Below, piece after piece: positions 1 to 64,000 of a stretch of DNA of 64,000 nt. Made by a program: the position numbers and the translations under genes. How positions within the stretch are numbered: the first letter of the stretch is position 1; each line of letters opens with the position of its first letter. Below the pieces are notes generated by a model. It did not search any database. It was not told where the DNA came from and worked only from the letters and a program-made list of their open reading frames with translations. The stretch comes from Phormidium tanganyikae FI6-MK23 (lineage in GTDB: Bacteria > Cyanobacteriota > Cyanobacteriia > Leptolyngbyales > Leptolyngbyaceae): assembly GCA_019359175.1 (NCBI GenBank), contig JAHHHU010000014.1:62001-126000 (forward strand), read 5' to 3'.

Positions 1-162
1 GAGTCCAAACTTTGTGAGGAGTCCAAACTTTGTGAGGAGTCCAAACTTTGTGAGGAAGGCAGACCTGATAAGGAACCTAGCCTTTGTGAGGAGTCCAAAC
101 TTTGTGAGGAGTCCAAACTTTGTGAGGAGTCCAAACTTTGTGAGGAGTCCTGATTTAGGGAA
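1..162. repeat. 18-bp tandem repeat inside the AlbA_2 gene
   Basis: Nine consecutive 18-bp units. Six are identical (GAGTCCAAACTTTGTGAG at 1, 19, 37, 91, 109 and 127) and three are diverged (55, 73, 145). On the minus strand each unit encodes six residues read SSQSLD; the diverged units give SSQRLG and SLSGLP. The array keeps frame and reaches the window edge, so the true copy number is unknown. Confidence 0.95.
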
Positions 163-1685
163 GTTGTGCCATTCAGATGCTCGATCCCAAGATGAATTTG
201 ACCTTCCCTACCAGGTAGGGTGTAACGGGTTCCTCGACCTTGCCCCACAGACGATAGAAATTGGCGGCGTACTAATCCTTGTAAGATTTTAGTCAAATCA
301 GAGGGATGATGATTGCAAATTTCCTGCATCCGTCCGTTGGTCACTTCGCCTTCAAGCTCTGCGGTTACAAGTGCCTGAACTTCGTGTTGATTTAAACCAT
401 CAATTGAACCGAATTGCTGTCTCAGGCTATTAAGTGAATTTTCAGGTAGCATACTGACCATTGGCAACACTAGTCGCACCCGATCAGGTCGTACTTGTTC
501 TTGGATACTAGGAGACCTCCAATGTTGAGATGCCCATCCCTGGCGAATCTTGTCAATTCCAGACCCTGCTTTTTCACCACCTCCGATCATCTGAAACATT
601 AGCTGTAGAGACTTATTACGACATTCACTAACGCCCCCTTGAAGTAACTGAGTGATAGAAAGAAGAAGACTTCCTGGGTTGGAAAACTCTAAGCGATCAG
701 GATACTTTTCAATAACAATCCCGCCCTGTCCTCGGTAGTCTGCGTGAATTAACGAATTTACAAGAGCCTCACGGATTGCTTGATGGACATCTGTTTCATC
801 TCTACGAATCAAATCTTGTCCCATCTGAAAAGGCATTTTCAGATCTGCCGACAGCTTTTGAATAACTCGCTGATAAAACTGAAAAATGTTGCCTGCCCAA
901 GTTCCATCAAGGGTAAGACGGTCTGTCCATCTTGTCGCGGAGGAATCAACAGGCTTTTCCCGATAATCAAGGTGAAAAACTGGGATAGCTTCTGGATCTT
1001 GAATAGTTTCCATTCTGCCAAACATGATTAAACCTGCAACGGTCAATCCTTCTCGGTTAGTAAAGCGATCACGTCGCCATCCACCCAGCTTTGCTAAAAA
1101 ACCCCGATTGTCCTCGTTAAGCCAGGGATGATCTGGTGTGCGAGAGGCGAAACGTTGCCGATATTGCTTGAGGCTAGTCTCATCAAGATCGTCTAGACCA
1201 AAATCAAGGATACGGCTATCAGCAGGTTCTTCAGACTGATCTGCCAACATTCGTCCTACTTCATCTTGAGTGCAATGATAGTCCCCTTCATAATTGCGTC
1301 GGTACGTACCAGTTAGGGGATTTTGCCCCACAAAGACAGGTCTCTGCCTTCTGGTTGCACGAGGAACCCGAAACGTAATAATACTTTTTTCACCTATTTT
1401 AATAGCTTGCAAATCATTTTCAGCTAAAAGGTTAATACTGACTTTCCCTCGATTGTTGAGAGCGTCCCATAGTTCTTTACGGACTTTATTGGGATCACTT
1501 ATCCCATCAACGCAGAAATTGGCATCCTTCTGGCTAACTCCAAGAACTATTGTTCCTCCATTTGTGTTCGCCATCGCACTGTAAGTTTCCCAAAGAGCGC
1601 TAGGTACCCCACCTCTGGCGGACTTAAATTCCCAGTCCCAGTCTTCTCCAATATTAATAGCGTTAAGAAGATCCTGACTCTGCAT
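1..1685 (-). CDS. ATP-binding AlbA_2 (Schlafen-type) domain protein, 3' end outside the window
   Basis: Reading from the ATG at 1685 the minus frame stays open to base 1, about 561 codons, with no stop, so the C-terminus lies outside the window. Residues 1-130 look like an AlbA_2 DNA-binding domain (WEFKSARGG, then ANTNGGTIVLGV). Residues about 330-440 carry the HATPase_c_4 signature (REALVNSLIHADYRG, EFSNPGSLLLS, GGGEKAGSGIDKIRQGW). A winged-helix-like stretch follows. From about residue 508 the protein becomes a tandem hexapeptide repeat (SSQSLD units), which continues to the edge. Known members are putative transcriptional regulators or defence-associated proteins; the function here is not established. 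No frameshift was seen. Confidence 0.8.
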   Translation of the reverse strand, partial: MQSQDLLNAINIGEDWDWEFKSARGGVPSALWETYSAMANTNGGTIVLGVSQKDANFCVDGISDPNKVRKELWDALNNRGKVSINLLAENDLQAIKIGEKSIITFRVPRATRRQRPVFVGQNPLTGTYRRNYEGDYHCTQDEVGRMLADQSEEPADSRILDFGLDDLDETSLKQYRQRFASRTPDHPWLNEDNRGFLAKLGGWRRDRFTNREGLTVAGLIMFGRMETIQDPEAIPVFHLDYREKPVDSSATRWTDRLTLDGTWAGNIFQFYQRVIQKLSADLKMPFQMGQDLIRRDETDVHQAIREALVNSLIHADYRGQGGIVIEKYPDRLEFSNPGSLLLSITQLLQGGVSECRNKSLQLMFQMIGGGEKAGSGIDKIRQGWASQHWRSPSIQEQVRPDRVRLVLPMVSMLPENSLNSLRQQFGSIDGLNQHEVQALVTAELEGEVTNGRMQEICNHHPSDLTKILQGLVRRQFLSSVGQGRGTRYTLPGREGQIHLGIEHLNGTTSLNQDSSQSLDSSQSLDSSQSLDSSQRLGSLSGLPSSQSLDSSQSLDSSQSLD

Positions 1686-1823
1686 GTCTATCTATTTCTA
1701 TCCCCAAAGGGTAAAGGTAAAATTTGCATCTACAGAAGATTCTATTCCTAATTTCAGAAGACAGAATTCAACTGAGCTATTTCCCAGTTGCAACTCCTAG
1801 AAGTATTCAGAAGAGCGGGACAA

Positions 1824-1967
1824 TTATTTTCTCAAATCGCGCCGCTCTGCCCAAAATCCCCAAGCCACTAGCCCAAACATCAGCAGCAGGATAAGCCAAG
1901 CCTCGATCGTCATGGGAGGGATTGGAGGATCGGAATTTATCAACAAGTCGATCGCGCTTTCTTGCAT
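1824..1967 (-). CDS. Possible 47-aa single-span membrane protein
   Basis: An ATG at 1967 opens a 47-codon frame ending TAA at 1824. The second half is a membrane segment (AWLILLLMFGLVAWGFWA) followed by a basic/acidic tail (ERRDLRK). A second in-frame ATG (residue 19) lies immediately before the hydrophobic part and may be the real start, giving 29 residues. No clear Shine-Dalgarno sequence precedes either start. I recognise no family. It lies between the AlbA_2 gene and the inverted-repeat cluster; it could be a real small membrane protein or a remnant. Confidence 0.4.
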   Translation of the reverse strand: MQESAIDLLINSDPPIPPMTIEAWLILLLMFGLVAWGFWAERRDLRK

Positions 1968-2072
1968 GAGGGTAAGACCGTTAAGGTTGGATCTAGAGTG
2001 CCCTAATTAGGTTGGTAATCGCATGAAAGCGTGATGTGTAAAGGGTTTCGGCTCAGATTGATTTATTTCCTA

Positions 2073-2166
2073 CTTGCCAACCCCTGACAGGATGGTAGGG
2101 GGGTTGGCAAGGTTGGAAGCACTGCTACGCAAGGGTTTAGTGTGCTGTCTTCCAACCTTGCCAACC
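2073..2166. repeat. Nested, mutually exclusive inverted repeats
   Basis: CTTGCCAACCC (2073-2083) pairs with GGGTTGGCAAG (2101-2111). The latter overlaps an 18-bp arm, GGTTGGCAAGGTTGGAAG (2102-2119), which pairs perfectly with 2149-2166 and has an inner AGCAC/GTGCT extension. The two stems cannot form together. No gene is convincing in this stretch. The structure may be a mobile palindromic repeat or a transcribed switch-like element left beside the radC remnant. Confidence 0.75.
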
Positions 2167-2216
2167 TCCAACCCCAACACTTTCGGCAGTGGCGCAAATC
2201 CCTACGTCTGATCTGA

Positions 2217-2432
2217 TTGTCTGAAGTTTTGTCAAGCGCGATCGTGGCTCACAATCATCCATCTGGAAACACCGAACCTAGCGCTGAAGATATCACCCTC
2301 ACTCGTCAATTGCTGGAGGGCGCTCGGTTTCTCGGAATCCCAATCTTAGATCATCTGATTCTAGGCAATGGCACACACTTAAGTTTGAGACAAACCACGT
2401 CGACTTGGAACGAAGTTCCCCAAGGTGTATGA
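2217..2432 (+). pseudogene. RadC-family C-terminal fragment
   Basis: The frame encodes about 71 residues that match only the end of the RadC/JAB metalloprotease-like domain. It includes the metal-binding HNHPSG motif and the [19 protein letters not shown] and DHLILG stretches. The family is normally about 220-240 residues, so the N-terminal two thirds are missing. The only start is an in-frame TTG, and inverted repeats lie where the rest of the gene would be. I read it as a truncated remnant. Confidence 0.75.
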
Positions 2433-2465
2433 ACCGTGTATACACAATTACTGTGCATACACGGT
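2433..2465. terminator. Stem-loop between the radC remnant and psaK
   Basis: ACCGTGTATACAC (2433-2445) and GTGCATACACGGT (2453-2465) form a 13-bp stem with one mismatch and a 7-nt loop. It lies between convergent ends: the radC remnant stop and the psaK stop at 2475. There is no strong T-tract on either side, so the terminator role is inferred from position. Confidence 0.6.
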
Positions 2466-2474
2466 GAGTTCTTA

Positions 2475-2741
2475 TTACAAAACTCCAGCGTTACTCAGTC
2501 CGAGAATGACACCTGCACCGAGAACGTGACCGAAGCTCATCGTTCCAAGCAGTTCGGGAACTCCAAATCCTTCAAACAACGCGGGAGATTCTAGCGGTAA
2601 TTTCGGCCCGACTCCACGGTTTTTGATGGCAAAACGTCCGATCGCGACTGAAAACAAACAGCACAGCGTCATGGTCAATCCCACTGCTGGCGACCATTCG
2701 ATCGTGCGAGGCGTAATGGCAAGTAATGTTGAGTAAAGCAA
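2475..2741 (-). CDS. psaK: Photosystem I reaction centre subunit PsaK
   Basis: This is an 88-residue two-span thylakoid membrane protein of the PSI periphery, which helps to bind antenna chlorophyll and is the docking area for IsiA/phycobilisome energy transfer. Recognisable stretches are STLLAITPRTIEWSP, CLFSVAIGRFAIKNRG and the conserved C-terminus SFGHVLGAGVILGLSNAG. The frame is open further upstream, but homology begins at LLYSTLL. A TTG at 2741 with an AGGAG seven bases upstream gives the usual PsaK length, so I chose that start. It follows the amidase gene on the same strand with a 104-base gap and a hairpin between them. Confidence 0.92.
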   Translation of the reverse strand: MLYSTLLAITPRTIEWSPAVGLTMTLCCLFSVAIGRFAIKNRGVGPKLPLESPALFEGFGVPELLGTMSFGHVLGAGVILGLSNAGVL

Positions 2742-2832
2742 ATTTTTTCTCCTGAATCTTGCTAAATCGAAACAATCCACAAGATCCATAGATACCCGTT
2801 CGTTGAATCCTCTGATCAAGAATGTTGAAAGA

Positions 2833-2860
2833 GTTAACGATCGACTCAACGATCGTTAAC
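2833..2860 (-). terminator. Hairpin spanning the amidase stop codon
   Basis: GTTAACGATCG (2833-2843) and CGATCGTTAAC (2850-2860) form a perfect 11-bp stem with a 6-base loop that contains the amidase stop codon. It probably ends or attenuates the aroQ-to-amidase transcript before psaK. The T-tract downstream on the minus strand is weak. Confidence 0.55.
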
Positions 2861-4231
2861 CGGAGCCGCAACAATCCCCTGTGCCTCCAACTCTGCCGCA
2901 ACCCGCAACACCAGCGCTTCTTGATACGGAGCTGCAATCACTTGAACACCGATCGGCAATTGTCCCGATCGCTTAACCGGAACTGAAATGATCGGCAATC
3001 CAATAAACGATAACGGCTGTGTAAAAACTCCCAAGTTCGGACGCACTAGCATTTCTCGCCCATCTAACGTCATCATCTGCTGTCCAATTCGAGGGGCAAC
3101 ACAAGGCGTAGACGGAGCCAGAATCACATCGACTTCTTGAAAAACTTCACGGACTCGATTGCGAAACCATTGTCGAAATCGCTGAGCTTGTAAGTACCAA
3201 TGTCCCGGCACTAATGCACCTGCAAGCAGTCGATCGCGCACTGCAAAATCAAAATCTTGCGGTCGGGTACGTAACTCCTCAAAATGCAAATTCGCGCCTT
3301 CTGTGGCAGTAATCACAAATGCCGCTGCTCGCGCTCGTCCTGCTGCTGGTAACGTCACACGCTGAGATACGCCTAACGCTTGTGCTATCTGTTCAACTGC
3401 GGCAAACACCTCTGGATCAGCACCCTGAGCAAAATATTCATCAGCGATCGCAATTCTCAATCCCTCACTGCCCTTAGAAAGTTCCGGCAAGCAGAATTCT
3501 GGCGATCGCTGAGTACAAACTGGATCGCTCGGATCATATCCCTGCATCAAGTCGAACAGTAGAGCAATATCGCGCGTTGATCGAGCAAACGGACCCACAT
3601 GATCCAGGCTGCTGACAAACGGATATGCACCCGATCGCGATAACCTTCCATACGTGGGTTTCAGCCCGAAGATTCCACACAACGAAGACGGTACACGAAT
3701 CGATCCATTCGTATCAGAACCTAAGCTAAAGGGGACTAATCCGGCTGCGATCGCTGCTGCCGATCCGCCTGATGATCCGCCTGCAACGCGATCGAGATCA
3801 TGAGGATTGCGAGTGGCTCCATAGTGCGCGTTCTCAGTCGTGAAACCGTAAGCGAATTCATCCATGTTGAGCGCCCCAACCAAAATCGCTCCCGCTTGCT
3901 TCAATCGTTTGATCAGAGTTGCATCTTGGGTCGCAGGAGGTTTCTCGGCGTTAATTTTAGAGCCTGCTAAGGTTGGAATTCCAGCGACATCGAATAGATC
4001 TTTTACGGCAAAAGGAACGCCTGCTAATGCTCCTGGATCTTCACCTGTGGCAATTTTTTGATCAATGCGATCTGCATCTTCTAGCGCCGACTCGGATAAA
4101 ACTGTGGTGAAACAGTTGTAAGTCTGGTTCTGTTCTGCAATTCGAGCTAGAGTTGCCGCTGTCACCGATTTGGCGGTAACTTCTCGGTTTCGGACTGCGA
4201 TCGCAATTTGAGTAGCATCAGGAATCGTCAT
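2846..4231 (-). CDS. AtzE-like amidase (amidase-signature family)
   Basis: This 461-residue amidase-signature enzyme has Lys77 (VPFAVKD), a cis-Ser at 153 ([10 protein letters not shown]) and nucleophile Ser177 (GSDTNGSIR), which is the GatA-like Ser-cisSer-Lys triad. It resembles the AtzE type (1-carboxybiuret hydrolase) more than GatA because its start overlaps, as ATGA, the stop of a small AtzG/DUF4089-like gene. A gene for a free AtzF C-terminal domain lies one further upstream. The likely reaction is hydrolysis of a small amide such as carboxybiuret, releasing ammonia; the substrate is inferred. No gatB or gatC is adjacent, which argues against a tRNA amidotransferase role. Confidence 0.82.
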
Positions 4232-4401
4232 GGTTCAAACACCGGAGCGGCTTCAATCTCTTCAGGCAAGGGAAACTCTAGAACGGACTGTGCGACCGTT
4301 TGGATTCGCTCCACATTTGTGACCACGCTCTCGCGATACTCTGCTGGAATCGGCAATCCCACAACCTCAGACATGACTTCGACAAATTCGCTTGTATTCA
4401 T
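4228..4401 (-). CDS. AtzG-like small subunit (DUF4089-type)
   Basis: This 57-residue frame starts at ATG 4401, immediately after the stop of the upstream gene, and ends in a TGA that overlaps the amidase ATG. The sequence begins MNTSEFVEVMSEVVGLPIP and ends [11 protein letters not shown], a helical pattern like AtzG/GatC-type chaperone subunits. In Pseudomonas, AtzG forms a complex with AtzE and is needed for its activity. The position and the four-base translational coupling support that role here. Confidence 0.72.
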   Translation of the reverse strand: MNTSEFVEVMSEVVGLPIPAEYRESVVTNVERIQTVAQSVLEFPLPEEIEAAPVFEP

Positions 4402-4785
4402 TCACTTGCCCTCGATATAAGCTCTCCAGCCGCCATACTGAGTAATTTCGACCTGTCCTTCGCACAGAAAAGGCTCACCCAGCACCCCTAAAACTTCTTC
4501 CCCGTCAGCCAGTCGAACTTTTCCAATACTTAATCCAGGTGGCTCTTGGATCAGAAGGGTGGCTAATCCACTCGCCGGAACCGCCCACACCTCGACCGAG
4601 ATCGCAACTCCTCCTTCTTTCACCTTCAGCATCGCAGGATGTCGATCGCCAATCGACCAAATCCGGTAGCTCGGTTCCGTCTGAGCTTCGCGCAAAAACT
4701 GAGCCTCGATCGCCAATAAATTCTGATTCAATTCTAAGCCGCGCATCAAAGTACCATTGACCGCTAACTGTACCGCACCTTCCAT
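4402..4785 (-). CDS. Stand-alone allophanate-hydrolase C-terminal-like domain
   Basis: These 127 residues resemble the C-terminal domain of AtzF-type allophanate hydrolases, which has a gamma-glutamylcyclotransferase-like fold. Recognisable pieces are NGTLMRGLELNQNLL near the N-terminus, AISVEVWAVP in the middle, LSIGKVRLADG, and a final ITQYGGWRAYIEGK. In AtzF this domain is fused to an amidase and helps with the final decarboxylation or assembly. Here it is encoded alone, nine bases after aroQ and abutting the AtzG-like gene. This suggests that the amidase and the C-terminal domain work as separate polypeptides. Confidence 0.7.
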   Translation of the reverse strand: MEGAVQLAVNGTLMRGLELNQNLLAIEAQFLREAQTEPSYRIWSIGDRHPAMLKVKEGGVAISVEVWAVPASGLATLLIQEPPGLSIGKVRLADGEEVLGVLGEPFLCEGQVEITQYGGWRAYIEGK

Positions 4786-4794
4786 AGAGCCACG

Positions 4795-5235
4795 TTAAGT
4801 TTGACTCAAATAGTGTACAAGTGCGTGCAGCCCTAAACGGTAGCTCTCGGCTCCAAATCCACAAATTTGTCCGATCGCGACAGGCGCAATGTAAGAATGA
4901 TGCCGAAATGCTTCTCGCTTGTGAATGTTGCTGAGGTGTACCTCAACTGTAGGGAGATTCACTGCCGCGATCGCATCTCGAATCGCTACACTCGTATGCG
5001 TGTACGCGCCTGGATTAATTAAAATTCCTTGATGCTTGCCCATCGCCTCTTGAATTGCATCAACCAGAACTCCTTCGTGGTTCGATTGCAATACTGCAAG
5101 TTCAAATTTTAGCGATCGAGCTTCCTGCTCTAAGCGCTGATTAATTTCTTCCAGCGTGACCACTCCGTAAACTCCAGGTTCTCGTTTACCCAGGAGATTA
5201 AGGTTTGGCCCGTGGAGAACCAAAATACTGCTCAA
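4795..5235 (-). CDS. aroQ: Type II 3-dehydroquinate dehydratase
   Basis: A 146-residue cytoplasmic dehydratase that converts 3-dehydroquinate to 3-dehydroshikimate in the shikimate pathway. Diagnostic motifs are [17 protein letters not shown] (with the catalytic Tyr), [15 protein letters not shown] and [17 protein letters not shown]. Its length is normal for the family. It is the first gene of a tight minus-strand run continuing into the amide-hydrolase genes, nine bases before the next start. Confidence 0.95.
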
Positions 5236-5259
5236 TCCGTTTGCTCCGCAGATGATTGA

Positions 5260-5391
5260 TTAGCGGCGACGATCGCGAACTGGAATCGGGATGAGTTCCG
5301 GTTCTGGCTCTTCTTCAGGACCCAATAAAGTCTCGATCACGCGGCGTGCCCAATCCTTGAGCTTTTCCAATACCTTTTCAATGTAATCCAT
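5260..5391 (-). CDS. Conserved-looking 43-aa acidic/proline small protein
   Basis: A 43-codon frame has a good Shine-Dalgarno (AAAGGAG about 11 bases before the ATG at 5391). It begins MDYIEKVLEKLKDWARRVIE, an amphipathic helix, followed by a Glu-Pro run (GPEEEPEPELIPIPV) and a basic tail RDRRR. I believe similar short proteins exist in other cyanobacteria, but I cannot name a function. It stops 25 bases before the aroQ start on the same strand and is probably co-transcribed with it. Confidence 0.7.
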   Translation of the reverse strand: MDYIEKVLEKLKDWARRVIETLLGPEEEPEPELIPIPVRDRRR

Positions 5392-5539
5392 CGGTCAGAC
5401 GGCTCCTTTGATAGGGTCTAAACTATACTAGACTTCTTGATTCTAGCAGGGAGTCTTTTTAAAACCAATGATCCCCAGGGTTGGGAAATCAGTACTTACT
5501 CATCATACCGAAAGATAGATTAAAATCAAGTCACAAAAC

Positions 5540-6787
5540 TTAAGCGTTGCTTAACAATTTTCGTCGAAGCCGATCAAGGGCGCTACAGGCACTCACTTGA
5601 CGAACCCAGTCTCGTCCTCGATCACCAAACCGATAGCGCTGACTTACTGCGCCTTCTGCATTCGCGAGTCCAATGTAGACAAGTCCGACAGGTTTTTCCT
5701 CCGTGCCGCCTCCAGGGCCTGCAACGCCTGTGATACTAATGCCCCAAGTCGTATTTAAGCGCGATCGCACTCCCATCGCCATTTGTTCTGCGACGATCGC
5801 GCTAACGGCTCCTTGGGTTGCGATCGCAGTCGGATCAACGCCCAAAAGATTCTCTTTCACCGAATTGTCATAAGAGATAATTCCGCCCCAAAAGTATTCT
5901 GAGCTTCCAGAAACGCGCGTCAGCATTTGACCCAATCCGCCCCCAGTGCAGGATTCCGCTACGCTTAGCGTGGATCGATGCCCTTTTAGAAGTTCTCCCA
6001 CAACTGAAGCAAGCGAATCTTCGTCGGCTCCATAATAGTCAATGCCTGCAATTTCTCTTAATTGCTGTTCGACAGGCGCAATCAAATCTTGAGCCGCTGG
6101 CTCTGAAGACGATTTTGCTGAAATTCTGAGCTTCACTTCTCCATAATTTGCATAAGGCGCAACGGTCGGGTTTTGCGAATCGAAGAACGTTCCAACCTTT
6201 TCAGCCAGAGCCGATTCTGAGATTCCCCAAAACCGGAGAGTGCGACTCACGATGATTTCTTTGCCCCAACCTTGCTGTCTGAGATAAGGCACAGCAACTT
6301 CGTGCCACATATATTTCATCTCAGTCGGAACGCCCGGAAACGTGAGAATCGTCAAATCCGATCGCGGCTGCCAAATCATGCCGGGAGCGCTCCCGATCGC
6401 GTTATACAAAATCTCCGCACCTTCGGGAATTAGCGCTTGCTTGTGATTGTTATCGGTCATTTTGCGCCCGCGTTGAGCAAACTTTGCGGCGATGTCTTCA
6501 ACAACCTCGGCTTTTTCGATCAAAGGAGTCGAGAAAAAATCTGCGATCGTTTCCGTCGTCAAATCATCTGGAGTCGGGCCCAATCCGCCCGTGAACACGA
6601 TCAAATTTGCGCGATCGCTTGCAATCCTGATGGCTTGCTTTAAGCGATCAGGATTATCGCCCACAACTGTTTGAAAATAATGCGGAATCCCCAATTCAGC
6701 AAACTGCTGTGCGAGAAACTGAGCATTCGAGTTAAGAATATTCCCTAATAAAAGTTCAGTCCCGACGCTAATAATTTCCGCATTCAT
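5540..6787 (-). CDS. cinA: CinA-family protein (competence/damage-inducible, nicotinamide-nucleotide amidohydrolase type)
   Basis: A 416-residue protein. Residues 1-165 form a MoCF-type domain (ISVGTELLLGNILNSNAQ, VFTGGLGPTPDDLTTE). Residues about 250-416 form the PncC amidohydrolase domain (SVAESCTGGGLGQ, GISITGVAGPGGGTEEKPVG). It converts NMN to nicotinate mononucleotide and salvages damaged pyridine nucleotides. The frame is open for 38 more codons upstream, but family homology starts at MNAEIISVGTE; that ATG overlaps the upstream wecA-like stop as ATGA, so the two are translationally coupled. Confidence 0.95.
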   Translation of the reverse strand: MNAEIISVGTELLLGNILNSNAQFLAQQFAELGIPHYFQTVVGDNPDRLKQAIRIASDRANLIVFTGGLGPTPDDLTTETIADFFSTPLIEKAEVVEDIAAKFAQRGRKMTDNNHKQALIPEGAEILYNAIGSAPGMIWQPRSDLTILTFPGVPTEMKYMWHEVAVPYLRQQGWGKEIIVSRTLRFWGISESALAEKVGTFFDSQNPTVAPYANYGEVKLRISAKSSSEPAAQDLIAPVEQQLREIAGIDYYGADEDSLASVVGELLKGHRSTLSVAESCTGGGLGQMLTRVSGSSEYFWGGIISYDNSVKENLLGVDPTAIATQGAVSAIVAEQMAMGVRSRLNTTWGISITGVAGPGGGTEEKPVGLVYIGLANAEGAVSQRYRFGDRGRDWVRQVSACSALDRLRRKLLSNA

Positions 6788-7815
6788 CTTGCTGTCCGCC
6801 ACACTTGCCAACTGGTCACACTCAAGATGATTGTAGCGGCGATCGCATATCCAACTCCACTCGGCATTCCCGACACTGCCATCGCTAAACTTCCCGCCCA
6901 CAGCGTCAGTGAATAAATAAATAGCACTGCCAATCGTTGAGAAAGTCCGGCTTTGAGCAATCGATGATGCAAATGGCGCTTATCTGCCACAAACGGTGAT
7001 TTTCCACGACGTAAGCGATCGACAATCACCGCCGACATATCCAAAATCGGAACTGCCAAAATTACGTAAGGCAACAAGACCGCAACAGTTGTGACGCTTT
7101 TTACCAAGCCAATCACACCCACACCCGCCAGCGTAAACCCGATGAAATACGCTCCTCCGTCGCCCATAAAGATCTGAGCCGGATTGAAGTTGTAGCGCAA
7201 AAATCCGAAGGTCGCTCCCGCGAGTGCTGCCGCAAATAACGCCGCCTGTGGTTGCTGCATAAACAAACAAGTCCAGAACATCACAAACGCCGCAATTCCC
7301 GAAACGCCTGCTGCGAGTCCATCGAGTCCATCGATCCAGTTAATCGCATTCGCCATCCCGACGAGCCAAATCACGGTGATCGGCAAACTTGCCCATTCTG
7401 GTAGCGAGAACAATCCCGCAATCGGGTTCGTCAAAAAGTCAATCTGAACACCTGATTGCCAAGCCAAACCCGCAACCACGGTCTGCAAAATCAACCGAGT
7501 CTTAGGCGAGAGATTAAATAAATCGTCTGCAAGACCAATGAGGAAAAAGGCAATTCCCCCGATCGCGACACCCCAAACTTCCAATTCTTTTCCGGGTTTG
7601 AGCGACCCAAATCCGCCTGCCCACCAAACAATCAATAGAGCAACAACGACACCTACAAACATCGCCACGCCGCCGAGCCGAACCATCGGGCGCTTATGGA
7701 CTTTGCGGTGATTTGGTTTATCCACCAGCCCGACACGCTGACCGAGACGGTTTACGATCGGAGTTGCGGCGAGAACAACCAGAAATGAAATCAGAAATGC
7801 GGCAAAAAACGGCAT
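6784..7815 (-). CDS. WecA/TagO-type undecaprenyl-phosphate GlcNAc-1-phosphate transferase
   Basis: A 343-residue polytopic membrane protein of the MraY/WecA family. Signatures are RLGGVAMF, GLADDLFNLSPKTRL (catalytic Asp pair), NAINWIDGLDGLAAG, FMGDGGAYFIGF and the basic loop HLHHRLL. It transfers a sugar-1-phosphate (probably GlcNAc-1-P) onto polyprenyl phosphate, the first membrane step of polysaccharide assembly. It overlaps cinA by four bases. The exact sugar substrate cannot be read from sequence. Confidence 0.9.
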   Translation of the reverse strand: MPFFAAFLISFLVVLAATPIVNRLGQRVGLVDKPNHRKVHKRPMVRLGGVAMFVGVVVALLIVWWAGGFGSLKPGKELEVWGVAIGGIAFFLIGLADDLFNLSPKTRLILQTVVAGLAWQSGVQIDFLTNPIAGLFSLPEWASLPITVIWLVGMANAINWIDGLDGLAAGVSGIAAFVMFWTCLFMQQPQAALFAAALAGATFGFLRYNFNPAQIFMGDGGAYFIGFTLAGVGVIGLVKSVTTVAVLLPYVILAVPILDMSAVIVDRLRRGKSPFVADKRHLHHRLLKAGLSQRLAVLFIYSLTLWAGSLAMAVSGMPSGVGYAIAATIILSVTSWQVWRTAR

Positions 7816-7970
7816 CAGAAATCGCAGGTAGGAAGGACAAAAGCTTCAGGCAGAGTGTACTACAGATTCGAGAATCCTTAGCAAAGAATTATGAATGATA
7901 TTTCCTGTTTCATTCAGAAATTTACTGTGTCGATCGTCATCTGTCCAAAGTTAGCTTTTTAATGGACTTC

Positions 7971-8000
7971 TAAAAAGAAAGGCATCCATTTCAGGATGCC
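7971..8000 (-). terminator. Rho-independent terminator after glyA
   Basis: GGCATCC (7981-7987) and GGATGCC (7994-8000) form a 7-bp stem with a six-base loop. Read on the minus strand it is followed by TTTCTTTTT, a good T-tract. It lies 54 bases beyond the glyA stop. Confidence 0.85.
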
Positions 8001-8053
8001 CTCGTAATGATTATTCGGTTGTCTCCGTCTGAACCGGGATAAATGCTGAGAAT

Positions 8054-9331
8054 TTATACCAATGCCGGAACCTGGGCACTGAGATGGGGATAAAGCGGGA
8101 AGCGATCGCACAGTGCCGCAACGCGACGACGGCAATCTTGAGCCACGCTTTCATCTTCAGGACTGAGTAAGCGATCGGCAATGATATTCGCGATTTCGGT
8201 GAATTCTACTGCTCCCATACCGCGCGTGGTCATTGCAGGCGATCCGAGTCTCAGACCGCTCGTGACAAACGGAGATGCCGGATCAAACGGAACTGTGTTT
8301 TTGTTCGCGGTAATGTTGACTCCGCTAACAAGTTGATCCGCGACTTTTCCGGTCATGCTGATTGATCGCAAGTCCACTAACATCAAGTGATTGTCTGTTC
8401 CGTCAGAAACCAGCTTGAAGCCGCGATTTTGCAGTTGAGATGCCATTGTTCTTGCATTTTCGATCACTTGACCTGAATAAGTTTTAAACTCAGGTTTCAG
8501 CGCTTCTCCAAATGCCGCTGCTTTTCCAGCGATGACGTGCTCCAAAGGACCACCTTGGCTTCCTGGGAATACCGCTTTATCCAACTGCTTTCCGAGTTCA
8601 GCATCACGAGTGAGGATCAAGCCGCCTCTTGGCCCGCGTAGCGTTTTGTGAGTCGTGGTCGTAACCACATCACAGTAAGGGATTGGATTCGGATGATGCC
8701 CAGATGCCACTAATCCCGCAATGTGAGCGATGTCTGCTAGCAAGTACGCGCCGACTTCATCCGCGATCGCTCTAAATTTCTCAAAATCGATCACGCGCGG
8801 ATAAGCAGAGTAGCCACAAATCAAAAGCTTTGGACGATGTTCAAGCGCCAGATCGCGAATTTGATCAAAGTCTAAGCGCTCGGTCGTTTGATTCACGCCG
8901 TAGTGCTGCACCTTAAACCATTTGCCGGAGACGTTTACAGGCGATCCGTGGGTCAGGTGTCCACCGTGAGACAAATCCATCCCCATGATCGTGTCACCGG
9001 GCTGGAGCAGCGATAGAAACACAGCAAAGTTTGCTTGTGCGCCAGAGTGGGGCTGCACGTTGGCGTGTGCGGCTCCGAAGAGTTCTTTTGCTCGATCAAT
9101 AGCGAGTTGCTCCACGCGATCAACAAATTCACAGCCGCCGTAATAGCGTTTGGTCGGTAAACCTTCGGCATATTTGTTGGTCAGAACTGATCCTTGAGCT
9201 TCCATGACCGCAGGAGAGGTGAAGTTCTCACTGGCAATGAGTTCAAGGTGATCTCGCTGGCGTTGCAGTTCTTGCTGCATCATTTCGGCGAGAGCGGGAT
9301 CGGACTTGGCGAGAAAATCAGAATGCGTCAC
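8054..9331 (-). CDS. glyA: Serine hydroxymethyltransferase
   Basis: A 425-residue PLP enzyme interconverting serine and glycine with tetrahydrofolate, the main source of one-carbon units and a photorespiratory enzyme in cyanobacteria. Conserved motifs are [35 protein letters not shown] and the PLP-lysine site [16 protein letters not shown]. The full family length is present. It is monocistronic by spacing, with its own terminator. The glycine-cleavage genes gcvT and gcvH are elsewhere in the window (34.9-36.4 kb). Confidence 0.97.
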
Positions 9332-9605
9332 AGTGCTTTTTCCTTTAGTTCATCGATCGGAGTTTCGTAATTTTGAGCGAGATTGAGCAAAGACGAGAAC
9401 GCAATCAAGGGTACAGCACTTTAAGACGACTCAACCACGAATTACGAATGGGGTATCCGGGATTTCTGATCATAACGCTCTTCGATCGAGACTTGAATTC
9501 AATGCGTAATTTTTTGCTGAAACTTTGAAAACATCAAAGCCATTGTGCTGTTACGTCCGATTGAAGATTAAAAATCTCCGGTGGAATGCGGTTAGGAGAT
9601 GAAGG

Positions 9606-11021
9606 ATGAAACCGACTCACGGTATACTCCCTCTCGTATTGAGCAATGAAAAACCTATGGTAGCGGTGGCAATTCTGGCGGCAGGTCGTGGAACGCGGAT
9701 GAAATCGGATTTACCCAAGGTGCTGCACCGTTTGGGCAGTCGATCGCTGATTGATCGAGTCTTAGGCAGCACAAGAGCGATCGCACCGTCGCGCCGATTG
9801 GTGATTGTGGGCTATCAGTCGGAGTTAGTGCGGGAGTCGTTGGCAAAGTATCCAGAGGCGATCGAGTTTGTCGAACAAGCCGAGCAACTGGGGACAGGAC
9901 ACGCGATTCAGCAATTAATCCCATTTCTCGAAGGGTTTGACGAGGATCTGATCGTGCTAAACGGCGATTTACCGCTATTGCGTCCTGAAACGCTGTCTTT
10001 GCTGTTAGAGACGCATCGGTCAAAAGGAAATGCCGCGACGCTTCTCACAGCTCATATGCCTGATCCAACGGGCTACGGGCGCGTATTTTGTGATGAAAAT
10101 CAGGTTTTGACCGCAATTGTTGAGGATCGTGATTGCACAATTGAACAAAAACAAAATCGTCGCATCAACGCAGGGGCATACTGTTTTCGCTGGAAAGATT
10201 TAGTTCAAGTGCTACCCAAACTGACCCCAAATAACAAACAGAAAGAGTATTACGTTACCGATGCTGTGAATTATTTTGATGCGGTTACGGTGGTTGATGT
10301 GCCCGATTATCAAGAAGTTTTGGGGATTAACGATCGCGCTCAACTCGCCCAAGCCTATTCAATTTTGCAAAGTCGGATTCGCGATCGCTGGATGAAAGAA
10401 GGCGTGACGATTATCGATCCTGTCAGTGTGACGATCGATGACACCGTGGAACTTGAACCGAATGTGACGATCGAGCCACAAACTCATTTGCGCGGAAATA
10501 CGGTGATTCGAGCGGGAAGCCGAATTGGTCCTGGAAGCCTGATCGAAAATAGTCAAATCGGGGAAAATGTCACGGTTCTGTTTTCGGTTGTCACAGGCAG
10601 CGTAATTCACTCGAATGCTCAAATTGGCCCATATTCTCATCTGCGAGAACCCGTCGAGATTGGTCAAGGTTGCCGAGTCGGGAATTTTGTCGAACTGAAA
10701 AACTCGAAGCTCGGCGAACGAACGAACGCGGCTCACTTGTCGTACTTAGGAAATGCCACGATCGGGAATCGCGTCAATATCGGAGCGGGAACGATCACGG
10801 TGAATTATGACGGGGTGAAAAAACATCCAACTACGATCGGCGATCGCACAAAAATTGGCTCAAACAATTGCTTGGTTGCACCGATTACAATTGGGGAAGA
10901 TGTCACGACTGCCGCTGGATCGACCATTACCGAAGACTTACCGAATGATTGTTTAGCGATCGCGCGTGCCCGTCAGGTGATCAAACCCGGCTGGCGTAGA
11001 AAGGAACAGCCGGAAGCCTAA
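9606..11021 (+). CDS. glmU: Bifunctional GlcNAc-1-P uridylyltransferase / GlcN-1-P acetyltransferase
   Basis: A 471-residue two-domain enzyme making UDP-GlcNAc for peptidoglycan and polysaccharide. Residues about 18-250 are the pyrophosphorylase ([34 protein letters not shown]). The C-terminal half is a left-handed beta-helix acetyltransferase ([23 protein letters not shown]). The ATG at 9606 has an AGGAG nearby. Family homology begins at [10 protein letters not shown] (9657), so the first 17 residues may be untranslated and 9657 the true start. Confidence 0.95.
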
Positions 11022-11120
11022 AGTCATCCATTTCTGACAATTCGCGATCGTAGTTCCAAAAATGCACCGATTTCCCTGAAAATAGTATTCGTAAATACAG
11101 TTTTTTGAAGGGGGATCGAG

Positions 11121-11453
11121 ATGCGTTTACTACATTTGCCCTCATTGATGTTGAGTCTTGCCCTTGTGGGAAGTCCAAACGCGATCGCGACTCAACCCGA
11201 TCAGAGCGTCCAACATTTGACTTGTACAAAAGATCCACAAGGGCTGATGTGTACGATCGACGAAACTCAGAAAACTGTTTCGATCAACGCTCCCACCTCC
11301 GCTCAGCTCGAACAGCTTTCCAATGAGCTAATTGCGGTGATGTTCATCGGATTACCGATCGCGTTAGTTCTTGTGGTGATTCTGCATGATAAGCAAGATA
11401 TCGATCGAAAAAAGCGGCGAGAACAATTAGAGAAAATTTGGCAACAAAGCTAA
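11121..11453 (+). CDS. Small exported/membrane protein of unknown function
   Basis: This 110-residue protein has a signal peptide (LLHLPSLMLSLALVGSPNAIA), a short periplasmic part with two cysteines (LTCTKDPQGLMCTIDE), a membrane span (AVMFIGLPIALVLVVIL) and a basic cytoplasmic tail (DRKKRREQLEKIW). GGGGGA precedes the ATG at Shine-Dalgarno distance. I do not recognise a family. It is closed by a strong bidirectional terminator. Confidence 0.75.
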   Translation: MRLLHLPSLMLSLALVGSPNAIATQPDQSVQHLTCTKDPQGLMCTIDETQKTVSINAPTSAQLEQLSNELIAVMFIGLPIALVLVVILHDKQDIDRKKRREQLEKIWQQS

Positions 11454-11456
11454 ACA

Positions 11457-11500
11457 AAAGCGCTACAGTCGCATTCTTTTCCTGCTACCGTAGCGCTTTT
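11457..11500. terminator. Bidirectional terminator
   Basis: AAAAGCGCTAC (11457-11467) and GTAGCGCTTTT (11490-11500) form a perfect 11-bp stem, with A/T runs on both outer sides. It separates the small membrane protein gene from the convergent response-regulator gene. Confidence 0.88.
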
Positions 11501-11526
11501 AAAATTCGCCCAAATCCAAAATCGCT

Positions 11527-12069
11527 TTACTTCATCTTCTGTTTCACAAAATTCAGGAGCTGACCCATTTGCTTCTTCAAGCCATCAATTTCAGCCTGCA
11601 TTTTCGCGATTTTCTGATTTAACGCCTCGATCTCACCCGCATCCGCCGAACTTGTCGTAACAGGAGCCGGAGTCGCGATCGCAGCAGGTCGTCGCTTCGC
11701 CTTCGTCATTGCCAATTTGATCGCATCGATCAAACCCTTTTGATCAAACGGCTTCTGCACAAACTCAAAATACTCAAACGGCTCTTGTAACTTCTCTGCC
11801 ACTTCTTCCTTACGCCCTGACATCAGCACCAAAGGAATCGTTTGCAGTTCGGCATTGCTTTGAATCTGCTGATACACTTCCCAACCGCTCATCCGGGGAA
11901 GCAAGAAATCTAGCATAATCAGCGTCGGACGCTCCTGCCGAATCAAATTGATTCCTTGCAACCCATCCTTCGCTTCCAACACTTCAAAATTACCTTTCGG
12001 CAACATATCGCGCACCATGTTCCGAATCACGGCGCTATCATCGATAACTATGACTTTGTGACTTGCCAC
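11527..12069 (-). CDS. Response regulator, receiver domain with C-terminal coiled coil
   Basis: A 180-residue protein. Residues 5-125 are a CheY-like receiver with acidic pocket Asp10/Asp11, phospho-acceptor Asp54 (MLDFLLPRMSG), Ser84 and Lys106 (VQKPF). After an Ala/Pro linker, residues about 145-180 form a coiled coil (EIEALNQKIAKMQAEIDGLK). No DNA-binding output domain is present, so it probably acts by protein contact or multimerisation. No kinase is adjacent. Which pathway it serves is unknown. Confidence 0.9.
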   Translation of the reverse strand: MASHKVIVIDDSAVIRNMVRDMLPKGNFEVLEAKDGLQGINLIRQERPTLIMLDFLLPRMSGWEVYQQIQSNAELQTIPLVLMSGRKEEVAEKLQEPFEYFEFVQKPFDQKGLIDAIKLAMTKAKRRPAAIATPAPVTTSSADAGEIEALNQKIAKMQAEIDGLKKQMGQLLNFVKQKMK

Positions 12070-12362
12070 AACTGAACTCCTCTAGGGTGATCTGGAAAAT
12101 CGCAATTGAATCGGTTAGGACTCGCCGGAAAACGATGCGACAGAAAAACTGCACTCCTGACTGAACCATTCAACAGGAACAAGGATTCCGCGACGTACAT
12201 CCGTGCTAAATGTTACTCAATTCAGCGAAATACGGACGACGTTAGCGTTCAACTCCAGTCGGTTTCTCCCCTTATAATGATGAATGGGTAAAGAAACTTC
12301 ATACTTTCTGCTTCCGGCTTGCGACAATCTTCATCGAACTGACCCCTAGCATTCCCTCGTTT

Positions 12363-13289
12363 ATGTCATCCCAAACGAATCGATCTGTAATTTCTGAGCG
12401 TCGCGCGATCGTATCTGCCATGCCCGACTGGTTACGCCGCTCGATCGGAAACGCCAGCGAGATTTCGACGGTGCAGCAAATCATTAAGCAGCGGCAGATT
12501 CACACGATTTGCGAAGAAGGACGCTGCCCAAATCGCGGAGAATGCTACGCCCAGAAAACGGCGACTTTTTTACTCATGGGCCCGACTTGTACGCGATCGT
12601 GTGCCTTCTGCCAAGTGGATAAAGGACACGCACCCATGCCGCTCGATGCCGATGAGCCGCAAAAAGTCGCTGAATCGGTGAAGCTTTTGGGATTGCGTTA
12701 CGTGGTACTGACCTCGGTGGCGCGGGATGATTTGGCAGATCAGGGAGCAGGTTGGTTTGCGGAAACGATGCGGCAGATTCGCGCGTTAAAGCCAGAAACT
12801 CAGATCGAAGTGTTGACCCCGGATTTTTGGGGTGGGCGGCAAGACGGCATTTCACCCGAAACTTTACAGCAGCAGCGAATCGCAACGATCGTCTCTGAAA
12901 GCCCCGCTTGCTACAATCACAACATTGAGACGGTGAAGCGGTTACAGGCTCCGGTACGACGCGGCGCGAAGTACGATCGAACCCTCCAAGTTCTACAAAC
13001 CGTTAAAGATCTAAACTCGACGATTCCGACGAAATCCGGCTTGATGTTGGGACACGGCGAAACAGAAGCCGAAGTGATTGAAACCTTAAAAGATTTGAGA
13101 GCGGTAAACTGCGATCGCGTTACTCTCGGTCAATATATGCGCCCGTCGTTAGAGCATCTTCCCGTACAGAAATATTGGCATCCCGATGAATTTGAGCAGT
13201 TGGGAACGATCGCGAAAGAGCTTGGATTTTCTCATGTGCGATCGGCTCCCTTGGTACGCAGTTCATATCACGCAGGTGAAGAATCGTAG
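12363..13289 (+). CDS. lipA: Lipoyl synthase
   Basis: A 308-residue radical-SAM enzyme inserting two sulfurs into octanoyl groups on lipoyl domains. The auxiliary cluster cysteines Cys50, Cys55 and Cys61 ([12 protein letters not shown]) and the radical-SAM cluster Cys76, Cys80 and Cys83 (CTRSCAFC) are all present. The C-terminal SSYHAGE motif is intact. A likely client in the window is GcvH (36.05 kb), whose lipoyl lysine is visible. The gene is monocistronic by spacing. Confidence 0.96.
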
Positions 13290-13756
13290 ACAACTGAACG
13301 AATCCCTACCATTTGGTAGATGTGGTAGACCGTAAGCGATTTTAGGCTGGTTAATAGCTGTACGATCGCTCTAGATTGTCGCTCCCCAGCAAAGCTCTAC
13401 TTGCCGCAAAGATTCAGGGTGTCTTAGTAGGTTTTGCATCGCTCGTAGAATGGGGAAGCTGCAAATAGGCGAGCGCGTTCAAGCGGTACACCGCATAATG
13501 GTATTTCCACCCGCCCTATTGTGTGCGGGGTGCGATTTGACTACTCAGATTTGACTTGTATAGTTCCAACGACATAACTTCTGTTAGTGTTTTGATCCTT
13601 CGCAGGATCGATGCTAGTTTTGCATTAAAATTTTTACACTGAGCGGAAAGTAAAAGTCTCGCTCCTCATGGCTCCCTTGGCAGACTTAGTTTGCGGCAAG
13701 ATCGCAGTGAGTGCGCCAGGGCGTTGCATACAGTCCTTTCACAGAGTCAGCTTTAG
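13290..13756 (+). other. 467-bp gene-free leader region
   Basis: No protein frame in this stretch is convincing. It holds small hairpins (CTACCATTTGGTAG near 13309; GCGGTACACCGC near 13484) and leads into the PEP-CTERM gene. It may be a long 5' leader or hold a small RNA. I found none of the conserved blocks of RNase P RNA, tmRNA or the common riboswitches. Confidence 0.4.
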
Positions 13757-14827
13757 ATGGTGCCAGAAGAAAGTCCTACTTCAAGGAAGTGTGTGAGGAG
13801 ACAGCCTACATCCTGCTGTACTCCAACGGAGAACCTGAAACAATCCCGGCGTGATCATCGTTTTTCAGCGATCGCATTCACCCTCTCGATCGGTTGGTTG
13901 ACGAGTAGTTTAGCGCTACCTGCACGAGCGGCAGATTTATCGATCGGAAACGAAGGCATTCGGGTCAACCGAGAGGCAACCTTGGAATCCGAGTTTGTTG
14001 AATCCCACGGGGCATACCAATCGACCTTTGGGGTGGTCAATCTGACCACCAAGGAGAGAACGCCCCTCCTGGTGGAAACTAAGCCGTCGGACAGCCCAAA
14101 CACAATTTTTCGTCCCTCGACCAAAATTGATGATGCTGGTACTCCGCTGGACTTTCCAGGCAGTCCTGGAAATGCAGTTCCCCAACCCACAGGTCAGTAT
14201 AAGTTTCAGCCAAATAACGATTATGTCTTCTATCTAGAGTCTTCCTTTAACGGAAGACCGACTGGCATCCTGTACTCCACCGATCGCTTAAATCCGAATG
14301 CGGAACAGCACGTTAAGTTCACGGGCAACATTAATAGCTTGTGCCAAACGGGTGGGATGCAGATCGGATGGGATGATACTGGGTCGAGAATTGTGCGCGA
14401 TCGTCCAGCGCAAGACCGCGACTTCGATGATTTTATTGTGCGGCTTCGAGATACTGCCTGCCCTGTTGGAGGAACAGGTGAACCCCCACCTGTCGTTTCG
14501 CCTGTTTCGCCGGGAACTCCGGTCGGTCAATTACCCCCTACTGCCCCTCCTGGTGGCGGTGGATCGTTCCTGTTTCCTGCGTTGCTGGGTGCAGGTGCGA
14601 TCGCAGGATTAGCGTTTGGGCTAAGTGGTAATGGAGACGATAGCGGCGGTGGTTCTGCGATCGGTGGTGGAACAGGTGGTGGAACAGGTGGTGGAACAGG
14701 TGGTGGCGGTGGCGGTGGTGCGCCAGAGCCAATTCCCGAACCCCTGACGATTCTTGGGTCTAGTGCAGCAGTTGGATTTGCGGCACTGATGCAGCGTCGT
14801 CGATCGAAGAAAAAGAAGAAAGATTAA
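13757..14827 (+). CDS. PEP-CTERM-sorted secreted protein
   Basis: 356 residues. A long basic N-region precedes a signal peptide (AIAFTLSIGWLTSSLALPARAA, residues about 38-58). The mature domain has a calcium-binding-like segment (QDRDFDDFIVRLRDTACP, DUF4114-like). A Pro-rich linker, a hydrophobic stretch and a glycine-rich spacer with a GGGT repeat follow. The C-terminus is a PEP-CTERM tag (PEPLTILGSSAAVGFAALM then QRRRSKKKKKD), recognised by exosortase and linked to surface polysaccharide. The start is uncertain: the first 30 residues look non-coding in style, and a GTG at 13793 is an alternative. Confidence 0.8.
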   Translation: MVPEESPTSRKCVRRQPTSCCTPTENLKQSRRDHRFSAIAFTLSIGWLTSSLALPARAADLSIGNEGIRVNREATLESEFVESHGAYQSTFGVVNLTTKERTPLLVETKPSDSPNTIFRPSTKIDDAGTPLDFPGSPGNAVPQPTGQYKFQPNNDYVFYLESSFNGRPTGILYSTDRLNPNAEQHVKFTGNINSLCQTGGMQIGWDDTGSRIVRDRPAQDRDFDDFIVRLRDTACPVGGTGEPPPVVSPVSPGTPVGQLPPTAPPGGGGSFLFPALLGAGAIAGLAFGLSGNGDDSGGGSAIGGGTGGGTGGGTGGGGGGGAPEPIPEPLTILGSSAAVGFAALMQRRRSKKKKKD

Positions 14828-14846
14828 CGATAAGCTCAATTGCAGA

Positions 14847-14878
14847 TGCCTCTTCTAGTTCAGAAGAGGCATTTTTTT
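14847..14878 (+). terminator. Rho-independent terminator after the PEP-CTERM gene
   Basis: TGCCTCTTCT (14847-14856) pairs with AGAAGAGGCA (14862-14871) and is followed by seven T residues, 20 bases past the stop codon. Confidence 0.93.
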
Positions 14879-14994
14879 CATGCCGGAACCTCGATCGCCC
14901 AATATCATGTCCAAGATAGAAGAAAAGAAGAGCCAAACCTGAATAGCTTATTTCAGGAGCGAGTTTTGATTTTAGCGATCGTAGGTTAAATAGA

Positions 14995-16137
14995 ATGTTT
15001 TGGGTTGAAATGGTGTTGGTGATCCTGGTTTTGGGGTCGATTGTGTTTTACTGCGCTTGTGCTTGGTTTACTTACCAATTCTTTTCGACAACTTCATCTC
15101 AGGAAACTTCTAGCAAGGAGCCTGTATCGGTTTTGGTGCCGATTTGCGGACTGGATGAAGGCGCGATCGAAAACTGGTCTTCGCTCTGTACTCAGGACTA
15201 TCCCTGTTACGAAGTTCTATTTGGTGTAGTTGATCAAAACGATCCTGCGGTTCCGGTTTTACACGAACTGCAAGCGCGATTTCTCGATCGAGTTCAAGTT
15301 TTCGTCGGGCTTCCGCCGCGTGGAATTAACCATAAAGACAGCACTCTCAGCTACCTGCTAGAAAAAACGAAGTACGAGATTTTAATTTTTGCAGATAGCG
15401 ATATTCGAGTCTCACCGAACTATATTCAAACTGTGACCGCACCGCTCGATCGTGTAGATGTGATTACCTGCGCCTATATTGCTCATGATCCGCACTTCTT
15501 CGCCTCGGCTGTCGCTTCATTAGGACGATGCTGCGATTTTATTCCGAGTGCTTTGATTGCGCGGGCGCTCGATCGAGGGTTACAGTTTGCGATCGGAGTG
15601 ACGATCGCGGTTCGCAAAACAACTTTGATGAGTTTCGGTGGGCTACATCTCAATCGAATCGGCTCTGACCACAATCTGGGAAAACGCGCTGCAAAGGCGG
15701 GATACCGAGTTGAGCTTTCTCAGCTTGTTTTAGAGTCCGATACAGGCAGAGAAACGATTCGTGATTTGTTTCAGCGAGAATTGCGATGGTCGAGAACAAT
15801 TCGATTTAATAAAGGTGCTATTTACTACAGCATGATCTTTTGCTACGGAACAGTGTTTTGTCTTCCATTGCTTTTGATTTCTAATTTCTCTATTTGGGCG
15901 ATCGCGCTTTCAGTTCTAACTTATGTGATTCGCTATACACAATCCTCGATCGCGATATTCAGCATGAATAGTCCTAACCTATTGCGTTGGCTGTGGGCAT
16001 TACCGTTTCGAGATGGATTGAGCTTTGTGATTTGGGTGCTTGGCGGTGTTGGGCGAGAAGCCTACTGGCGCGGGCGACGACTGCGGATCGAAGGAGATGG
16101 ACTGATTCGGCAAGTTGATACACCCGATCACCTTTGA
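14995..16137 (+). CDS. GT21-type glycosyltransferase (ceramide glucosyltransferase / HpnI-like)
   Basis: A 380-residue membrane glycosyltransferase. It has an N-terminal span (VLVILVLGSIVFYCACAWF), a GT-A domain with VSVLVPICGLDEG, the DXD-like ILIFADSDIRVSPNYI, IGSDHNLGKRAAKAGY and the processive-type RELRWSRT motif, then C-terminal spans from about residue 280. Family members glycosylate ceramide or hopanoid head groups (HpnI adds GlcNAc to bacteriohopanetetrol). No other hopanoid gene is adjacent, so the lipid acceptor is unknown. Confidence 0.82.
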   Translation: MFWVEMVLVILVLGSIVFYCACAWFTYQFFSTTSSQETSSKEPVSVLVPICGLDEGAIENWSSLCTQDYPCYEVLFGVVDQNDPAVPVLHELQARFLDRVQVFVGLPPRGINHKDSTLSYLLEKTKYEILIFADSDIRVSPNYIQTVTAPLDRVDVITCAYIAHDPHFFASAVASLGRCCDFIPSALIARALDRGLQFAIGVTIAVRKTTLMSFGGLHLNRIGSDHNLGKRAAKAGYRVELSQLVLESDTGRETIRDLFQRELRWSRTIRFNKGAIYYSMIFCYGTVFCLPLLLISNFSIWAIALSVLTYVIRYTQSSIAIFSMNSPNLLRWLWALPFRDGLSFVIWVLGGVGREAYWRGRRLRIEGDGLIRQVDTPDHL

Positions 16138-16224
16138 AGCTTTCATCAAGAACGGGGAATTTTGATCGATTCCACGATCGCTCTGTGTTAGAAATTAAGC
16201 CATATCTCAGCTAGGAAATGTGCA

Positions 16225-16890
16225 ATGTTTGGCTTAACGAAGTCGCGATCGATCATTTTTGGAGTATCTGGAATCGTTTTGACAGGCGCATTTATCACGC
16301 TTGCAAATCAAGCAAAGGCACAACGCCTGATCGCTCAAGCCCCTCCTGCGCCACCGATTACTCCCGCTGTTCCGATCCCACCCCTGTTGCCTGATGTATT
16401 CAACACCCCCAGCCAGATTGGGATTCCCGCCATGCCCTCGGTAGTGACTCCGAGAGCGCCGCGCCCAGTTCGACCGACTCGCCGCATTCCGATCGAGCCT
16501 GTGCCGATGCCCGGAGAGTTCCGCCCCCCGCTTCCCCCACTACAAGCAACACCAGATCTCCGCACGATGCCTGGGTCTGAAGCAAGTATCTTGAGCGGCA
16601 TTTCGGGCATCGTGATGTTTACCCCCATCTGTTCTGTTACGGCTCCTGCTAGCACCTGCGTGGCTCGTCCGTATGTTGGAACGCTAAAGATTTCAACCGC
16701 CGCCCGCGATCGAGTTATTCGACTCAATGCAGACGAGCAAGGATCTTTCCGACTGCGCTTGGCTCCAGGAATGTACGTCGTTGAACCGGATGCGCCTAAT
16801 TTCCCGATTGGGACAGGTCAATCGGTTAGCGTCGTGAGCAGCGTCATGCGACAGATGGAATTTAATTTCCAGGGAACAGCTCCACGTTAG
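16225..16890 (+). CDS. Exported proline-rich protein with a carboxypeptidase-regulatory-like tail
   Basis: 221 residues. A signal peptide (IIFGVSGIVLTGAFITLANQAKA) is followed by a long Pro-rich region (residues 35-120; PAPPITPAVPIPPLLP). A C-terminal beta-rich domain (ISGIVMFTPICS, VGTLKISTAARDRVIRLNADEQGSFRLRLAPGMYVVEP) resembles carboxypeptidase regulatory/transthyretin-like folds. Two Cys residues flank a loop in that domain. The substrate and role are unknown; an envelope location is inferred from the signal peptide. Its stop overlaps the stop of the convergent PPOX gene by four bases. Confidence 0.75.
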   Translation: MFGLTKSRSIIFGVSGIVLTGAFITLANQAKAQRLIAQAPPAPPITPAVPIPPLLPDVFNTPSQIGIPAMPSVVTPRAPRPVRPTRRIPIEPVPMPGEFRPPLPPLQATPDLRTMPGSEASILSGISGIVMFTPICSVTAPASTCVARPYVGTLKISTAARDRVIRLNADEQGSFRLRLAPGMYVVEPDAPNFPIGTGQSVSVVSSVMRQMEFNFQGTAPR

Positions 16891-17465
16891 GGGTTCACCT
16901 CTTCGATCTTCCAAGTATCTTCCTCTAGATGATACTGATGGCGATTTTGAGGTTCGCCGCGTAGCTCCAGGTGATCCACTTCGACCGGATCGAGTAGAAG
17001 TAAACAAAACTGCTCAAGTGGATCACTCTGGCTCGGTGCTGGAGGTGAAAAGGTTTCAGATGCAGCGCGAGGTTGTCCCGGGTGTGCCCAAGCAAACTGA
17101 GTTCTGGCACTTTCAGATAATTCTTGCCATATCAGTTTTCGTGCTTTTTGTAGAGACTCATCTGGATTTGTACGATCGATTAAACTCAACTTCCCCGCAA
17201 TCCGAAACTGTTCGTGCGTATTCGGAAAGTACCAGCAGACCTCCGCCCAAGGACAGTATTCAATTTGCTTTGGTTTTTCACTCCGATTGTCGCTGACAAA
17301 TTTAAGCTGATTCATGTCATTGAGAAAACCACGAAACACGATCGTGCGATTTGCAGGTTTTCCATTCGGGCGGACGGTTGCAAGCTGAACATATCGTGCG
17401 TAGGGCAGAGAGCGATTGCGATGAAGGGCACGAGCGAGAATAGAACGCCAAGGAGCTAGGGACAT
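16887..17465 (-). CDS. PPOX-class FMN-dependent protein, alr4036 family
   Basis: 192 residues of the pyridoxamine-phosphate-oxidase fold in the form found in cyanobacteria. Conserved segments are PWRSILARALHRNRSLPYARYVQLATV, RTIVFRGF, DNRSEKPKQI and AEVCWYFPNTHEQFRIAGKL, ending with the DHLELRGEPQNR region. The natural substrate is unknown. The frame is open 45 codons further upstream, but homology begins at MSLAPWRSIL, so I start at 17465. It is divergent from the lipase gene with a 66-base shared promoter region. Confidence 0.88.
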   Translation of the reverse strand: MSLAPWRSILARALHRNRSLPYARYVQLATVRPNGKPANRTIVFRGFLNDMNQLKFVSDNRSEKPKQIEYCPWAEVCWYFPNTHEQFRIAGKLSLIDRTNPDESLQKARKLIWQELSESARTQFAWAHPGQPRAASETFSPPAPSQSDPLEQFCLLLLDPVEVDHLELRGEPQNRHQYHLEEDTWKIEEVNP

Positions 17466-17531
17466 AAGAGGCAAAGTTCGACCGATAAAATGCTTTAAGA
17501 TCCTACATGAACCGTTTCTTTTCTTTGCATT

Positions 17532-18233
17532 ATGGCGCTGCCGACTGTAATTTTGCCAGGGTATCTTGCAAGTGCGATCGACTATCGCGAGATGCAGCAA
17601 ACCTTGATCGATTTCGGAATTCCAGCGGTGACAGTTCCACTCGTAAAGCGTGATTGGCTCCCAACATTGGGCGGTCGATCGGTATTGCCTATTTTAGAAG
17701 CGCTCGATCGAACCGTTCAACAGGTTCGGCAAACTTACGATACCGAGAAAATTAATCTTGTCGGGCACTCAGCAGGCGGATGGATCTCGCGAATCTATTT
17801 AGGTGAAAAAGCTTATGACGTGCATGGTGTGATCAGCGATCGGACTTACGTTTGGCAAGCGCATCAATTTGTTTCAGCTTTGATCACACTAGGAACACCG
17901 CAAACGAGCTACGAGCGCTGGACATTAAAGAATTTGAACTTCGTAAATTTTACTTATCCCGGTGCGTTTTATCCGGAGGTGAAATATGTGTGTGTGGCGG
18001 GAAAATCGATTTTTGGGGCGCGCCGGATTGGGAACTGGTTGGCGTATAGCAGCTATCAGCTTACAGGGGGGCGGGGTGATGCTTGGGGTGATGGCATTAC
18101 GCCGATTGAAGCCGCTCACCTAGAAGGGGCAGAAAATCTGGTTTATGAAGGAGTGAGTCATTCTCCTCGATCGACGGGGAAATGGTACGGTTCCGCTGAA
18201 GTTGTCAAACAGTGGGCAACGCATCTAGAATGA
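17532..18233 (+). CDS. Alpha/beta hydrolase (lipase-like)
   Basis: A 233-residue alpha/beta hydrolase with oxyanion/N-terminal VILPGYLAS, nucleophile elbow GHSAGG (Ser about 81), a possible acid in DAWGDGITPIEAAHLEGA and a late His in YEGVSHSPRS. It resembles PGAP1/lipase-type esterases. No signal peptide, so it is probably cytoplasmic or membrane-associated. The substrate is not predictable. Its stop codon lies within the left arm of the bidirectional terminator that follows. Confidence 0.85.
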   Translation: MALPTVILPGYLASAIDYREMQQTLIDFGIPAVTVPLVKRDWLPTLGGRSVLPILEALDRTVQQVRQTYDTEKINLVGHSAGGWISRIYLGEKAYDVHGVISDRTYVWQAHQFVSALITLGTPQTSYERWTLKNLNFVNFTYPGAFYPEVKYVCVAGKSIFGARRIGNWLAYSSYQLTGGRGDAWGDGITPIEAAHLEGAENLVYEGVSHSPRSTGKWYGSAEVVKQWATHLE

Positions 18234-18290
18234 GCTAAACAAAAAAGAGGAATGTGTCGAACGCATCCCTCTTTTTTGTTTAGCTCATTC
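18228..18290. terminator. 23-bp perfect bidirectional terminator containing a stop codon in one arm
   Basis: Bases 18228-18250 and 18268-18290 are perfect reverse complements, with a 17-base loop. Each arm contains a run of six A or T. The hydrolase stop (18231-18233) lies in the left arm, and the stop of the convergent Ser/Thr/Pro-rich gene begins at the outer end of the right arm (18290-18292). One hairpin therefore serves both transcripts. Confidence 0.95.
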
Positions 18291-19165
18291 TACCAAAGTG
18301 CGCGAACGCCGCCAGAGTTCCCACCATCATCTGTGCTTGAAGGCGTGGATTCTGGTGTAGTCGTCGATGGAACTGTGTTTTGGTCAGGTGTGGTTGAAGG
18401 CGTTGACGAATCAGGGGTTGTCGAGGGAGTCGTCGAAGGCGTTGACGAATCGGGAATTGTACTAGGTGAAGTTTGCGAGGGTGTGGACGAGTCAGGTGTT
18501 GTACTCGGCGTGCTGCTCGGTGAACTTGGAGTCGATTGTGAAGGTTCGGTTGGAACAACCACATCGCCTGAAGGACTCGAAGGAGTGCTGCTCGGTGAGG
18601 TCGGGCTAGTCGTTTCTGGAGTGACCTGACCGGGGGTTTGAGTTGTGCCTGGAGTAATGGTTGAAGGGGTGCTTTGAGAAGAGGATGGAGTTGAGCTACC
18701 CGATCCACTAGGGCTAGCCTCAGTCGGAGACGATTGAATCGATCCAGGCGACGTGGTTTGCTGCGCGGTCGAACCTTCTGAAGTCGAGCCGCTACCTGGA
18801 GTCATTGCACTTCCCGGAGTCATCGGACTGCTCGGTGTCGCGCTGCTCGGAGACAAGAGCGGAGAGGACTCGACCGAAGAAGCCCGATTGTACGGCGCTT
18901 CATTGAAGATGCTAGGATTCGGGTTGACTTTTGCCAGAGACGGTGTGGAGTTTCGCGGCGTGTTGCTCGTTGGAGTACTCATCGGCATCGTGCTATCTGG
19001 AGTCGCTTGAGCTAGCGTTCTCGCGTAGGGCGCTTCGCTGAAAATGCTTGGATTTGGATTTAGGGGCGACTGTGCCATTGCGGGCAGCGAGAGCAAAGAA
19101 CCAAAACTCGCAACGCCGATCGTACCTGCTAATTTTTTGAGCGTACTTCTATTCTTTCCGTTCAT
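18290..19165 (-). CDS. Secreted Ser/Thr/Pro-rich protein with NPNPSIF motif repeats
   Basis: 291 residues. A signal peptide (LKKLAGTIGVASFGSLLSLPAMA) is followed by two copies of NPNPSIFxEAPYxR, separated by a Ser/Thr-rich spacer. About 190 residues are almost only Ser, Thr, Pro and Gly (STPSSP, TTPDSSTPS type repeats). The protein ends in DDGGNSGGVRALW. It has no recognisable catalytic domain. It may be a glycosylated or cell-surface structural protein; that is inference. The repeat tract is a likely place for length variation. Confidence 0.75.
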   Translation of the reverse strand: MNGKNRSTLKKLAGTIGVASFGSLLSLPAMAQSPLNPNPSIFSEAPYARTLAQATPDSTMPMSTPTSNTPRNSTPSLAKVNPNPSIFNEAPYNRASSVESSPLLSPSSATPSSPMTPGSAMTPGSGSTSEGSTAQQTTSPGSIQSSPTEASPSGSGSSTPSSSQSTPSTITPGTTQTPGQVTPETTSPTSPSSTPSSPSGDVVVPTEPSQSTPSSPSSTPSTTPDSSTPSQTSPSTIPDSSTPSTTPSTTPDSSTPSTTPDQNTVPSTTTPESTPSSTDDGGNSGGVRALW

Positions 19166-19355
19166 CGGTATCTCCTTATGCTTGACGATTTACAAGCCTG
19201 ATGGCTTCCGGTTTGCAGATTGAAACCCACCGAATGGGCGGAAGCGAGAATCCGAATTTGGACTCACCACCACAGGTTGAAGTGTAGAGATTGTCGATCG
19301 CGAACAGTCTCTTCCTATGGTTCGATTTGTTTGTAGGCGAAATTTCCTATTGCGT

Positions 19356-19868
19356 TCAATTTTTCACGACAACTTCTGTCCCTAGACTGACTTTGCCAAA
19401 GAGTTCTTCAACATCGCGGTTGTACATCCGAATGCAGCCGTGAGAAGCCGCAGTGCCGACTGATTCTGGATTTGGGGTTCCATGAAATCCGATCCAGTTT
19501 TTCCCATCTGTCCAAAAACCAATCCAGTACCGTCCTAACGGATTCTCAGGATCGCCCCCCGGAACTTTCTCGCCATTTAAGGGATGAATCCATTCTGGAT
19601 TGCGAATTTTTTGCTTAATGGTGTAATTGCCGATCGGGGTTTCCCATCCAGGTTTACCGACTGCGATCGCGTAACTTTTCACTTTGCGATCGCCCTGATA
19701 AACATTCACCCGCCGCTGTTTTAACCGAATCTCCAATCTCAGCGGTTGCGTGATGGGCTGTGATTCTGGAACAGGTTCGGGTGTGGGCGCTGAGAGACTA
19801 GGTTGTGGGCTGAATAGCGTTGCACAAGTGAGCAAGATTCCTACACACCAGACTGTTTTTGGCTGCAT
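19356..19868 (-). CDS. L,D-transpeptidase (YkuD family)
   Basis: 170 residues with a signal peptide (LLTCATLFSPQPSLSA), a Pro-rich linker and one YkuD catalytic domain. The signature HGTPNPESVGTAASHGCIRM contains the catalytic His and Cys. The substrate-side segments RLEIRLKQRRVNVYQGDRK and KPGWETPIGNYTI are conserved. It acts in the periplasm, making 3-3 peptidoglycan crosslinks or attaching proteins to peptidoglycan. The gene is monocistronic by spacing. Confidence 0.92.
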   Translation of the reverse strand: MQPKTVWCVGILLTCATLFSPQPSLSAPTPEPVPESQPITQPLRLEIRLKQRRVNVYQGDRKVKSYAIAVGKPGWETPIGNYTIKQKIRNPEWIHPLNGEKVPGGDPENPLGRYWIGFWTDGKNWIGFHGTPNPESVGTAASHGCIRMYNRDVEELFGKVSLGTEVVVKN

Positions 19869-19950
19869 CGGTTGTTAGGACAAAACTACACTCAAGACGA
19901 AACCAGATTGCGAAAGACAGGTTCATCTGTCAAAAGTGAGAGATTTATTT

Positions 19951-20034
19951 CTACTCTACCTGTCGCTTTCTCCAATAATCAGGCTTGCGCTTTCCATGTG
20001 AGATCGCTTCACTATGAAGGATGACAGGCTTCAC
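19951..20034 (-). pseudogene. Internally deleted ParE/RelE-type toxin remnant
   Basis: A 27-codon frame from GTG 20034 to TAG 19951 joins a typical toxin N-terminus (VKPVILHSEA) directly to a typical C-terminus (HGKRKPDYWRKRQ). Known toxins of this type have about 70 more residues between these ends. The start GTG overlaps the end of the antitoxin reading frame (GTGA), the usual coupling. The core of the fold is missing, so it should be inactive. Confidence 0.7.
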
Positions 20035-20266
20035 GAGTACTTCTCTCTCAAATCAGGGAAAACTTGATTTGAAGGCTTACCGGAAGCAGTCCCGTTGTCG
20101 ATCTGATCTCCTGCACTCTTCGCATCAGCTCATTATTCCAAGTACTTTCCACGTCGGAATCGGCTTCCTCATCAAGAGAATGAATCAGGAAATAAGCAGG
20201 CTCTGCACGCTCCTTTACCGAGAGTTGAGAAAGCCCAATCTTCAGTTTTTCTGCCGTTTCAGTCAT
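20031..20266 (-). pseudogene. Frameshifted addiction-module antitoxin
   Basis: From ATG 20266 the frame gives MTETAEKLKIGLSQLSVKER and continues into an intact helical region typical of the Unstab_antitox family, up to RRVQEIRSTTG. The frame then goes wrong. The expected C-terminus (GTASGKPSNQVFPDLREKYS) is present in another frame, ending at 20031. This is a single frameshift near 20098. The partner toxin directly downstream is deleted, so the module is dead. Confidence 0.75.
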
Positions 20267-20375
20267 TCCTGTGCCTCCTGACAATTTGCCTAGCTTTCTC
20301 AGTGGGCTTGTACTATCACCGACTCTAGCAGATTGGATTGCGATATTATCGGGATCAGTGCATGGGAGAGAAGTT

Positions 20376-20669
20376 ATGTCTGAATCCGTTAGTGAAGCTT
20401 TTTCGCCTGCGGTGAGCGATCGCATTTGCAATCACATGAACAAAGACCATAGTGATTCGGTGCTGGTTTACGCGCAGTATTTTGGCAAGGTAAAGGATGC
20501 GACTGCTGCCGAAATGAAGTCGATCGATGCAAAAGGCATGGATTTGCTGGCACAGGTGAATGCAGAAACGGTTCCGGTGCGAGTCAGATTCGATCGCACT
20601 TTGAAAGATGCAAAAGAGGCGCACATTATTTTGGTGGAAATGCTGAAGCGCGTTCGACCGAGCGATTGA
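20376..20669 (+). CDS. DUF2470 (HugZ C-terminal-like) protein
   Basis: A 97-residue single-domain protein. Its motifs are ICNHMNKDHSDSVLVYAQYF, GMDLLAQ and VPVRVRFDRTLKDAKEAH. This matches the DUF2470 domain found at the C-terminus of HugZ-type haem oxygenases and as free proteins in cyanobacteria. His residues in HMNKDH may bind haem or metal; the role of the free form is unknown. A GGGAGAG Shine-Dalgarno supports the ATG at 20376 over the open frame upstream. Confidence 0.85.
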   Translation: MSESVSEAFSPAVSDRICNHMNKDHSDSVLVYAQYFGKVKDATAAEMKSIDAKGMDLLAQVNAETVPVRVRFDRTLKDAKEAHIILVEMLKRVRPSD

Positions 20670-20781
20670 GAAATGCTCTGGTTTCTAAACTTGTGCGATC
20701 GCTCATTCAATTTGGGCATTTAAAGGGAGGGTAATCTGATGCTCTTCTGGGCGGACTGCGGTTCGCCCTTTTTCCTGACTT

Positions 20782-21885
20782 ATGTCTCTAAATCATCACG
20801 TTTTCGTTTTCCTTGAAGTCTTCTCTTGTGAAGGCGGGATTCAGTCTTACGTCAAAGACATTTTGCAGGCTTATTCGCAACTTGATACGGTTGCTGATGT
20901 GTTTCTGCTGCGCGATGCTGCAACTGTTGAAAATCCGTTTGCATCAGAGCGGTTGCGGTTTCACTACTGCAAAGCAAAATCGCCAACGGTGGGACGCGCA
21001 AAGTTAGCGATCGCCCTTTTCACTCACCTTCTAACGCATCGCCCAGCGCGAGTTTTCTGCGGCCACATTCTCCTCGCTCCACTGATCGAAACGCTCTGCA
21101 AACCGTTGGGAATTCCTTGTACAGTGCTGACTTACGGCAAAGAAGTTTGGGAGCCGTTGGTCGATCGTAAACAGCGGGCATTGCAAAACGCCGATCGGAT
21201 TTGGGCGATTAGTCGGTATTCGCGCGATCGAGCTTGTGCAGCAAATGGAATTGATCCCGATCGGGTCGATTTGCTGTTCTGTGCGGTAGATGGTGCGGCT
21301 TTTCAACCTCAAGCGAAAGACCCCACACTTCTACAGAAGTATCAGCTTGGGGATTGTAAAGTTTTAATGACGGTAGCGCGGCTGTGGTCAGGCGATCCGT
21401 ATAAAGGCGTAGATGTCACGATTCGCGCCCTACCGCAAATTCTGCAAATTTTCCCGGATGTGAAGTATTTAGTAATTGGGCGAGGGGACGATCAGCCCCG
21501 ACTAGCAAGGCTTGCGGAAGAATTGGGAATCAACGATCGCGTCATTTTTGCCGGATTCGTTGCGACTGAGGAATTACCGAAACACTACTGTCTCGCGGAT
21601 GCGTACATCATGCCGTCGCAAGAGGGATTCGGGATTGTGTACCTAGAAGCGATGGCGTGCGGCGTTCCGGTGCTGTCGGGAAATACGGACGGCTCATCAG
21701 ATCCGTTACAGGACGGGCGTTTGGGCTGGCAAGTTCCCCACCGTGATCCGGATGAAGTTGCGATCGCCTGCATCGAAATGCTGAAGGGAGATGACCAACG
21801 CTGCGTCGGGCAGTGGTTACGGCAAGAGAGCCTCGCGATCTTTGGTAAGCCTGCGTTTGTTCAGCACTTAAAAGAACTTTTGTGA
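20782..21885 (+). CDS. Glycosyltransferase family 4
   Basis: A 367-residue GT-B enzyme. The N-terminal half has a GGIQSYVKDIL donor/acceptor loop. The C-terminal half carries the GT4 signature (VARLWSGDPYKGVD, GRGDDQPRLARLAEELGI, YIMPSQEGFGIVYLEAMACGVPVLSG), with the two Glu residues of the EX7E motif. It probably adds a sugar to a lipid-linked or exopolysaccharide chain in the cytoplasm. An HpsE-like GT2 gene lies 340 bases downstream, and both may serve the same polysaccharide. Confidence 0.9.
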   Translation: MSLNHHVFVFLEVFSCEGGIQSYVKDILQAYSQLDTVADVFLLRDAATVENPFASERLRFHYCKAKSPTVGRAKLAIALFTHLLTHRPARVFCGHILLAPLIETLCKPLGIPCTVLTYGKEVWEPLVDRKQRALQNADRIWAISRYSRDRACAANGIDPDRVDLLFCAVDGAAFQPQAKDPTLLQKYQLGDCKVLMTVARLWSGDPYKGVDVTIRALPQILQIFPDVKYLVIGRGDDQPRLARLAEELGINDRVIFAGFVATEELPKHYCLADAYIMPSQEGFGIVYLEAMACGVPVLSGNTDGSSDPLQDGRLGWQVPHRDPDEVAIACIEMLKGDDQRCVGQWLRQESLAIFGKPAFVQHLKELL

Positions 21886-22223
21886 AGTGTAAGAAGTTCG
21901 TGAAGATAGCCGCTGAAATCGTGTAAACACGGAGATATTGACTAAAGTTACCCGTATGCCTTTCCTCAGGTCGATTCGATAGAAGTCGCCCCTTCTTGCT
22001 ATTCGGTTCGATTTCTGGTGTTTGCTATCCCAAACTCTCTTGGTTCAATTCTACTTTCTCCAACGCTGTAAGAAAGTTTGGCATAGCCTGAAACCCTAAC
22101 CTTTGCACTGTTTTGGATGCTGGTGCATCTTAACAAAACCACATCCTCAGCTCATTCACCTTATTAGTTCTTCACCCGTCCAGCAATGGACTTAATTTTA
22201 TTGTTCTCTCTGTCAGGAGACAC
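21886..22223 (+). other. 338-bp gene-free region upstream of the hpsE-like gene
   Basis: No frame of merit and no strong hairpin or tandem repeat. A short AGAAG...CTTCT foldback near 21979 is the only structure I noticed. It presumably holds the promoter of the next gene. A CAGGAGA sequence sits just before the ATG at 22224. Confidence 0.4.
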
Positions 22224-23219
22224 ATGATTGACTTTACTGTAGCCATTCGCACCTACAATGGTGCGTCTAATTTGCCATCGCTATTGGATCATCTTCAAAC
22301 CCAGATGAAAACGAACGGGGTTTGTTGGGAGGTGTTGATTGTTGATAACAACAGTACAGACAGCACCGCTGAGATCATTCAGCAATACCAGCGACACTGG
22401 CAAGGAGAAGCTCCCCTCCGGGCTGTGCTGGAACGAAAACAAGGAGCCGCGATCGCACGTCGTCGCGCGATCGAAGAAGCCCAGGGCAAATGGGTTGGCT
22501 TTATTGATGATGATGCGGTTCCGACTCCGACCTGGGTACAAGATGCGTTTGATTTTGCAGAGTCGCGTCCGAAGATTGGGGCGTTTAGCGGTCAGATTAT
22601 TCCAGAGTACGAAAGCGAGCCGCTGCCTTCGTTCGATCGCATTGCCTATCATATGCCCGTGATGATGTTGCCGGAGCAGTTTTGCTATCGACAGTATCCG
22701 AAACGCGGTTATCCCGAAGGCGTGGGTTTAGTGATTCGGCGCGATGTTTGGTTGGAGTATGTGCCTGAGCGGCAAATGATTCAAGGCCCGGTGAAGTCTG
22801 GGTTTGCGCTTAAAGGTGAGGAAGTGGAATCGCTGTCGCACATTCGCCGTACCGAGTGGGAGATTTGGTACAACGGCAAAATGGCAGTGATTCACCGAAT
22901 TCCGACTCGAAGACTGGAGCGCGGCTATTTGCTCAATTTCTTCCGCATTATTGGGCTGAGTCAACATCGCTTTCGGATGTTGCGCCTGAAGCCTTGGGAA
23001 CGTCCGCTGTTTTTCCCACTGTTTATTGCCAATGATGTGCGGCGGATTGTGCAACATTATGTGAAATATCGCAGCGTGTTAGGAACAGACATTGCAGCAG
23101 ATTGTGAATGGCGATTGGCGCTGTATCGGTTGATGAGTCCGGTTTATATCTGGTCGAACTTGCTGAAAAATCGCGAGGTTGCACCAGATAGTGGCGATCG
23201 TCATATCAATGCAACATAA
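22224..23219 (+). CDS. hpsE: GT2 glycosyltransferase, HpsE-like
   Basis: A 331-residue GT-A glycosyltransferase. Motifs are FTVAIRTYNGASNLP, EVLIVDNNSTDST, GAAIARRRAIEEAQGKWVGF with metal-binding IDDDAVPT, and a later ALKGEEVE/E-W acceptor region. Length and N-terminus resemble HpsE of the hormogonium polysaccharide locus of filamentous cyanobacteria, which is needed for gliding slime. No other hps gene or pseudopilin is adjacent, so the gene symbol is tentative. Confidence 0.7.
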   Translation: MIDFTVAIRTYNGASNLPSLLDHLQTQMKTNGVCWEVLIVDNNSTDSTAEIIQQYQRHWQGEAPLRAVLERKQGAAIARRRAIEEAQGKWVGFIDDDAVPTPTWVQDAFDFAESRPKIGAFSGQIIPEYESEPLPSFDRIAYHMPVMMLPEQFCYRQYPKRGYPEGVGLVIRRDVWLEYVPERQMIQGPVKSGFALKGEEVESLSHIRRTEWEIWYNGKMAVIHRIPTRRLERGYLLNFFRIIGLSQHRFRMLRLKPWERPLFFPLFIANDVRRIVQHYVKYRSVLGTDIAADCEWRLALYRLMSPVYIWSNLLKNREVAPDSGDRHINAT

Positions 23220-23351
23220 GCGATCTCAACATTAGAAAACTGATTCAATGAAAAAGTTCCACAGAGTAAAGAGTCTTTGGCGGAATTTTTTCGTTGAGTC
23301 TGTAAATTTGCTTTAACGATCAATTTTTATTCGTATCACAACGCACGAATC

Positions 23352-23399
23352 GCCCTCAAAAAAGTGTGATAAAGCTGACACACAAACAGTCTTGAGGGC
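23352..23399 (+). promoter_or_regulatory. Composite palindrome directly before the formamidase start
   Basis: GCCCTCAA (23352-23359) pairs with TTGAGGGC (23392-23399), and inside it GTGTG (23364-23368) pairs with CACAC (23379-23383). The structure ends six bases before the ATG at 23406 and would occupy the ribosome-binding region. The inner TGTGATAAAGCTGACACA also resembles a CRP-type half-palindrome. It may be an operator or a translation-control hairpin. Confidence 0.5.
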
Positions 23400-23405
23400 A
23401 GAATT

Positions 23406-24428
23406 ATGAGCGGACTTGGTGGATTAAACAAAGCTCCAAACGGTGTTGTTTTGGGACTGGTGCAGCTACAGCTTCCGACTGTGGTCACACCCGATGATCT
23501 GGCGGCTCAGATCGATCGCATTTGTCAAATGGTCGGCAAAGCTCGGCGAAATATGCCCACGATGGATCTGGTGGTGTTTCCAGAGTATTCGCTGCATGGA
23601 TTGTCGATGGATACGAATCCGGCTATCATGTGCCGCTTGGAAGGCAAAGAAGTACAAGCATTTCAGAAAGCCTGTCGGGAGCATCGGATTTGGGGATGCT
23701 TCTCGATTATGGAATACAATCCCCACGGCAATCCTTACAACAGCGGCATCATCATCGACGATACGGGCGAACTGAAACTGTATTATCGCAAGCTGCATCC
23801 TTGGGTTCCGGTCGAACCTTGGGAGCCTGGAAATCTGGGGATTCCGGTGTGTGAAGGGCCGAATGGCAGCACGATCGCATTAATTATTTGTCACGATGGG
23901 ATGTTCCCCGAAATGGCACGCGAATGCGCTTATAAAGGGGCAGAAATTATGATTCGCACTGCTGGGTATACCGCACCGATCCGTCATTCTTGGCAAGTCA
24001 CCAATCAAACGAATGCGTTTTGCAATCTGATGTACACTGCTTCGGTGTGTATGTGTGGCACAGATGGCACGTTCGATTCGATGGGTGAGGGGATGTTTGT
24101 GAACTTTGACGGAACGCCTTTGGTGATGGGCAGTCATCGTCCGGATGAGATTATTACGGCAGAGATGCGACCGGATTTGGTGCGCGAAGCTCGCAAACAT
24201 TGGAGCGTAGAAAACAATATCTATCAGTTTGGGCATCGTGGCTATGTAGCGGTGAAAGGTGGAGCGCAAGATTGTCCTTACACTTATATGAAAGATTTGG
24301 TGAATGGCAGTTACCGCTTGCCCTGGGAAGATGAAGTGATTCACACCGATGGAACCTCTTGTGGGTTTGCTGTACCAACTCGATCATATCGGGGTGAAGA
24401 ACTCCCAACTTCGGTAACAGGAGGCTAA
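23406..24428 (+). CDS. amiF: Formamidase (nitrilase superfamily, AmiF-like)
   Basis: A 340-residue carbon-nitrogen hydrolase with the Glu60 (FPEYSLHG), Lys129 (YYRKLHPW) and Cys162 (IICHDGMFPE) triad. Overall it resembles the formamidase AmiF, including NSGIIIDDTGELKLYYRKL and FGHRGYVA. The expected reaction is formamide to formate plus ammonia in the cytoplasm. It is four bases upstream of the cysteine hydrolase gene, so the two share a transcript. The substrate assignment rests on similarity alone, and a longer amide is possible. Confidence 0.88.
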   Translation: MSGLGGLNKAPNGVVLGLVQLQLPTVVTPDDLAAQIDRICQMVGKARRNMPTMDLVVFPEYSLHGLSMDTNPAIMCRLEGKEVQAFQKACREHRIWGCFSIMEYNPHGNPYNSGIIIDDTGELKLYYRKLHPWVPVEPWEPGNLGIPVCEGPNGSTIALIICHDGMFPEMARECAYKGAEIMIRTAGYTAPIRHSWQVTNQTNAFCNLMYTASVCMCGTDGTFDSMGEGMFVNFDGTPLVMGSHRPDEIITAEMRPDLVREARKHWSVENNIYQFGHRGYVAVKGGAQDCPYTYMKDLVNGSYRLPWEDEVIHTDGTSCGFAVPTRSYRGEELPTSVTGG

Positions 24429-24431
24429 TTA

Positions 24432-25115
24432 ATGTTCGTTAAAGCTGATCCGTATCTTTATCCGTTCAATGGCGATCTGCGTCCTGAAAATACCGCGCTG
24501 ATCGTAATTGATATGCAAACGGATTTTTGCGGGAAAGGCGGATATGTAGACAAAATGGGCTATGACTTGTCTTTGACCCGCGCTCCGATCGAGCCAATCC
24601 GAACTCTTTTGACGGTCATGCGATCGCTCAATTACACCATTCTTCACACGCGCGAAGGACATCGCCCCGACTTATCCGATTTGCCAGAAAATAAAAGATG
24701 GCGATCGCAGCAAATCGGAGCGGGAATCGGTGATCCAGGGCCTTGTGGGCGAATTCTGGTGCGGGGTGAACCGGGATGGGAAATCATTCCCGAACTTGCA
24801 CCGCTACCCGGAGAAGTGATCATCGACAAACCTGGAAAAGGATCATTTTACGCAACAGATCTGGATCTGATTCTGCAACGTAAAGGAATTCAGAATTTAA
24901 TCCTAACGGGAATCACAACTGATGTTTGTGTGCATACAACGATGAGAGATGCCAACGATCGAGGATATGAATGTTTGCTGCTATCGGATTGCACCGGAGC
25001 GACTGATTATGGAAACCATCTTGCAGCGATCAAAATGATTAAGATGCAGGGCGGTGTTTTTGGAACAGTGAGCGACTCGATCGAGCTAATTACTGCTCTA
25101 AAAGCGGGATTGTGA
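24432..25115 (+). CDS. Biuret-hydrolase-like cysteine hydrolase (isochorismatase family)
   Basis: A 227-residue cysteine hydrolase with the Asp27 (IVIDMQTDF), Lys133 ([10 protein letters not shown]) and Cys166 ([20 protein letters not shown]) triad and the cis-peptide GITTDV. The stretches [29 protein letters not shown] and [12 protein letters not shown] are those I associate with the BiuH/TrzC-type biuret hydrolase group rather than nicotinamidases. It would make allophanate and ammonia from biuret, or act on a related ureide. Neighbours are formamidase (4 bases upstream) and a BMP lipoprotein (78 bases downstream). Confidence 0.82.
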
Positions 25116-25193
25116 TAGACAATACAATTTAATCGAAGGAAACAGACTTAAATCGATCTCATTTAATTCAATATCCAGAAAAAGGAACCAGCG

Positions 25194-26393
25194 ATGAGTA
25201 AGAATGACGCAGGCAGTTCACGAGTGTCCCGCCGCCAAGTGATTCGGGGGCTTCTTGCAACCGGAGCTTTTGGCGCAACCTCGAAACTCTGGACAGGATG
25301 CACACCCGCCAACAACACTACGACTACAGGCGCAAGTCCAGCGGCAAGCCCGGTATCTGCGAAAGAGCTTGTCATGGGATTCATTTACGTCGGGTCAAAA
25401 GATGACTTTGGCTACAATCAAGCGCACTTTCTGGGTAAAGAAGGCTTGAAGAGTCTTAACGTCAAAACGGTTGATCAAGCCAGCGTGCCTGAAACTACTG
25501 AAGTCCAGGAAGCAATGCGGAACATGATCGAGCAAGATAAAGCAACTGTCTTGTTTCCAACTTCTTTCGGCTACTTTGATCCCCACATTCTCAAACTCGC
25601 GAAAGACTATCCCGACGTGCAGTTCTTTCACTGTGGCGGAATGTATGATGCCGCAAAGCACCCCAAAAACGTCGGCAGTTACTTTGGGTACATTGACGAA
25701 GCTCAGTACGTTGCAGGCGTAGTTGCAGGGCACATGAGCAAATCCGGTAAGCTTGGTTTCGTCGCAGCAAAACCGATTCCCCAAGTTCTTCGCAACATTA
25801 ACAGCTTTATGTTAGGCGCACGCAGCATCAAGCCGAACATTACAACGCAGGTGATCTTTACGGGAGATTGGTCGCTTCCGGTCAAAGAAGCAGAAGCCAC
25901 AAACAGTCTGGTCGATCAAGGCGCAGATGTCATTACTTGCCATGTGGACAGCCCAAAAGTGGTGATGGAAACCGCAGAAAAGCGGGGTGTGTTTACGTCG
26001 GGCTACCACGCAAATCAGGCATCGCTTGCACCGAAAGGTTATCTGACTGGAGCAGAGTGGAATTGGACGAAGGTTTATACCGATTATGCCAAGATGATTC
26101 AAGAAGGCAAAACGCTGATGAATGGCGGTATTCCGCATTTGCTCAGAGGCGGATACAAGGATGGATTCGTGAAGATTTCGCCGTTCGGCCCTGCGGTTTC
26201 GGCTGAGGCGAAAAAGGATGCAGATACGATCGTTGCAAAAATGCAGACGGGTTCACTGGTGGTCTACAAAGGCGGACTAAAAGACAATACTGGAAAAACG
26301 GTGGTTCCTGAAGGGAAAGACCTTGGAGCAACCGCGATCGAGCTTGAATCAATGAACTGGCTGGTTGAAGGTGTGGTGGGCAAAACCGCCTAG
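25194..26393 (+). CDS. BMP/PnrA-type substrate-binding lipoprotein, Tat signal
   Basis: 399 residues. A twin-arginine signal (SRRQVIRGLLATGAFGA) ends in a lipobox LWTGC, followed by a Thr/Ala/Ser linker. The rest is a BMP-family periplasmic binding domain (MGFIYVGSKDDFGYNQAH, FGYIDEAQYVAGVVAGHMS, ADVITCHVDSP, TGAEWNWTKVYTDYAKMI). Family members bind nucleosides or purines for an ABC importer. The permease and ATPase genes are not in the window. Its position after two amide hydrolases suggests capture of an N-rich small molecule. Confidence 0.9.
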   Translation: MSKNDAGSSRVSRRQVIRGLLATGAFGATSKLWTGCTPANNTTTTGASPAASPVSAKELVMGFIYVGSKDDFGYNQAHFLGKEGLKSLNVKTVDQASVPETTEVQEAMRNMIEQDKATVLFPTSFGYFDPHILKLAKDYPDVQFFHCGGMYDAAKHPKNVGSYFGYIDEAQYVAGVVAGHMSKSGKLGFVAAKPIPQVLRNINSFMLGARSIKPNITTQVIFTGDWSLPVKEAEATNSLVDQGADVITCHVDSPKVVMETAEKRGVFTSGYHANQASLAPKGYLTGAEWNWTKVYTDYAKMIQEGKTLMNGGIPHLLRGGYKDGFVKISPFGPAVSAEAKKDADTIVAKMQTGSLVVYKGGLKDNTGKTVVPEGKDLGATAIELESMNWLVEGVVGKTA

Positions 26394-26402
26394 AAATTCA
26401 TT

Positions 26403-26438
26403 GCCACCGCTAAACTCATAGACGTGGTTAGCGGTGGC
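26403..26438 (+). terminator. Hairpin between the BMP gene and the sensor kinase
   Basis: GCCACCGCTAA (26403-26413) and TTAGCGGTGGC (26428-26438) are a perfect 11-bp stem ten bases after the BMP stop. No T-tract follows. The right arm ends five bases before the kinase ATG at 26443 and covers its Shine-Dalgarno zone, so it could limit translation rather than terminate. Confidence 0.6.
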
Positions 26439-26442
26439 GAGC

Positions 26443-27258
26443 ATGAATTTAGTGTATTTAATTACTGGGCTGACTATCGGGTTCGTCGGTGGATGGTTTG
26501 CGAATCGAAAAGCTCCAGAAGACAATTCACAGCTTGAATTGGCGTACCGATCGCTACTCGAACTGAGTCAATTCAAAGCGGGATTCTTGGCGCGGACTTC
26601 TCACGAATTGCGGTCGCCATTAAACGGAATGATCGGCGCACATCAGTTGATCCTTGCGGACTTGTGTGAATCGCCAGAAGAAGAACATGAATTTATTGCA
26701 CAGGCGAATGAGTCTGCATTAAAGCTGGTGAAGTTGCTTGATGAGGTGATTAATGTTTCTAAAACTGAATACGGAACGGGGCGATTAGCGTTGGAGTTTG
26801 TATCGATTTCTGATGTGTTTGATAATGTGTTTTCTTTGACGCATTTGTTGGCAGAGAATCGCAATTTACGATTTCAGATTGTGCTACCAGAACCGGATCT
26901 CGATGTATTGGTCGATCGCAAATCGATCGAGCAAGTTTTAACCAGTTTGATCAGTAGCGCGATCTCAACAATGCAGGAAGGAACCTTGAAACTTTCTGCA
27001 CACGCTGATCCGAATTTTGTGTACATCGATCTAGAAGATGAACGCCCGATCGAGGTTTGGCGAGAAGCGATCGATTTACTGAGACAAGAAGCGCCACCCG
27101 ATTTAGAGCCGCCGTCATTAGGTTTTAGCTTATTGCTGAATCAAAGCTTGATGGAGTTGATGAATGGTCAGTTAGAATTCGTGAAGATGCCGATCGGATC
27201 AGATGAAACTGTCACACAAATCCGATGCACTCTTCCCCGAAACGCAGTTCAATCATAG
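26443..27258 (+). CDS. Membrane histidine kinase with degenerate ATPase domain
   Basis: About 271 residues: an N-terminal span ([18 protein letters not shown]), a short linker, then a HisKA dimerisation domain with an intact H-box ([17 protein letters not shown]). The C-terminal half has the length of a HATPase domain, but the usual N-box and glycine-rich G-boxes are not visible; only [18 protein letters not shown] resembles the end. It may need a partner for phosphorylation or act as a scaffold. It is followed two bases later by a Ser/Thr kinase gene, and the pair is probably coupled. Confidence 0.82.
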
Positions 27259-27260
27259 GC

Positions 27261-28883
27261 ATGGATTCCCTCATCGGTAAAACGCTCTCAAACGGCAAGT
27301 ACACCCTGCAATCAGAAATCGGTCAGGGCGGATTTGGTGTCACTTATAAAGCGATCCATCACTTTCTCGATCAAACGGTGGTGATCAAAACGCTGAATGA
27401 ATCTTTGCGATCGGAACGCAATTTTCCTGATCTTCAGCGCAAATTCCAAGATGAAGCTCGTCGTCTTGCTTCGTGTGTGCATCCAAATATTGTGCGCGTC
27501 AGTGACTTTTTCATCGAAGACGATCGCGCTTACATGGTGATGGATTACATTCCAGGGAAAACGCTCGATGATCTCGTATTCCCGGATCGACCATTACCGG
27601 AAGCGATCGCGATTCATCATATTCGGCAAATCGGTTCAGCGCTGCAAGTGGTGCATTGCAATGGATTACTGCATCGTGATATCAAACCGCAAAACATTAT
27701 TCTGCATGAGAAAACGCAAGAAGCAATTCTAATTGATTTTGGAATTGCACGAGAATTTACACCAAATTCAACGCAGACGCATACACAAATGATGTCGGTC
27801 GGATATGCGCCGATCGAACAGTATTTTTCTCAAGAAAAACGCAGTCCCGCAAGCGATGTCTACGGTTTAGCGGCAACACTATACGCATTAGTAACGGCAA
27901 CGGTTCCAACTGCGTCAATCTTACGCGATCACGAACGAATGCCGGAACCGCGAGAACTTCAGTCTTCACTCAGTCCGGGTGTGAATCAGGCAATTTTACG
28001 CGGGATGGCGATGAATGCGATCGCTCGTCCTTCCTCGATCGAAGAATGGCTCTCTCTCTTGCCGCAAGGTTCAGCTTCATTTCAAGCCACGCAACCCCCA
28101 AAAGCTGCTTCTGCAACTGCTGCAACCGTTGCCTTTGTACCAAAACGTGAACCAACTGTCACCGCGAAACCAGGATTGCGCGTGATTTGGTTATTAGCAG
28201 GACTATCGGGATTAACGTTAACCGGAGTTGCGATCGGTATTCTCTGGCTGCAATCTCGTCAAACTCCGAATCCAGTAGTCACACTAAATTCTCCCAGTCC
28301 ACTGCCTTCGATTTCGCCCACGCCTTCCCCGTCCGTTTCACCGAGTCCCGCTCCAATTCAAAGCGATTCTCCGCGCCCAAAACCGAGTGCTTCTGTCGCT
28401 CCATCTCCCTCCCCTCAGCCGATTCAAATCGATCCGTCTCTGCCCGCTGCCGAAATGCCAAAAGTTCAATCTCCTGGTCGCGTTCCTGGATTTGCAGTCG
28501 GTACACCGGAACAAGAAGTGCGATCGACACTCGGAGAACCTGCCCAAATAAAACCGGGCTATTGGCAAAATACTCGCAGCGTTTTGTATGAAGTCGTGCC
28601 CGAGCGCATTTCGCTCGGATACCTCTACGACCAATCAACGAACCAAATTCGACAAACTGAAGCGTCCTTTGCCCAATCCGTTGATGATTTAACGCTGCAA
28701 GTGACGGTGAATGGAATGATGGGCAGTCGCTCAACGCCGGAAGTGATTGATGCGTTGAAACAAGTTTATCGACGACAACGCGATCGCTACAGTTTTCAGC
28801 AAGGCAACCTCAAAGGCGTGATCGAGCGCAACGATCGCGATCGGATATACATTGGAGTTTGGGACGCAAGCTTACATGATTAA
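27261..28883 (+). CDS. Membrane-anchored Hanks-type Ser/Thr protein kinase
   Basis: 540 residues from ATG 27261 (an earlier start at 27225 lies inside the previous gene). The kinase domain spans residues 15-270: GQGGFGVTY loop, the VVIK lysine, HRDIKPQNI and DFGIAREF, then APIEQY and an intact C-lobe. A membrane span ([20 protein letters not shown]) is followed by a Ser/Pro-rich stalk. A C-terminal external domain ([19 protein letters not shown]) of a type common in cyanobacterial kinases may be the sensor. It is co-transcribed with the degenerate histidine kinase. Confidence 0.93.
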
Positions 28884-29112
28884 AACTCAATCTTCTAACA
28901 CTGCTATGACTGAACTAAAACTCGTCTCTCAGCATCCAGGTTTGAAGTCGTTGATCAAGGCTCAGCTTGCTACGGAAGAGTTTCTTAGACGCTATGAACA
29001 TGATGAGTTTCAAGAAACGCTTGAGCTTGATGAATGGACTGGCGAATCGCGAATACTCAAACGACTACAAGAGAAAGCAACTCGACTAAGAGAGATTGAA
29101 TTTGCAGATTGA
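28876..29112 (+). CDS. Small helical protein of unknown function, possible antitoxin-like
   Basis: 78 residues from ATG 28876, which overlaps the kinase stop; an ATG at 28906 giving 68 residues is also likely. The sequence [14 protein letters not shown] is followed by [19 protein letters not shown] and a helical end ([20 protein letters not shown]). I associate the two ends with longer cyanobacterial small proteins that have a central helix between them; if so, this copy carries an internal deletion. No toxin-like gene is beside it. Function unknown. Confidence 0.6.
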
Positions 29113-29148
29113 ACTCTATTTTGAACAGATAACTTCCTAATAGTAAAA

Positions 29149-29183
29149 AACGGCACGAAAGCCTCATTGACTTTCATGCCGTT
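29149..29183. terminator. Terminator, mainly for the minus-strand WGxxGxxG gene
   Basis: AACGGCACGAAAG (29149-29161) pairs with CTTTCATGCCGTT (29171-29183) with one mismatch. On the minus strand it is followed by a run of six T, 22 bases after the stop at 29205. The convergent small gene ends upstream on the plus strand. Confidence 0.85.
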
Positions 29184-29204
29184 CACTTTTCATACTAATT
29201 TAGC

Positions 29205-29516
29205 TTAGTAGCGATCGCGGGTTCCGGTTCCCGAAACATCTGCCGGATCGCGATATGCAGTTGCGCCAGTGGAGGACTGCTCATCGCGCTTGCTCTTGCG
29301 GCCCATCAAACCAAACAAACCCAGCAATCCTAACAATCCCCAATAGCCATTTCTTCCTTCGTTGTTGTAGTCCCGATTGTCCGTCGTGGTGGTGGTGGTT
29401 CCGGTTCCCGTAGTTCCAGTTCCAGTTCCCGGTGTAGTTTGGCTCATTGCAGGCAGTGACATCGGAGCCAAAATCAAAGCAGATGCGATCGCAATTTTTG
29501 CAGCAAATTTAGACAT
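29205..29516 (-). CDS. WGxxGxxG-type surface/sorting-tag small protein
   Basis: 103 residues. A signal peptide (KIAIASALILAPMSLPAMS) is followed by a low-complexity Thr/Gly region (TGTGTTGTGTTTTTTDN). A hydrophobic NGYWGLLGLLGLFGLMGRKSKRDE block then matches the WGxxGxxG C-terminal sorting-type signal. An unusual 25-residue hydrophilic tail follows the basic cluster. It is probably membrane- or surface-attached. Partner protease not identified. Confidence 0.75.
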   Translation of the reverse strand: MSKFAAKIAIASALILAPMSLPAMSQTTPGTGTGTTGTGTTTTTTDNRDYNNEGRNGYWGLLGLLGLFGLMGRKSKRDEQSSTGATAYRDPADVSGTGTRDRY

Positions 29517-29771
29517 TGTTTTATCCTCTTTTCAACCGTAGACTCAAATCTGAACGATTTCAGCATACAAATTCCAAACCGCAATTTAATCCGACTAAAG
29601 CTTGAGAAGTGTCTCTGTTGTTAGGGTCATTCCGTAGTTACGGACATAACCGCTAGATAGAGAGAATATTTCAAAACCGTTACATTGACTGGGTTTGCGA
29701 CCGACCGAGATCCCCTAGAGTGATAGGCTAAGAAACGTAGAAAACAAAAGGTTTTATTAAGAGGCTTCTTC

Positions 29772-30836
29772 ATGACGGGTTCTTCGCAACTTCCACTTTT
29801 GTTACGGGCCGCACGGGGCGAGGCGTTGGATCGTCCTCCAGTTTGGATGATGCGACAGGCGGGTCGCTACATGAAAGCCTATCGAGACTTGCGCGATCGC
29901 TATCCGTCGTTTCGCGAACGTTCTGAGATTCCAGAAGTCGCGATCGAAGTGTCGCTGCAACCCTGGCGGGCATTTAAACCAGACGGCGTGATTCTGTTTT
30001 CTGACATTGTGACTCCGCTCCCTGGTTTGGGGATCGAGATGGATATCGCGGAAGGTAAGGGGCCGATTATTGCCGATCCGATTCGATCGCAGGCGCAAAT
30101 TGATCAACTGCATCCGCTGGTTCCCGAAGAAACGATGCCGTTTATCAAAACGATTTTGAACTCACTGCGTGAAGAAGTTAAAAATGAAGCGACGGTTCTA
30201 GGATTCGTGGGTGCGCCTTGGACATTAGCGGCTTACGCGGTCGAAGGAAAAGGATCAAAAACCTATTCGATCATCAAGAACATGGCGTTTTCTGATCCGG
30301 CGATTTTGCATCAGTTGTTGTCGAAGTTGGCAGACGCGATCGCAACTTACGCTTGTTATCAAATCGATTGCGGCGCACAAGTGATCCAAATGTTCGATTC
30401 TTGGGCGGGACAACTGAGTCCGCAGGATTACGATACGTTTGCGCTCCCCTATCAGCAGCAGGTATTCCGCAAAATCAAACAGGTGCATCCCGAAACGCCG
30501 TTGATTCTCTTGGTAACAGGAAGTGCGGGCTTGCTGGAACGGATGTCGAAAGCAGGGGCGGACATTTTGACGATCGATTGGACGGTCGATATGGCGGATG
30601 CTCGCGCTCGGCTCGGCAAAGACGTGAAAGTGCAAGGCAACCTTGATCCGGGTGTGCTGTTTGGATCGAAGGAATTTATCCGCGATCGGATTCTCGACAC
30701 GATTCGCAAAGCAGGCAACCGAGGTCACATTTTGAACCTGGGTCATGGCATTCTCCCCACGACCCCGGAGGAAAATGCGGCTTACTTCTTCGAGACTGCA
30801 AAGCAAGTCGATCAGCTCCTCGCCGCCACTCGTTGA
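29772..30836 (+). CDS. hemE: Uroporphyrinogen decarboxylase
   Basis: A 354-residue cytoplasmic enzyme that decarboxylates uroporphyrinogen III to coproporphyrinogen III on the way to haem and chlorophyll. Motifs are [58 protein letters not shown] and LNLGHGILP. The length is normal. An AGAGG sequence precedes the ATG. Upstream 29517-29771 has no gene and must hold its promoter, divergent from the WGxxGxxG gene. Confidence 0.97.
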
Positions 30837-30952
30837 TAAAGATTGAAGGATGAAAGGCATTTGTCGAGATCAGAATTGGGCGAATCCGTTTATTCTGTTA
30901 ATTCATAGGGATTTCCTCACACACATCATGTCCTTCATCCTTCACTTCCTCA

Positions 30953-31906
30953 ATGACCAAGCGAATTTTTGTGACAGGTGCTAGTGGTTGCATTGGTCAC
31001 TATCTTGTCGAAGCGCTCATTCAAGAGACTCAGTATGAATTGTTTTTGCTCGTTCGAGATGCAAACAAGCTAAAGATTGATGTGACTGTGCGATCGAATA
31101 TTACAGTGATTCAATCGGATATGTGCGACATTGAGCAGCATCGAGAACTCTTGAAAACGATCGATTGCGTGGTGTTGGCAGCAACGGCTTGGGGCGGGGA
31201 AAGTGTTCAAGCAGTCAATATTTCTAAGAATTTAGCACTGCTCTCGATGCTGGATACGGATCGAATCGAGCAGGTCATTTATTTTTCAACTGCCAGCATT
31301 CTTGATCGCCAAAATCAACTGCTACCTGAAGCAATGGCAATCGGGAATGACTATCTAAAATCGAAGTATGTTTGCTATGAGAAATTGGCGGGTTTAGCGA
31401 TCGCGCCGAAGATTACAAAGCTGTTTCCAACTTTAGTGATTGGAGGAGGAGAGCGCTATCCGTATTCTCATCTCACAGCGGGAGTTCCAGAGGTTGCAAA
31501 GTGGGCGAAACTGATTCGCTTTTTTCGTGCAGACGGAAGCTTCCACTTTATTCACGGGCATGACATTGCTCAAGTGGTGCGGCAGTTCATTGATCATCCG
31601 CCTGCTGAAAAGAGCATTGTTTTGGGGAATGAGAAGATTACGGTGAATCAAGCGATCGACGAAATGTGTGAGTATTTGGGATCAAAGCCGATTCTAGGGA
31701 TTCCGCTGCTGTGGCTGGCAGATGTAATTATCTTTTTGTTTCGGATTCAAGTCGGTGAATGGGATCGATTTGCACTGCGGTATCGTCACTTTACGCACCA
31801 AAATCCGGTTAGTCCAGCCACGTTTGGGATGGAGAACTATTGTTCGACGATGGAAGATGTGTTGAAACTGAGCGGTGTGCGGAAGAAGACATCATCTTCG
31901 ATTTGA
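30953..31906 (+). CDS. NAD(P)-dependent epimerase/reductase (extended SDR)
   Basis: A 317-residue Rossmann-fold protein with the glycine motif VTGASGCIGHYL, a STASILDR segment at the place of the catalytic Ser, and a YLKSKYVCYEK stretch holding a YxxxK-like motif. A hydrophobic C-terminal segment (LLWLADVIIFLFRI) may touch the membrane. Related proteins modify nucleotide sugars or lipids; the substrate is unknown. It follows hemE by 116 bases on the same strand. Confidence 0.82.
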   Translation: MTKRIFVTGASGCIGHYLVEALIQETQYELFLLVRDANKLKIDVTVRSNITVIQSDMCDIEQHRELLKTIDCVVLAATAWGGESVQAVNISKNLALLSMLDTDRIEQVIYFSTASILDRQNQLLPEAMAIGNDYLKSKYVCYEKLAGLAIAPKITKLFPTLVIGGGERYPYSHLTAGVPEVAKWAKLIRFFRADGSFHFIHGHDIAQVVRQFIDHPPAEKSIVLGNEKITVNQAIDEMCEYLGSKPILGIPLLWLADVIIFLFRIQVGEWDRFALRYRHFTHQNPVSPATFGMENYCSTMEDVLKLSGVRKKTSSSI

Positions 31907-32020
31907 GAAAATGAAACGCAGATAGGTTTCGGAAAATTTCATTCGTACAACTTTAAACAGAACGCTGTATGATGTGCCAGATAATCGGGTAGCGATTTTG
32001 ACAGATCATGGGAGGCGCGA

Positions 32021-32965
32021 ATGACTTATACGATCGCAATGACGAACATGAAAGGCGGAGTCGGTAAAACCACCCTGTCGGTAAATCTGGCGACTTGTCT
32101 AGCAAAGTTTCACCAAAAGCGCGTTCTCTTAGTCGATTTAGATACTCAGATTAGCGCAACGCTCTCGTTGATGCCTCCTGCGGATTTCGCCAAGCTTCGG
32201 AACGATAAGCGGACGTTGCGGCACTTGATCCGGAGTGCGATTGCGTCTGATCCAAAACTGCCGCAGATTGTCCCGGATGCGATTCATAAATACGTTTGCC
32301 AGGTGAAAGGCTTTGATCTGCTGCCGGGTGATATTGATTTGTATGACGAATTTTTGGTTTCGCAACTGTTGCACAAAACGGCGCTGCAAAAGAGTGAAAC
32401 CGACTTTGAACAAGTTTGGAATACGTTTGAGAAAAATCTGATTCAGAAGGTTTTAGACCCGATCGCGAAAGATTACGATCTGATTGTGCTCGATTGCGCT
32501 CCGGGCTATAACTTGATTACTCGAAGTGCATTACTCGCGAGTAATTTCTATCTAATTCCGGCAAAACCTGAGCCTCTCTCACTAATCGGAATTCAGCTTT
32601 TAGAGCGCAGAATCAACAAGCTGAAGGAAACCCACAAAACAGATACGACTCAAGTGGAATTAGAGTTATTGGGAATTGCGTTTTCGCTGTCTGGGAATCT
32701 GTTGACGAGTCGTTATCACGGGCAGGTGATGAAGCGATTAAACGAAGATTTTAGCGAAGCAAAACTATTCAAAACACGGATTCCGTCAGATGTGAATGTG
32801 TCAAAAGCGATTGATAGTTTTAGCCCTGTTGTACTGAATAATCCGGGGACTGCGGGATCGAGAGCGTTTGCAATGATGGCTCAAGAAATTCTCCAAAAGC
32901 TATCAGTCTTGACTCGGACGAATCAAACCCTGCACAAGAAGATGACGCTGGCAGCTTTGGATTGA
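32021..32965 (+). CDS. ParA/MinD-family ATPase (orphan)
   Basis: A 314-residue Walker-type ATPase with the deviant P-loop MKGGVGKTTLSVNLA, VLLVDLDTQISATLS (Walker A') and DLIVLDCAPGYNLITRSAL (Walker B). No ParB gene or parS-like repeat lies near, so it is an orphan ParA, which in cyanobacteria may position carboxysomes, chemoreceptor arrays or plasmids. Target unknown. Its last 63 bases overlap the convergent kinase gene. Confidence 0.92.
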   Translation: MTYTIAMTNMKGGVGKTTLSVNLATCLAKFHQKRVLLVDLDTQISATLSLMPPADFAKLRNDKRTLRHLIRSAIASDPKLPQIVPDAIHKYVCQVKGFDLLPGDIDLYDEFLVSQLLHKTALQKSETDFEQVWNTFEKNLIQKVLDPIAKDYDLIVLDCAPGYNLITRSALLASNFYLIPAKPEPLSLIGIQLLERRINKLKETHKTDTTQVELELLGIAFSLSGNLLTSRYHGQVMKRLNEDFSEAKLFKTRIPSDVNVSKAIDSFSPVVLNNPGTAGSRAFAMMAQEILQKLSVLTRTNQTLHKKMTLAALD

Positions 32966-33403
32966 GTCACACGAGAAGCACTGATCGAGTCCTTCATCTA
33001 CTGCGGGAGGCGCACCGTATAATCGACGCGCCATGCGGTAAATCACTTCTTCCGGGACAGAGCGCGATCGCAGTCGATTTCGCTCTAAACAAACCTCGAT
33101 CGACGGATTGATCCAAAGTCCCGTAATCTGCGTGAAACCAGATTTTCGGGCAAGTGCGATCGCGGCTCTTCTTTGCTTTCTCACCGCATTCGTCGCATCG
33201 TAAACCGCGCATTCGATTTCACCGGATGCGATCGCGTCCACGGCTTGCTGAAACTGCGATCGAACTTCTAGCCAAATTCGTAACCAACTGCCTTGAATTG
33301 CTTCTTCTCCGAACAGTTGAGCGCGAATGGCATCCGTTGAAATGATGCGCGAATTGAGAGAGTGGGCAAAGGTTGATTTGCCACTCCCTGGTAATCCGAT
33401 CAA
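32903..33403 (-). CDS. P-loop kinase/ATPase of the AAA_33 (zeta-like) type
   Basis: A 166-residue small kinase with Walker A IGLPGSGKSTFAHSL, a DAIR switch-like segment, VYDATNAVRKQRRAAI and the lid RNRLRSRSVPEEVIYRM. It resembles cyanobacterial AAA_33 proteins of unknown substrate. The apparent start is TTG 33403. Homology would continue a few residues upstream (VRLILLIGLPGSG), but no ATG or GTG exists there before the glgC stop. It ends inside parA, a 63-base convergent overlap. Confidence 0.8.
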   Translation of the reverse strand: MIGLPGSGKSTFAHSLNSRIISTDAIRAQLFGEEAIQGSWLRIWLEVRSQFQQAVDAIASGEIECAVYDATNAVRKQRRAAIALARKSGFTQITGLWINPSIEVCLERNRLRSRSVPEEVIYRMARRLYGAPPAVDEGLDQCFSCDSIQSCQRHLLVQGLIRPSQD

Positions 33404-33419
33404 TAGGATTAAGCGAACC

Positions 33420-34715
33420 TTAGATGATGGTTCCGTCGGGAATCACCGCACCTTTCAGCGTTACAACAATTCCGCTACGAATGTAGAAACCGAGACTTTC
33501 TCGATCGGCTTCCTGAACGCGATCCTTATTCACGATTTGCACGTTGCAGCCGATATGGGCGTTTTTGTCGATAATTGCACGACGAATGATCGTATCAGAA
33601 CCGATACCGAGCGGCACTTTTGGCGTGTTGCAATCGGTTCCTGATTTACGTTCAGCCTGACCCTCGTAGAAGTCGGCCCCCATGACTAGCGCGTCTTCGA
33701 TTACTGAATTGGCTTCGATTCTAGATCGAACACCTAAAACGGAATGATGCACGCGACAGTTTTTTAGAATGCAGCCTTCACCAATGATCGCTTCTGTAAT
33801 GTGCGAATCGAGGAACTTGCTCGGCGGTAAAAAGCGCTGACGAGTGTAGATCGGTGCTCGCTCATCGTAGAAACTAAACGGCGGGTAAGGCTGTTGAGTC
33901 AGGGCGAGATTTGAATCGTAAAAAGCTTCGATCGTTCCAATATCTTCCCAATAATCATTAAACAGATAGGCTTGAACGTTGTAATCACTAGAAGAATTTG
34001 GAATAATTTCTTTGCCAAAATCTGTCTGGCTTGGCGCTTCTTTTAGCAGTTTTTCGAGGGCTTGTTTTTTGAAGACATAGATTCCCATGGATGCGATGTA
34101 GGGACTCCGAAGCGCTTCCTCAGCCGTTAAGCCGAGAACGGTCGTATCTACCTGCATTCCCTTGAGGGCATCGCCTTTCGGTTTTTCGCTGAAATCTACC
34201 ACTCGTCCAGCCTGATCGATCTTCATCAAGCCGAAATCCGACGCGCGGGATTCATCCATCGGCACAACAGAGAGCGTGATATCGGCTCCGGTGTCGCGAT
34301 GGCGCTGCACAAACTCGCGGTAGTCCATCCGGTACAAATGATCACCCGACAAAATCAAATATTCATCAATGTCCCATTCTTGAAACAGCCAAATGTATTG
34401 TCGAACAGCATCAGCAGTTCCTTGAAACCAGTTCGGATTTTCAGCAGTTTGCTGCGCGGCTAAAACTTCGACAAATCCTTCATTGAATCCAGAAAAGTTG
34501 TAAGCGCGGCCCAAGTGGCGGTTGAGAGAAGCCGAATTAAACTGAGTCAGAACGTAGATCTTAAAAATCTCGGAATTGATGCAGTTACTCACTGGAATAT
34601 CAATGAGCCGATACTTTCCGGCTAGTGGCACGGCTGGTTTTGCCCGCTGTTTCGTCAACGGATATAAACGGGTTCCAGCACCGCCTCCCAGGATTATTGC
34701 TAATACCTTTTTCAC
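33420..34715 (-). CDS. glgC: Glucose-1-phosphate adenylyltransferase
   Basis: This 431-residue enzyme makes ADP-glucose for glycogen and is the committed, allosterically regulated step. Motifs are [25 protein letters not shown], the catalytic [17 protein letters not shown] and a beta-helix C-terminus ([17 protein letters not shown]). The GTG at 34715 with a GAGGT eight bases upstream gives the standard N-terminus [11 protein letters not shown]; the open frame extends 22 codons further without homology. The kinase gene starts 17 bases after its stop. Confidence 0.96.
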
Positions 34716-34919
34716 AAAATAACCTCGCACTTCCACTTCGTCTCCCATCACTAGTTTCTGCTTGGATGGCAAAGTTGACAAGGGGTTTGGGGCAGAGAAT
34801 TGAAATTGGGGATCGATTCAGGGAAAATCTGCGTGGGTTTGCAATCTAGAATACATGGCAAATCGAAAATCGAGAGTAGTGGTAATTTGAGAGTGATGTT
34901 ATTGCGCTTGTAAATTCTC

Positions 34920-36020
34920 GTGAGTCAGCCTTTGAATTCTCTGCGTCGCACACCGTTGTATGAGTTAGCGATCGAGCTGAATGCTCGCATGACTGGATTT
35001 TCGGGTTGGGAAATGCCGGTGCAGTTTGGCGGCATCACCCAGGAGCATCATGCAGTGCGATCGGATGCGGGAATGTTCGACATTTCGCACATGGGCAAAT
35101 TTACGCTCGTCGGGAAGGAAGTGCTGCCCCAAATCCAGCGACTTGTGCCTTCAGATTTGAGTCGCCTTCAGCCAGGACAAGCTCAATATACGGTGCTGAT
35201 GAATTCGCAGGGCGGGATGATTGATGATTTGATCTTCTACTTCCAAGGCGACGATCGATGGGTGGTGATCGTGAATGCGGCGACAACTCAGAAGGATCGC
35301 GATTGGATGTTAGCGAATCTGGACATGAGCGCGATCGAGTTTACAGACCTTTCGGATGCTCAAGCGCTGATTGCGGTGCAGGGCAAAAAAGCGGTTGAAC
35401 ATCTGAGCGAGATTGTCGATCGAGATCTTTCTGGCATTAAACCGTTCGGACACTTAGAAGCAACAATTCTCGGTCATGCTGCATTTATCGCGCGGACGGG
35501 ATACACGGGAGAAGACGGATTCGAGGTGATGCTTGATCCGGCGGGGGCAATCGAACTTTGGCGATCGCTGCTTAAATCGGGTGTGACTCCTTGCGGACTG
35601 GGTGCGCGGGACACCTTGCGATTAGAGGCGGCAATGGCGCTTTATGGGCAGGATATCAACGATTCGACTACCCCTTTGGAAGCGGGGTTAGGTTGGCTCG
35701 TGCATCTCGATACGAAGGGTGATTTTATCGGTCGATCGATGCTCGAAGCGCAAAAGCAAAACGGTGTGAAAAAGCGGCTCGTCGGTTTACAAATGCAGGG
35801 ACGCAATATCGCGCGGCATGACTACCCGATTTTTTCCGATGGGGCAGAAGTGGGAATCGTCACCAGTGGGACACTAGCGCCAACCGTGGGACAAGCGATC
35901 GCGCTTGGGTATGTGCCGACTGAATTATCGAAGCCGGGGCAGCAGGTCGAAATCGGCATTCGGGGAAAAAACTATTCTGCGATCGTCGTGAAGCGTCCGT
36001 TCTACCGCGCAACGAAATAG
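34920..36020 (+). CDS. gcvT: Glycine cleavage system T protein (aminomethyltransferase)
   Basis: A 366-residue tetrahydrofolate-dependent aminomethyltransferase of the glycine cleavage complex, which in cyanobacteria processes photorespiratory glycine. Motifs are TPLYELAIELNARMTGFSGWEMPVQF, DISHMGKF, RTGYTGEDGFEVML and GLGARDTLRLEA. The start is GTG. It lies 33 bases before gcvH and forms an operon with it; gcvP is not in the window. Confidence 0.96.
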   Translation: MSQPLNSLRRTPLYELAIELNARMTGFSGWEMPVQFGGITQEHHAVRSDAGMFDISHMGKFTLVGKEVLPQIQRLVPSDLSRLQPGQAQYTVLMNSQGGMIDDLIFYFQGDDRWVVIVNAATTQKDRDWMLANLDMSAIEFTDLSDAQALIAVQGKKAVEHLSEIVDRDLSGIKPFGHLEATILGHAAFIARTGYTGEDGFEVMLDPAGAIELWRSLLKSGVTPCGLGARDTLRLEAAMALYGQDINDSTTPLEAGLGWLVHLDTKGDFIGRSMLEAQKQNGVKKRLVGLQMQGRNIARHDYPIFSDGAEVGIVTSGTLAPTVGQAIALGYVPTELSKPGQQVEIGIRGKNYSAIVVKRPFYRATK

Positions 36021-36053
36021 AATGGAAGATGCAATTTGACCCCAAGCCCGCTC

Positions 36054-36443
36054 ATGGCATTTGAATACCCAGATACGCTGAAATATACGGACTCCCACGA
36101 ATACGCCAAACTCGATGGCGATACTGCCACGATCGGCATTACTGCATTCGCGATCGATCAGCTTGGTGACATTGTGTTTTTGGAACTCCCGGAGCCAGGT
36201 GCGACGGTGCAAAAAGGCGAGAATTTTGGCACTGTGGAATCGGTGAAAGCGGTTGAAGATCTGAAGTCTCCGGTTAGCGGGACGGTGCTGGAAGCGAATA
36301 CGGAAATGGTGGATGCACCAGAGAACTTGGTGGATGATCCTTATACGTCGGGATGGTTGATTAAGGTGCAGGTGAGCGATCCTTCTGAGCTTGATAGTAC
36401 GATGTCAGCCGATACGTATCGCGGCATGGTTGAAGGCGGTTGA
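36054..36443 (+). CDS. gcvH: Glycine cleavage system H protein
   Basis: A 129-residue lipoyl carrier with the lipoyl-lysine motif [18 protein letters not shown] and normal length. It shuttles the aminomethyl intermediate between P, T and L proteins. The ATG at 36054 ([19 protein letters not shown]) matches the family start better than 36036. It should be modified by LipA-dependent lipoylation (12.4 kb). Confidence 0.96.
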
Positions 36444-36449
36444 TGGGAT

Positions 36450-36501
36450 TGTCGTCTCCACCGGGGAGATCTAGAAAGCGATCTCCCTGGTGGAGACGAC
36501 A
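36450..36501. terminator. 22-bp near-perfect hairpin after gcvH
   Basis: Bases 36450-36471 pair with 36480-36501, with a single G-U (or mismatched) position and an 8-base loop. It starts seven bases after the gcvH stop. The stem includes GTCGTCTCCACC and is GC-rich; no strong T-tract follows. It is either the gcvTH terminator or a mobile palindromic element placed there. Confidence 0.75.
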
Positions 36502-36542
36502 CCAGAACGAGGTAAGTTTTGGACGACGTTGCGGAGAAAATC

Positions 36543-36758
36543 CTAGCTTTGCAAAGACGAGGGCAGATTCAACATATCTTTTACTGCTGCCAAGGAAACG
36601 GCAGGTTCGTCTTTCTCGTCTGCTTTTGCTTGTCTGAGATCTTGCAAATCTTCTAGGTCAGCGAGGAGTTCCTGTACAAGTAGAAATTCCTCATACGGCA
36701 GCACGACAAACTCTGGTTCACCGTTTTTCTTCAGAAATTCAGGATTGAGTTGAATCAT
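36543..36758 (-). CDS. Antitoxin of a RelE-type module
   Basis: 71 residues, MIQLNPEFLKKNGEPEFVV followed by LPYEEFLLVQELLADLEDLQDLRQAK, the typical N-terminal half of Phd/YefM-like antitoxins of cyanobacteria. The C-terminal part (AVSLAAVKDMLNL) is the toxin-binding region. It is encoded 13 bases after the toxin, so the order is toxin first. It should neutralise the toxin and autoregulate the operon. Confidence 0.82.
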   Translation of the reverse strand: MIQLNPEFLKKNGEPEFVVLPYEEFLLVQELLADLEDLQDLRQAKADEKDEPAVSLAAVKDMLNLPSSLQS

Positions 36759-36771
36759 GAGGGTGTCTCTT

Positions 36772-37020
36772 CTAGGAGTACGCTTTACTACGATGTTTGA
36801 TCCAATAAATGACGATCGCTTCTTCTTCTAGCTCAAATAGAATGCGGTAGTCTCCGACCCTTAGGCGATATTCTGGGGTGAAGTTGGTCAGGTGCTTTAC
36901 ATCTCCCTGTAAGTTATCTTGCATCAGTTCTACTTTTTCAAGAATGCGAGTTTGTGTCGTGGGTTCCAGTTTCTTTAAGTCTTTAATTGCTTTTGGTTTT
37001 AGGACAACTTCATATCTCAA
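36772..37020 (-). CDS. RelE/ParE-type toxin
   Basis: An 82-residue RelE-superfamily toxin: MRYEVVLKPKAIKDLKKLEP, then LTNFTPEYRLRVGDYRILFEL and a final YWIKHRSKAYS. The arginines of the RLRVGDYRI strand and the late His/Arg fit an mRNA-interferase-type active site. It is intact and paired with the antitoxin directly downstream; it is the only toxin in the island that looks functional. Confidence 0.87.
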   Translation of the reverse strand: MRYEVVLKPKAIKDLKKLEPTTQTRILEKVELMQDNLQGDVKHLTNFTPEYRLRVGDYRILFELEEEAIVIYWIKHRSKAYS

Positions 37021-37115
37021 AGGGTAATCCGTTGGCTATATGCTGGGGCTGCGTGCGTTTCTGAGAGCATTGTAGCGCGATCTCTGTATCTCTCTAGCGA
37101 TCGCAGATTTCCATC

Positions 37116-37136
37116 TATTTCCGTAGCTGTGTGAAG
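37116..37136 (+). repeat. 21-bp repeat block, copy 1
   Basis: TATTTCCGTAGCTGTGTGAA plus a final G recurs exactly at 37561-37581. The wider CCATCTATTTCCGTAGC (37111-37127) recurs at 38418-38434, across the 3' end of the TPR gene. The three copies mark ends or break points of toxin-antitoxin genes. Confidence 0.85.
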
Positions 37137-37211
37137 GACGATTGCTAGAAAACTTGATAGGCTTTTAGCTTTGCTTCTAAAATGGAGCGATGTTAACGGG
37201 CGAACTGAGTG

Positions 37212-37436
37212 ATGGAAGTGCTGAAATTCACGACAACGATCGATGATTCTGGTCGCTTGCATCTGGATATCCCAACAGACTTATCATCTGTGCAAGTAGA
37301 CATCGTGGTGATTCTGAATCCAAGTCCATCTGATTCGGTTCGGGAAGCTTCCTATGATTTTTCGGATTTGGCAGGGCAATTAGAATGGCAGGGAGATGCG
37401 GTGTCCATGCAGAGGACGCTGCGGGATGAGTGGTAA
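37212..37436 (+). CDS. VapB-like antitoxin
   Basis: 74 residues, MEVLKFTTTIDDSGRLHLDI followed by P-T-D-L and a C-terminal tail SMQRTLRDEW. It resembles short cyanobacterial antitoxins that accompany PIN-domain toxins. ATG 37212 (or the preceding ATG 37209) starts it. The reading frame overlaps the start of the PIN gene by 11 bases, so translation is coupled. Its toxin is broken. Confidence 0.72.
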   Translation: MEVLKFTTTIDDSGRLHLDIPTDLSSVQVDIVVILNPSPSDSVREASYDFSDLAGQLEWQGDAVSMQRTLRDEW

Positions 37437-37665
37437 TCGCTATTTGCTCGATACGAATGCAGTATCGGCACTGCTCAAGGGTGAGATTCAACTGGTTCAA
37501 CTGTTGCAAGGTGAAGGATTTGACGATCGTGAATGGGTAGCGATCGTCATTCCTGTTTTGTATTTCCGTAGCTGTGTGAAGCACGATCGCGGTTTGAAGA
37601 AGTCAGTTCAGTCAGGGCGATCGTCTGTAAATCGATTGATGGCTTCAACGATTCCTGCTGAGTAG
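37426..37665 (+). pseudogene. Truncated VapC (PIN) toxin
   Basis: From ATG 37426 it begins with a good PIN-domain N-terminus (YLLDTNAVSALLKGEIQLVQ), including the first catalytic Asp. After EWVAI the similarity stops. The following codons come from the 21-bp repeat block at 37561 and read into an unrelated minus-strand gene. The remaining acidic catalytic residues are missing, so it should be inactive. Confidence 0.72.
37561..37581 (+). repeat. 21-bp repeat block, copy 2
   Basis: Exact copy of the block at 37116-37136, placed exactly where the VapC coding sequence loses its family similarity. It is a plausible recombination junction. Confidence 0.85.
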
Positions 37666-37844
37666 GGTTCTAGGACTGTAGCAGCAACATGGAGGTCAGC
37701 GAGGGCTTGGCTGAATTCCTCTGAGTTTGGATCTGTGGTTTCGAGTTGTTTGATGGCTGCGATCGCGGTTTCGAGTTGAGGTTGGTATTCGCTGATGTGG
37801 CGTTTCAAACTGATGAGGGATTTTTCTAGAGCGGTGGTCATCAT
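37608..37844 (-). CDS. Small helical protein, island gene
   Basis: 78 residues, mostly alpha-helical and acidic: TALEKSLISLKRHISEY, ETAIAAIKQLETTDP, SEEFSQALADLHVAATVLEP. No family recognised. It overlaps the stop of the preceding minus-strand gene by four bases (ATGA), so the two are translationally coupled. It also overlaps the end of the broken vapC on the other strand by 58 bases. Confidence 0.6.
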   Translation of the reverse strand: MMTTALEKSLISLKRHISEYQPQLETAIAAIKQLETTDPNSEEFSQALADLHVAATVLEPYSAGIVEAINRFTDDRPD

Positions 37845-38035
37845 GGTTTGAGTCTCCTTTCTAGTTTGGCGATTTGCTGACGACAGTTTGTGACGGTCTT
37901 TTCCCAGTGAATGATGAGTCCTTGATCTTGCGCGTCTAATGGCTTTTTCTGCTCGGTTTCAATCTTCTCTAGGTGTTCTGCTAGTGCCCGACGTTGCCCT
38001 TCAAGCTGCTTACGATAGTCTTTATTCTTGGTCAT
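37841..38035 (-). CDS. Small coiled-coil protein, island gene
   Basis: 64 residues with heptad character: KDYRKQLEGQRRALAEHLEK and a C-terminal CRQQIAKLERRLKP. No catalytic motif. Coupled to the 78-residue gene after it and overlapping by four bases the end of the phd remnant before it. The pair could be a small complex; function unknown. Confidence 0.6.
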   Translation of the reverse strand: MTKNKDYRKQLEGQRRALAEHLEKIETEQKKPLDAQDQGLIIHWEKTVTNCRQQIAKLERRLKP

Positions 38036-38315
38036 ATTGTTACGATATCGCTGTAAGCTCTCATTCTTGGTTCAGGGTCGGCGGGGTTGAGGAAGCTGTC
38101 TAGGATATCGTCGGGTAGTGGATCGTTGAAGTTGTCTGGAATGGTGAGCTTGTCTGCATGTTGTCCAGGGGTGCGGGGTGTTCGATCGCGGTTTGTGGAA
38201 GGGATGTGATCGATCGCTTGTCCGTCTTGGGAGATGACGATTTCTTCGCCTTCACACGATCGAGGAGTTGGGTGATTTTGGTGGTGGCTTCGGGAAGGGT
38301 GACGTAGGTGATCAT
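38032..38315 (-). pseudogene. Frameshifted Phd-family antitoxin
   Basis: ATG 38315 gives MITYVTLPEATTKITQLLDR, the normal Phd start. Homology then moves to another frame, GEEIVISQDGQAIDHIPSTN, running to a stop at 38032. The total of 284 bases is not a multiple of three, in line with an indel near 38249. No toxin gene lies next to it. It follows the TPR gene by 106 bases. Confidence 0.75.
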
Positions 38316-38417
38316 TGGGAAGGTGATAGGCGCAGATGATGCCTGCATTATATGCGGGATAAAAACGCGATCGCACGCTTAACCAAGAGATACTGGGCGA
38401 TCGACATTCCCGTTTCT

Positions 38418-38434
38418 CCATCTATTTCCGTAGC
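38418..38434 (+). repeat. Repeat block, partial copy 3
   Basis: CCATCTATTTCCGTAGC matches 37111-37127 exactly. Here it includes the last codons and stop of the TPR gene (LRK then TAG on the minus strand), so the other copies may derive from a duplicated 3' end of such a gene. Confidence 0.75.
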
Positions 38435-40113
38435 CATGCGATGAGAAGAACGATCGAGCTTCCAACGCAGACCCAGAGAACCCAATTGATTTTGCGTTTT
38501 GATGTGGCGCGAACTTTGGCTTTAGCAGGAATTGCAGGGGCAGATTGGGGTTGTTTGGTGGCGATGATTTGGTTGAAGGCGTAGATAGTTGCGTCGCACT
38601 CCGCGACCCTGTAATCGAGTTTTAACTCTGCATAAATTTCGCGGGCTTGCTGCAGTGTGGCGAGGGCTTCAAAGCGTCGAGGTTCGTATTTAGCGAGTGC
38701 TAGAGCTTTGCGATGTAAAGAAATTGCTTCGCCATGGCGATCGCCAATTTCACGCCCAATCCCCAAGGACTGTTGGTGAAAGTCGATCGCTCTTTGGTAC
38801 TGTCCTAATGAATTGTAGGCACTGCCTAGACCACCGAGGGAAAATGCTTCGCCACGGCGATCGCCAATCTCGCGCTTAATCTCTAAGGACTGTTGATGAA
38901 AGTCGATCGCTCTTTGGTACTGTCCTAATGAATTGTAGGCACTGCCTAGACCTACTAAAGAGTTAGACTCAAAATCTCGATTACCAACCTCGCGTTGGAC
39001 TACTAAAGCTTGCTGGTAGTACTCAATTGCCCGTTGATATTGTCCTAACAAATTGTAGGCACTGCCTAGATTACAGAGACTACCACCCTCGCCATTGCGA
39101 TCGCCAATCTCGCGCTTAATCTCTAAGGACTGTTGATGAAAGTCGATCGCTCTTTGGTACTGTCCTAACGAACTGTAGGCATCGCCCAGACTGCGGAGCG
39201 AATTCGCTTCGCCACGTCGATCGCCAATTTCACGGGCGATCGTAAGAGACTGTTGGTAAGCCGCGATCGCATCCTCATAGCAAGATTGACCACACAGAAA
39301 GTTACCAAACCTTACAAACACACCTACAAGATCAGATTGATTGTTTAGTGTTTCATACCGATGAATAGCATTCTGAAACGCATTGATCGATCGTTGCCGT
39401 TCTTGCTCTAAATTCTTTGCTTCGCCGTTTGCAATCCGATTCGCGTAAACCTGCCCTAATTTGTCATACAGCGTTGCTAAATTTGCTGACTCTGGCGAGG
39501 TTGACTCTAGTTGCTCAATCTCTGAAAGCAACTCTTCTAGTGGAGGCAAAAACTCCTGATCCGGCTGAGTTTGGAACTGTTGCCGAATCGTATCATCCCG
39601 AACCGGAACTTCTTCTACTTCCTCCGAAGCAAACCGCAACACTGCTTTACGCCAACTCCAAAAATCCGGTGCTTTGCGGCTCATCTCTCGCAAAATTCGA
39701 TGCGTCACCCAAAGCACGATCGGATAATGAAACTCCCGCAACCCCTCCCGCGTCCACTGCAAATAGCCAAAAAACTTATCCAGATCGCTCTGCGCTTCCT
39801 CCTCCCGCATCTTCACCCGCAGCAACCACTCCGCCCCCGTCACCGTCACCACCGCTCGATCTCCTGATTGCAGATTCAGCTTCGCCAACCCCGATCGCAA
39901 ACTCGGTTCCGTTCCCAACATAACCCGACTCGATCGAATCTTTGCCGATCGCGCCTCTGCCTCATAGCGCTCAACTACTCGCTGCCGCAGTCGCAAATCA
40001 TCACACGCCACCACAATCAGCGACAACCGATCCTGAGTGTTTTCAATCAGCGAGATCAGGCTGTCATAGGTTGCTTCATTCTCTGACGTAAACCGCTCAA
40101 GCGATCGCGACAT
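38422..40113 (-). CDS. Tail-anchored TPR protein paired with an ATPase
   Basis: 563 residues. Residues 1-190 form an alpha/beta domain without a P-loop (LIVVACDDLRLRQRVVERYE, AVVTVTGAEWLLRV, YPIVLWVTHRILREMSRKAP), like a degenerate NTPase. Residues about 265-475 hold TPR repeats with a 40-residue period (SLGQYQRAIDFHQQSLEIKR), several nearly identical in DNA. The C-terminus is a single membrane anchor (NWVLWVCVGSSIVLLIAWL). It overlaps the ATPase gene by 17 bases. A sensing or scaffold role for the ATPase is inferred. Confidence 0.8.
   Translation of the reverse strand: MSRSLERFTSENEATYDSLISLIENTQDRLSLIVVACDDLRLRQRVVERYEAEARSAKIRSSRVMLGTEPSLRSGLAKLNLQSGDRAVVTVTGAEWLLRVKMREEEAQSDLDKFFGYLQWTREGLREFHYPIVLWVTHRILREMSRKAPDFWSWRKAVLRFASEEVEEVPVRDDTIRQQFQTQPDQEFLPPLEELLSEIEQLESTSPESANLATLYDKLGQVYANRIANGEAKNLEQERQRSINAFQNAIHRYETLNNQSDLVGVFVRFGNFLCGQSCYEDAIAAYQQSLTIAREIGDRRGEANSLRSLGDAYSSLGQYQRAIDFHQQSLEIKREIGDRNGEGGSLCNLGSAYNLLGQYQRAIEYYQQALVVQREVGNRDFESNSLVGLGSAYNSLGQYQRAIDFHQQSLEIKREIGDRRGEAFSLGGLGSAYNSLGQYQRAIDFHQQSLGIGREIGDRHGEAISLHRKALALAKYEPRRFEALATLQQAREIYAELKLDYRVAECDATIYAFNQIIATKQPQSAPAIPAKAKVRATSKRKINWVLWVCVGSSIVLLIAWLRK
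38748..39227. repeat. 120-bp tandem repeats coding for TPR units
   Basis: Four copies with a 120-base period share the core CTTTGGTACTGTCCTAA and most flanking bases. The copies ending near 38830, 38950 and 39190 are almost identical, while the third (near 39070) is diverged. High DNA identity points to recent expansion and likely copy-number change by recombination. Confidence 0.85.
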
Positions 40114-41338
40114 CGATCACCCCCTCCTGCACTAGCAAATCGTACACAATCGGATTCAAGTCATACCAGAGCAGCGCATTGCGATACTCCAACACATACA
40201 ATCCATGCAGCAAATCCAAAAACCGCTGACTCTCCGTATCTTGAGGCTTAAACTGCTCATAAATCAGCTTCAACGCCTCAAAATCAACCTGCCCCAGCAC
40301 TTCCGCATACTCAATCTGCAACTCCTCGACTACGGCTTGGAGAATCTGACGATCGACGATTACTTCAGGCTGATCCAACTGCTGCCGCCGCATCTGTCCG
40401 CGAATGTTCTGCATTGCTTTATCACAACAGCGATCGCTAATCCGAATCAACTCCCGCAACACGCCTCCGCTCAACAAAATAATCTGCCGCTTTACTTCCG
40501 GTTCCATCAAGCCTGAAGGCAAGCGTCGATCGAGAATCTGGGCAAACACCTGCACACAAGACTCATCTGGGGTGCGATTCGGCTTTCTGACGATCGCTTT
40601 GCTAAAAAACTTCGCCACCCGCATCGTATGAATCTTGTTGACATAGGTAGTGATGCTTGTCTTGAGCGAAACCTCACGCAGCGTCGCGATCGGAACTGTG
40701 TAGAGAATCCGACAGTTTGGATCGAGCAGTGATTGAATGTTCTTGCTAAAAAGCGTCTCCGTCACACTCAAGTCCAGCTTGTCCAAGTCATCAATAATCA
40801 CCAAGACTTGCTGATTTGTGGCAAGCTCGATCGAGGCTTGAAGATGATTAATTTGAGCAACCAAATCGGAAGTCCGCCGCGCAAACTCGATCGAAATCTC
40901 CTGACGAATCACCGAATTGATTTTTAGCTTTGATTTGATCTTGGCTAAAAACTCCAGAATCACCGGAATCCCACCTTTTACCGTCCCTTCTACATTCGTC
41001 TCAATTTCTGCTTCGACCGCTTTCGATTCAGTCTGAGTATGCTTACCCAACCAGCGATAAAACTCTTTTTTGGTTCCCGGTTTCAACTTAATCGATCGCT
41101 GTTCCGCCGCTTCAAGTAACTGCAACGCCATCGAAAACAGAATGTTGACGTGATCCACCGCCGAGCGCTCGATCGTATCTGCGATTGAAAACATCACCAT
41201 AAAATACCGATTCGTTCCTCTCAGACGAAACCCCAACTCTGCCAACAACGTCGATTTGCCGCAGCCCCGATGCCCCGTAAAAACCAGCTTATTATCCCGC
41301 GACGCACAATCTTCGATCGCTTGCTCCAATTCATCCAC
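40097..41338 (-). CDS. STAND/AAA-like P-loop ATPase, N-terminus disrupted
   Basis: 413 residues from GTG 41338. Walker A is KLVFTGHRGCGKSTLLAE and Walker B is QQVLVIIDDLDKLDL. The region LYTVPIATLREVSL and a sensor-like RELIRISDR follow. The natural N-terminus begins at ATG 41472 (MPSLEALQHRLELFREAGRN), but that frame ends at a TAA created by the inverted repeat at 41346-41407. The GTG start could still give an almost complete ATPase. It is translationally coupled to the TPR gene. A defence-like or signalling ATPase role is inferred only. Confidence 0.78.
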   Translation of the reverse strand: MDELEQAIEDCASRDNKLVFTGHRGCGKSTLLAELGFRLRGTNRYFMVMFSIADTIERSAVDHVNILFSMALQLLEAAEQRSIKLKPGTKKEFYRWLGKHTQTESKAVEAEIETNVEGTVKGGIPVILEFLAKIKSKLKINSVIRQEISIEFARRTSDLVAQINHLQASIELATNQQVLVIIDDLDKLDLSVTETLFSKNIQSLLDPNCRILYTVPIATLREVSLKTSITTYVNKIHTMRVAKFFSKAIVRKPNRTPDESCVQVFAQILDRRLPSGLMEPEVKRQIILLSGGVLRELIRISDRCCDKAMQNIRGQMRRQQLDQPEVIVDRQILQAVVEELQIEYAEVLGQVDFEALKLIYEQFKPQDTESQRFLDLLHGLYVLEYRNALLWYDLNPIVYDLLVQEGVIDVAIA

Positions 41339-41345
41339 CAGCGAT

Positions 41346-41407
41346 GCTTGATCCGTTAGTGACTTCCCAACCGCTCCAGCGCTTCGGAAGTCACTAACGG
41401 ATCAAGC
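41346..41407. repeat. 22-bp perfect inverted repeat breaking the ATPase reading frame
   Basis: Bases 41346-41367 and 41386-41407 are perfect reverse complements with 18 bases between. On the minus strand the first arm met (41407-41386) encodes the sensible NLQLDPLVTSE segment. The second arm reads GGAAGTCACTAACGG, giving a stop in frame and replacing the expected continuation. It looks like a templated inverted duplication. Confidence 0.9.
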
Positions 41408-41472
41408 TGGAGATTGCGCCCTGCTTCTCGAAAGAGTTCTAGACGGTGTTGTAGAGCTTCTAAACTCGGCAT

Positions 41473-41916
41473 ACGATCGCGTTTCCATTCATTAGCTTTC
41501 CTATTGTATTCGGTTGGAAAGCGCCTGAGACTTCATGGAGCGAGAGAATCTACTTTGAACATACGGCGAACATTAGCGAGTTCGCGCTATCGATTCTCTC
41601 TGTCGTCACGAAGCTCATCCCCGATACCGTGAAGCTCACCATCGATACCGTGAGGGTCGCTGCTGTCATCGATACGATGACGACCTTCTTCGTGAAAACC
41701 GCAACCGATACCGCGAACGTCGCAACATTCGCCGCGAACATTGCGATTTTTTCAGTGAAGCTACGAATTACAGTCAAACCCCTGCGGAAAATCAGGAGAC
41801 GCGATCGCCAATCTTCTCGAAAACAACACACGCTTTTGCGCGAATCACTCAACTCATTTGCAAGTCAAACAAGACAAACTAGCACTGTCAACCCACTACA
41901 AGGGAGCATCCAAAAA
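41473..41916 (+). other. Gene-poor region with degenerate repeats
   Basis: Between the ATPase start and the next plus-strand gene. Around 41605-41750 the sequence repeats imperfect ATCGATACCGTGA / ACCGTGAAG / GCGAACGTCGCAAC units. Both strands stay open here, giving hydrophobic frames (TDTANVATFAANIAIF in plus), but I see no family and no ribosome-binding site, so I do not call a gene. Confidence 0.5.
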
Positions 41917-42306
41917 ATGCCACGCGCCCAAAGAACATCCCGTATTCTCGATAAAGGACAACTGCGGATTCTGAAGCTCAAAGCGATTGATCCTTACATG
42001 AGCTTCGGCAACGATCGCAATCTCTCAACTCTGAGCACGCAGATCGAGGAGCTACACACCAAATTGAATGAATACAACACCACGATCGCCGCGCTCGATG
42101 TGGCAAAACAAGAGCTTGATCAGATGGAACGCAGCATGGGCGATTTGCTCGATCAACTACTCAACGGCGTGAGTGCAAAATATGGCAACGATAGCCGTGA
42201 ATACGAGATGGCAGGCGGAACTCGCAAAAGCGATCGCGTTCGCAAAAGTGCCCAAACGCGCAGGAGAAGCGGTGCAACGAAGAAGACGATCGCGGCGAAC
42301 AATTAG
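41917..42306 (+). CDS. Conserved-looking cyanobacterial small protein
   Basis: 129 residues from ATG 41917, preceded by AAGGGAG at Shine-Dalgarno distance. It has a basic N-terminus (MPRAQRTSRILDKGQLRI), an acidic helical centre (STQIEELHTKLNEYNTTIAA), then LLNGVSAKYGNDSREYEMAG and a very basic tail (DRVRKSAQTRRRSG). The AKYG.dS.EYEMAGG motif is one I associate with short cyanobacterial proteins of unknown function. The longer open frame upstream lacks support. The tail suggests nucleic-acid contact; this is speculation. Confidence 0.75.
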   Translation: MPRAQRTSRILDKGQLRILKLKAIDPYMSFGNDRNLSTLSTQIEELHTKLNEYNTTIAALDVAKQELDQMERSMGDLLDQLLNGVSAKYGNDSREYEMAGGTRKSDRVRKSAQTRRRSGATKKTIAANN

Positions 42307-42467
42307 CGATCAAATTAGGAAGATAGGGAACTACTCCCTATCTTCACTCCGGAAGAAATTTGAACTAGATAAAGTGTGGGAAAGTTTGCCAGATTGATAT
42401 CACGGTAACAATACGTCGAGAAGAACGAACCCGCGTACAGTTGAGAGTAGCGCCGTTTTCAGATTTT

Positions 42468-42773
42468 ATGCTGAACATCCCAATTTCAGATCAATTGTTA
42501 CCGTTTATCGAAGAGCAAGCAGCAAGGGCAGGCTTCACAACGATCAGTGACTACATTCAGGATTTGATTTTGCAAGAGCAGAAGCGGGTAGAGTCATCAC
42601 AGAGCAGAAAAATAAACGATCGCGCGGCTGTGTTCTCCACTGACCCAATTGAATTAATGCAGTTGTCGCTGGAAGAACGTCGGAAAGCATTAGAGATCCA
42701 AGCAGCAGTGGATGGTTCAGCATTACGAGCAAGACGAAGAGTGGAGAGCCTTTACGGCAGGAGATATCGTTGA
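42468..42773 (+). CDS. Ribbon-helix-helix-type antitoxin-like protein, orphan
   Basis: 101 residues from ATG 42468. Residues 1-40 (MLNIPISDQLLPFIEEQAAR then AGFTTISDYIQDLILQEQKR) match the ParD-like DNA-binding start of many cyanobacterial antitoxins. The second half (IELMQLSLEERRKALEIQAA) does not follow the usual C-terminus and resembles the tail of another antitoxin class, so it may be a fused or chimeric antitoxin. No toxin gene follows; the next gene is convergent. Confidence 0.65.
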   Translation: MLNIPISDQLLPFIEEQAARAGFTTISDYIQDLILQEQKRVESSQSRKINDRAAVFSTDPIELMQLSLEERRKALEIQAAVDGSALRARRRVESLYGRRYR

Positions 42774-42808
42774 GTACCAACCCTAGCTTACTCAGATCGT
42801 AGGCTCGA

Positions 42809-43213
42809 TTATTCGATTGCTGCTAAATTCCAATCTTCTCCGCTCTGTTGTGCCAAGCTCCAAGTCTGAGTTTTACCCTCAGTTTTGTGTTGTAGATATA
42901 CATCGAAGGCATTATCGACTTGTTTGTCTTGGCGCTTCGATAGCTTGAGCGTAAAATCATACACACCCTTAACGTGATAGCTATCAATGCCCTCGATTTT
43001 GAGCGGACTTTGCTCGGTGACTTTGACGCGATCGACAATCACTTTCGGAGCCGAGGCTAACTTAATCTGCTGACTAATTTCTTGCTGAGTTTGATCGACC
43101 GAAATTGCGATCGCTTTTTTCAACACTGCTCCCGGAACCGAGTATCGCCCACCACACGCAACTAAGCCAATTGCCAGGACAATCGATAGGATAATCTGTA
43201 TCGGTCGTTTCAT
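42809..43213 (-). CDS. Lipoprotein of unknown function
   Basis: 134 residues with a lipoprotein signal (IQIILSIVLAIGLVAC, lipidation Cys about 20) followed by a soluble alpha+beta domain (QEISQQIKLASAPKVIVDRV, HVKGVYDFTLKLSKRQ, KTQTWSLAQQ). It should be anchored in the envelope. No family recognised. It is divergent from the O-methyltransferase gene with starts only 13 bases apart, so each promoter must lie within the other gene. Confidence 0.82.
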   Translation of the reverse strand: MKRPIQIILSIVLAIGLVACGGRYSVPGAVLKKAIAISVDQTQQEISQQIKLASAPKVIVDRVKVTEQSPLKIEGIDSYHVKGVYDFTLKLSKRQDKQVDNAFDVYLQHKTEGKTQTWSLAQQSGEDWNLAAIE

Positions 43214-43226
43214 GGTCTTAGCTCCT

Positions 43227-43886
43227 ATGTTTAAGCAAGCGTTTGGTGTCGATGAGTCTCTCTACCGCTATATTCTCTCAAACTCAGGGCAAGAATCCGA
43301 CATTCTCGCCCAACTTCGCGAAGAAACTGCACAAATGTCTCAAGCTCGAATGCAGATTTCGCCCGATCAAGGTCAATTTATGGCGCTGTTGGTGCGATTG
43401 ATGCAGGCGAAAAAAGCGCTGGAAGTTGGAGTCTTCACGGGATACAGTTCGTTGTCTGTAGCGATGGCACTGCCGCCCGATGGAAAGCTGATCGCGTGTG
43501 ATGTGAGTGAAGAATATACTGCGATCGCGCGTCGGTACTGGGCAATGGCGAATGTTGCAGACAAGATCGATTTGCATATTGCACCTGCAATCGACACGCT
43601 CGATCGCTTACTCCAAGACCAAGCCGGAACCTTCGATTTTGCCTTCATCGATGCGGATAAAGGGAACTATGCGAACTACTACGATCGAGCCATTCAACTG
43701 GTGCGATCAGGTGGACTGATTGTGATCGATAACGTTCTCTGGTCAGGGCGAGTTGCAGATGAAACCGATCACGATAAGATTACCAACACGATTCGCGCGT
43801 TCAACACCAAAGTCGCGCAAGACGATCGCGTATTTGTGAGTGTGTTACCGATCGCGGATGGATTAACGTTAGCGCTGAAGCAATGA
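43227..43886 (+). CDS. Class I SAM-dependent O-methyltransferase (CCoAOMT-like)
   Basis: A 219-residue methyltransferase of the caffeoyl-CoA O-methyltransferase type. SAM-binding motif LEVGVFTGYSSLSVAMALP, metal/catalytic FAFIDADKGNYANYYDRA and GGLIVIDNVLWSGRV are intact. It methylates a catechol or related phenol with a divalent metal; the substrate is unknown. Two in-frame ATGs, 43212 and 43227, are possible; I prefer 43227 because the first overlaps the divergent gene. Confidence 0.9.
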   Translation: MFKQAFGVDESLYRYILSNSGQESDILAQLREETAQMSQARMQISPDQGQFMALLVRLMQAKKALEVGVFTGYSSLSVAMALPPDGKLIACDVSEEYTAIARRYWAMANVADKIDLHIAPAIDTLDRLLQDQAGTFDFAFIDADKGNYANYYDRAIQLVRSGGLIVIDNVLWSGRVADETDHDKITNTIRAFNTKVAQDDRVFVSVLPIADGLTLALKQ

Positions 43887-44567
43887 TTCAGATTGCGATC
43901 GTGACAGATCTGTAGACTCTGTGCGCGTGTCATCTCGCGATCTGAGCAGCGAAATTCCATACCAACACAACCCACTCATAAACACCATCTCTCCACCGTC
44001 CTCTAGGATTTCTAATGGCAGTGATAGCCCATCAATTCCCCCAACGATAACGTGAAGTGCGTCTAGCACAACTCCGCAGAATGCAAGCCCGCCTACTAAT
44101 ACCAATACTCGCTTACAAATGTGCTGAAATGTCTTACCTCCAAACCAGTATGAGCATCCAACCGCAACGATAAAGAAGATTCCCGCGATCGCGCTAACCA
44201 GTAATTCACCAAAGTCGATTGGGTTCAATTGAAACATCGGTTGGAAATTCAACGTGGTCGCGATCGCGTTTCCTACATTTTCATGAATCGCAAACAAATC
44301 ATCTGCAAGCAAATAGCAGAAAAGTAAGGACAGAGATAGATACGACTTGTTAGAGCGGAGTCTAACTAAGACTGCAAAGGAGAATACTAACCATAGTTCT
44401 TTGATGTACTGAAACGATTCACCTAAGCCCCGTTCCGATGCCATTGACCAATACGAACCTCCTCCAATTGAGAAGTGAGCAACAATGTGAATTGCGACCA
44501 TGAAAAGATCAGTTAGTAGCAGCAACAATAGAATTTCAGATGAGTTTTTTTTTGGTACATTTATCAT
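43869..44567 (-). CDS. Polytopic membrane protein of unknown function
   Basis: 232 residues with about six hydrophobic spans (LLLLLLTDLFMVAIHIVAHF, LWLVFSFAVLV, LSLSLLFCYLLADDLFAIHE, FGELLVSAIAGIFFIVAVGC, VLVLVGGLAFCGVVLDALHV, EMVFMSGLCWYGISLL). Charged/polar residues in the spans (HIVAH, DDLFAIHEN, DALHV, EDGGE) could bind metal or haem. No family recognised. Its 3' end overlaps the convergent methyltransferase by 18 bases. Confidence 0.75.
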   Translation of the reverse strand: MINVPKKNSSEILLLLLLTDLFMVAIHIVAHFSIGGGSYWSMASERGLGESFQYIKELWLVFSFAVLVRLRSNKSYLSLSLLFCYLLADDLFAIHENVGNAIATTLNFQPMFQLNPIDFGELLVSAIAGIFFIVAVGCSYWFGGKTFQHICKRVLVLVGGLAFCGVVLDALHVIVGGIDGLSLPLEILEDGGEMVFMSGLCWYGISLLRSRDDTRTESTDLSRSQSESLLQR

Positions 44568-44884
44568 GCCTCGCAGATCCTCCTCGGCTCATACAGTTGT
44601 GATGAATTACACCTGCTTCTAAATTGGAATTAAGAAGAGAAATACACAACTTAATTTATTCTTATCCTGCGGTTAACCTTACCATCACATACAAGACGTT
44701 TGGGCTCTCCCCCTAGCAAGAGAATATGCAGCTCATTGACAAGCACATACAGTAATTCTGAGTTGATCTAAGGGTTTTACCCTACTTGACCCCTAGTATG
44801 TGGGAAAAAAGTATGTGGGAAAAAGGTTAAGGTATCAAGACAAACCAGGAATACGATCGTTGCTGTAATTAAATTCACACCTGC
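44568..44884 (+). promoter_or_regulatory. Gene-free region upstream of cbiD with a 15-bp tandem direct repeat
   Basis: Two abutting copies of AGTATGTGGGAAAAA lie at 44795-44809 and 44810-44824, about 60 bases before the cbiD start. They could be paired sites for a regulator. I found no recognisable cobalamin-riboswitch core in this 317-bp stretch. Confidence 0.55.
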
Positions 44885-46126
44885 ATGAAATCTGGTTACA
44901 CCTTGCCTGTGTTCGCCTGTGCTTCTGCGATCGCCGCACTGCAACATCTTCGACACGGAACCGCGATCGATCACGTCGAACTCGATTTGATCAACCCGGT
45001 TCAAGTGGTTGAAATCTCGATCGAGCAAGTCGCCAAGCTCACCGCAAATTCCGCACTCGCCATTACTCGAAGCGATCCGGGTGATAATCTCGATCTCACT
45101 CGCAATACACCGATTTGGGCAATGGTCGAATTGAGTGCGGATGATGCTAACGCTGCGATTGAAGCGGTTGAAAGCCCCCTAAATCCCCCATTCTGGGAGA
45201 CTTTGAGATCAAACACTTTCAGACTCCAAAACGACTCTCAGCTTTCTAAGTCCCCCATTCATGGGGGACTTAGGGGGCAGAAGCCGCCTGAAACGCAGCG
45301 ACCATTAACCGAGAGAATCACCATCATCGGCGGCGAAGGAATCGGAATACGATCGGATCAGCAATCCGCCATATACGCCTACGCCCAACAACTTCTTCTA
45401 GCCAACCTAGAACGGCTCCTACACCCTGGTGAATCCCTCCGCGTCACGCTCATCCTGCCCGAAGGTCGGCAACTGGCAAAACGCACCTCAAACGAAGCTT
45501 TCGGAGTCGTTGAAGGTTTATCGCTGCTTGGAACCTCTGGCATCGCTCATCCGCTCAGCGCACCCGACCAACTCGAACTCTTTCGCGCAGAGCTTCAGCA
45601 AAAATCCAAGCAGTTTGACACGATCGTATTTTGCATCGGTGAGAACGGTTTGGATCTCGCCGCAAAGATGGGCATCGATCGCGATCGCACGCTCAAAACC
45701 GCCAACTGGATTGGTTCGCTCCTTGTCGAAGCCGGAATGCAGCACGTCAAATCGATTCTTCTCTTCGGCTATCACGGCAAACTGATCAAACTCGCAGGTG
45801 GCATCTTTCACACCCATCACCACGTTGCCGATGCTCGCCAGGAAATTCTCACCGCTCACGCCGCAAAAGTTGGAATGTCCACACCCGACCTGCAAGCGAT
45901 TTTGACCAGTGCCACCGCTGAAGACGGACTGAAATACTTAAGAAATTTGGGAAGCGCGATCGCCGTTTACAATTCCATCGCCCAAACGATCGACGATCGC
46001 GCCCAACACTACATCTACACGCATAGCGAAGCTACCGTCGAGATCGGGACGATCTTGTTCGATCGATCCCGCCAGATTCTTGTGAAAAGCAAAAAAGCAA
46101 CTCAACTGCTTGAGTCCATTTGCTAA
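44885..46126 (+). CDS. cbiD: Cobalt-precorrin-5B (C1)-methyltransferase CbiD, with inserted segment
   Basis: 413 residues; usual CbiD proteins are about 360-380. It adds the C1 methyl group in anaerobic-type corrin-ring synthesis. Family segments are SGYTLPVFACASAIAALQHL, ITIIGGEGIGIRSDQQ, SLLGTSGIAHPLS, LFGYHGKLIKLAGGIFHTHH. About 35 residues starting near residue 97 (SPLNPPFWE ... IHGGLRGQK) are coded by a palindromic repeat inserted in frame at 45174-45278. The site lies between two conserved blocks, so the enzyme may still work. Confidence 0.9.
   Translation: MKSGYTLPVFACASAIAALQHLRHGTAIDHVELDLINPVQVVEISIEQVAKLTANSALAITRSDPGDNLDLTRNTPIWAMVELSADDANAAIEAVESPLNPPFWETLRSNTFRLQNDSQLSKSPIHGGLRGQKPPETQRPLTERITIIGGEGIGIRSDQQSAIYAYAQQLLLANLERLLHPGESLRVTLILPEGRQLAKRTSNEAFGVVEGLSLLGTSGIAHPLSAPDQLELFRAELQQKSKQFDTIVFCIGENGLDLAAKMGIDRDRTLKTANWIGSLLVEAGMQHVKSILLFGYHGKLIKLAGGIFHTHHHVADARQEILTAHAAKVGMSTPDLQAILTSATAEDGLKYLRNLGSAIAVYNSIAQTIDDRAQHYIYTHSEATVEIGTILFDRSRQILVKSKKATQLLESIC
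45174..45278. mobile_element. 105-bp palindromic repeat element inserted in cbiD
   Basis: The ends GCCCCCTAAATCCCCC (45174-45189) and GGGGGACTTAGGGGGC (45263-45278) are 16-bp inverted repeats with one mismatch. An inner AGTCCCCCAT/ATGGGGGACT palindrome sits at the right end. The length of 105 is a multiple of three and contains no stop in the cbiD frame. CCCCCTAAATCCCCC-type repeats are frequent in many cyanobacterial genomes. No target-site duplication is clear. Confidence 0.85.
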
Positions 46127-46234
46127 TGTGATTAGAATAGCCAGAATATCTAAAAACGCGCTGATTCTATACCGCCCTTCAAAACGTTCGTTCATACCCG
46201 GTTTGATTCATTCTATTTCATCAGGAAACCTCCC

Positions 46235-47863
46235 GTGACTCCACACATTGAACCGTCCGTATTGGATGCCCCGACTGCATCTACTTCCGAGGATCTTGAT
46301 GCACTCGATCGTCAGATGATTGTGATTCTCGATTTCGGGTCGCAATACTCAGAACTGATCGCTCGTCGCATCCGCGAAACCCAGGTCTACTCAGAAGTCC
46401 TGTCCTATCGCACCACGATCGAACAACTCCGCCAACTCAATCCCAAAGGCATCATTCTCTCCGGCGGTCCAAACTCGGTCTACGACAACGGCGCACCGCA
46501 CTGTGACCCGGACATTTGGAAGCTTGGCGTTCCTGTTCTTGGTGTCTGCTATGGGATGCAACTGATGGTGCAGCAACTTGGCGGAACGGTCGAACGCAGC
46601 GATCGCGGCGAATATGGCAAAGCGAATATTGCGATCGATGACCCTACCGATCTGCTCACCAACGTCGAAGATGGCTCAACCATGTGGATGAGTCACGGTG
46701 ATTCAGTCACGCAACTTCCCGAAGGCTTCGAGCTTCTAGCGCACACGGCAAACACGCCTTGTGCCGCTATCGCAGAACACGATCGCAAACTTTACGGCGT
46801 ACAGTTCCACCCAGAAGTGGTACATTCCCAATTTGGACAAGCGTTAATTCGCAATTTCGTTTATCACATTTGCGAGTGTGAGCCGACTTGGACGACCGAT
46901 GCGTTTGTCGAAGAATCCGTTCGAGAGATTCGTGCTAGAGTCGGCGATCGACGAGTTCTCTTGGCGCTTTCGGGTGGAGTTGATTCCTCGACGCTGGCAT
47001 TTTTGCTGCATCGTGCGATCGGGGATCAACTGACTTGTATGTTCATCGACCAAGGCTTCATGCGGAAGTTAGAGCCAGAACGCTTGGTCAAACTGTTTCA
47101 TGAGCAGTTCCACATCGATGTGGCATATGTGAATGCCCGCGATCGCTTTATCTCAGCGGTCAAAGGCATCACCGATCCCGAAGAAAAACGCAAACGCATC
47201 GGGCACGAATTTATCCGCGTGTTTGAGGAAGAATCGAAGCGGTTGGGGCCCTTTGACTACCTCGCTCAAGGCACGTTGTATCCCGATGTGATCGAATCGG
47301 CAGATACCAACGTTGATCCGCAAACCGGAGAACGAGTCGCTGTCAAAATCAAGAGCCATCACAACGTCGGCGGACTCCCGAAAGATCTGCGGTTCAAGCT
47401 GATCGAACCGCTGCGAAAACTGTTCAAAGACGAAGTGAGAAAAGTCGGTCGATCGATTGGTTTACCGGAAGAAATTGTCAATCGTCAGCCGTTCCCCGGC
47501 CCCGGTTTGGCGATTCGGATCTTAGGTGAGGTAAACGACGAGAAGCTGAACATCTTGCGCGATGCCGATCTAATCGTGCGTCAAGAAATCAATCGCGCGG
47601 GAATCTATCACGATGTTTGGCAGGCTTTCGCGGTCTTGCTGCCTGTTCGGAGCGTTGGTGTGATGGGCGATCAGCGCACGTATGCTTATCCGATCGTACT
47701 CCGCTGCGTCAAGAGCGAGGACGGCATGACGGCAGACTGGGCACGCATTCCCTACGACTTACTCGAAATCATCTCGAATCGAATCGTCAACGAAGTGAAA
47801 GGAGTCAATCGCGTCGTTTACGACATCACCTCGAAGCCACCTGGCACGATCGAGTGGGAATAA
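46235..47863 (+). CDS. guaA: GMP synthase (glutamine-hydrolysing)
   Basis: 542 residues converting XMP to GMP. The class-I glutamine amidotransferase domain spans residues 30-220 ([19 protein letters not shown] with catalytic Cys, HPEVVHS). The ATP-pyrophosphatase domain has the PP-loop [15 protein letters not shown], and the C-terminal dimerisation domain has [14 protein letters not shown] and ends KPPGTIEWE. All motifs are intact. It follows cbiD by 108 bases. Confidence 0.97.
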
Positions 47864-47870
47864 GTTCTCA

Positions 47871-47901
47871 CGTAGAGACATTTCGCTGAGATGTCTCTAC
47901 G
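47871..47901. repeat. Short palindromic repeat after guaA
   Basis: CGTAGAGACAT (47871-47881) and ATGTCTCTACG (47891-47901) form an 11-bp stem with a 9-base loop, eight bases after the guaA stop. GTAGAGAC...GTCTCTAC hairpins are a common dispersed repeat in cyanobacteria; here it may also act as a terminator. Confidence 0.8.
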
Positions 47902-47912
47902 AAATCGCGGCG

Positions 47913-48434
47913 TTGGTTGTGGAAAACGGCGGTTTGTTTGTGGAAAACTTGACGGGGTTGTGGAAAAGTTGCGTTTTAGCGACTCTAATTTGGGCGATCG
48001 GTGCAAATATTGCGATCGCATCAGTTCATACTTATTCGGATTCAACTAGCATGTTGTATCGCTCTTTATCGAAGCTGCAAGACGATTCCGATCGCGCTTG
48101 GCAAGTCGTCTTTTACAAACGATTTCCGCTTGGACAATCCGACTCGATCCATCTGCGATTAGTCGGATTCCCTGGTCTTGTCACATTGGATCATAACCAA
48201 CCGCTAGAAATCGAAGCGAATCGATCGCTGTTTCCTGCTGAAGATGTCACCCCGAAAGATTTCTCGATCGCTCATGTGGGCGAATACGATTTCAAACCCC
48301 TCCTCAACCGATTAGATACCGATACCAAGCTCACCCTGATTTTGCATCTCGATTCTGGCGAAACTCGGTTAGAGATTCCTACAGAAACCACCCTAGAATG
48401 GTGGCGCGTGGCAAGTTGGCAGCCCGATCGCTAA
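47913..48434 (+). CDS. DUF3122 protein
   Basis: A 173-residue cyanobacterial protein with a signal-like N-terminus (LWKSCVLATLIWAIGANIAIA). Conserved DUF3122 segments are HTYSDSTSMLYRSLSKLQDD, AWQVVFYKRFPLGQSDSIHLRLVGFPGLV and VGEYDFKPLLNRL, ending EWWRV. Predicted periplasmic or lumenal; function unknown. The start is uncertain: TTG 47913, GTG 47919 or a later TTG/GTG could be used. Confidence 0.8.
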   Translation: MVVENGGLFVENLTGLWKSCVLATLIWAIGANIAIASVHTYSDSTSMLYRSLSKLQDDSDRAWQVVFYKRFPLGQSDSIHLRLVGFPGLVTLDHNQPLEIEANRSLFPAEDVTPKDFSIAHVGEYDFKPLLNRLDTDTKLTLILHLDSGETRLEIPTETTLEWWRVASWQPDR

Positions 48435-48464
48435 AGTGAAGATACCCTTGGCAGGATCAATCGA

Positions 48465-48923
48465 ATGTCTGCACCCGACCTTTACGACGCTGATTTTCAT
48501 GCTTGGACACAGCAACAAGCAACCCTGCTGCGTGAAAAACACTGGGGCAAAATCGACTTACCCAACTTAATCGAGGAAATCGAATCCTTGGGCAGACAAC
48601 AACGCCAAGAACTTCGTAACCGTCTCGCAATCTTGATCGGATACTTGCTGAAATGGGAATATCAGCCCCAAGCCCGCAGTCGAAGCTGGCTGGCAACCCT
48701 GAGAGTCCAACGCCGCGATATCTCACGATTGCTCAAAGAAAATCCAAGCCTCCAGCCTTATCTTGATACCGCTCTACAAGAAGCCTTTGAAAACGCTCGT
48801 GATCTGGCAATGGGAGAAACGGAGTTACCCGACGAAACATTTCCCCTCGATCGACCCTACAGCTTGAGCGAAATTTTAGACGATCGGTTTTACCCTGGCG
48901 AACCTTCTACACTCCAAAACTAA
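48465..48923 (+). CDS. DUF29 family protein
   Basis: 152 residues of the DUF29 type, widespread in cyanobacteria: LYDADFHAWTQQQATLLREK, LPNLIEEIESLGRQQRQELR, HLL-like LIGYLLKWEYQP and the C-terminal LDDRFYPGEP. No catalytic role is known. It overlaps the convergent CDF transporter gene by 17 bases. Confidence 0.9.
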   Translation: MSAPDLYDADFHAWTQQQATLLREKHWGKIDLPNLIEEIESLGRQQRQELRNRLAILIGYLLKWEYQPQARSRSWLATLRVQRRDISRLLKENPSLQPYLDTALQEAFENARDLAMGETELPDETFPLDRPYSLSEILDDRFYPGEPSTLQN

Positions 48924-49815
48924 TGTGATCTTCTTGATAAGACGGTGGCTCAACGTGAATTATCACCCGCACCGGACTGTATCGCTCAATCAACCGCGTT
49001 TCTACTTCTTCGGTAATTTGGTGCGCCGTTTCGACATCTTTTGCATTCACAATCAAGTGCATTTCAATAAAACTCTGTCGTCCTACCACTCCACGCGATG
49101 CAATATCGTGACAGTTCATCACCCCCGGAACCGAAAGCGCGATCGTATGAATTGCTTCTGGCGCGATCGCAATTTCATCCACCAGCCACGGTAGATTCTG
49201 TTTCAGCACTCCCCACCCGCTATAAAACACCATAACCGCCACCGGAAACGCGAGCGCCATATCCAGCCATTGCCAGTCGAACACCCAAATCCCAATCAAT
49301 CCCGCCAACACGCTAATCGTGACCCAAACATCACTCATCGTATGTTGAGCATCTGCGATCAAAATCGGACTATTCACGCGCATTCCCTCACGCCGCTCAT
49401 AGAACGTGACAAACAGATTCACGCCCAACACCAGCAGCAATAACCAAAGTTCAGTTCCAGAGATTTTCACAGGCTCACTGGTTTTTGTGATGCGCTCGAT
49501 CGCGCTTTGCAAAATCTCAAAGCAAGCAATCCCTAAGAAAGCCGCGACTCCCAATGCTCCGATCGCTTCGTATTTCTGATGTCCATAGGGATGGTCTCGA
49601 TCGGGTTGCGGCGACGAAAACCGACTCGAAACCAATCCCAGAATGTTACTCGCGCTGTCGGTTAAACTATGCAGCGCATCGGCAATTAAACTAAGCGATC
49701 CGGTCAGCCATCCGACAAACGCTTTGAGCAATAAAACAAAAATGTTTAAGAATAAAGTAATCAGTAAGACTTTGCGAACCGTCGATCGATTATCCAGCAC
49801 AATTTCTCCCCTCAA
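48907..49815 (-). CDS. Cation diffusion facilitator (CDF) family metal transporter
   Basis: 302 residues with six membrane spans and a C-terminal cytoplasmic domain. Metal-binding motifs are ADALHSLTDSAS (span 2) and ADAQHTMSDVWV (span 5), that is HxxxD pairs of the CDF site. It exports Zn, Fe, Mn or Co from the cytoplasm by proton exchange; metal selectivity cannot be assigned. The C-terminal CDF dimer domain (VPGVMNCHDIASRGVVGRQ, HVEPPSYQ) is intact. Confidence 0.92.
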   Translation of the reverse strand: MRGEIVLDNRSTVRKVLLITLFLNIFVLLLKAFVGWLTGSLSLIADALHSLTDSASNILGLVSSRFSSPQPDRDHPYGHQKYEAIGALGVAAFLGIACFEILQSAIERITKTSEPVKISGTELWLLLLVLGVNLFVTFYERREGMRVNSPILIADAQHTMSDVWVTISVLAGLIGIWVFDWQWLDMALAFPVAVMVFYSGWGVLKQNLPWLVDEIAIAPEAIHTIALSVPGVMNCHDIASRGVVGRQSFIEMHLIVNAKDVETAHQITEEVETRLIERYSPVRVIIHVEPPSYQEDHISFGV

Positions 49816-50030
49816 CTGCGATGATTTCAGTGTAGATCAGTGTCGAAAAAATGCTCGAAAGCTTTATCGCTAAAGGCTTTTAGTTATTTATAATGACGCA
49901 AGCTTTTTGACAAAATTCTCAAAGCCGAACCGCGATCGCGGTTCGTTCATAACTAATTTCTAATTCACTTTTAGAGTCTGTTGTGAAAGATTGTCAGATA
50001 ATAACAAAGGGAAAATTTAAAATACGATCG

Positions 50031-50372
50031 ATGACACAATTGACTCTGAATTTAGAGACTGGCTCGGTGATGTTTCGCTTCACGCCCGAAGCCGCACAGG
50101 AACTCAAAGCCGCGCTCAACGAACTCATGGGACGCTTGAAAACGACAGCAACCAAGACCACGCCAGGGAGTAAAGCCGCACCCCAGCCTTCGATGGAATA
50201 TCGTTACACTGGCGATATCTTCTTAGAGCTTTTCTGCAATCCGAACATTTGGCCATCTCCGTTTGCGGCGAGAGTGTTAGTCACCTTGCGCGACGATCGC
50301 ATCCGACTGAACACCGAAGCCGAACTGAGCCGCCTGATCGAAGACCTCAATCAATTCCTTGAACAGTCTTAA
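50031..50372 (+). CDS. Cyanobacterial protein of unknown function upstream of photolyase
   Basis: 113 residues from ATG 50031: MTQLTLNLETGSVMFRFTPE, a helical AAQELKAALNELMGRLKTTA, a low-complexity linker, then MEYRYTGDIFLELFCNPNIW and LRLIEDLNQFLEQS-type end. A longer frame (GTG 49983) is possible. No family recognised with certainty. The photolyase gene starts 10 bases after its stop, suggesting co-transcription. Confidence 0.72.
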   Translation: MTQLTLNLETGSVMFRFTPEAAQELKAALNELMGRLKTTATKTTPGSKAAPQPSMEYRYTGDIFLELFCNPNIWPSPFAARVLVTLRDDRIRLNTEAELSRLIEDLNQFLEQS

Positions 50373-50382
50373 ACAGATAGAC

Positions 50383-52035
50383 ATGAAGCGCACGATCGTT
50401 TGGTTTCGCCGGGATTTACGCATCAGTGACCACGCTCCTTTGCATCGGGCGGTATCGCGTGGAGCAGTGATTCCGGTGTTTATCTTCGATCGTGCTTTGC
50501 TCCATCATCCCGAAACCGGATCGGCGCGGGTAGCGTTCATGTTGGATTGTTTGCGATCGCTGGATGAAGCATTGCGCGATCGTGGCGGTCGCTTAATTCT
50601 GCGATTCGGTGATCCGGTTGAAATCTTACCCAAGCTGATTCGAGAAACCGAATCGGACGGCATCTATGCTTACATCGACTATGAGCGCATCTATGGACGA
50701 GTGAGAGATGCTCGGCTCAATCGCGCTTTGGAAGAACAAGACTTCAAAATTCGCTGGTTTGAACCGACTGCCGCTGCCCCCGAATTGATGCCTGACAGCG
50801 ATTACCGTAAGTTTTGGTATCGCGAAATGAGTTCAGACCTGTTGCCCACCCCACTCAACATTCCGACTCCTGATGATGTGTTCAGCGAATCGATTCCTAC
50901 CCTGACAGAGTTAGGACTGCTTCCTGACAGTAAAACGATTCCACCTGCGGGAACCCATGCTGCAAGAAAGCTACTTCAAGAATTTATTACTGAGAAAGTC
51001 GATCGATATTATTGGCAGTTGTCTTATCCCGGTGCAGAAATCACATCAGGATTAAGTCCACACATCAAGTTTGGAGCAATTTCAATCCGCGAATGTTATC
51101 AAACTACACAAGGCGCACTGAAATACGAAAGCGATCTGAAAATACAACGCAGCCGCAAACAGTTTATTTCACGATTGCGATGGGGAAGCGGATTCGCTCA
51201 ACGATTTCGATATCTGCCTCAGTTAGAACTACGATCGCTTTATTCAGTCTTCGATCAAGACGGTTGGAACTTCGACGAAACTCTTTACGAAGCTTGGAAA
51301 ACCGGACAAACCGGATTTCCGATCGTGGATGCTGCCGCTCGATGTCTCGAAGCCACAGGCGGATGGATGGCGATGAACTTTCGATCGCGTGCTTTGTATT
51401 CCAGCTTTCTCAGCAACTTACTCGGCATGGATTGGCGTTACGGTGCGCTTCATTTCATGCGGCATCTAATTGATGGTGATTGTCCGATCGATCACTATCA
51501 ATGGGCAATGCAAGCAGGGGTCACACATTGTTTAGATAAAAGCTGGACACGCATCTATAACCCTGAACAAGCAGCAGTCGATCGCTGTGATCCAAATGGT
51601 GAATTTATCAAAAAATGGGTTCCAGAGCTTGCGAATGTTCCCGCAGTTCAATTAGGTCTACCGCCGCGTGTGAAGGGCTATCCTGCGCCAATTTTGAACT
51701 ATCGAGAAGCTCGTTATCAGCGAGTCCAGCAACTTGAAAAACAGCGATCGAACTTCCGCCAAAGCTCCAATGTTTTACCTTACCTCGCCCGAATGCCCGA
51801 ATCAGTGCTGCCTTTCGGGCACGATCACTTTGAAAGCGAAATTCAATGGGCACAGCTACCCTCACCAGACTTATTTCCCGCTGCACTAGATTTAGACAAT
51901 TTAGACTTAGAGCGATCAGCTTGGCTTCGGAGTTGGCTCGTCGCTCACGTAGAAATCAAACCGCACAAAACCACATCCCGCCGCAAACAGCCCAAAGTCA
52001 ATCCGAACATCATTCAACTAAGCTTGCTCGATTGA
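50383..52035 (+). CDS. phr: Deoxyribodipyrimidine photolyase / cryptochrome family
   Basis: 550 residues. The N-terminal antenna-binding domain begins RTIVWFRRDLRISDHAPLHR. The C-terminal FAD domain has TGFPIVDAAARCLEATGGWM, MNFRSRALYSSFLSNLLGMD, DYQWAMQAG-type HYQWAMQAGVTH and RIYNPEQAAVDRCDPNGEFI. It repairs UV pyrimidine dimers using light, or acts as a photoreceptor. The length exceeds the usual 470-490 because of a longer C-terminus with a basic end (KPHKTTSRRKQPK). The earlier frame start lies inside the upstream gene; I use ATG 50383. Confidence 0.92.
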   Translation: MKRTIVWFRRDLRISDHAPLHRAVSRGAVIPVFIFDRALLHHPETGSARVAFMLDCLRSLDEALRDRGGRLILRFGDPVEILPKLIRETESDGIYAYIDYERIYGRVRDARLNRALEEQDFKIRWFEPTAAAPELMPDSDYRKFWYREMSSDLLPTPLNIPTPDDVFSESIPTLTELGLLPDSKTIPPAGTHAARKLLQEFITEKVDRYYWQLSYPGAEITSGLSPHIKFGAISIRECYQTTQGALKYESDLKIQRSRKQFISRLRWGSGFAQRFRYLPQLELRSLYSVFDQDGWNFDETLYEAWKTGQTGFPIVDAAARCLEATGGWMAMNFRSRALYSSFLSNLLGMDWRYGALHFMRHLIDGDCPIDHYQWAMQAGVTHCLDKSWTRIYNPEQAAVDRCDPNGEFIKKWVPELANVPAVQLGLPPRVKGYPAPILNYREARYQRVQQLEKQRSNFRQSSNVLPYLARMPESVLPFGHDHFESEIQWAQLPSPDLFPAALDLDNLDLERSAWLRSWLVAHVEIKPHKTTSRRKQPKVNPNIIQLSLLD

Positions 52036-52068
52036 CGGTCGAAGATTTAACTCCAGCAGAATGAGCTA

Positions 52069-52299
52069 TTACCAATTCAGCCCATCACCAGGATCACCGT
52101 GAAACTCTGCCATCTGAAAATCTTCCTCATTCGTCTTAATTTCGCCAGGGAACATCCCGCGTTTGACCAGCTGTGGAGCATTTGGAGCAGTCTTCTCTGC
52201 CAGAAATGTCACAATCACTCGACTTTCTGCCACTCCTTCAGGCGTTTCGCAAAGTTGAATCATCCCGTTTTTATAAACCCCTTCAACCGCTTTTAGCAT
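52069..52299 (-). CDS. Putative antitoxin-like small protein (AF2212/DUF104-like start)
   Basis: 76 residues: MLKAVEGVYKNGMIQLCETP resembles the beta-strand start of DUF104/AF2212-type antitoxins, followed by ESRVIVTFLAEK and a variable acidic tail (EIKTNEEDFQMAEFHGDPGD). No toxin gene is adjacent. It is 27 bases after the exonuclease start and transcribed from its own promoter region or read-through. Function inferred from the N-terminus only. Confidence 0.65.
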   Translation of the reverse strand: MLKAVEGVYKNGMIQLCETPEGVAESRVIVTFLAEKTAPNAPQLVKRGMFPGEIKTNEEDFQMAEFHGDPGDGLNW

Positions 52300-52326
52300 T
52301 TGCTTGACCTCCAGACGATCGCACTT

Positions 52327-53106
52327 TCAAGACAATGATAATTGATGCTTTTGCCAATACACTCGCTCCACATCAACCCGTCGATAAAAGGGAGTCCCCG
52401 TCCGCTGAGAAATGCACGGTTCAACACCCGCTGCATCTAATCGATCGCGTGCTGCTTTCTGCGAACCGCCAATAATTTTCGCTGCATCACTGACCGAAAG
52501 CAACTGTTGCCCAATCCTAGCTAACACTGCCTCATCGTCTTCATTCGCAATCTCTTTCAACAGCATCTCCGCCAAGAGCCAGCACGCCATCGTATCTGCT
52601 TCTGCCCGATGCGACTCTCCCACCGGAAACTGAAAATGCTTCACCAAATTTGGTAAGCTCCGTGATGGCAACTCCGACAACATCAACCGCGCTAGCTTCA
52701 CCGTACAAAACTGCTCCGACTTCGATCGATAAAACGAAATCCCCAGCCGTGCATACTCCGATCGAATAAACGGATAGTCAAACCCAACATTATGAGCCGT
52801 CAAAACGCCTTGCTCTAACAACGGTAAACACCTTAACCAAACTTCTTCAGGCGGAAGACCGTCCTCAACCATTTCCTGAGTGATCCCTGTGATTTGAGTA
52901 ATCATGTAGGGCAGCGAAACACCCGGATTAATTAGATAGGTTTCCTGATTCAGAATGCCGTCTTTCAAGCTTGCGTTTAACACAGAAACTTCGATCGCTC
53001 GACTGCGTGGCGGCTTGTGACCTGAAGTTTCAAGGTCAACCACAGTCAGCGGACGCGAACAAATATCACGATAAAACGCAAGCAGATCGGTAGAGAGAAC
53101 TCGCAT
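52327..53106 (-). CDS. DnaQ-type 3'-5' exonuclease with C-terminal DNA-binding-like domain
   Basis: 259 residues. Residues 15-180 are a DEDDh exonuclease: VVDLETSGHKPPRSRAIEV (ExoI), LTAHNVGFDYPFI (ExoII) and SHRAEADTMACW (ExoIII with His and Asp). The C-terminal 60 residues (LSVSDAAKIIGGSQKAARDR, PFYRRVDVERVYW) look like a MerR-like helix-turn-helix. It is probably a repair or RNA/DNA trimming nuclease. It is not the replicative epsilon subunit by length or context. Confidence 0.88.
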   Translation of the reverse strand: MRVLSTDLLAFYRDICSRPLTVVDLETSGHKPPRSRAIEVSVLNASLKDGILNQETYLINPGVSLPYMITQITGITQEMVEDGLPPEEVWLRCLPLLEQGVLTAHNVGFDYPFIRSEYARLGISFYRSKSEQFCTVKLARLMLSELPSRSLPNLVKHFQFPVGESHRAEADTMACWLLAEMLLKEIANEDDEAVLARIGQQLLSVSDAAKIIGGSQKAARDRLDAAGVEPCISQRTGTPFYRRVDVERVYWQKHQLSLS

Positions 53107-53183
53107 AACGATAAGTCCAGAAGCTTGAAAACTCCGACCTCTATAAAGAAGCCGGAGTTCTGATCATACAAGAGAGATGGAAG

Positions 53184-54626
53184 TTACTTCGATCGAGCAG
53201 GTTGACGACGCTGACCTGATCCCGATGGACCCGAAGGTCTCGATCGCTTCACAGGCTTCTGCTTCGCTCCACCCGAACCCGAACGTCCACCATTCTCCTC
53301 TTCAGGAGTCGGATCAGTCCCCATCGTGATCCAAGCAGGACGAGTGCGGTCGTAAATCATTTGCAGTGCAGCCGCCGCGATCGTATGCGGTTCGTAGTCT
53401 TCTGCGAGCTGAGACACGATCGGTAAGAACGATGCCACGCGCTCACCTGCCAAAGCCTCGCGCACTTGAGACTGCAATTTGTCTAAATAGCGTGCTTCGA
53501 CTTCTGCACGAGTCGGGATTGACTTGATCTCCAAACGCTGACGCACATGGTTCTCGATGTCGCGCAGCTTGCGTCGATCGAGCGGATGCACGATCGAAAT
53601 CGCTGTACCTTCCTTGCCCGCGCGACCTGTCCGACCGATCCGGTGAACGTAGCTTTCGACGCTATCCGGCATATCGTAGTTGATCACATGAGTCAAGTCG
53701 TCCACGTGGATTCCTCGTGCTGCAATGTCAGTTGCAACGACCCATTTGATCTGTTGCTGACGGAACCGAACCAATAAACGCTCCCGCTGACTCTGGCTCA
53801 AATCACCGTGGTATTCATCCACGCTATGTCCAGCAGCTTGCAGTTGGCTTGTCAGTTCTGCGGCAGCGCGACGAGTCCGCACAAAAATGAGCGCTGCTTC
53901 AGGATCTTCGAGTTCAAGAATCGGCAGAATTGCCCGCGCTTTTGTCCATCCGCGAGGAATCATGTAAGCGACTTGGTTAATCCGCGAAGGTGCGGCTTTC
54001 GGTTGCTCGATCGTCACCGTAACGGGCGATTTCAAGAACTTATTCACCAGCTTACGGATCGATGGCTCCATCGTGGCTGAGAAGAAGGTCGTCTGACGTT
54101 CAGCGGGTGCTTGGCTCAGAATCTTCTCGACATCTTGAATAAAGCCCATGTTCAACATCTCATCGGCTTCGTCTAGCACGAGCCAGTCAAGTTGAGCAAG
54201 CTTCAGATCACCACGACTGAGTAAATCAATCACTCGTCCCGGTGTTCCGACGACGATTTGAGCGCCGCGACGTAGGCGATCAATTTGCAAATCGATCGAT
54301 TGTCCACCGTAGATCGTTACGACTTTAACTCGTCGATCGTCGGTAAAGGTGCGAATTGCTTGGCAGACCTGCATTGCCAACTCACGAGTCGGAGTTAGAA
54401 TCAACGCTTGGACTACGGGAGATTTGGGATCAATGCGCTCAAGAATCGGAAGACCAAACGCCGCAGTTTTTCCGGTTCCGGTTTGCGCTTGACCCACGAC
54501 ATCGCGCCCAGCGAGTAGATGAGGAATGGCTTGGGCTTGAATTTCAGTGGGAGCGGTAAATCCGAGTTCTTCCAGATGGCGAATCCGATCTTCAGACAGT
54601 CCGAGGCTTTGAAAAGAAAGGGTCAT
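53184..54626 (-). CDS. crhR: DEAD-box RNA helicase, CrhR type
   Basis: 480 residues with all helicase motifs: Q-motif TEIQAQAIPHLL, AQTGTGKTAAFG, PTRELAMQV, VLDEADEMLNMG, SAT, FVRTRRAAAEL and HRIGRTGRAGKEG. The C-terminus is a Gly/Ser/Arg/Lys-rich tail after the extension typical of cyanobacterial CrhR. It unwinds and anneals RNA and is cold- and redox-responsive in Synechocystis. It is placed downstream of rimO on the same strand, 209 bases apart, as in the known rimO-crhR operon. Confidence 0.93.
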   Translation of the reverse strand: MTLSFQSLGLSEDRIRHLEELGFTAPTEIQAQAIPHLLAGRDVVGQAQTGTGKTAAFGLPILERIDPKSPVVQALILTPTRELAMQVCQAIRTFTDDRRVKVVTIYGGQSIDLQIDRLRRGAQIVVGTPGRVIDLLSRGDLKLAQLDWLVLDEADEMLNMGFIQDVEKILSQAPAERQTTFFSATMEPSIRKLVNKFLKSPVTVTIEQPKAAPSRINQVAYMIPRGWTKARAILPILELEDPEAALIFVRTRRAAAELTSQLQAAGHSVDEYHGDLSQSQRERLLVRFRQQQIKWVVATDIAARGIHVDDLTHVINYDMPDSVESYVHRIGRTGRAGKEGTAISIVHPLDRRKLRDIENHVRQRLEIKSIPTRAEVEARYLDKLQSQVREALAGERVASFLPIVSQLAEDYEPHTIAAAALQMIYDRTRPAWITMGTDPTPEEENGGRSGSGGAKQKPVKRSRPSGPSGSGQRRQPARSK

Positions 54627-54835
54627 TGAGTCTCCTAGTAAAAGTAATAGTCATGCGCCAATCAGGGCGACAATCTCGAACTCAGGGACGGTCTTTCTTG
54701 AATCAAGCCAAACCGTCTGAATCGGGGCAGATCGTGGTCGATCGCTCTACAAAATTGCCAACTTAGGGCGCGGGAAAGGGAAAGAAATTTAGCAGCGGGA
54801 AAGGTTTAACATTTGCAGGTCAAACAGGGGCATCG

Positions 54836-56209
54836 TCATTTCAACACAGCACTGGAATGCACGGCGGTTGCTGGGACTCGGATCAAATCCGCAGCGGTGG
54901 CAACTTGTCCGTAGAGGTCGTATACATCGGCATCAACGATCGTCACAGGTACAATTGACCCTAACGCGGCATCGCCTTCGACGTATACTAGCCCGTCCAC
55001 ATCTGGAGAAAATCGGCTCGATCGTCCGATGCGCTCTCCAGTTTGAGGATTCTCTTGCTCGATCAGCACGTCTACAACTTTGCCGATCTGAGCGCGATTG
55101 TTTTTCAGCGAAATCGATTGTTGAAGCTGCATCAAGGCATCTCGACGCGCATCCATCACCGATTGCGGCAGTTGATTCGCCAGAGTGTAAGCAGGGGTTC
55201 CTTCTTCGGCTGAGAAAGTAAACACTCCAACGTGGTCAAACTCATGGCGCTCGATGAACTGCTTGAGATGCTCAAAATGTTCATCCGTTTCACCCGGAAA
55301 TCCAACAATCAGCGTCGTTCTCAATACCGCATTGGGAATCTCAGCTTTGAGCCGTTCGATAATGCCATCGTTTACCTGACCCTGCCAAGGACGATTCATC
55401 GATCTCAGGACTTCCGGATGGGAATGCTGGAGCGGTAAATCGAGATAAGGTAAAACGTTCGGCGTTTCACGAATCGCTTCGATCACTTTGGGGGTCAGTC
55501 CGGTTGGATAGGCGTAGTGCATCCGAATCCAAGGGACATCCACTTGACCCAAAGCGCGTAGAAGTTCTGCAAGCTTGGGTTCTCCGTAGAGGTCAAGCCC
55601 ATAGTTGGTCGTAATCTGTGAGATTAGAATAATCTCTTTTACGCCTTCTGAAGCAAGATGTTTCGCTTCTTGAACGATCGATTCGATTGTGCGCGATCGT
55701 TGGTTTCCTCGCAAGTGCGGGATAATACAAAACGCGCAACGGTAATCACAACCTTCTGAGATTCGCAGATAAGCAACGCCTTCAGTCGTGGTGCGATATC
55801 GAGGAGTCGTCTCGTCCGCAATATAGGTCGGCTCTTGGGAAACTTCCTTGACGCGCTCTCCAGATTCCGCCCGTGCAATCACGTCCACAATCTTATGATA
55901 GTCGCCTGTGCCAACGAGCGCCACTGCTTCCGGCAATTCGTCCAAAAGCTGCTCTTGAAAGTGCTGCGCCATGCAGCCTGTGATCACAATCTTTTTGTCA
56001 GCTTCCGCCAACTCAACCAGTGTCCGCACCGATTCTTCCCGTGCGGCTTGAATAAAACTGCAAGTATTTACAATAACATAATCTGCGAGTTCTTCGTCAG
56101 CATCGACTTGATATCCTGCTTGAACCAATAGACCGAGCATATGTTCGGTGTCAATTCGGTTTTTTTCGCAGCCCAAATGAGAGAAAGCGATTGTTGGCTT
56201 GTTGCCCAT
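54836..56209 (-). CDS. rimO: Ribosomal protein S12 methylthiotransferase RimO
   Basis: A 457-residue radical-SAM methylthiotransferase. Residues 5-140 are UPF0004 ([39 protein letters not shown]). The radical-SAM cluster motif is CDYRCAFC and a TRAM domain occupies the C-terminus ([20 protein letters not shown]). It modifies an Asp of S12. It is the upstream gene of the crhR operon. The 209-base spacer after its stop is unusually long and may be a processing or regulatory site. Confidence 0.95.
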
Positions 56210-56426
56210 GTAAAACTTCGGAGGTGTAAGTAAAGGAAATCGAACAGGAATCTTCGGTCGCAGCGATAGCTTGAAAAATATTTAGCTCGATCGCTCCCGG
56301 AGTTTCCTCACTTTACTCCCCACTCGAAGATGCAGTGGAGTTGGTCAGACGCAATCGTTTCGCTATACTATGGTCTATCATAGCGCAGTTCTGGAATATT
56401 ACGTTCTGTTAAATCAGAAATTTTTC

Positions 56427-56464
56427 AAACGCGATCGAGTGTTTTAGATTACTCGATCGCGTTT
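56427..56464. terminator. Terminator after the HlyD-type gene
   Basis: AAACGCGATCGAGT (56427-56440) and ACTCGATCGCGTTT (56451-56464) are a perfect 14-bp stem with a 10-base loop, just past the minus-strand stop at 56468. The stem contains the HIP1-like CGATCG core. It separates the HlyD gene from the rimO promoter. Confidence 0.82.
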
Positions 56465-56467
56465 GCT

Positions 56468-57940
56468 CTATCGCACCGAGAACGCTTCGTTGAATCGCTT
56501 TGTAATTGGCTCGGTCAAGAACGACAGAATCGATTTCTTGCGCGTCACGATGTCAGCCGTTCCTGCCATCCCTGGGGAAAGTTCGACTTCGCGACCCCGA
56601 ACGGCAACCGCTTTACGATCTAGCCTCACTTTTGCCAAGAAGACCGATCCCATGTTGCGCCCGTTTTCATCTTTCTCCTCGACCGCATTCGGGCTCACAG
56701 AAACGACTTCGCCTTCAATGATTCCAAATTCTTGATAAGGGAAAGTTGCTAGTTTCACTTTCGCTTTCATTCCTGGACTTACAAAGCCTTTATCCTGATT
56801 CAGGATTTTGACTTCCAGCACCAAATCACGATCTTCTGGTAACAGCGAGAGCAGTTCTTCACCCTGCTGAACTAAACCTTCCGTTGCTTTTAGGTTATAG
56901 ACTGTTCCTGCAAAAGGAGCCGTGATCGATTCACGCTCTTTGCGCTGCTGAGTTGCGATTGCAATTTCACCTTGTTTCTTGGTTAACTCTTCCCGACGCT
57001 GTTTCAACTGAGTCAGAATCTCTGACTGACGCTGAGGAGTTAAGCCGATCGCTGTACTTTTTGCCGACTCAAACGCTTGCTGGGCTTGGCGAATCCGCTC
57101 TTGCTGGGCATCAATTTGCTTCTCCAGAGTATCGATTTGGCCCTCTGCATCATTGATTTGATTGATTGCAGTCGTTAACTGTTGGCTTGCTTGGGTCACT
57201 TGAGTCTGGGCGTTGAGAATCTCCAAGTGAGGGACAGCTCCGGTGTTTTCTAGGCTTTGAAGGCGTTTGCGGCGTTCCTGAGCGATTCTTAGCCCTTCAC
57301 GTGCATCAACTTTACTGGCGTTCGCGTTCGTTACTGTGGTTCGGGCAGTCATCAGATTGACTTGAAGGCGTTCTAAGGTGGATTGGGCTTCTCCGATCGA
57401 GGCACTTTGCCGATTCGCGTCTGCAACTGCCGCATTTTGCTTGTCGCTGAATTCTTTCTGACGTGATGCAATCAACTGATCCTGAAGTGTATCGCCCGTC
57501 GTCCCCTTCCCTCGACTCTCGGCTTCCAAACGGCGAACGTCTTCTTGGATCTTCTTCGCGTCGTTTTGTAAACTAGCAACATTCGTTTCCGTTGCGCCTG
57601 GATCAATTTCCATTAGGGTTTGCCCTTTCTGGACAGTCATCCCTGGCTTAATGTTAATCTTTGTAATCGTACCGACGCTGGGAGCGCGAAACGGTCGAAC
57701 TTCGGTCGAAGGAATGATCTTGCCGTTAGCGTTTGCAACTTCTTCGACTTCGCTAAAGTGTGCCCATCCAACCGTACCCAGCACGAGGACGCTGATACTG
57801 CCTGCCATCAATCGCGTGTATATCGGCGGCAGTTCTTGTACTGCCTGACCCAATTCATAAGAGAGCGAGTCTTCAGGATTGGCAAGCTGGTGGCGGGTTT
57901 GCTGGGATTGAGCGGGACTTGAAGCCAGGGAAACTTTCAT
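56468..57940 (-). CDS. HlyD-family membrane-fusion (periplasmic adaptor) protein
   Basis: 490 residues: a cytoplasmic N-terminus, one span (LMAGSISVLVLGTVGWAHF), a lipoyl half (GTITKINIKPGMTVQKGQTLM), a long coiled-coil region (residues about 130-330, e.g. RIRQAQQAFESA), the second lipoyl half (ITAPFAGTVYNLKATEGLVQ) and a beta-barrel end (VEEKDENGRNMGSVFLAKVRL). It links an inner-membrane ABC exporter to a TolC-like channel. The exporter gene is not in the window. Confidence 0.93.
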   Translation of the reverse strand: MKVSLASSPAQSQQTRHQLANPEDSLSYELGQAVQELPPIYTRLMAGSISVLVLGTVGWAHFSEVEEVANANGKIIPSTEVRPFRAPSVGTITKINIKPGMTVQKGQTLMEIDPGATETNVASLQNDAKKIQEDVRRLEAESRGKGTTGDTLQDQLIASRQKEFSDKQNAAVADANRQSASIGEAQSTLERLQVNLMTARTTVTNANASKVDAREGLRIAQERRKRLQSLENTGAVPHLEILNAQTQVTQASQQLTTAINQINDAEGQIDTLEKQIDAQQERIRQAQQAFESAKSTAIGLTPQRQSEILTQLKQRREELTKKQGEIAIATQQRKERESITAPFAGTVYNLKATEGLVQQGEELLSLLPEDRDLVLEVKILNQDKGFVSPGMKAKVKLATFPYQEFGIIEGEVVSVSPNAVEEKDENGRNMGSVFLAKVRLDRKAVAVRGREVELSPGMAGTADIVTRKKSILSFLTEPITKRFNEAFSVR

Positions 57941-58062
57941 GATCGTGTTTGTAAGTGGGCAATCGCAATCGAGTAAATAACCCTTAAGTCCGGAGTCAGA
58001 TGCCAGGGGGTCTACTATTTTTTAACCTAAATTACCCACAACGATCTGGTTGATTTCGAGAG

Positions 58063-58338
58063 ATGTTCTTTAAAGTTTTGGCGCATTTGGTTCACTCGCT
58101 TCATCCTGTCCTGGTTCCGATTTGCTTTGTGACGGCTTGGGCGTTGATTTTGATGACGGTCTGGCGAATATATGAAGCGACGCGCGATACAGTGAAGCAG
58201 GCAAAGCAAATGCACCAAATTCCCTGCCCAAACTGCCAGTTTTTCACGGGAGACTACAATCTCAAGTGTCCAGTGCATCCGATGAGCGCACTCTCTGAGG
58301 ATGCGATCGAGTGCCCCGATTATTTCTCTAAAGGATAG
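58063..58338 (+). CDS. Small membrane protein with cysteine motifs
   Basis: 91 residues. One span (VLVPICFVTAWALILMTVW) is followed by a soluble tail with four cysteines: CPNC, then CPVHP and a late CPDYF, which may bind a metal. The motif order looks like short cyanobacterial proteins of unknown function. It is followed by a strong bidirectional terminator. Confidence 0.8.
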   Translation: MFFKVLAHLVHSLHPVLVPICFVTAWALILMTVWRIYEATRDTVKQAKQMHQIPCPNCQFFTGDYNLKCPVHPMSALSEDAIECPDYFSKG

Positions 58339-58361
58339 TTCAGCGAAAAAAAGCGGATTAA

Positions 58362-58392
58362 AAAAGGAAGGGTACAAGTTGCCCTTCCTTTT
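58362..58392. terminator. Bidirectional terminator
   Basis: AAAAGGAAGGG (58362-58372) and CCCTTCCTTTT (58382-58392) form an 11-bp perfect stem. It lies between the plus-strand Cys-motif gene and the convergent minus-strand gene ending at 58408. Confidence 0.9.
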
Positions 58393-58407
58393 CTAGTGTC
58401 AATTTTC

Positions 58408-58716
58408 TTAGTCTTCGCGTTTATCAAACGGATTTGAAATCTGTTCTGCTTCGGGGCAATCATCTGAGACGAGTGGATCGACACATCCTTTCGGCACAGA
58501 TGCCAGCTTTTGAGTCACAGCCCCAATACTTTCGAGCCGAACCATTTCTTCCCAAGAGCAATTTTCGTCTTCTTCATCGGTTTCGTAGCGCAGCGTCACC
58601 AAATCTCCTTCAATATCAAGAATTTTGGCGCGTTCGATCCAGCGCTGTTGATCCCGCAAGAAGATCCAGACTTCGCGACCATCACAACAGAGTTGATAGA
58701 TCTTGCGGTGTAGCAT
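58408..58716 (-). CDS. Conserved-looking cyanobacterial protein (probably DUF6679)
   Basis: 102 residues starting MLHRKIYQLCCDGREVWIFL, then RDQQRWIERAKILDIEGDLV and EDENCSWEEMVRLESIGAVT, with an acidic C-terminus (DDCPEAEQISNPFDKRED). I think it belongs to DUF6679. The ATG at 58716 with CAGGAGA upstream is preferred over the open frame from 58779. Function unknown; the WIFLRDQQRW part suggests a small beta-barrel fold. Confidence 0.78.
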   Translation of the reverse strand: MLHRKIYQLCCDGREVWIFLRDQQRWIERAKILDIEGDLVTLRYETDEEDENCSWEEMVRLESIGAVTQKLASVPKGCVDPLVSDDCPEAEQISNPFDKRED

Positions 58717-59225
58717 TATGCTTCTCCTGAGCGAATTACTCGATATCACTAAATTAGACCGCAGCTTGAATCTTGCCACAGTCTTCCATCAAACAGAATC
58801 GATCGCAATTTCACGGAATCGAGGAAGGGCGATCGCGGAACGGTTTTTCTGATCCAGAGGCAGATCGTTCATGGGATCAAGGTTAGCGTTGGATCAGGCA
58901 AAAACTCTCTCACCAAGGACGGGATCTGAAGCGCAACACGGTCGCAGCTTGGGAGTCGGGACTGGGGAGGCACTCTTAAAGTCATTTTTGAGGCTGTAAA
59001 GGGACTTGGCGCAAAGCTTGAATGGAGGCGAATCCGATTCAAGTCGGTAGAGAACACTGAAAGTTCGGCAGGGATTAAAGTCAATCTAACGGACTGAGCG
59101 TTCCAGTAGGGCAGTGAACCATTCAGGTATTTGATTCTACTCTTATTTTAGCGAACCCACCGCCAATTGAATAGAACAAATATACTATATTTAGAGACTT
59201 TTGCGCGTTCCTAATCAACAAAGTA
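58717..59225 (-). other. 509-bp region without a supported gene
   Basis: Between the DUF6679-like gene start and the terminator of the M16 gene. A minus-strand open frame at 58869-59084 has no Shine-Dalgarno sequence, no family similarity and poor codon style. The GGATCAAGG/TTGGATC region near 58880 has small direct repeats only. I see nothing else. Confidence 0.4.
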
Positions 59226-59255
59226 AAAGGATGTAGCTGAAACGTCACATCCTTT
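59226..59255. terminator. Terminator after the M16 peptidase gene
   Basis: AAAGGATGT (59226-59234) and ACATCCTTT (59247-59255) form a 9-bp stem with a 12-base loop, 29 bases downstream of the minus-strand stop at 59284, followed by TTAC then TTTG on the minus strand. Confidence 0.82.
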
Positions 59256-59283
59256 AATAAAACTTAATTTTTGTAGCGAGGAA

Positions 59284-62040
59284 CTACGACTTCGGAGGCC
59301 CAGCGGTGACGATGATCAGCTGTTCGGGTCGAAGCAGTTCTTGGGCTGCTTGATTCACTTGAGCTTGAGATACTGCGTCGATTTGGTTTGGATATTGACG
59401 CAGTTCGGCAGGGTTTAGCCCATACAGTTCGTTCATCAATACGACGCTGGCGAGCTGGGCGGGGTTTGCTAAATCAACGGGATAGCCGCTGGTAATTGAT
59501 CGCTGTGCTGTGAGTACTTCAGTCGTACTTACGCCTTTGACGCGAACTTGATCCAATAAATTCACGGTGCTAGCGATCGCTTTATCCGCGTCTTCAGGAG
59601 CCGTTTGCATCGAAATTATGAACGGGCCGGGACGGTTGCCTGCTTGAAAGTAGCTGTAGATTCCGTAGGTCAACCCTTGTCGATCGCGCACTTCTGCACC
59701 CAATCGACTCGATAAGGTGTCACCGCCGAGAATCTGATTCATCACCGAAGCATTATAAAAGCGCGGGTCACGTCGATCGATGCCTGCTGATCCAATCAGC
59801 GTCACCGATTGAGTTTTGCCAGGAATCGCCGCATAACGGCGAACCGTTGAGCTTGGAGTTGTGATCGGCGGGAAGGTCAGAGAGGGAGCTTGTCCACCCG
59901 ATTTCCATCCGCCCAGTTCTTTTTCGATCAGCGCTTTGACTTGAGTTGAATCGAAATCGCCTACAAGAGAAACGATCGTCGTATCGGGTCGGTAGTGCGA
60001 TCGATAGAAATTCACCAAATCCTGACGCTGAATTGCTTTCAAGCTTGCCTCAGTGGGGAAGCTGTAGAACGGGTGATTTTCGGGATAGACCGTTTGCTGG
60101 AAGACGCGACGAGCGAGAACCGCAGGATTATCGAGTTGAACTTTCAGCGAAGTGAGCGATCGAGCACGGGACAATTCCAGTTCTCGATCGGGAAACGCTG
60201 CATTTTGCGCCACGTCTGCGAGAGTTTGAAGCAATACTGGAAGATGTTCAGAAAGCGCGTTGGCATTGACTAAAACACTTTCACGATTGGTATCGATGCC
60301 AAAATTGATACCGCGATCTTCAAGCGTTTTCGCCAGAGTCAGCGCATCTTTCGTCTTCGTGCCGTTCGTTAAGTTATCTGCCGTCAGCTTTGCGATTCCA
60401 GCTTTCGCGTTTGAATCGAATTCTGAACCTGCTTGCATCGTGGCGTTGAGCGAAACCGTTGGTGTGCTGGTATCGCGCATCAGTAGAACTCTCAAACCAT
60501 TTGGCAGTACATACCGTTCAGGTAAAGCCTGTGTAGTTCGATCGCTTTTGTCCACCGCAGGCAGATATCTTGCAACTTGAGCCGGATCAACGGGAGCGCC
60601 TGCACTGAATTTCTCGCTGGTTTGACCTGCACTTACAGACCCGCCAGATTTTCCGTCGATCGTCGTGGGTTGGAAAAAGCCGATCGTAGCTTTATCAGGG
60701 GCGAAGTAAGTTTTAGCGGCTCGTTGCAGATCGGCGGAAGTCACTCGATCGACATTTGTCAAAAAGCGATCAGTATACTTGTAATCGCCTGTGGTGGTTT
60801 GATCGTCTCCAAGTTGAAAGGCTTGGCTCGTGATATCTCGATTTCTCAAGAGAACCGAAGATTTAAGTTGTGTTTTGGCGCGAGTGAGTTCTTCTGGTGT
60901 GACACCCTTCGATCGAACATCCGCGAATACGGCTTGAATCGCTTCATTCACTTTGCTCAAGTCGTGATTTGGGGCAGCGGTTGCAGAAAGGTCATACCAT
61001 CCGCCTGAAATCATGTTTGCCGGATAGCCACTAAATCCGCTGACTAATCCCGTTTCGACTAATGCTTGATACAAACGAGAACTCCGCCCTTCAGTAAGAA
61101 CGAGGTCTAAAACGTGCAGCGCTGGAACATCTCGATCGATTGCTTTTGGCAACGGATACACGGCATTCAACAGCGGAGCGCTACCGGGTTCGCGCAATAC
61201 GATCGGCTGAGTCTGCTTGGCGGGTTTTGCAGTGGGTGAAGTCGGTTTTTCAGCGATCGATTTCGCTTTTTTGGGAACTTTGCCGAACAGTTCTTTCACC
61301 GTTTGCAACGTCGGTTCTGTTTTAAAGTCGCCAACCAAGATCAACGTGGCATTGTCTGGACTGTAATAGTTGCTGTAATAGTTGCGGACTTGCTCGACTT
61401 CAAACTTTTGTACATCCGCTTTTGTCCCACCAACGGGCAATCCATAGGGTGAATTTGGAAACGCTGCTTTCATCACAGCGCGATCGAGTCGGTAGTCTGG
61501 ACTATTTTCATATCCTTGCAATTCTGAAATCACAACGCGCTTTTCGCTCGTGAGTGAATCCGGATTGATCAACGCATTCTGCATTCGATCGGCTTCGAGA
61601 GCAAGCAATGCTTGAAGCTTCTCTCGTCCGACCGTTCCGAAATAAGCGGTCTGATCGTAGCTCGTGAACGCATTCGATTGACTGCCCAACGCATTAAACA
61701 AGCGACCGAATTGAATCGGTCGATCGCTGGTTCCTTTGAACATTAAATGCTCTAATTGATGCGCGATACCGTTGACTCCTGTAGCTTCGTCGCGCGATCC
61801 AATGCGATACCAAACCTGCACGGTGACAACGGGAGCCGTCGGAACTTCTTTGGTTAGAACGGTCAGTCCGTTACCGAGAACTGTTTTGCGAACAGATTCT
61901 GTCGTAGTTACAGCAGTCGGAACGGCAGCAGATGCCGATCGCAGAAACGGTACTGAATTAGATAGCAGTACCGTACTAAGACAGAGCGTAAAGAGAACAC
62001 TGGCAAAGCGATGTTGCCGAAGAAATTTCAGAAAAAGCAT
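59284..62040 (-). CDS. Two-module M16 zinc metallopeptidase (pitrilysin family)
   Basis: 918 residues. An N-terminal signal segment (FASVLFTLCLSTVLLSNSV) suggests export to the periplasm. The first module (45-475) has the inverted zinc motif H94-QLE97-H98 (GIAHQLEHLMFKGT) and the downstream Glu region (SEKRVVISELQGYENSPDY). The second module (500-918) lacks HxxEH and should be the non-catalytic partner, with the R/Y motif (GAEVRDRQGLTYGIYSYFQA). Usually these are two separate genes (PqqL/YmxG style); here they form one polypeptide. Confidence 0.93.
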   Translation of the reverse strand: MLFLKFLRQHRFASVLFTLCLSTVLLSNSVPFLRSASAAVPTAVTTTESVRKTVLGNGLTVLTKEVPTAPVVTVQVWYRIGSRDEATGVNGIAHQLEHLMFKGTSDRPIQFGRLFNALGSQSNAFTSYDQTAYFGTVGREKLQALLALEADRMQNALINPDSLTSEKRVVISELQGYENSPDYRLDRAVMKAAFPNSPYGLPVGGTKADVQKFEVEQVRNYYSNYYSPDNATLILVGDFKTEPTLQTVKELFGKVPKKAKSIAEKPTSPTAKPAKQTQPIVLREPGSAPLLNAVYPLPKAIDRDVPALHVLDLVLTEGRSSRLYQALVETGLVSGFSGYPANMISGGWYDLSATAAPNHDLSKVNEAIQAVFADVRSKGVTPEELTRAKTQLKSSVLLRNRDITSQAFQLGDDQTTTGDYKYTDRFLTNVDRVTSADLQRAAKTYFAPDKATIGFFQPTTIDGKSGGSVSAGQTSEKFSAGAPVDPAQVARYLPAVDKSDRTTQALPERYVLPNGLRVLLMRDTSTPTVSLNATMQAGSEFDSNAKAGIAKLTADNLTNGTKTKDALTLAKTLEDRGINFGIDTNRESVLVNANALSEHLPVLLQTLADVAQNAAFPDRELELSRARSLTSLKVQLDNPAVLARRVFQQTVYPENHPFYSFPTEASLKAIQRQDLVNFYRSHYRPDTTIVSLVGDFDSTQVKALIEKELGGWKSGGQAPSLTFPPITTPSSTVRRYAAIPGKTQSVTLIGSAGIDRRDPRFYNASVMNQILGGDTLSSRLGAEVRDRQGLTYGIYSYFQAGNRPGPFIISMQTAPEDADKAIASTVNLLDQVRVKGVSTTEVLTAQRSITSGYPVDLANPAQLASVVLMNELYGLNPAELRQYPNQIDAVSQAQVNQAAQELLRPEQLIIVTAGPPKS

Positions 62041-62243
62041 AGAAATATGTAAAGCGCCTATGAAAGAAAATAATCGGTCTGTGGAGTGTAGACCTCAACA
62101 TTTCGGGTAGGTTCCACTCTAGCGTTTGAAGGTGAGATCGAGCGGAAATTGCTGAACTCCTTATCGATCGAACTACCGACCCAACTCAGTAAAGAAATGT
62201 AAAGCAGTAGTAAACTGAGAGGAGTAGTTTCACATCAATGCTC

Positions 62244-62738
62244 ATGACTACGCAAACATCGCCATCTATCTACGACTTTTCGGCAAATAGTATCGAAGGT
62301 CAGCCCGTTTCGCTCAATACCTACAAAGATAAAGTGCTGCTGATCGTGAATACTGCAAGCCAGTGTGGTTTTACGCCACAGTATCAAGGATTGCAATCGG
62401 TTTATAACAAGTTTGAGAATCAAGGATTTGCAATTTTGGGATTTCCTTGTAATCAATTTGGGCAACAAGAGCCGGGAAGCGCAGACGAAATTCAGTCGTT
62501 CTGTGAAACACGGTTTGGGGTGACGTTTCCACTGTTTCAAAAAGTGGATGTCAATGGAGAAAATGCACACCCGTTATTTAAGTTCCTGACCAAAGCTGTA
62601 CCTGGAATTTTTGGTACAGAGGGGATCAAGTGGAACTTTACCAAGTTTTTAGTCGATCGCTCTGGCAAAGTGGTCAAACGCTATCCTTCCACAGCCAAAC
62701 CTGAAGATATCGAAAAAGACATTCAGGCATTGTTGTAG
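62244..62738 (+). CDS. gpx: Glutathione-peroxidase-family thiol peroxidase
   Basis: 164 residues from ATG 62244 (an ATG at 62238 adds two). It has Cys41 in place of selenocysteine (NTASQCGFTPQY), the GFPCNQFGQQEPG loop with the second Cys and Gln, and KWNFTKFLVDRSGKV with the Trp-Asn pair. It reduces lipid or organic hydroperoxides, in cyanobacteria often with NADPH or thioredoxin. It overlaps the end of the convergent cbiO-like gene by 16 bases. Confidence 0.95.
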   Translation: MTTQTSPSIYDFSANSIEGQPVSLNTYKDKVLLIVNTASQCGFTPQYQGLQSVYNKFENQGFAILGFPCNQFGQQEPGSADEIQSFCETRFGVTFPLFQKVDVNGENAHPLFKFLTKAVPGIFGTEGIKWNFTKFLVDRSGKVVKRYPSTAKPEDIEKDIQALL

Positions 62739-63496
62739 GCATCTTCAATCTGACAGTAAGGGCGACTGTAGCTTAAAGGTGGCTCTAATGCGTGTTCGGT
62801 TAATAATTCTGGATCGCTCATAATTCTCTCTGTTGCACCATCGAATGCGATTTGCCCTTTGCTTAGAACAATGGTTCGATCGCACAATTCCAAAGCCAAA
62901 TCCAGATCATGCGTTGCAATCAATTGAGTGAGAGGCAACGTATCTAAAAGTTCAATCAACTGACGACGCGATCGCGGATCAAGCTGTGCAGAGGGTTCAT
63001 CTAATACGAGAACTTGAGGCTGCATTGCGAGAACTCCCGCGATCGCGACTCTTTTTTTCTCTCCACCTGATAAACCGTTTGCACTTCGAGATCCATATGC
63101 TTCAGGATCAAGTCCAACACAGTGCATTGCATGAACCGATCGATCAGTTAGTGCTTGTCCAGTCACTCCTTGATTCAACGGGCCAAAAGTAATGTCTTCC
63201 CAGACCGTAGGCATGAACAATTGATCATCAGGATTTTGAAAAACTAAACCCACAAAGTTACGAATCTGTTTGAGGTTTTGGGTTTCGACTGGAAGTTCAC
63301 CCGCAATCACCTGACCGACCTGCGGTGTAATCAAGCCATTAAAGTGCATCAGCAGTGTAGATTTTCCAGAGCCGTTCGCGCCGACTAAAGCGACTCGTTC
63401 AGCCGCGCGAATTGAGACAGTCACGCCATTCAGCGCTTGAGTCCCATCTGGGTAAGCATAAGAGAGATTGTAAATCTCGATCGGATTATGGTGCAT
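62723..63496 (-). CDS. cbiO: ECF-type transporter ATPase (CbiO/EcfA)
   Basis: A 257-residue ABC ATPase with Walker A LVGANGSGKSTLLMHF, Q-loop VFQNPDDQLFMPTVWEDI, signature LSGGEKKRVAIAG and Walker B VLVLDEPSAQLDPRSRRQ. The NPDDQLF segment is characteristic of ECF/CbiO ATPases. With the CbiQ-like gene it energises uptake of cobalt or nickel. It overlaps the upstream cbiQ frame by 11 bases. Confidence 0.93.
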   Translation of the reverse strand: MHHNPIEIYNLSYAYPDGTQALNGVTVSIRAAERVALVGANGSGKSTLLMHFNGLITPQVGQVIAGELPVETQNLKQIRNFVGLVFQNPDDQLFMPTVWEDITFGPLNQGVTGQALTDRSVHAMHCVGLDPEAYGSRSANGLSGGEKKRVAIAGVLAMQPQVLVLDEPSAQLDPRSRRQLIELLDTLPLTQLIATHDLDLALELCDRTIVLSKGQIAFDGATERIMSDPELLTEHALEPPLSYSRPYCQIEDAYNNA

Positions 63497-64000
63497 GAAA
63501 TAAATAAAATGCCTGACCGAACAATGAAACTGCGATCGTAAAAGTCAACGCTAGAATATCGCGTCGTCCCCCTTTCTGAACCTCTGCAATTGGAGGTAAA
63601 CCTTGATACCCTCTTGCTAACATGGCTTGATGCACTCGTTCGCCGCGCTCATATGTGCGAATAAACAACGAACCAAACATATTGCCAACAATAATGCGCT
63701 GACGTTTGGGATTGCTCAATAGATTCCGCGATCGAGCCGCTCTCTGCATTGCGCTAAACTCATCACTCAACACAGAGATATACCGATACATTGAAGAGAG
63801 AATTGCAACGAGCAAGGGTGGCATCTTCAGAGCAGCCAGCGCATGAAGTAACGCTGGAACTGAAGTCGTTAAAACTAAAGTATTCAGAATCAATAATGAC
63901 AAGAGCGCTTTAAGTGAAACGCTTCCTAAAACGGTTAAGCCTTCAGTTGTGATTTGTATCCAACCCCATTGGAATAAAACATGACCGCCCCCTCGAAACA
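63486..64000 (-). CDS. cbiQ: ECF transporter transmembrane protein CbiQ, 5' end outside the window
   Basis: The minus frame stays open to base 64000 (about 171 codons) and continues outside, so the start is not seen. Visible segments are GGGHVLFQWGWIQIT, LLHALAALKMPPLLVAILSSMYRYI, MQRAARSR and the coupling-helix motif ERGERVHQAMLARGY (A-R-G family motif). A closing span (DILALTFTIAVSLFGQAFYLF) ends the protein. It couples ATPase CbiO to a substrate-binding CbiM-type component, which should lie upstream outside the window. Confidence 0.93.
   Translation of the reverse strand, partial: FRGGGHVLFQWGWIQITTEGLTVLGSVSLKALLSLLILNTLVLTTSVPALLHALAALKMPPLLVAILSSMYRYISVLSDEFSAMQRAARSRNLLSNPKRQRIIVGNMFGSLFIRTYERGERVHQAMLARGYQGLPPIAEVQKGGRRDILALTFTIAVSLFGQAFYLFHAP

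Follow-up and report, generated by a model that had tools for sequence, protein, structure and literature searches.

The nSTAND2 two-gene operon is among the closest described systems. It encodes an active STAND NTPase next to an inactive STAND protein fused to an effector, most commonly GT4 or HEPN, and the available sections of the source predict a mixed ring of the two (PMC8195603). As the same sections point out, the well-studied eukaryotic systems offer no functional precedent for STAND proteins that are inactive (PMC8195603). An inactive NTPase is also a theme of the ternary iSTAND/VMAP MoxR-vWA systems, as far as the available text describes them (PMC7159879). Further points of comparison are STAND/NLR proteins of the NPHP3 type and the AAA+ proteins ORC/Cdc6 and TnsC.

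The locus described here covers positions 38422 to 41472 on the minus strand of the window, a stretch of 64,000 nucleotides, and comprises a gene for a P-loop ATPase and an overlapping gene for a partner protein of 563 amino acids. The coordinates given in the original prediction agree with the ORF list. As in nSTAND2, the two genes are adjacent, the modules are STAND-like NTPases with intact Walker motifs in the ATPase, and the N-terminal domain of the partner (N-domain) is eroded and devoid of a P-loop. Compared by description with the available account of nSTAND2, the pair differs in what the eroded domain carries, which is TPRs, once with an additional CHAT domain, and a P-loop domain with WD40 repeats in distant forms. 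No family named nSTAND2 was among the Pfam matches listed for the window proteins or among the best 25 of 41 for the 40 ATPases. The MoxR-vWA systems, as described, are ternary, whereas the window pair consists of two genes, a MoxR query matched none of 40 close loci, and the N-domain gave no hhalign match to one iSTAND protein. In contrast to NPHP3-type proteins, NTPase and repeats are located on two polypeptides, joined by an added putative pseudo-ATPase domain.

Features of the locus and its hairpin:
41356 to 41472, minus strand: N-terminal ATPase piece of 38 amino acids, aligned with locus L002, with a stop inside the hairpin
41346 to 41407, no strand assigned: hairpin of 62 nt with 30-nt arms (93% complementary, 2-nt gap), interrupting the ATPase frame and absent from L002
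40097 to 41338, minus strand: ATPase ORF, 413 amino acids from GTG (ORF list, Pfam, alignment of 40 relatives), STAND/ORC-type P-loop ATPase without approximately 43 N-terminal residues found in L002 (frame of 456 amino acids)
41249 to 41275, minus strand: Walker A, GHRGCGKST in translation, with G, G, G, K, and S invariant in 40/40
40778 to 40804, minus strand: Walker B, LVIIDDLDK in translation, with D-D-x-D-K invariant in 40/40
38422 to 40113, minus strand: partner ORF, 563 amino acids, adjoining the ATPase in 41/42 close loci
39619 to 40113, minus strand: partner residues 1–165, N-domain, predicted P-loop-less and AAA+-like (pseudo-ATPase) from the structure model and fold matches
38734 to 39315, minus strand: TPR units of 40 residues, partner residues ~267–460 (Pfam, tandem repeat, units)
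38425 to 38493, minus strand: C-terminal hydrophobic segment (hydropathy), possible tail anchor, no family trait

Conservation of the gene pair

The two genes form a conserved, co-diverging pair, which supports the original view of them as coupled. Besides the window, the close set contained 47 ATPase matches (E up to 5.1e-48), 40 of which were fetched, plus L003 and L002, the naturally intact pair of Phormidesmis priestleyi BC1401. The partner N-domain directly follows the ATPase in all close loci except one, which ends at a contig border, and for five of the other seven matches an N-domain match lies alongside by coordinates. The ORFs overlap by 17 nt in the window, and spacings between −17 and +10 nt were found in 33 of 42 rows, with starts picked by script. 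Over 39 loci, ATPase and partner distances correlated with a coefficient of 0.927, which was reached in none of 2000 permutations. Pairing extends to 20 out of 20 distant loci taken in the list order of the ATPase search; the five distant loci skipped there because they had been fetched earlier are also pairs. A further 37 loci were mostly picked for an already known match, and their yield is no rate.

The N-domain is present in 88 of 386 sampled cyanobacterial genomes; per genome, up to four candidates were scored in the ATPase search and up to eight in the N-domain search. N-domain genes without an adjoining ATPase also occur. Such lone N-domain–TPR genes adjoin thiG- and argB-like genes, and one of them is found in the window's own genome.

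The ATPase

The key residues of Walker A and B are kept in all 40 aligned ATPases. In the Pfam search, the window ATPase scored above the cut-off for both NPHP3_N (28.6 bits, cut-off 24.8) and NACHT (26.8 bits, cut-off 26.7), which bears out its earlier description as STAND-like. At E ≤ 0.01, AAA_16, KAP, AAA_22, and ATPase_2 matched 40/40 ATPases, NPHP3_N 38/40, NACHT 35/40, and DAP3 26/40. Pfam detected no repeat family on the window ATPase; the repeats are located on the partner. A structure model from three sequences (pLDDT 38.6) was too poor to show whether the protein ends in an ORC/STAND-type winged helix.

The partner N-domain resembles a degenerate AAA+ module

The N-domain matches no Pfam family, and the P-loop pattern GxxxxGK[ST] was found in none of 41 close and 52 other N-domains. 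A model built from five sequences reached a mean pLDDT of 73. Foldseek related it to archaeal Orc2 (E 2.3e-5) and TnsC (E 1e-3) with modest TM-scores of 0.42–0.51 by query, and VIA-align gave Z-scores of 12.1 for TnsC and 10.6–11.5 for ORC chains. From the model, the N-domain is probably a degenerate AAA+-like domain nearest to ORC and TnsC, from which it differs in lacking a P-loop, in its fusion to TPRs, and in sharing only 8–15% identity with them. Because the P-loop pattern is absent and the model is AAA+-like, the earlier designation "P-loop-less NTPase-like" was apt. The sole PDB match by sequence search, MinC (E 0.16), was taken as chance. Arg155, a candidate finger position by topology only, is present in 41/41 close, 4/28 long, and 11/27 short copies; judged from this distribution, an arginine finger acting in trans does not appear to be general.

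Comparison of the ATPase with the N-domain by hhalign revealed no sequence link, and we therefore do not propose that either derives from the other. This bears on the idea that the pair is a branch of the nSTAND2 operon, which we regard as improbable. The shared plan of adjacent genes, one eroded NTPase, and a STAND-like type near DAP3, as given in the available sections of PMC8195603, speaks for such a placement, as do the DAP3 matches of the ATPases. However, the N-domain has no profile link to either the ATPase or an iSTAND protein, and GT4 and HEPN, the commonest fusions in nSTAND2, are absent from the window partner and L033, the partners that were scanned whole.

TPR array and C-terminal parts

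The predicted 40-residue TPR units were recovered by Pfam (TPR_12, E 3e-43) and as a tandem repeat with a period of 120 bp (TRF; 4.2 copies, 71% matches). The array differs in length between relatives, and the window partner has 563 amino acids versus 882 in L002. With a unit pattern that caught four, but not all, units in each of these two proteins, the window units shared a mean DNA identity of 73% among themselves and 72% with the L002 units. Two of them were slightly closer to their own array (82.5 vs. 76.7 and 83.3 vs. 79.2), whereas the other two were equally close to both. By this comparison, the window copy shows no clear recent expansion of its repeats, which had been described earlier as "recently expanded".

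The hydrophobic C-terminal segment of the window partner (mean hydropathy 1.99) fits the postulated membrane anchor, but it recurs only in the partners of L002 and L062, so that 35 of 38 complete partners are without it; this argues against the membrane part as the effector of the family. Other C-terminal parts occur in relatives: the close partner of L033 ends in a CHAT domain, distant partners carry an extra P-loop domain and WD40 repeats, and an nSTAND1 domain is also found among these outputs.

Genomic neighborhood and possible roles

The neighborhood of close pairs showed no excess of known defense genes among the PADLOC matches listed, which covered up to 25 families, the most-matched ones reaching 3 of 147 near versus 2 of 126 far neighbors. 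A defense-island setting is hence not borne out for the close relatives. As for the "toxin–antitoxin island" at the window locus, one ParE gene (PF05016, E 9.2e-11) is located 1.4 kb from the pair, together with a Phd/YefM match that stays below the cut-off, but the three other small ORFs scanned on the ParE side had no toxin or antitoxin match. None of 351 pattern matches from a viral collection was a relative by the ATPase profile, and the N-domain profile found two loci there. One of these, L120, has part of an N-domain (44% identity), but the end of this fragment resembles, by eye, the beginning of a fabI gene from bacteria, and its record contained no ATPase or Terminase_6N match; it was not counted as phage-borne. 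Phage records had no match for the L002 ATPase or the L120 fragment. The phage sensor envisaged originally, with TPRs for sensing and the partner's membrane segment as the killing effector, is therefore very improbable: it could draw on the segments in the window, L002, and L062 and on the variable TPR arrays, but it is opposed by the 35 partners without a segment, the lack of a defense-gene excess in PADLOC, and the ATPase without a match in phage or viral collections.

The commonest Pfam matches near close pairs were NDH-1 subunits (5/147 each), and 6 of 39 close loci have an NdhK-like gene no more than three genes upstream. Predominantly housekeeping contexts had been named in advance as speaking against the proposal; some pairs do adjoin NDH-1 genes, but the contexts of close pairs are mixed, so that this objection applies only in part. 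These genes, the PADLOC result, and the lone N-domain–TPR genes beside thiG- and argB-like genes are in line with a chromosomally inherited, ATP-driven assembly or signaling pair without immune function, serving, for example, membrane or respiratory complexes. We consider such a regulator rather unlikely, since the neighbors differ at other close pairs, one close partner ends in CHAT, relatives occur on plasmids as well as in settings with TIR, VMAP, or iSTAND, and varied C-terminal parts are commoner in conflict systems according to the available text of PMC7159879.

Links to conflict systems were found mainly outside the close set. One ATPase relative is fused to TIR, others are located in an iSTAND-MoxR-vWA locus and a VMAP-MoxR locus (L116, L122), some relatives are on plasmids, and conflict genes lie near a few distant relatives. 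In a set of 96 loci, made up of 40 close and 56 other ones, queries for TIR, CHAT, MoxR, and VMAP taken from the conflict loci detected only L033 itself (CHAT) and L116 (MoxR); such links are therefore few. Among the window ORFs between 34000 and 46000, inspection by eye revealed no MoxR or vWA gene beside the pair. For the superfamily as a whole, as distinct from the close subfamily, a role in conflict or immunity is the more likely one.

A possible split switch

The reading that we prefer, and for which we see even chances, is that the pair is one split NLR/STAND-like signaling switch of an active ATPase and a pseudo-ATPase carrying the sensor arm. It draws on the conserved and co-diverging pair, the missing P-loop, the AAA+-like model of the N-domain, and the varied C-terminal parts; the lack of an hhalign link between ATPase and N-domain, the modest TM-scores, the patchy Arg155, the lone N-domain genes, the scarcity of conflict links, and the housekeeping neighbors in one family count against it. 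The first protein would be an active STAND/ORC-type AAA+ ATPase, and the second a degenerate AAA+-like domain with a TPR arm, the two assembling via their AAA+ domains. A ligand bound to the repeats may alter the pseudo-ATPase, which in turn would let the ATPase bind or hydrolyze ATP and form an active assembly. The output might vary by locus, as suggested by the CHAT domain of one close partner, the P-loop and WD40 domains of distant partners, and the TIR domain of a sister ATPase. As one switch, the two proteins would therefore work like an NLR/STAND protein cut into two polypeptides.

More tentatively, and with some doubt, cyanobacteria may carry widespread split NLRs, in which sensor and motor are separate and joined by an active/pseudo AAA+ interface, with the pseudo-ATPase acting in trans. 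The arms that sense (TPR, WD40) would be exchangeable, as would the outputs (CHAT, TIR, a second STAND domain), and the same motor would be used in MoxR-vWA conflict systems. Should the N-domain, which recurs in the sampled cyanobacterial genomes yet has no Pfam family, be a pseudo-ATPase controlling the ATPase, the pair would offer a simple two-protein system for studying inactive STAND-like domains. It would also provide bacteria with a further NLR-like module and reveal a motor common to two-gene switches and ternary conflict systems.

State of the window copy

The window copy of the pair looks damaged. Read by eye, the frame from the ATG at 41472 meets a stop after 38 codons, at 41356, within the hairpin (RNA fold −50.6 kcal/mol, z −10.8). 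We find it somewhat probable that this copy is decaying and disabled by the hairpin, which would be compatible with any reading of the pair's function: hairpin and stop lie in the ATPase N-terminus, where the L002 frame runs open, and the window genome has no second ATPase of the same kind (next match E 0.03). On the other hand, the hairpin may stem from an assembly error, translation may re-start from the GTG at 41338, and both the 413-amino-acid ATPase frame and the partner frame are still open, with dN/dS values against L002 of 0.11 and 0.21, respectively.

Organization of the gene pair

The ATPase encoded in the cyanobacterial window shares 85% identity with that of Phormidesmis priestleyi BC1401, its nearest named relative. 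Its reading frame overlaps that of the partner by 17 nt.

40097–41338, minus strand: open reading frame of the ATPase
38422–40113, minus strand: open reading frame of the partner (563 amino acids)
41346–41407: near-perfect hairpin (62 nt, 30-nt arms; RNA fold z −10.8) at the ATPase N-terminus

Pfam comparison of the ATPase yielded NPHP3_N above the cut-off, NACHT barely above and AAA_16 just below it, which agrees with its original classification as STAND-like. The partner contains TPRs (a TPR_NPHP3 match stays under the Pfam cut-off) and ends in a hydrophobic stretch.

The frame starting with ATG at 41472, as read by eye, runs into a stop after 38 codons, and the remainder of the ATPase is open from GTG at 41338. 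In the intact close pair of P. priestleyi BC1401 (L002), the site of the hairpin is an ordinary open frame. Compared to this locus, the second arm seems to duplicate the first in place of other letters; template switching is a process that leaves such arm copies. Alternatively, the hairpin may be an assembly error. The dN/dS values versus L002 are 0.11 for the remaining ATPase frame and 0.21 for the N-terminal domain of the partner (N-domain); the lesion, if real, is therefore likely recent. The window copy of the pair is probably impaired; intact copies exist.

Conservation of the gene pair

ATPase matches (E ≤ 1e-10) were found in 83 and N-domain matches (E ≤ 1e-5) in 88 of 386 cyanobacterial genomes. 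The homology search supported the view that the two genes belong together. Of 42 close loci, 41 have an N-domain gene after the ATPase (the exception, L041, is a contig end). Wherever both genes are present (42 rows, window included), they share the same strand. The distance from ATPase stop to partner start, with starts chosen by script, is −17 to +10 nt in 33/42 rows. Among distant ATPases, sampled in list order, the N-domain gene is directly downstream on the same strand in 20/20, of which one (L137) was seen only with HMMER filters off and several are partial profile matches. The two genes diverge together: ATPase and N-domain distances across 39 loci correlate with r = 0.927, a value that genome kinship also raises and that none of 2000 permutations reached (maximum 0.365). 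Where a genome carries two close pairs (six genomes, 12 loci), ATPase and N-domain have one or both of their two nearest neighbors in common in 9 loci and neither in three. The two-gene module of ATPase and pseudo-ATPase is real and widespread.

N-domain-TPR genes without an adjoining ATPase also occur. One of them, a second N-domain-TPR gene of the window's genome (contig C50, L103 4054–6030), has argB- and thiG-like neighbors, and a thiG-like neighbor recurs beside the lone genes of L108 and L111. At L120 (7638–8477), an N-domain on its own, joined to an unrelated N-terminal segment, is located close to the end of a contig classed as viral; this end appears bacterial. L097 (3369–6784) carries two family ATPases in tandem, followed by one N-domain gene.

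Fold and motifs of the N-domain

Comparison of 41 N-domains with Pfam revealed nothing above chance (18 families with E ≤ 1; best 0.006, one member), the PDB sequence search no convincing relative, and the comparison with ATPase profiles no link. An AF2 model from five sequences (mean pLDDT 73, pTM 0.69) displayed helices alternating with five strands. Foldseek matched it to archaeal Orc2 (E 2.3e-5) and TnsC (1e-3) with modest TM-scores (0.42–0.51 by query). VIA-align gave TnsC (Z 12.1, rmsd 3.5–4.2, 149–154 residues), ORC chains (Z 10.6–11.5), then NSF, p97, and other AAA+ proteins (Z > 10). Because of these matches, the fold class of the modeled domain is clearly AAA+-like, whereas its closest kin is not clear. 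The motif GxxxxGK[ST] was found in 0/41 close and 0/52 other copies, which together with the model bears out the predicted P-loop-less NTPase-like domain.

Among the aligned rows, at least one of which (L119) duplicates a close locus, Trp154 is present in 96/96 and Asp150 in 86/96, Arg122 in 41/41 close, 28/28 long, and 17/27 short-set rows, and Arg155, just ahead of the last strand, in 41/41, 4/28, and 11/27, respectively. By topology, we take the position of Arg155 to be the site of AAA+ arginine fingers. In the close set, an arginine finger could be supplied in trans, but such a role is not general.

Variable parts and proposed working of the pair

Complete close partners comprise 346 to 1137 amino acids (median 598). 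The close partner of L033 carries a C-terminal CHAT domain (PF12770, E 4.6e-43). In long distant partners, a P-loop follows the N-domain in 27/28 aligned rows. Among the Pfam matches listed, WD40 repeats were found in four long partners (L083, L085, L087, and L123) and nSTAND1 in those of L123 and L124; the families listed for the L124 partner include no WD40, although its record says WD-40 protein. The pair thus has a constant core of ATPase and N-domain, with exchangeable repeats and ends.

In its make-up, the pair is an NLR split across two genes. ATPase and pseudo-ATPase would form a mixed AAA+ assembly, with the latter holding back the former; the repeats on the partner would read a ligand, whereupon the ATP-driven assembly would hand on the signal. 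The data establish the pairing, the co-divergence, the N-domain fold, and the motif loss, while formation of a complex, the ligand, and the output are inferred. As the whole explanation, such a split switch of active ATPase and sensor-bearing pseudo-ATPase has an even chance of being correct. By gene plan, the nearest published counterpart is the nSTAND2 two-gene operon (PMC8195603); the operon's commonest effectors were found neither in the window partner nor in L033. No description of the ATPase/N-domain pair was found in the open-licence literature, in line with the original remark that no described system was known to have exactly this pair. As far as literature searches reach, the module therefore appears undescribed, and it is a new form of the known active-plus-inactive STAND theme.

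Genomic surroundings

In the original prediction, the pair, located in a toxin-antitoxin island, resembled phage-sensing systems with the membrane part as effector. The C-terminal hydrophobic segment is present in the window, but only 3 of 38 complete close partners have it (window, L002, and L062), which does not support a membrane effector as a trait of the system. The most-hit PADLOC families (best 25 of 49 near, best 25 of 59 far) have three members in 147 near and two in 126 far neighbors of the same loci. Two NDH-1 subunits head the Pfam matches of the near neighbors (5/147 each), and NdhK-like genes, named by reading, lie at most three genes upstream in 6/39 close loci. Without a PADLOC excess and with NDH-1 subunits as commonest Pfam matches, the contexts of close pairs appear mixed rather than defense islands. 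The specifics of the phage-sensing reading with a membrane effector are unsupported. Because PADLOC and Pfam cover known families only, an undescribed island could escape notice.

ATPase relatives also occur on three plasmid records and in conflict-type loci. In the chromosomal locus L116 (390–5609), genes for iSTAND (PF19995, E 1.4e-20), MoxR-like ATPase, and vWA (VWA_CoxE) proteins come before a gene whose 674-aa product has an ATPase of the pair's family as its C-terminal portion. The N-terminal part of this product, without a model match, is presumably the linker that ternary systems place ahead of effectors. L116 is a ternary conflict locus with a pair-type ATPase in the effector place. 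In L122 (plasmid record of Nostoc sp. C057), a protein with the annotation SAV_2336-related carries the ATPase C-terminally (551–969; HMM E 2.3e-47), and the fusion gene adjoins a MoxR gene and a gene for a protein with VMAP-C and VMAP-M1 (hhalign probability 99.9). In L124 (9824–17331, Calothrix sp. NIES-4101 plasmid), after the ATPase come a second, weaker ATPase match joined to TIR_2 (E 1.5e-33) and a partner with tandem N-domains. At L123, on a conjugative plasmid of Acaryochloris 'Moss Beach', the pair comes after genes for CHAT, WD40/NB-ARC, TIR, and TPR proteins. Systems like those at L116 and L122–L124 are described in PMC7159879 and PMC8195603. Such links are few, since TIR, CHAT, MoxR, and VMAP queries over 96 loci returned only L033 itself and L116.

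A ParE-type toxin gene with a below-cut-off Phd/YefM-type partner is located at 36543–37020 of the window; by eye, the antitoxin-like ORF beside it resembles one downstream of the L002 pair (12923–13180). Just behind a gcvH-like ORF lies the region's second inverted repeat (36450–36501; 22-nt arms, 95% complementary, 8 nt spacing). Divergent from the pair, the window (41917–42306) and L002 (7035–7430) encode proteins of 129–131 amino acids, similar by eye and without a clear Pfam family. Upstream of the window pair, a 21-bp tandem repeat (2.1 copies) occupies 41610–41653.
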